Of a stretch of 12,987 bases of DNA, positions 1 through 12,987 are shown piece after piece. Under the pieces are notes generated by a model, which did not search any database, was not told the origin of the DNA, and was given only the letters and a program-made list of their open reading frames with translations. The stretch covers positions 1-12,987 of the forward strand of contig PLMI01000129.1 in the NCBI GenBank assembly GCA_003142435.1. Direction: 5' to 3'. This stretch comes from Coxiellaceae bacterium. GTDB lineage: Bacteria > Pseudomonadota > Gammaproteobacteria > UBA9339. Both the position numbers and the translations under genes were made by a program. Position 1 is the first letter of the stretch. The number at the start of each line of letters is the position of its first letter.

Positions 1-394
1 CCTTATGTCGAGTTGAGGTTAAGTAATACTCTAGACTGGCAAATTTGTTACGAAAGCTTTTTATGCAAAAAGTTAAATACCAAAATATATAGCCATAGAC
101 TAAAAGACTATATATGATAAAAGATAATTCAGGTGGTTGTATTTTCAAAAAAGGATATATGATCAAATATGCGAGTGGTGGATATATACCAAATCGACCA
201 GCGTATGGATTAAAATAACCATAAACATCAAAAAAATCCCAAAAGAAACCATTACCATTTGGCATATTAATATTCATAGGCATAAAAGTAGCATTGATAC
301 CTAAGTGATGTAGATACACATCAAAAAAAACCATGCAAATAAGGCCAGTTAAAACCACAAAAGCCATAAATCTTAGTTGTTGCGCAGAAGGCAT
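1..394 (-). CDS. Membrane protein, probable GT-C family glycosyltransferase (3' part outside the window)
   Basis: I translated this by hand: 131 codons are open from an ATG at 394 to the window edge, so the gene is partial. The start is supported by a strong Shine-Dalgarno (GAGGAGA, 401-407) six bases upstream, which overlaps the stop of the preceding glycosyltransferase gene. The protein begins with a short polar stretch, then a hydrophobic segment (about residues 8-27), a loop rich in aromatic residues (WDFFDVYGYFNPYAG, then YPP near residues 71-73) and further hydrophobic segments near 73-83 and 90-112. A long first periplasmic loop with Tyr-Pro-Pro before the next helix recalls polyprenyl-phosphate-dependent GT-C/GT87 membrane transferases. 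Its place directly after a GtrB-like polyprenyl-phosphate glycosyltransferase fits a role as the partner that moves the sugar from the lipid carrier to the glycan. The family call rests on topology and context; only membrane location is secure. Confidence 0.6.
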   Translation of the reverse strand, partial: MPSAQQLRFMAFVVLTGLICMVFFDVYLHHLGINATFMPMNINMPNGNGFFWDFFDVYGYFNPYAGRFGIYPPLAYLIIYPFLKIQPPELSFIIYSLLVYGYIFWYLTFCIKSFRNKFASLEYYLTSTRHK

Positions 395-400
395 CCGTAT

Positions 401-407
401 TCTCCTC
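401..407 (-). promoter_or_regulatory. Ribosome binding site of the partial membrane-protein gene
   Basis: GAGGAGA on the minus strand, six bases before the ATG at 394. It overlaps the TGA stop (406-408) of the upstream glycosyltransferase gene, so the two genes are probably translationally coupled. It fixes the start of an otherwise truncated gene. Confidence 0.75.
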
Positions 408-1323
408 AGTAAATGTTTTTTACTATGAATAGCGGCTTACCTTTAATTGCCTCATATATTCGCCACAAATATTCGCCTATCACCCCTAACATAGTCATGA
501 TCATTCCAGAAATAATTAATAAGATCATGACAATTGGCGTATATCCTTTGACAGGAGTTCCATAAAAGTAATTTATGAAAACAGCTAACGCCAAAATAAA
601 TCCTAAAAGAGATACCATGATTCCTAACAATGACATCAGCCTTATTGGCCAATAGGAAGTGCTGATGATTCCATCTATGGAATAAGTAATTTTTTTGCGC
701 AGCGGCCATTGCGATTTGCCAAATTCTCTTTTTAACCTTCGATATTCAACAAAACATGGCTCATATCCGAACCATAAGATATTGCCTTGCAAAAAAGAGC
801 TTTTATGGTCTAATTGCAAAAGCTCTTTATATACAACCTTATCCAATAAGAAAATATCAAACCCGCCTTTGGGCATGTTTTTAACACTTTGCTTTATCAA
901 CGCATAAAACAGCTTAGACACTAGTTTTGCTGCTAATTTGTCTTCTCTGCCAATGCGTTTACCTAAAACTACTTTGCAGCCCTCATCCCATTTCGCGATC
1001 ATCTGTATAATTAATTCTACAGGTTCCTGCAAATCTGCAGACATTGTGATAAACGCGTCTCCAGAGGCTAATTTCATTCCGGCTATTACTGCTGCTAATT
1101 GCCCAAAGTTTCTAGTGAAATCTACAACTTTTACTTTATTGCTATTTGCCTGTTTTAGTTCTAGAAGTTTTTGTAAAGAACCATCATCTGAGCCATCATT
1201 GACAAATATAATTTCGTAGTCATGTTGAGGAAAGGTACCTAAAATTTTTATACTATTTTTATATGTTTGCTCTAAAGATTCGACATTCCTATAAACTGGA
1301 ATGATCAAAGAGATTTTTTTCAT
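406..1323 (-). CDS. GtrB/ArnC-like polyprenyl-phosphate glycosyltransferase (GT2), copy 1
   Basis: A 305-residue GT2 enzyme that should transfer a sugar from a nucleotide donor to polyprenyl phosphate on the cytoplasmic face of the inner membrane. The N-terminal GT-A domain has the opening SLIIPVYRN, NDGSDD near residues 42-47 and the metal-binding SADLQEP near 95-101. The RxFGKSQW patch at 199-206 is typical of the DPM1/GtrB/ArnC group. Two membrane helices follow (about 228-252 and 262-285), and the chain ends in a short cytoplasmic tail. Length and architecture are normal. The start has AGGA six bases upstream (AGGATAATAT-ATG). It lies 46 bases after the second rfbB gene and 11 bases before the membrane-protein gene, so it likely belongs to the short leftward unit starting near 2420. 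The sugar cannot be read from sequence. Confidence 0.9.
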   Translation of the reverse strand: MKKISLIIPVYRNVESLEQTYKNSIKILGTFPQHDYEIIFVNDGSDDGSLQKLLELKQANSNKVKVVDFTRNFGQLAAVIAGMKLASGDAFITMSADLQEPVELIIQMIAKWDEGCKVVLGKRIGREDKLAAKLVSKLFYALIKQSVKNMPKGGFDIFLLDKVVYKELLQLDHKSSFLQGNILWFGYEPCFVEYRRLKREFGKSQWPLRKKITYSIDGIISTSYWPIRLMSLLGIMVSLLGFILALAVFINYFYGTPVKGYTPIVMILLIISGMIMTMLGVIGEYLWRIYEAIKGKPLFIVKNIY

Positions 1324-1369
1324 ATATTATCCTGAGATGTGATTTTGTTCATTTTTTTAATTAATCTAG

Positions 1370-2383
1370 CTATATATTATGCAAATAATAATCTATAGTC
1401 AGCGCTAATCCATTTTCTAAATTGTATTTCGGCATCCAATGTAATTCCTTTTTAATTTTATCAGTATTGACTAGATACTTAAAATCATGTCCTGGGCGGT
1501 CTGGAACGAAAGTGATTAGACTCTCATAAGGTTTAGATGCCGGTAATTTTTTGTCCATTAGAGCACATATCATTTTAGCTAAAGATAGATTATCTAATTC
1601 ACAATCTGATCCTACATTGTAAAATTCACCAATTTTCCCCATGGTTAGAATCATCCAAATAGCGCTACAATGATCTTCAACGTACAGCCAATTTCTAATA
1701 TTAGAGCCATTACCGTAAATCGTAATGGGTTTTTGTTCTATACAACTTTTAATTATGAAGGGTATGAGCTTTTCATGATGTTGATGTGGTCCATAATTAT
1801 TTGAACAATGTGATAAAGAAACTGGTAATCCATAGGTACGGAAATGAGCATATACCAGTTGGTCTGCGGCTGCTTTTGATGCCGAATATGGCGAGCTAGG
1901 GATACAAAAACAATTTACATTTTCTGGGGAACTGTTTCTCTTTATCTCACCAAATACTTCATTAGTAGACACGTGATGGAATCGACAATTGTCAGCATCC
2001 CACTTTTTTTCTATGAGCCAAAAGTTACGAACTGCCTCAAGGAGAGTAAAAGTACCTATAACGTTTGTTTGAATAAAAGTCGATGGTTGGGTTACTGAAT
2101 TGTCGACGTGACTTTCAGCAGCAAAATGAACCACCGTATCAATTTCATATTTATGCAATAAATCCGATACTATGTTACTATCGTTAATATCACCGCGTAC
2201 AAAAATGTGGTTACTATGATTAGTAGTATTTTTTAAATTATCAAGATTTCCAGCATATGTTAACTTGTCAAAGCTAATTACGATTGTATCGGGATGATTA
2301 TTCAAAGTGAAATTTACAAAATTACTCCCAACAAAACCAGCCCCGCCAGTAATTAATACTATTTTTGGTTTATAAATAGGCAT
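1370..2383 (-). CDS. RfbB-like dTDP-glucose 4,6-dehydratase paralogue with altered catalytic motif
   Basis: An extended SDR of 337 residues from the ATG at 2383. It aligns without gaps to the other RfbB in this window (about 66% identical by hand count). The NAD-binding GGAGFVG (13-19), HFAAESHVD (86-94), YSASK (Y166, K170) and DRPGHD (295-300) are present. The motif that is TDE in RfbB enzymes reads Thr140-Asn141-Glu142, so the catalytic Asp is replaced. Asn also replaces Asp at 231 (RDW) and 306 (YAID). In RfbB the Asp is the general acid in water loss from C6, so dehydratase activity may be weak, lost or changed. The reading frame extends 15 codons upstream to 2428, but the other copy begins exactly at this ATG, and a TATAAT at 2427-2432 overlaps the upstream ATG. 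It could be a functional variant or a decaying duplicate; the frame is intact. Confidence 0.85.
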   Translation of the reverse strand: MPIYKPKIVLITGGAGFVGSNFVNFTLNNHPDTIVISFDKLTYAGNLDNLKNTTNHSNHIFVRGDINDSNIVSDLLHKYEIDTVVHFAAESHVDNSVTQPSTFIQTNVIGTFTLLEAVRNFWLIEKKWDADNCRFHHVSTNEVFGEIKRNSSPENVNCFCIPSSPYSASKAAADQLVYAHFRTYGLPVSLSHCSNNYGPHQHHEKLIPFIIKSCIEQKPITIYGNGSNIRNWLYVEDHCSAIWMILTMGKIGEFYNVGSDCELDNLSLAKMICALMDKKLPASKPYESLITFVPDRPGHDFKYLVNTDKIKKELHWMPKYNLENGLALTIDYYLHNI

Positions 2384-2426
2384 AACTCTATAAAAAATAA
2401 GATATAATTGACAGAAATTTAAACAC

Positions 2427-2432
2427 ATTATA
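2427..2432 (-). promoter_or_regulatory. Candidate -10 box for the second rfbB unit
   Basis: A perfect TATAAT on the minus strand, 43 bases before the ATG at 2383. No good -35 hexamer is seen at 16-18 bases (candidates are only AT-rich), so the call rests on the -10 alone in an AT-rich region. Transcription from it would start near 2420, downstream of the alternative ATG at 2428, which supports the shorter protein. Confidence 0.4.
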
Positions 2433-2458
2433 GACTTGAAATCAAATTATTATATAAT
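2431..2458 (+). promoter_or_regulatory. Candidate sigma-70 promoter of the NeuD-like gene
   Basis: TAGACT (2431-2436, four of six matches to TTGACA), a 16-base spacer, and TATAAT (2453-2458) on the plus strand. Transcription would start near 2465, leaving only about ten bases before the ATG at 2476 and no clear Shine-Dalgarno. The divergent -10 box for the second rfbB unit overlaps its -35 region, so the two promoters would compete or be co-regulated. Confidence 0.45.
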
Positions 2459-2475
2459 TTATCGGCGTAGAAAAA

Positions 2476-3108
2476 ATGAAACTGTTAATAGTTGGTGCCG
2501 GAGGTATGGCACGATGTGTTTATTCTTGGCTGTTGGACGATATCAAAAACAAAAATAATTTACATATCGGAGGTTTTCTTTCTGATTATCCTCATGATCT
2601 AGATAGTTACTCATACCCTAAAAAAATCGTAGGTAATATTCATGACTATGAACCAAAAAAGGATGAACTTCTTGTGTTTGCAATTATGTTACCAATGGAT
2701 AAAAAGAAGGTTTTGACACGATTGCTTCAAAAAGGAGCTTCTTTTTATTCTTTAATTCATCCAAGTGCCATAATAGGTTCAAATGTTAAAATTGGTGTAG
2801 GTTGTGTTGTGGCACCAAACTGTGTAATAACGTCAGACGTAAATATTGGTGACTTCGTTTTTTTAAGCATATCTGTAAATATTGGACACAGTATCAAAAT
2901 TGGCGATTATGTATCTATTAATGGATGGGCTGGTGTCGCTGGCAACGTAACTATTGGTGATGGTGTGCTACTAGGAGTTGGTAGTACGATAATTCCCAAA
3001 AGGCATATCGGTGAAAATGCCACAATTGGTGCTGGAAGTGTGGTAATAAATCACGTTGATGCGAATACCACAGTATTTGGCAATCCGGCAAAAAGAATTA
3101 GCTTATAG
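2476..3108 (+). CDS. NeuD/PglD-like sugar O/N-acyltransferase
   Basis: A 210-residue two-domain acyltransferase. Residues 1-90 form the small Rossmann-like domain (LLIVGAGGMAR at 3-13) that binds the nucleotide-sugar acceptor in PglD. From about residue 97 a left-handed beta-helix of hexapeptide repeats follows (IGSNVKIGVGCVV, VNIGDFVFL, IKIGDYVSI, VTIGDGVLL, IGENATIGAG). His138 in VNIGH matches the catalytic His of the family. The C-terminal VFGNPAKRI is the usual end of these enzymes. Family members transfer acetyl, or other acyl groups, from CoA or ACP to an amino or hydroxyl group of a sugar. Here an ACP, a KAS III and a ketoacyl reductase are adjacent on the opposite strand, so a hydroxyacyl donor is likely (inference). 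It is the only plus-strand gene in the window, and its end overlaps the KAS III gene by 11 bases. Confidence 0.88.
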   Translation: MKLLIVGAGGMARCVYSWLLDDIKNKNNLHIGGFLSDYPHDLDSYSYPKKIVGNIHDYEPKKDELLVFAIMLPMDKKKVLTRLLQKGASFYSLIHPSAIIGSNVKIGVGCVVAPNCVITSDVNIGDFVFLSISVNIGHSIKIGDYVSINGWAGVAGNVTIGDGVLLGVGSTIIPKRHIGENATIGAGSVVINHVDANTTVFGNPAKRISL

Positions 3109-4069
3109 TAATAATAGTTCCACCCCATGAATAACCGACGCCAAAACCTATTAACATTACACAATCACCATGTGTGACTTTTTTTTCTTGCAGCGCGTTT
3201 TTTAACGCTATCGGTATGCTCGACGAGACAGTATTACCAGTACTCTCCAGGCACAAATAAAATTTTTCTTGTGGTATTTTTAATTTCTCGCGCAAGTAAT
3301 CTAGCATGTATTTATTAGCTTGATGAAAAATGAACAAATCTATATCGTTGATCGTTTTATTTGATGAATGAAGCAATTTATGTACCAATGGGACTACTAC
3401 TTGTAAAGTGAACACAAAAATTTCAGATCCATTCATAAACAATCTTGGTTTAATTGATTGATTCCGGCTTGCTCCTCCTTTAACAATAAGGTTATTTGCC
3501 CCCTTGCCGTCAGTGCCAAAAAAAACAGGACCAATTAATGGTTCTGCGCTATCTGTAGCTTGTATTAAAGTAGCAGCAGCTGCATCGCCAAAAATAGTCA
3601 TCACGGATTTATCATCAGGTTTAATGTATTTACTATAGGTTTCTGCAGTAATTAACAAAATATTGCGCGCCTGGTTACTTTCTATTAATCCTTTGGCTAA
3701 TGAAACACCATACACATATCCCGAACAGCCTAAGTTAAAATCTAAAGCGCCACATGACGTAGGAAAAGATAGCTTATCCTGTAAAATACATGCTGTTGTT
3801 GGCAAGAAATAATCGGGACTTTGCGTACAAAATAATAAAAAATCTATATCCGCAGGCTTACAGGTATTAGATGATTCGAATAATTTTTTTGCCGCCATAA
3901 ATGCCAAATCTGAAGCGCATTCGCTATCATCTGCAATATGTCTTTGTTCTATACCGGTTTTATCCTTAATTTTAGCGGCTAGCCAATCTGGAAACAGTTT
4001 TTCCAATTGTTTATTGGTCAATACCTTTTTAGGTAAATAATATTCAATTTCTTTTATTGCTGCATACAT
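3098..4069 (-). CDS. 3-oxoacyl-ACP synthase III (FabH-like)
   Basis: A 323-residue thiolase-fold enzyme of normal FabH length. The catalytic triad is visible: Cys115 in NLGCSGYVYG, His249 in FIFHQANKYM and Asn279 in STGNTVSSSIP. The glycine-rich end GFGVGYSWGG is also typical. KAS III condenses a CoA-bound starter (usually acetyl-CoA) with malonyl-ACP to give a 3-ketoacyl-ACP. The gene is six bases after a FabG-like reductase and close to an ACP in the same run, with no other fatty-acid genes. This points to a dedicated short-chain acyl pathway for sugar acylation and not to the housekeeping fabH. It is the last gene of the long leftward run, and its stop lies inside the converging NeuD-like gene, with no terminator hairpin between them. 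Confidence 0.92.
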   Translation of the reverse strand: MYAAIKEIEYYLPKKVLTNKQLEKLFPDWLAAKIKDKTGIEQRHIADDSECASDLAFMAAKKLFESSNTCKPADIDFLLFCTQSPDYFLPTTACILQDKLSFPTSCGALDFNLGCSGYVYGVSLAKGLIESNQARNILLITAETYSKYIKPDDKSVMTIFGDAAAATLIQATDSAEPLIGPVFFGTDGKGANNLIVKGGASRNQSIKPRLFMNGSEIFVFTLQVVVPLVHKLLHSSNKTINDIDLFIFHQANKYMLDYLREKLKIPQEKFYLCLESTGNTVSSSIPIALKNALQEKKVTHGDCVMLIGFGVGYSWGGTIITIS

Positions 4070-4075
4070 AAATTT

Positions 4076-4834
4076 CTAACGGGCTGTGTAACCACCGTCA
4101 ACCACAAGGTTTATTCCTGTTATCCAACGAGAAGTATCGGCTAACAAAAATGCCACAGCATAAGCTACATCTATTGCTTTGCCTTGACCTAAAGGCATAG
4201 CAGAAACATTTTTGTTTTTTTGTTCTTCAGTTAAGATTGTGTCTAATTCATCGAGCATTTCAGTTTGTACCAAGGCAGGAGAAATGCAATTTACTCTAAT
4301 TTTATAACGAGAAAACTCTATGGCAAGTGATTTTGTTAAAGCTATTATTGCACCTTTACTGGCGGAATATACAGAAACACCAGCGTCCCCAACCATTCCC
4401 AAAACTGAGGACAGAAAGACTAAAGAAGAATTTTTTTGATATACCCCTTTTTGCCGAAAAGCTTGAGCTAAAGCAATTGCTGCATTGACATTGATAGAAA
4501 ATGTTTCTTCAATATCTCCTCTTTTAACGAATTGCACAGGTTGCGTTTTTTGTATTCCGGCGCTATGTACTAATCCATGTAAAGCCCCTGCTTTTTGAGA
4601 AATATTTTTCATCCATAAGGAAAGATCATTAAATACAGTCAAATCCTGAGTTTCTATTAGATGTTGAGTTCCAATTAGTAAGGTTTGAGTTTTTCGTAGT
4701 TCACTTTCACGCCTAGCTACTAATATTACGCGAGCACCAAGTTTGCTCAATAAGATTGCAACTTCTTTGCCAATTCCCGAAGAAGCTCCCGTCACCAAAA
4801 TATTACGTCCAGTCATGTCTAAGGGATTTATCAT
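4076..4834 (-). CDS. FabG-like short-chain dehydrogenase (predicted 3-ketoacyl-ACP reductase)
   Basis: A classical SDR of 252 residues. The cofactor site is TGASSGIG (15-22), and ARR at 40-42 after the second strand suggests NADPH. Asn115, Ser142/143, Tyr156 and Lys160 (YSASK) form the catalytic set. The ending GINLVVDGGYTAR is typical of FabG relatives. SDR sequences do not fix the substrate. The 4-base ATGA overlap with the ACP gene upstream and the 6-base gap to the KAS III gene downstream make reduction of a 3-ketoacyl-ACP to a 3-hydroxyacyl-ACP the best reading. A second ATG at 4816 is possible, but neither start has a clear Shine-Dalgarno; the overlapping one fits translational coupling. 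Confidence 0.88.
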   Translation of the reverse strand: MINPLDMTGRNILVTGASSGIGKEVAILLSKLGARVILVARRESELRKTQTLLIGTQHLIETQDLTVFNDLSLWMKNISQKAGALHGLVHSAGIQKTQPVQFVKRGDIEETFSINVNAAIALAQAFRQKGVYQKNSSLVFLSSVLGMVGDAGVSVYSASKGAIIALTKSLAIEFSRYKIRVNCISPALVQTEMLDELDTILTEEQKNKNVSAMPLGQGKAIDVAYAVAFLLADTSRWITGINLVVDGGYTAR

Positions 4835-5061
4835 ATTGATTTTTTGCTCAATAGTGCATAAAGGTCATTTACTGTTTTAGCTTTATGGATATCATCAGGA
4901 GAAAGAATGATGCCAAAATTCTGATCAGCATATACAATAAGCCCCAGCATAGTTAACGAATCCCAAGATGGAATAGAAGCAAGTAAGTCATCTCCTTTAA
5001 TAGAATTCGAATTTAGCTCTAATAATTTACAAAATGACGATAAAAAAGATTCTTTATTCAT
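4831..5061 (-). CDS. Acyl carrier protein
   Basis: A small acidic-helix protein of 76 residues with the phosphopantetheine attachment site Ser35 in the motif WDSLTMLGLI. It has the usual four-helix ACP pattern and the usual length. It would carry the growing acyl group for the neighbouring KAS III and FabG-like reductase and perhaps donate it to the NeuD-like acyltransferase. The sequence differs from housekeeping AcpP (WDSL in place of the usual DSLD context, and basic residues near the C-terminus), as in ACPs of accessory pathways. The start lies 35 bases after rfbB with only a weak ribosome site; the stop overlaps the next start (ATGA). Confidence 0.9.
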   Translation of the reverse strand: MNKESFLSSFCKLLELNSNSIKGDDLLASIPSWDSLTMLGLIVYADQNFGIILSPDDIHKAKTVNDLYALLSKKSI

Positions 5062-5096
5062 ATATTTTAATTTTCATAATAAAATTATTTTTAGTT

Positions 5097-6113
5097 TTAA
5101 GAATAGTTACTCAAATAATAGTTTATAGTTGTCAACAAGCCATCAAACAAATTAAATTTTGGCACCCAACCTAATTCTTTCTCAATTTTACTCGTGTCAA
5201 TTGCATATCTAAAATCATGACCAGGACGATCATTAACAAAAGTAATTAAATGTTCACAAGACTTTTCTTTTGATAATTTTTTATTCATAATAGAACAAAT
5301 CATTTTTACTAGAGAAAGATTATCTAGCTCACATTTTCCGCCTATGTTGTAGGATTCTCCAATTTTACCATTTGTTAAAATTTCCCATATAGCATTACAA
5401 TGATCTTCAACAAATAGCCAATCACGAATATTGGAGCCATCACCATAAATTGGAATGGTTTTTTGTTCAATGCAACATTTAATTACTGTGGGTATTAATT
5501 TTTCCCAATGCTGATATGGCCCATAATTGTTAGAGCAGTTCGATAAAGTTATCGGTAATCCATAAGTACGAAAATAGGCATATACTAAATGATCCGAAGC
5601 TGCTTTAGATGCTGAATACGGAGAGCTTGGGAAATAAGATTTTTTTTCATCGAATGGAGGATCTGTTTTATTTAATTCGCCATACACCTCATCAGTGGAG
5701 ATATGATGAAAACGGCAATTTTTCGCGCTCCATTTTTTTTCTTTTAACCAAAAACTTTGAGCTGCTTCGATAAGTGTAAATGTACCAATTATATTAGTTT
5801 GAATAAAATCATAAGGCCTTATTATCGAATGGTCAACATGGCTTTCAGCAGCAAAGTGTACAACAGTATCTATTTCGTGTTTGCGCAATAAATCTAAAAT
5901 TAATGCGCTATCACAAATGTCGCCTTGAATAAAAATATGATCTTTGTTATTTCGCAGACTTTCTAAATTTTTTATATTTCCAGCATAGGTTAATTTGTCT
6001 AAACTAATAACTTTGATGCAAGGATAATTAGCTAAGATAAATCTGACAAAGTTGCTGCCGATAAAACCTGCTGCACCAGTAATTAGTATTGTCTTAGGCT
6101 TATATAAAATCAT
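5097..6113 (-). CDS. rfbB: dTDP-glucose 4,6-dehydratase
   Basis: An extended SDR of 338 residues that converts dTDP-glucose to dTDP-4-keto-6-deoxyglucose, the branch point for many deoxy and amino sugars. It carries GAAGFIG (13-19) for [12 protein letters not shown] (86-94), the complete catalytic Thr140-Asp141-Glu142, Tyr166/Lys170 (YSASK), NNYGPYQ (195-201), RDW (230-232) and [12 protein letters not shown] (295-306). One local difference from common RfbB is HW in the place of FP after NNYGPYQ; the paralogue also lacks FP. The start overlaps the rfbA stop as ATGA. With rfbA it forms the usual pair, but rfbC and rfbD are absent here, so the end product is probably not dTDP-rhamnose, or those genes are elsewhere. 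Confidence 0.95.
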
Positions 6114-6982
6114 TGTTTTTCTGTTAATATTTTAAGTAAATAGTTTTTATAATTACTTTCTGGCATGTTGCTAGCAAGTTTTTGCAATTTATGCGAGGTA
6201 ATGTAATTCATGCGCCAAGCCAATTCTTCTGGACATGCAACTTTTAAACCTTGTCGTTCTTCCAAAACTGAGAAATAATGCGATGCTTCTAATAACGATT
6301 TATGGGTGCCAGCATCTAACCAAGCAAATCCTCTGTTAATTTTAACAACATTCAAGTTACCTTGTTTTAAATAAACTTCATTAATATCGGTGATTTCTAA
6401 CTCTCCTCTTGTAGAAGGTTTCAGTGACTTGGCAATAGAGATCACATTATTATCATAAAAATACAATCCCGTTATAGCGTAATTTGATTTAGCTACTTTG
6501 GGTTTTTCTTCTAGCGCAATCGCACCATCATTTTGGTCAAATATAACTATCCCGTAACGTTCAGGGTCATTTACATAGTAGCTAAAAATAGTCGCTTGAT
6601 TTTTATTATTTTTTGCTTTTTGCAATAATGTACCTAAACCATGTCCATAAAAAATATTATCACCTAAAATCAAACACACACGACTAGCACCAATAAATTT
6701 CTCTCCTATAATGAAAGCTTGAGCTAACCCCCTCGGATGTGGTTGTTCGGCATAAGATAACGATATTCCCCATTGATCTCCTGATCCTAAATGTTTTTTA
6801 AAAGCCGGCAAATCTCTAGGAGTTGATATGATCAATATTTCCCTAATTCCCGCCAACATTAATGTAGTTAGCGAATAATAAATCATGGGCTTATCGTAAA
6901 TCGGCAATAACTGTTTCGTAATATACTCAGTTACAGGATATAGTCTTGTGCCACTCCCACCAGCAAGAATAATACCTTTCAT
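6110..6982 (-). CDS. rfbA: Glucose-1-phosphate thymidylyltransferase
   Basis: A 290-residue nucleotidyltransferase of normal RmlA length, making dTDP-glucose from dTTP and glucose-1-phosphate in the cytoplasm. Visible hallmarks are the nucleotide loop [11 protein letters not shown] (8-18), [45 protein letters not shown] and [11 protein letters not shown]. It follows a GtrB-like gene by 11 bases and overlaps rfbB by four. The upstream ribosome site is weak. Nothing is unusual in the protein. Confidence 0.96.
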
Positions 6983-6993
6983 ATTATTATTTC

Positions 6994-7926
6994 TTACCCC
7001 ATATTTATCCGCTCTTTTTCTATTACAAGCGGCCGTTTTAGTGTCTGTGTATGAATTGCTGATATATATTCGCCAAGCAAGCCAATAAAGAAAAGCTGAA
7101 TTGACGAAAAGAAAAAAAGACCTATTAATATAGGCGCCGTTCCAAGGCTAAAGCTATTCCAAAAAATAAGCTTCAAAAATAGAAAAACTAACGACAATAA
7201 TAAACTAATGATTGAAAGTAAAAAACCAGAAATGGTCATAATGCGGATAGGGATTTTAGAATGTCCAGTTACACCGAGCATAGCCATGTCAAACAAGGTA
7301 TAGAAATTATTTTTGGTTGCGCCATGCTTACGTGCTGGTTGTTTATACGGAATTCTTGCAATCTCGAAGCCAATTTCAGATATTAATCCTCGAAAATAAG
7401 GATATGGATCGTCTATTTTACGTATTATTTCCATTACTTTTTTGTCATATAAACCAAATCCCGTGAAATCTCTAATTAGTGGCGTTTCCGCGATTTTCGT
7501 TATGAATTTATAATATGCTTTACGCAAAAAAAACAATAAGGAATTTTCTTCGCTCTTGGCTTTAACACCAATAACTATTTTATAACCCTCCTCCCATTTT
7601 TTTATGAACTCACTTATTAGTTCAGGGGGATCTTGCAAATCCGCAACAATTGAAATTACAGCGTCACCTTTAGCTTGCAGTAAGGCATAAGATGGAGAGC
7701 GAATATGGCCAAAATTACGGGAGTTTACTATTATTTTTACATTATTATCCTTTGCAGCAATATCTTTTAAAATGTGAACGGTATTATCTGTTGAGCAATT
7801 ATCTATGAATAAATGCTCATAAGCATATTGTGGTAACTTAGCAAAAACTGCTTTAACTTGCTCATAAACATCACGAATGTTTTCTTCTTCGTTGTAACAC
7901 GCGGTAACCACTGAAATCAATTTCAT
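6994..7926 (-). CDS. GtrB-like polyprenyl-phosphate glycosyltransferase (GT2), copy 2
   Basis: A 310-residue GT2 enzyme with the same plan as the copy at the left end but clearly divergent. The GT-A domain has [12 protein letters not shown] (6-17), [10 protein letters not shown] (40-49) with DNCS in place of the usual DDGS, VADLQDP (94-100) with the metal Asp, and [11 protein letters not shown] (199-209). Two membrane helices lie at about 228-252 and 262-288. GAGG eight bases before the ATG is a good ribosome site. The start overlaps the GtrA gene by four bases. GtrA-GtrB pairs make and flip a polyprenyl-phosphate sugar that a third, membrane-bound transferase uses for side-branch addition; no such third gene is directly adjacent here, so the partner may be the membrane protein at the left end (inference). 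Confidence 0.92.
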
Positions 7927-8327
7927 GTTCCAACCCTCACCTTTGTAAAAACGAAATTTTTATTCAAAAGATATGCAGAAAAAGCACAAACGATAGTTGC
8001 CAGAGCACCTGCAATATAAGTATTAAAGGAAATCAACAGAAATAATTTTATAAGAGATATATTGAATATGTATTGCACTGCATAAACTATAATAAACTTA
8101 AACAATAATTTATTGTTAGAATTTTTAAAAACTATTTTGCCTGTTGTTTTGAAATTAAATAAAACACCAAGGCAAGTTGCTAACAATACTGCTAGTGTGT
8201 AATGCATTCCTAAAAACACAAACAAAGCAAATAAACTATAACCAAATAAAGTATTCAGTAACCCAACTAAAACAAAAAGTGCAAAAGTATTGTTTTTTAC
8301 GTAATTAGATAAAATCTTTATTTTCAT
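7923..8327 (-). CDS. gtrA: GtrA-family membrane protein (polyprenyl-phosphate sugar flippase)
   Basis: A 134-residue, very hydrophobic protein with four predicted membrane helices (about 15-37, 43-58, 75-98 and 103-121). The family signature VGLLNTLFGY (21-30), the NF of GVLFNF (54-59) and the closing YLLNKNFVF (119-127) are all typical of GtrA. The family is held to flip polyprenyl-phosphate sugar from the cytoplasmic to the periplasmic face. It overlaps both neighbours by four bases (ATGA), and directly precedes its usual partner, a GtrB-like transferase. Confidence 0.9.
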   Translation of the reverse strand: MKIKILSNYVKNNTFALFVLVGLLNTLFGYSLFALFVFLGMHYTLAVLLATCLGVLFNFKTTGKIVFKNSNNKLLFKFIIVYAVQYIFNISLIKLFLLISFNTYIAGALATIVCAFSAYLLNKNFVFTKVRVGT

Positions 8328-9142
8328 TGATCAATTCTTGCGTTTTGGTTTATTTTTTCTATAGCTGTTTTATATCTATTTTCCATCATCACGATACGAT
8401 CTTCATCTTCTTTAGAAATTGAATGATAGTAATCTCTTTTATTTTTTAGCCACATAATCTCAAATTCAACAGCTTTAAAAAATGCTACTTCTTTATTATT
8501 CAACGCTCCGGGGCATGAAAAGATAACTTTTCTTGTCTCAAATCTGTCTAAATGTCCAGCAGGAAAGGCTTTGAAAAAAGGCAAAGAGTCGACGGATACA
8601 GCTCCGCCTATAACAACGTCTAATCCTTTCTCTTTTGCCTTCTTCGCTAAGTAAAGAGATTTATCAATCATATCTTGTCCATTTACTGATTCTCTGCCCA
8701 ATCCCAAAGAGCCAGTAAAATCAACACGTCCAATAACTATACCATCTAAATTTTTTATCTCTGGAATTTCTAGCATTTCATCAAAATTATTGTACGTTGT
8801 TATAGTTTCAACATTTATGAGGATTTCAATATCATCTAGTGATTTTCCGTATGCTGTGTGCGCTGCTTTTATGAATTTTTTTAAAGCATAAGGAGTTTCA
8901 ACCATTGGTGCTATGATACGGTGAGCACCTAAACTAATTGCATCAAACATATCCTTAATAGCTTCACATCCACCTATTTTTATATTTAATTCTAGATTTG
9001 CAGCAGATGTCACATCTTTTAAACGCATAGCTTCTTCTAAACGAGTTCCTTCTGCTTCAAATTCAGCTTTAATACCACTAACATGAAATTTCTCTTTTAG
9101 TTCCATTAATAATGCTACCATTTGTTTTTCTAATGTGTTCAT
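8324..9142 (-). CDS. HpcH/HpaI-type aldolase (citrate lyase beta superfamily)
   Basis: A 272-residue TIM-barrel enzyme. Metal ligands of the family are visible as Glu112 in INVET and Asp141 in IGRVDFTGSLGLG. Family members add or remove pyruvate (or a CoA-linked acetate unit) on aldehydes, giving 2-keto-3-deoxy acids. The Arg that contacts the pyruvate carboxylate in HpaI (in an RVP context) seems replaced by Lys55 in NIKIGG, and after the barrel there is a charged helical tail (about 215-265) longer than in HpaI. It is therefore a separate subgroup whose substrate is unknown. The start is supported by GAGGG eight bases upstream. It follows the DHQ-synthase-like gene by 43 bases and overlaps GtrA. 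The context suggests a role in making an unusual glycan building block, not in aromatic catabolism. Confidence 0.82.
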   Translation of the reverse strand: MNTLEKQMVALLMELKEKFHVSGIKAEFEAEGTRLEEAMRLKDVTSAANLELNIKIGGCEAIKDMFDAISLGAHRIIAPMVETPYALKKFIKAAHTAYGKSLDDIEILINVETITTYNNFDEMLEIPEIKNLDGIVIGRVDFTGSLGLGRESVNGQDMIDKSLYLAKKAKEKGLDVVIGGAVSVDSLPFFKAFPAGHLDRFETRKVIFSCPGALNNKEVAFFKAVEFEIMWLKNKRDYYHSISKEDEDRIVMMENRYKTAIEKINQNARIDQ

Positions 9143-9185
9143 AGCTTATACCCTCTTTATTTAATTTATACACAACATAGAATAC

Positions 9186-10331
9186 TTAAAATAATTTTTT
9201 AAGAATTTCATTAACATTATCTTTAAATTTACCATTTAAGTCTGACTCATAACCAATTGTTTTACCTATTTTTTCCAAAAAAACTAAATTCAGTATTGAA
9301 CCTTTAGTTTTTTTATCTTTTTTTAGTAAAGCTATTAATTTAGCTAAATCGATATTTGCCATTATATTCATAATGTCGTCGGTCAACAAATCTCGACATT
9401 GTTGGCTAATAATATCATTTTCATCAACATTAAGGACATTATTTGTACAACTTAATTCATTGACCAACATCATACCAATTACTACTGCTAAACCATGAGG
9501 TATCTGATATGACGACAATGCCTCTATAGCATGTCCAAATGTATGACCATAATTTAGGCTTTTTCTATAATTAAATTCAAATTCATCTACTTCAATCACC
9601 GCTTTCTTGACATTTAAGGACGCAAGAATTAATTCAAAATAATTATTGAAATCTCTTAACTTACCATTATTAACGTTCTTTAAATAAGTATTAAAAAAAT
9701 CTTTGCCGCCTAAAACCAATAATTTCAAAATTTCACCTAAACCAGATTGAAGATGAAACTGTTCCAAAGTTTTTAAAAAATTTATATTAATAATTACCTT
9801 ATATGGAGCAGAAAACAGAGCAATTTGATTTTTAGCATTGCGATAATTTATCCCCGATTTCCCTCCAATACAACTATCGCACATGGAAAGCAAAGTCGTA
9901 GGAAAAAGGATCCATTTAATACCCCTTTTATAACAAGCTCCAACAAAAGCTCCAACGTCTTGTATTATTCCACCGCCAACAACAATTAAAGTTTCTCCTT
10001 TGGTAAATCCGCGATCACATAAAAAATCTATCACTTTAATTGCTCCGTCAAGGGTTTTAAATTCTTCAGAAGCTTCCGCTAAAAAAACCCGATTTGAATC
10101 AATGATCGAATTCGCTTTATAAAGCTCATACACTTTTTTGTCTATAAGTAACACATTATTAGGGTTTTGCGATAATAATTCTTCGATCTCCGAAAAAGGA
10201 TTGGAAGCAATACTTGTGGAAACTAAATATGGTTTTGGTGATGATTGTACTTCAAAAGTACTTGCAGCGAGCGCAGTTTGCGGTACTTTGAATTTTCTAC
10301 CTTCGAAATCGAATGTAAATTCTTTACTCAT
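9186..10331 (-). CDS. 3-dehydroquinate synthase-like sugar phosphate cyclase
   Basis: A 381-residue member of the DHQS/sugar-phosphate-cyclase family, with about 30 extra N-terminal residues. NAD and substrate motifs are GGGIIQD (119-125), FPTTLLSMCDS (143-153) and GGKSGIN (156-162). The metal ligands Glu200 (GLGEILK), His263 (NYGHTFGH) and His279 (PHG) are kept, as are the candidate catalytic Lys203, Arg256, Asn260 and His267. The usual HGEA reads HGLA, a change at Leu281. DHQS cyclises a 3-deoxy-2-keto heptulosonate 7-phosphate; relatives act on other sugar phosphates. Being between an SDR and an aldolase, with no shikimate genes nearby, it is probably an accessory enzyme and not the housekeeping AroB. 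It could still be a second AroB. The start has GGGAGG nine bases upstream and overlaps the SDR stop (ATGA). Confidence 0.85.
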   Translation of the reverse strand: MSKEFTFDFEGRKFKVPQTALAASTFEVQSSPKPYLVSTSIASNPFSEIEELLSQNPNNVLLIDKKVYELYKANSIIDSNRVFLAEASEEFKTLDGAIKVIDFLCDRGFTKGETLIVVGGGIIQDVGAFVGACYKRGIKWILFPTTLLSMCDSCIGGKSGINYRNAKNQIALFSAPYKVIININFLKTLEQFHLQSGLGEILKLLVLGGKDFFNTYLKNVNNGKLRDFNNYFELILASLNVKKAVIEVDEFEFNYRKSLNYGHTFGHAIEALSSYQIPHGLAVVIGMMLVNELSCTNNVLNVDENDIISQQCRDLLTDDIMNIMANIDLAKLIALLKKDKKTKGSILNLVFLEKIGKTIGYESDLNGKFKDNVNEILKKLF

Positions 10332-11002
10332 TCTTGAAATCCTCCCGTTGTATAGCCACCGTCAGCAATAATATTCTGTCCATTTATATATTTATTATGA
10401 TCAGAACAAAGAAAATAGGCGATTTCAGCAATATCATTAACACTTGCCAATTTTCCTAAAGGAACTTTGTTTGCGAAACTTTTTATAGTGGCTTCATCAT
10501 TATTCTGACGAGTTAATTTGGTATCAACAAAACCGGGTGAAAGAGTATTGCATTTCACACCATATTTACCATATTCAAGCGCTAAGGATTTTATCATACC
10601 TGATAAACAATGTTTTGAAGAGACGTACGAAAAACGTCCTTTTCTAGCTATTGAGCCATAAATAGAAGACACTCCAAGAATATAACCATTTTTACGATTT
10701 TTAAAATTCTCCAATAAAAATTTTACAATTTGATAAAAAGAAAAAGTATTTATGCACATCGTTTGATAAAGATCTTCAAAAGAAATATTTTCTATAGGTT
10801 TTGGGAAATTAATTGCAGCACAATGCACAAAAACGTCAACTCCACTTTTAAGCTTTTTCATATAGGAATTTACTGATTCCATTGAGGACAAATCCATTTC
10901 AGTATGTGTTGGAGAAATAACATTATCTTCATGTTTAATAAATTCATCGTTGATGGCTTTGCCAATATCTCCACTTGCTCCAGTTAAAAGTACATTTCTC
11001 AT
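10328..11002 (-). CDS. Short-chain dehydrogenase/reductase (SDR), substrate unknown
   Basis: A classical SDR of 224 residues from the ATG at 11002. The cofactor site is TGASGDIG (7-14), CAAIN follows the fourth strand (61-65), and Asn85, Ser112/113, Tyr126 and Lys130 (YVSSK) form the catalytic set. The end GQNIIADGGYTTGG is normal for the family. An in-frame TTG at 11014 would add four residues, but the GGAG ribosome site overlaps that codon and sits six bases before the ATG, so the ATG is preferred. The gene follows the ThDP enzyme by 20 bases and overlaps the cyclase by four. It is shorter and clearly different from the FabG-like SDR further on and probably works on a keto intermediate made by the neighbouring ThDP enzyme, cyclase or aldolase (inference). 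Confidence 0.87.
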   Translation of the reverse strand: MRNVLLTGASGDIGKAINDEFIKHEDNVISPTHTEMDLSSMESVNSYMKKLKSGVDVFVHCAAINFPKPIENISFEDLYQTMCINTFSFYQIVKFLLENFKNRKNGYILGVSSIYGSIARKGRFSYVSSKHCLSGMIKSLALEYGKYGVKCNTLSPGFVDTKLTRQNNDEATIKSFANKVPLGKLASVNDIAEIAYFLCSDHNKYINGQNIIADGGYTTGGFQE

Positions 11003-11008
11003 GCTTTT

Positions 11009-11012
11009 CTCC
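11009..11012 (-). promoter_or_regulatory. Ribosome binding site that decides the SDR start
   Basis: GGAG on the minus strand, six bases before the ATG at 11002. It overlaps an in-frame TTG at 11014, which a ribosome bound here could not use. It supports the 224-residue form of the SDR. Confidence 0.75.
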
Positions 11013-11022
11013 AAAAAATATA

Positions 11023-12837
11023 TTATTTCTCAGTAAGAGGTTTGATTATCATATTTTGCAATAATTCTTCTTGACTTAAAAACGGTGCCAAATCTTCTAA
11101 AGGGTTAGATACCATTTTTCCATTAGGGAGTCTTTTAGAGGACGATCTTGGCGCAAAAGGTTGATTTATAGTTAACATAACTTCAGCTATAACTGGATCA
11201 TCGTGAGATAAGACATCCTTCACAAAAGCAGATAAATCTTTATGTTTAGCGCACTTTGCATAACGTAATCCATACGCGCAAGCCAGTTTTTCAAGATTTG
11301 GGAAACCTAAGCCACTTTTTTCGTCACAACCTACTAAATCACCGCCAAAAAAATTATTCTGAGTTTGCCTTATTGAATGATACCCCTGATTATTCAGCAC
11401 AAATATCTTTAAAGGATATTTATGATAAAAAACCATAGCCAATTCCTGAAGATTTAACTGTAAACTTCCATCGCCAGCAATACACACTATTTTTTTTAGT
11501 CCCAAAGCTTCGCATGCCCCAATTGCTGCCGGTAAATCATAACCCATTGCAGCGCAACCTGAATTGGTAAAAAGACGTTGTCCTTTTTTAATCTTAATTG
11601 TTTGAAAAGAAATAACACAAGCACTGCCGTTTCCACAAACAACAACTTGATCTTCTAATAATTGATCGCTTAATACATCCATAAAACAATAAGGATTAAC
11701 TAATGTTTCACGTTGCCAGTATTCTGGTAATACTGCTGGATATTTTGCTTTACGATCTCTTCCCCACTTTACCCATTCTGTTTTATCTAGAGTTTTTTTC
11801 TTTTTCAATTCATCAAGCATTTTTGGTATGAAATCTTTGAGGTTAGCCGCAATAGGCATATCAATTTTAAGTGTTGGTTTTTTTAATTCACACTTATCAA
11901 CGTCAACCATTATTTTATAAGCCTCACGCGCAAAACTATTCCATGCATAACCTATTTGACGAATATTTAAACGCGATCCTAAAACTAATAACAAATCAGC
12001 GTTTTGCACTACAAAATTGCCTGATCTATCGCCGACTGTTCCGGGTCTTCCGCAATAATATGGGCAGTCATCAGTTAGAACGTCATGCGCATTCCAGGCT
12101 GTGACCACTGGAATTTGAAGAGCTTTAACAAGTTCTAGAAATTGATCATGCATACCTGCAGTCCTAACTCCACTTCCTGCAAGCAAAACGGGCCTTTTGG
12201 CTTCATTAATTCTATCTATTACCTGGACAATAGTAGATGAATCAATAACAGGAATTTTTTCTGCATTTCTATCCGTAGTCGGATCGTACGAAGAAAGACT
12301 CAAAGGATCAATGGAAGCCGCCTGAACGTTCAACGGAATATCCAGCCAAACCGGTCCAGGACGTCCATGAAGCGCCAGTAATAATGCTTTTTCTAAATGA
12401 TATCTTATTGTTTGCGGATCCGTAATCATTACCGCATATTTGGTCATTGGTGCAACTGAGCGAACAATATCGAACTCCTGATCTCCTAATTGGCGCAAAG
12501 GCAAATTGGTACTTGCAACGGTTGTGTCGTAGCGAACCTGGCCTGAAAGAACGATCATGGGAATTGAATCCGTCCAAGCGCCAAAAACTCCAGTCATGGC
12601 GTTAATTCCACCGGGGCCAGTCGTTACATTTACTACTGCCGGCTTGCCTAATAATCTCGCGTAACTTTCTGCAGCAATGGCACAAGCTTGTTCGTGATGG
12701 CTAAAAACTACTTTAAGTTTTTTGTGTTTACCCAAAGCATCGTTTAAATGCATGGCTCCACCGCCAACCATCATAAAAACATGTTCTATTCCATGTTCAA
12801 ACAAAAAGTTCGCTATGTAATCACTTAATCTAATCAT
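11023..12837 (-). CDS. Thiamine-diphosphate enzyme, acetolactate-synthase large-subunit-like
   Basis: A 604-residue ThDP enzyme with the three-domain plan of acetolactate synthase. The N-terminal Pyr domain has the catalytic Glu49 (SHHEQACA) and GPGGINAMTG (75-84). The central domain spans about 195-345. The PP domain carries the cofactor motif from GDGS (455-458) to NN (482-483), preceded by SGCAAMGYDLPAAIG. There is no small-subunit gene (ilvN) or other branched-chain gene here, so a housekeeping IlvB is unlikely. Related enzymes in glycan loci, such as YerE of yersiniose synthesis, add a two-carbon unit from pyruvate to a keto sugar; that role here is inference. It is first in the leftward run. 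No Shine-Dalgarno is clear before the ATG at 12837, but the N-terminus begins where the family's does (RLSDYIANFLFEHGIEHVF). Confidence 0.9.
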   Translation of the reverse strand: MIRLSDYIANFLFEHGIEHVFMMVGGGAMHLNDALGKHKKLKVVFSHHEQACAIAAESYARLLGKPAVVNVTTGPGGINAMTGVFGAWTDSIPMIVLSGQVRYDTTVASTNLPLRQLGDQEFDIVRSVAPMTKYAVMITDPQTIRYHLEKALLLALHGRPGPVWLDIPLNVQAASIDPLSLSSYDPTTDRNAEKIPVIDSSTIVQVIDRINEAKRPVLLAGSGVRTAGMHDQFLELVKALQIPVVTAWNAHDVLTDDCPYYCGRPGTVGDRSGNFVVQNADLLLVLGSRLNIRQIGYAWNSFAREAYKIMVDVDKCELKKPTLKIDMPIAANLKDFIPKMLDELKKKKTLDKTEWVKWGRDRKAKYPAVLPEYWQRETLVNPYCFMDVLSDQLLEDQVVVCGNGSACVISFQTIKIKKGQRLFTNSGCAAMGYDLPAAIGACEALGLKKIVCIAGDGSLQLNLQELAMVFYHKYPLKIFVLNNQGYHSIRQTQNNFFGGDLVGCDEKSGLGFPNLEKLACAYGLRYAKCAKHKDLSAFVKDVLSHDDPVIAEVMLTINQPFAPRSSSKRLPNGKMVSNPLEDLAPFLSQEELLQNMIIKPLTEK

Positions 12838-12987
12838 AAAATATACGCAATAAGCACATAAATATTAATAAAAAAATCCGTCGAAGCAATAAACGCGCCT
12901 TCGCTAAAGCTATGGCGGGTTATTCGCCTTAAGGCGAATAAAACATGTAATAAAAAACTTAAGTAAAATCAAATAGTTACGTTTTTA
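12838..12987. other. Non-coding leader/intergenic region upstream of the operon
   Basis: 150 bases without a credible gene. On the minus strand there is a weak promoter candidate, TTGCTT (12884-12889) and TAATAT (12862-12867) with a 16-base spacer. A second, further upstream, has TTGATT (12968-12973) with a poor -10. Neither is convincing alone. The middle (12896-12941) holds inverted repeats described separately and is clearly more GC-rich than its surroundings. A promoter for the long leftward run should be here or just beyond the right edge. Confidence 0.4.
12896..12941. repeat. Alternating inverted repeats, including a perfect 22-base palindrome
   Basis: Positions 12920-12941 are a perfect palindrome centred on TTCGCCTTAAGGCGAA, able to form a 9-base stem with a TTAA loop. 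Next to it, 12896-12917 form an imperfect hairpin (CGCC...GGCG ends, TAAA loop). The four blocks CGCC (12896), GGCG (12914), CGCC (12925) and GGCG (12933) alternate, so neighbouring hairpins would compete for the two inner blocks. There is no T-run after the palindrome on either strand, so it is not a standard terminator. It may be a small dispersed repeat or a structured leader. Confidence 0.6.

Follow-up and report, generated by a model that had tools for sequence, protein, structure and literature searches.

A four-gene module encoding a ThDP-dependent carboligase, an SDR oxidoreductase, a sugar-phosphate cyclase, and a divergent HpaI-fold aldolase may constitute a dedicated pathway to a nucleotide sugar for a surface glycan, one that is C-branched and probably contains a carbocycle. 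We hold this reading tentatively and give it slightly less than an even chance. It rests on the linkage of the genes, the families in which they fall, their recurrence together, and the CDP-sugar genes that the same genome carries. We also report a new observation: an aldolase accompanies the cyclase almost only where a ThDP enzyme is present.

Gene organization and recurrence of the module

The window, meaning the whole stretch of DNA analyzed, is a complete contig of 12,987 bases, of which 150 lie upstream of the ThDP gene (Table 1). The original prediction described four tightly linked, co-directional genes followed by an overlapping GtrA gene. This was confirmed, and the spacings were reproduced: 20 bases (with the ATG start of the SDR), -4, and 43 between the ThDP, SDR, cyclase, and aldolase genes, and -4 between aldolase and GtrA. 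The run continues beyond GtrA with GT2 (-4), RmlA (11), and RmlB (-4). An alternative TTG start would place the SDR at 10328-11014. The module proteins match the Pfam families TPP_enzyme N/M/C, adh_short_C2, DHQ_synthase with DHQS_C, and HpcH_HpaI; PF13561 gives 143 bits for the SDR, in whose sequence we read the NAD motif TGASGDIG and YxxxK. The GT2 scores 188.8 bits against NF047588, below the cut-off of 500, and the RmlB-like protein is 67% identical to a second copy encoded at 1370-2428.

Table 1. Genes of the module and of the run that follows it in the window
Product	Position	Strand	Remarks
ThDP-dependent carboligase	11023-12837	-	604 aa
SDR oxidoreductase	10328-11002	-	start is an ATG behind GGAG
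Sugar-phosphate cyclase (glycan-locus clade)	9186-10331	-	381 aa
Divergent HpaI-fold class II (metal) pyruvate-type aldolase	8324-9142	-	272 aa
GtrA-like membrane protein	7923-8327	-	PF04138, 56.1 bits; adjoins the module in L016 too
GT2 polyprenyl-phosphate glycosyltransferase (PgfS/ArnC-like)	6994-7926	-	PF00535, 94.3 bits
RmlA-like glucose-1-phosphate thymidylyltransferase	6110-6982	-	identity read from translation only
RmlB-like dTDP-glucose 4,6-dehydratase	5097-6113	-	STDEVYG; identity read from translation

The closest relative that we fetched, locus L016, has the identical order ThDP-SDR-cyclase-aldolase-GtrA-GT2, and its GT2 is 75% identical to that of the window. All four families occur together in 10 further non-redundant loci (L016 included), bacterial and from IMG/VR, in variable order. 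Since L016 repeats the gene order and these loci hold the four families, the arrangement is not a matter of chance. The combination was found in 0/68 presumed aroB loci. The module thus lies in a glycan operon outside aromatic and branched-chain metabolism and is conserved elsewhere; a lack of co-occurrence in other genomes, which the original prediction had named as counterevidence, was not seen.

Our co-occurrence counts cover 65 non-redundant cyclase loci, 22 with a ThDP gene and 43 without; there are 24 records from virus-classed contigs, 12 of them carrying ThDP. An SDR is present in 20 of the 22 loci with ThDP. We considered that the four genes might share a glycan island yet serve two independent ends, one a branched sugar of the yersiniose type and the other a cyclitol. 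Pathways are mixed in surface-glycan islands, and many loci combine SDR and cyclase without ThDP, with a CTP-transferase in 30/43 and a class III aminotransferase in 19/43. However, in the four-gene loci the genes sit side by side or almost so, in various orders, and the ThDP label needs six changes on the cyclase tree when loci of known context are counted (38 of the 43 without ThDP), with four changes forced by well-supported branches. The link between cyclase and ThDP enzyme was thus gained or lost repeatedly. We regard two unrelated components as rather improbable.

The ThDP enzyme and CDP-sugar genes

The ThDP enzyme has the canonical GDG motif, and its best solved relative is JanthE (8rph, 400 bits), followed by 5ahk (257) and IlvB (228). 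In the tree it falls beside JanthE, a ketone carboligase of the YerE-like type, and away from five AHAS (100/100). We therefore rejected acetolactate synthase (IlvB/G/I), for which the TIGR00118 score is also below cut-off (327.8 versus 538); the clustering with IlvB that the original prediction had named as counterevidence was not seen. 5ahk, which we take to be PpYerE, fell on the AHAS side of the tree rather than with JanthE, on branches flagged as long. YerE-like ThDP lyases carry out branching in yersiniose, erwiniose, and caryophyllose. The module resembles these systems in its JanthE-like enzyme and in the CDP-3,6-dideoxyhexulose genes of its genome, but it adds a cyclase, an SDR, and an aldolase. 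According to the available text of two studies, ErwE and MMAR_2332 prefer 4-hydroxy-2-oxo acid donors, and JanthE accepts 4-hydroxy-2-oxovalerate with benzaldehyde (PMC12247030, PMC12188165).

CDP-glucose 4,6-dehydratase scores over the cut-off in 11/11 bacterial module genomes versus 95/398 in the Pseudomonadota background. Among the 24 virus records, none exceeds it, the best being 246.9 against 278.45 (an L100 record). RfbF, RfbG, and RfbH adjoin the module in L016 and L164, as do RfbF and RfbG with a DegT enzyme in L157. The window genome carries RfbF-RfbG-RfbH in the same order as L016, on contig C44 and not on the contig of the module. C44 and C132 are separate contigs in this assembly, and the stretch of 150 bases that precedes the ThDP gene does not match the epimerase end. 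RfbH-like genes are not ThDP-specific (14/22 ThDP loci versus 16/43 others, p 0.065).

The cyclase forms a clade apart from AroB

A branch with 100/99 support sets 51 glycan-type rows, the module cyclase among them, apart from 12 AroB, 4 SH7P cyclases, 1 DOIS, L025, and L029. The cyclase does not cluster with AroB, another case that the original prediction had named as counterevidence, and its TIGR01357 score of 262.4 is below the cut-off of 305. Of six NCBIfam models listed, the best is TIGR04425 (AroB-related putative sugar phosphate phospholyase, cyclizing), a family labeled as a hypothetical equivalog, and here too the cyclase is below cut-off (324.4 bits versus 400). Our literature search found no paper on TIGR04425 and no product for the glycan-locus clade.

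The cyclase shares with AroB its Pfam domains and the DHQS active-site residues K158, K167, N168, E200, K203, K242, R256, N260, H263, H267, H279, and K340, whose roles we assume from A. nidulans numbering. Five of these (K242, R256, N260, H267, and K340) are kept in 53/53 glycan-type rows and 12/12 AroB rows; we take K242 and R256 to be the carboxylate-binding pair of DHQS. The clade differs from AroB in C154 (51/51 rows), Q124 (48), and G199 (50), where AroB has S/A, G/T, and mostly A. SH7P cyclases (4/4) have M at 242, K/A/E/S at 256, D at 260, and P at 267; this residue set is absent from the module cyclase, and together with the separate clade it led us to reject that assignment. We also rejected 2-deoxy-scyllo-inosose synthase, since DOIS (one row, on a long branch) has G256, E260, and N340. 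The DHQS-type residues, kept here and absent from SH7P cyclases, fit a 2-oxo-acid phosphate substrate.

Could the module be a replacement aromatic route, with the cyclase as AroB and the aldolase as the DAHP source? The cyclase is the only DHQS homologue found in the draft genome of the window. However, the tree puts it outside AroB, and chorismate synthase was not found in the window genome (94% complete; control 14/14) or in that of L016 (completeness not given). Six other module genomes searched all have chorismate synthase, so that a replacement would be needless there. Within the limits of draft genomes we consider this explanation, exceedingly improbable in our estimate, already refuted.

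The aldolase accompanies the ThDP enzyme

The aldolase exceeds the Pfam HpcH_HpaI cut-off (40.1 bits versus 25) and matches the HpaI-type class II fold and metal-ligand positions (E112, D141). It differs from HpaI/YfaU class II pyruvate aldolases in its own invariant residues K25, E29, and K55, with 11-20% identity to them and 21-27 bits against HpaI- and YfaU-type equivalogs (cut-offs 369-441). HpaI sensu stricto was rejected (TIGR02311, 21 bits versus 368.8).

A 2-oxo-acid aldolase lies near the cyclase in 20/22 loci with ThDP and in 2/43 without, or 2/39 once the doubtful L025, L029, L140, and L141 are dropped. The slot is filled in the 22 ThDP loci by an HpaI-like enzyme (10), a NeuB-like enzyme (7), or an enzyme that scores best against the 4-hydroxy-2-oxovalerate aldolase family (4); L098 has both of the first two. 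No aldolase was found in L017 and L018, both near contig ends, and L023 and L097 have NeuB though they lack ThDP. All three families make 2-oxo-3-deoxy (4-hydroxy-2-oxo) acids.

The original prediction matched the product class of the aldolase to the substrate class of the cyclase. In one form of this, the aldolase product would be a DAHP-like 2-oxo-3-deoxy acid phosphate, from which the cyclase forms a DHQ-like carbocyclic acid that the SDR reduces, and the ThDP enzyme would either attach two carbons to the ring ketone or serve a separate branched sugar. We consider this a serious but doubtful possibility. The invariant DHQS-site residues agree with it. The window genome has a C-terminal DAHP_synth_1 fragment only and that of L016 has no match, and AroG may therefore not be the source of DAHP in these genomes; we take the family to include KdsA too. 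A GmhA-like isomerase occurs in 32/43 loci without ThDP and 0/22 with it (weak scores accepted), and it and the aldolase thus substitute for each other, as if two routes fed one cyclase substrate. Yet in 41 of the 43 loci where the cyclase occurs without ThDP, no such aldolase lies nearby, and there the cyclase seems independent of it. Module genomes G480 and G407, moreover, have full-length DAHP_synth_1 matches, one of them close to the chorismate synthase of G480, and nevertheless have the aldolase. Since the aldolase tracks the ThDP enzyme, it is at least as likely to supply the ThDP donor. Of the predicted carbocyclic or branched glycan module, then, the conservation, the non-AroB cyclase, and the non-IlvB ThDP enzyme stand, while the aldolase-to-cyclase link is only a candidate.

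A candidate pathway

In the dedicated pathway that we favor, the HpaI-fold aldolase would join pyruvate and an aldehyde, probably phosphorylated, into a 4-hydroxy-2-oxo acid. The ThDP enzyme, judging from its nearest characterized relatives, would decarboxylate this acid and add the remainder to the C-4 ketone of a CDP-4-keto-(3,)6-deoxyhexose made by RfbF, RfbG, and RfbH, giving a tertiary alcohol. The cyclase, with its DHQS-type residues, could then oxidize the chain, eliminate phosphate, and close a carbocycle, and the SDR could reduce or oxidize a neighboring carbon. GT2 and GtrA would load the sugar onto polyprenyl phosphate and carry it across the membrane. The pairing of aldolase and ThDP gene, the repeated changes of the ThDP label, and the CDP-sugar genes of the bacterial module genomes speak for this pathway. 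So does the distribution of an FGGY kinase, which follows the type of aldolase: it is present in 9/11 ThDP loci with the NeuB or 4-hydroxy-2-oxovalerate-aldolase type and in 0/9 HpaI-only loci, as expected if the cyclase needs a phosphate that a kinase has to provide whenever the aldehyde does not bring it. Exceptions are L018, which has a kinase without an aldolase, and L139 and L158, which have NeuB without a kinase. One tension is that the carboxylate would be lost after ThDP decarboxylation, although K242 and R256 are kept in 53/53 rows. The four loci that break the pairing of aldolase and ThDP, the virus records below the CDP-glucose dehydratase cut-off, the RfbH-like genes in loci without ThDP, the position of 5ahk in the tree, and the placement of C44 and C132 on separate contigs also count against it.

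Sugar-phosphate cyclases known in 2015, as given in the available text of PMC4426668, were DHQS, aminoDHQS, DOIS, EEVS, 2-epi-valiolone synthase, and DDGS, all with defined products. The glycan-locus clade is large, spans bacteria and virus-classed contigs, and has recurrent partner enzymes, a pattern that makes its chemistry testable with few proteins. The module is a candidate route to new surface sugars of carbocyclic or branched type. Its ThDP enzymes, whose 2-oxo-acid donors should be predictable, would be a tool for making tertiary alcohols. Bradyrhizose and caryose, carbocyclic sugars of LPS, resemble the proposed product in being surface sugars with a carbocycle; neither ring is known to contain the CH2 expected after closure of the DHQS type. 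In the available text of PMC4743980, insertion into a Bradyrhizobium 4,6-dehydratase gene (gdh) abolished the bradyrhizose O-antigen, polar effects not being excluded, and the synthesis genes are stated to be unknown.

A strictly linear version of the favored pathway is, in our view, unlikely. The aldolase, or a NeuB or 4-hydroxy-2-oxovalerate-type aldolase plus a sugar kinase, would provide a terminally phosphorylated 2-oxo-3-deoxy acid. In a decarboxylative coupling, the ThDP enzyme would join this acid, at the place of its carboxylate, to the C-4 ketone of the CDP-dideoxyhexose; the cyclase would then convert the attached branch into a cyclohexanone by DHQS chemistry, and the SDR would reduce it. 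We know of no pathway with such a route. If it exists, the cyclase acts on a nucleotide-sugar-bound chain, and the product is a sugar that bears a carbasugar as a C-linked branch.

Gene organization and recurrence of the module

The genes for the ThDP enzyme, the SDR, the cyclase, and the aldolase were confirmed at their predicted positions, all on the minus strand, and the predicted gap sizes hold, given an SDR start at the ATG at 11002, which GGAG precedes. They head a longer run that continues with GtrA, GT2, RmlA, and RmlB genes, with overlaps or an 11-base gap at the junctions. The window is a complete contig of a 1.49-Mb genome that is 94% complete. The nearest named relative among those fetched is Gammaproteobacteria bacterium GWE2_42_36, whose locus L016 encodes proteins 67% (ThDP), 64% (SDR), 52% (cyclase), 80% (aldolase), 65% (GtrA), and 75% (GT2) identical to those of the window.

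We drew relatives from GTDB genomes (80 loci kept), IMG/VR (51 loci), and further genomes, and scored 71 cyclase loci; merging three near-copy sets left 65 non-redundant at 90%. All four families occur together, as in the window, in ten non-redundant loci, three bacterial and seven from IMG/VR. None of 68 presumed aroB loci carries a ThDP, aldolase, NeuB, HMGL, or FGGY gene, and 1 has an SDR. The proposed co-occurrence of the four families outside aromatic loci is thus borne out.

Gene orders at four-family loci and positions of other features (CYC, cyclase; ALD, aldolase)
Feature	Locus or positions	Order or reading
Four-family module	window 8324-12837; L016; L157	ThDP-SDR-CYC-ALD
Four-family module	L110 (plus one gene); L130; L135; L136; L143; L146	ALD-SDR-CYC-ThDP
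Four-family module	L098	ALD-SDR-NeuB-ThDP-CYC
Four-family module	L164 (2.6-Mb genome rated 100% complete)	ALD-SDR-CYC-ThDP-RfbF-RfbG-RfbH (reading direction)
RfbG reading	L182 (contig C44) 2562-3383	stops early, close to an unresolved base; gene may not be intact
RmlB-like copy	window 1370-2428	STNEVFG
RmlB-like copy	window 5097-6113	STDEVYG
Beta-ketoacyl-ACP synthase III and SDR	window 3098-4834	adjoining
Palindrome-like element	window 12838-12987	CGCC...GGCG
Aldolase relative	L166 14001-14774	

The cyclase and the ThDP enzyme stand apart from amino acid biosynthesis

The window cyclase falls outside ordinary AroB. It is the sole DHQ_synthase match in its genome. In a tree of 70 sequences, with long branches for the DOIS row and L164, it lies among 51 glycan-locus rows; a 100/99 branch separates these from 12 AroB, four SH7P cyclases, one DOIS, and two further loci, L025 and L029. 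The NCBIfam scores agree with this placement (TIGR04425, 324; aroB, 262; each below its own cut-off). Chorismate synthase was not found in the 94% complete window genome or in that of L016; it is present in the other six of eight module genomes searched and in 14 of 14 control genomes. A search for DAHP_synth_1, a family that we take to include KdsA and that is separate from type II DAHP synthase, returned only a C-terminal fragment in the window genome and no match in that of L016.

Five positions that we match to substrate-site residues of Aspergillus nidulans DHQS, two of which presumably hold the carboxylate, are kept (K242, R256, N260, H267, and K340) in 53/53 glycan-type and 12/12 AroB rows. 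In the SH7P cyclases, of which there are four, the first four positions hold M, K/A/E/S, D, and P, and 340 is not a lysine; the DOIS row reads K, G, E, H, and N. The clade also carries distinguishing residues: C154 in 51/51 rows (S or A in AroB), Q124 in 48 (G or T in AroB; E in L016 and two others), and G199 in 50 (mostly A in AroB). L025 and L029 lack all three. From its retained DHQS-site residues and the clade's distinguishing ones, the cyclase looks capable of DHQS chemistry yet distinct from AroB.

A grouping of the ThDP enzyme with IlvB, which the original prediction named as an outcome that would refute it, is contradicted by a tree, with long branches flagged: a 100/100 branch sets the window enzyme, 21 other module enzymes, and JanthE against five acetolactate synthases plus 5ahk, which we take to be PpYerE. 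A second TPP_enzyme_C match in the window genome is partial and lies within a long frame. Structure 8rph is JanthE, according to PMC12188165. Since 5ahk does not group with JanthE, the name "YerE-like" rests on JanthE.

Partners of the cyclase

A 2-oxo-acid aldolase of any of three kinds (HpaI-like, NeuB-like, or HMGL) is present in 20 of 22 loci with ThDP versus 2 of 43 without (Fisher p 1.7e-12, rows not independent). Four of the 43 are doubtful, L025 and L029 for their place on the AroB side and L140 and L141 for their low scores; leaving these out gives 2/39. The exceptions are L017 and L018 (ThDP without aldolase) and L023 and L097 (aldolase without ThDP). GmhA-like isomerase (scores from 40 bits accepted) shows the reverse, 0/22 with ThDP versus 32/43 without, as do CTP-transferase (1/22 versus 30/43) and class III aminotransferase (1/22 versus 19/43). 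Among ThDP loci, FGGY kinase accompanies NeuB or HMGL (9/11), not the HpaI type alone (0/9); L018 has the kinase with no aldolase seen. On a tree of context-known cyclases, the ThDP label has to change 6 times, and well-supported branches force 4 of these changes. Because of these counts and label changes, we read SDR plus cyclase as the common core of several glycan pathways, to which the present type adds an aldolase that makes a donor, along with a ThDP carboligase.

Seven IMG/VR loci (L104, L106, L108, L116, L119, L124, and L144) represent a second cyclase pathway that lacks both ThDP and aldolase, with a nearly fixed gene order: RfbH-like, epimerase, CTP-transferase with cupin, SDR, cyclase, class III aminotransferase, GmhA-like, epimerase, and 4,6-dehydratase, plus one or two genes more. 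K203 is H in 8/8 sampled cyclases from class III aminotransferase loci and also in L160. A third partner set (L023, L097, L122, L159, L160, L161, and L163) has two or three per locus of inositol-dehydrogenase-like (GFO/IDH/MocA), D-2-hydroxyacid dehydrogenase, and GmhA-like genes.

A candidate CDP-sugar acceptor and order of reactions

CDP-glucose 4,6-dehydratase was above cut-off in 7/7 and 4/4 bacterial genomes with ThDP and cyclase, against a background of 95/398 Pseudomonadota, which includes two module genomes, some module genomes being of other phyla. Contig C44 of the window genome carries RfbF, RfbG, RfbH, and an epimerase gene in the order of L016, at 73%, 68%, 70%, and 57% identity, respectively, along with purB, which was identified from its translation. 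The epimerase gene, which overlaps the ThDP start in L016, runs past the end of C44; adjacency of C44 to the window is not supported by the window's 150 bases upstream of ThDP, which lack the epimerase end in every frame. The dehydratase was above cut-off in 0/24 virus records, 12 of them with ThDP, which counts against the CDP-sugar link as a general rule, though the records may be fragments.

The aldolase families of these loci are presumably makers of 4-hydroxy-2-oxo acids. According to PMC12247030, known YerE-like enzymes take a 2-oxo acid and couple its acyl portion to CDP-4-keto-3,6-dideoxyglucose; 4-hydroxy-2-oxo acids are the donors preferred by ErwE and MMAR_2332. Because these donors are of the class assigned to the aldolases, the best-supported order, by analogy, is one in which the aldolase product would pass to the ThDP enzyme to give a branched CDP-sugar, while cyclase and SDR would build or finish a ring. 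The original prediction had the aldolase product go to the cyclase, a competing order favored by the cyclase's retained carboxylate site.

An aldolase relative (33-34% identical) on an Ilyobacter polytropus plasmid (L166) lies among aconitase, PrpF, isocitrate/isopropylmalate dehydrogenase, and 2-hydroxyacid dehydrogenase genes, which hints that the family acts on small 2-oxo acids.

Distribution and other features of the window

The clade cyclase was found in 1/11 genomes of the window's order (E up to 1e-70) and 3/369 of its class (above 500 bits); the module is therefore patchily distributed and probably spreads by horizontal transfer. IMG/VR contigs with the module are viral by that collection's own classification. 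Five of ten flanking proteins tested from L130 and L136 match a PHROG, and three from L136 have hits to families of endonucleases or nucleases (165.6, 73.1, and 53.1 bits).

At the contig end upstream of ThDP, the short palindrome-like element, noted by eye, is possibly a dispersed repeat that caused the assembly to break here. The two RmlB-like copies are 67% identical. We take the Asp of STDEVYG to be catalytic; the copy with Asn there may, judging from this motif, have lost dehydratase activity. A NeuD-like acyltransferase gene on the opposite strand adjoins the beta-ketoacyl-ACP synthase III/SDR pair within the glycan operon, and this set possibly provides an acyl substituent of the glycan.
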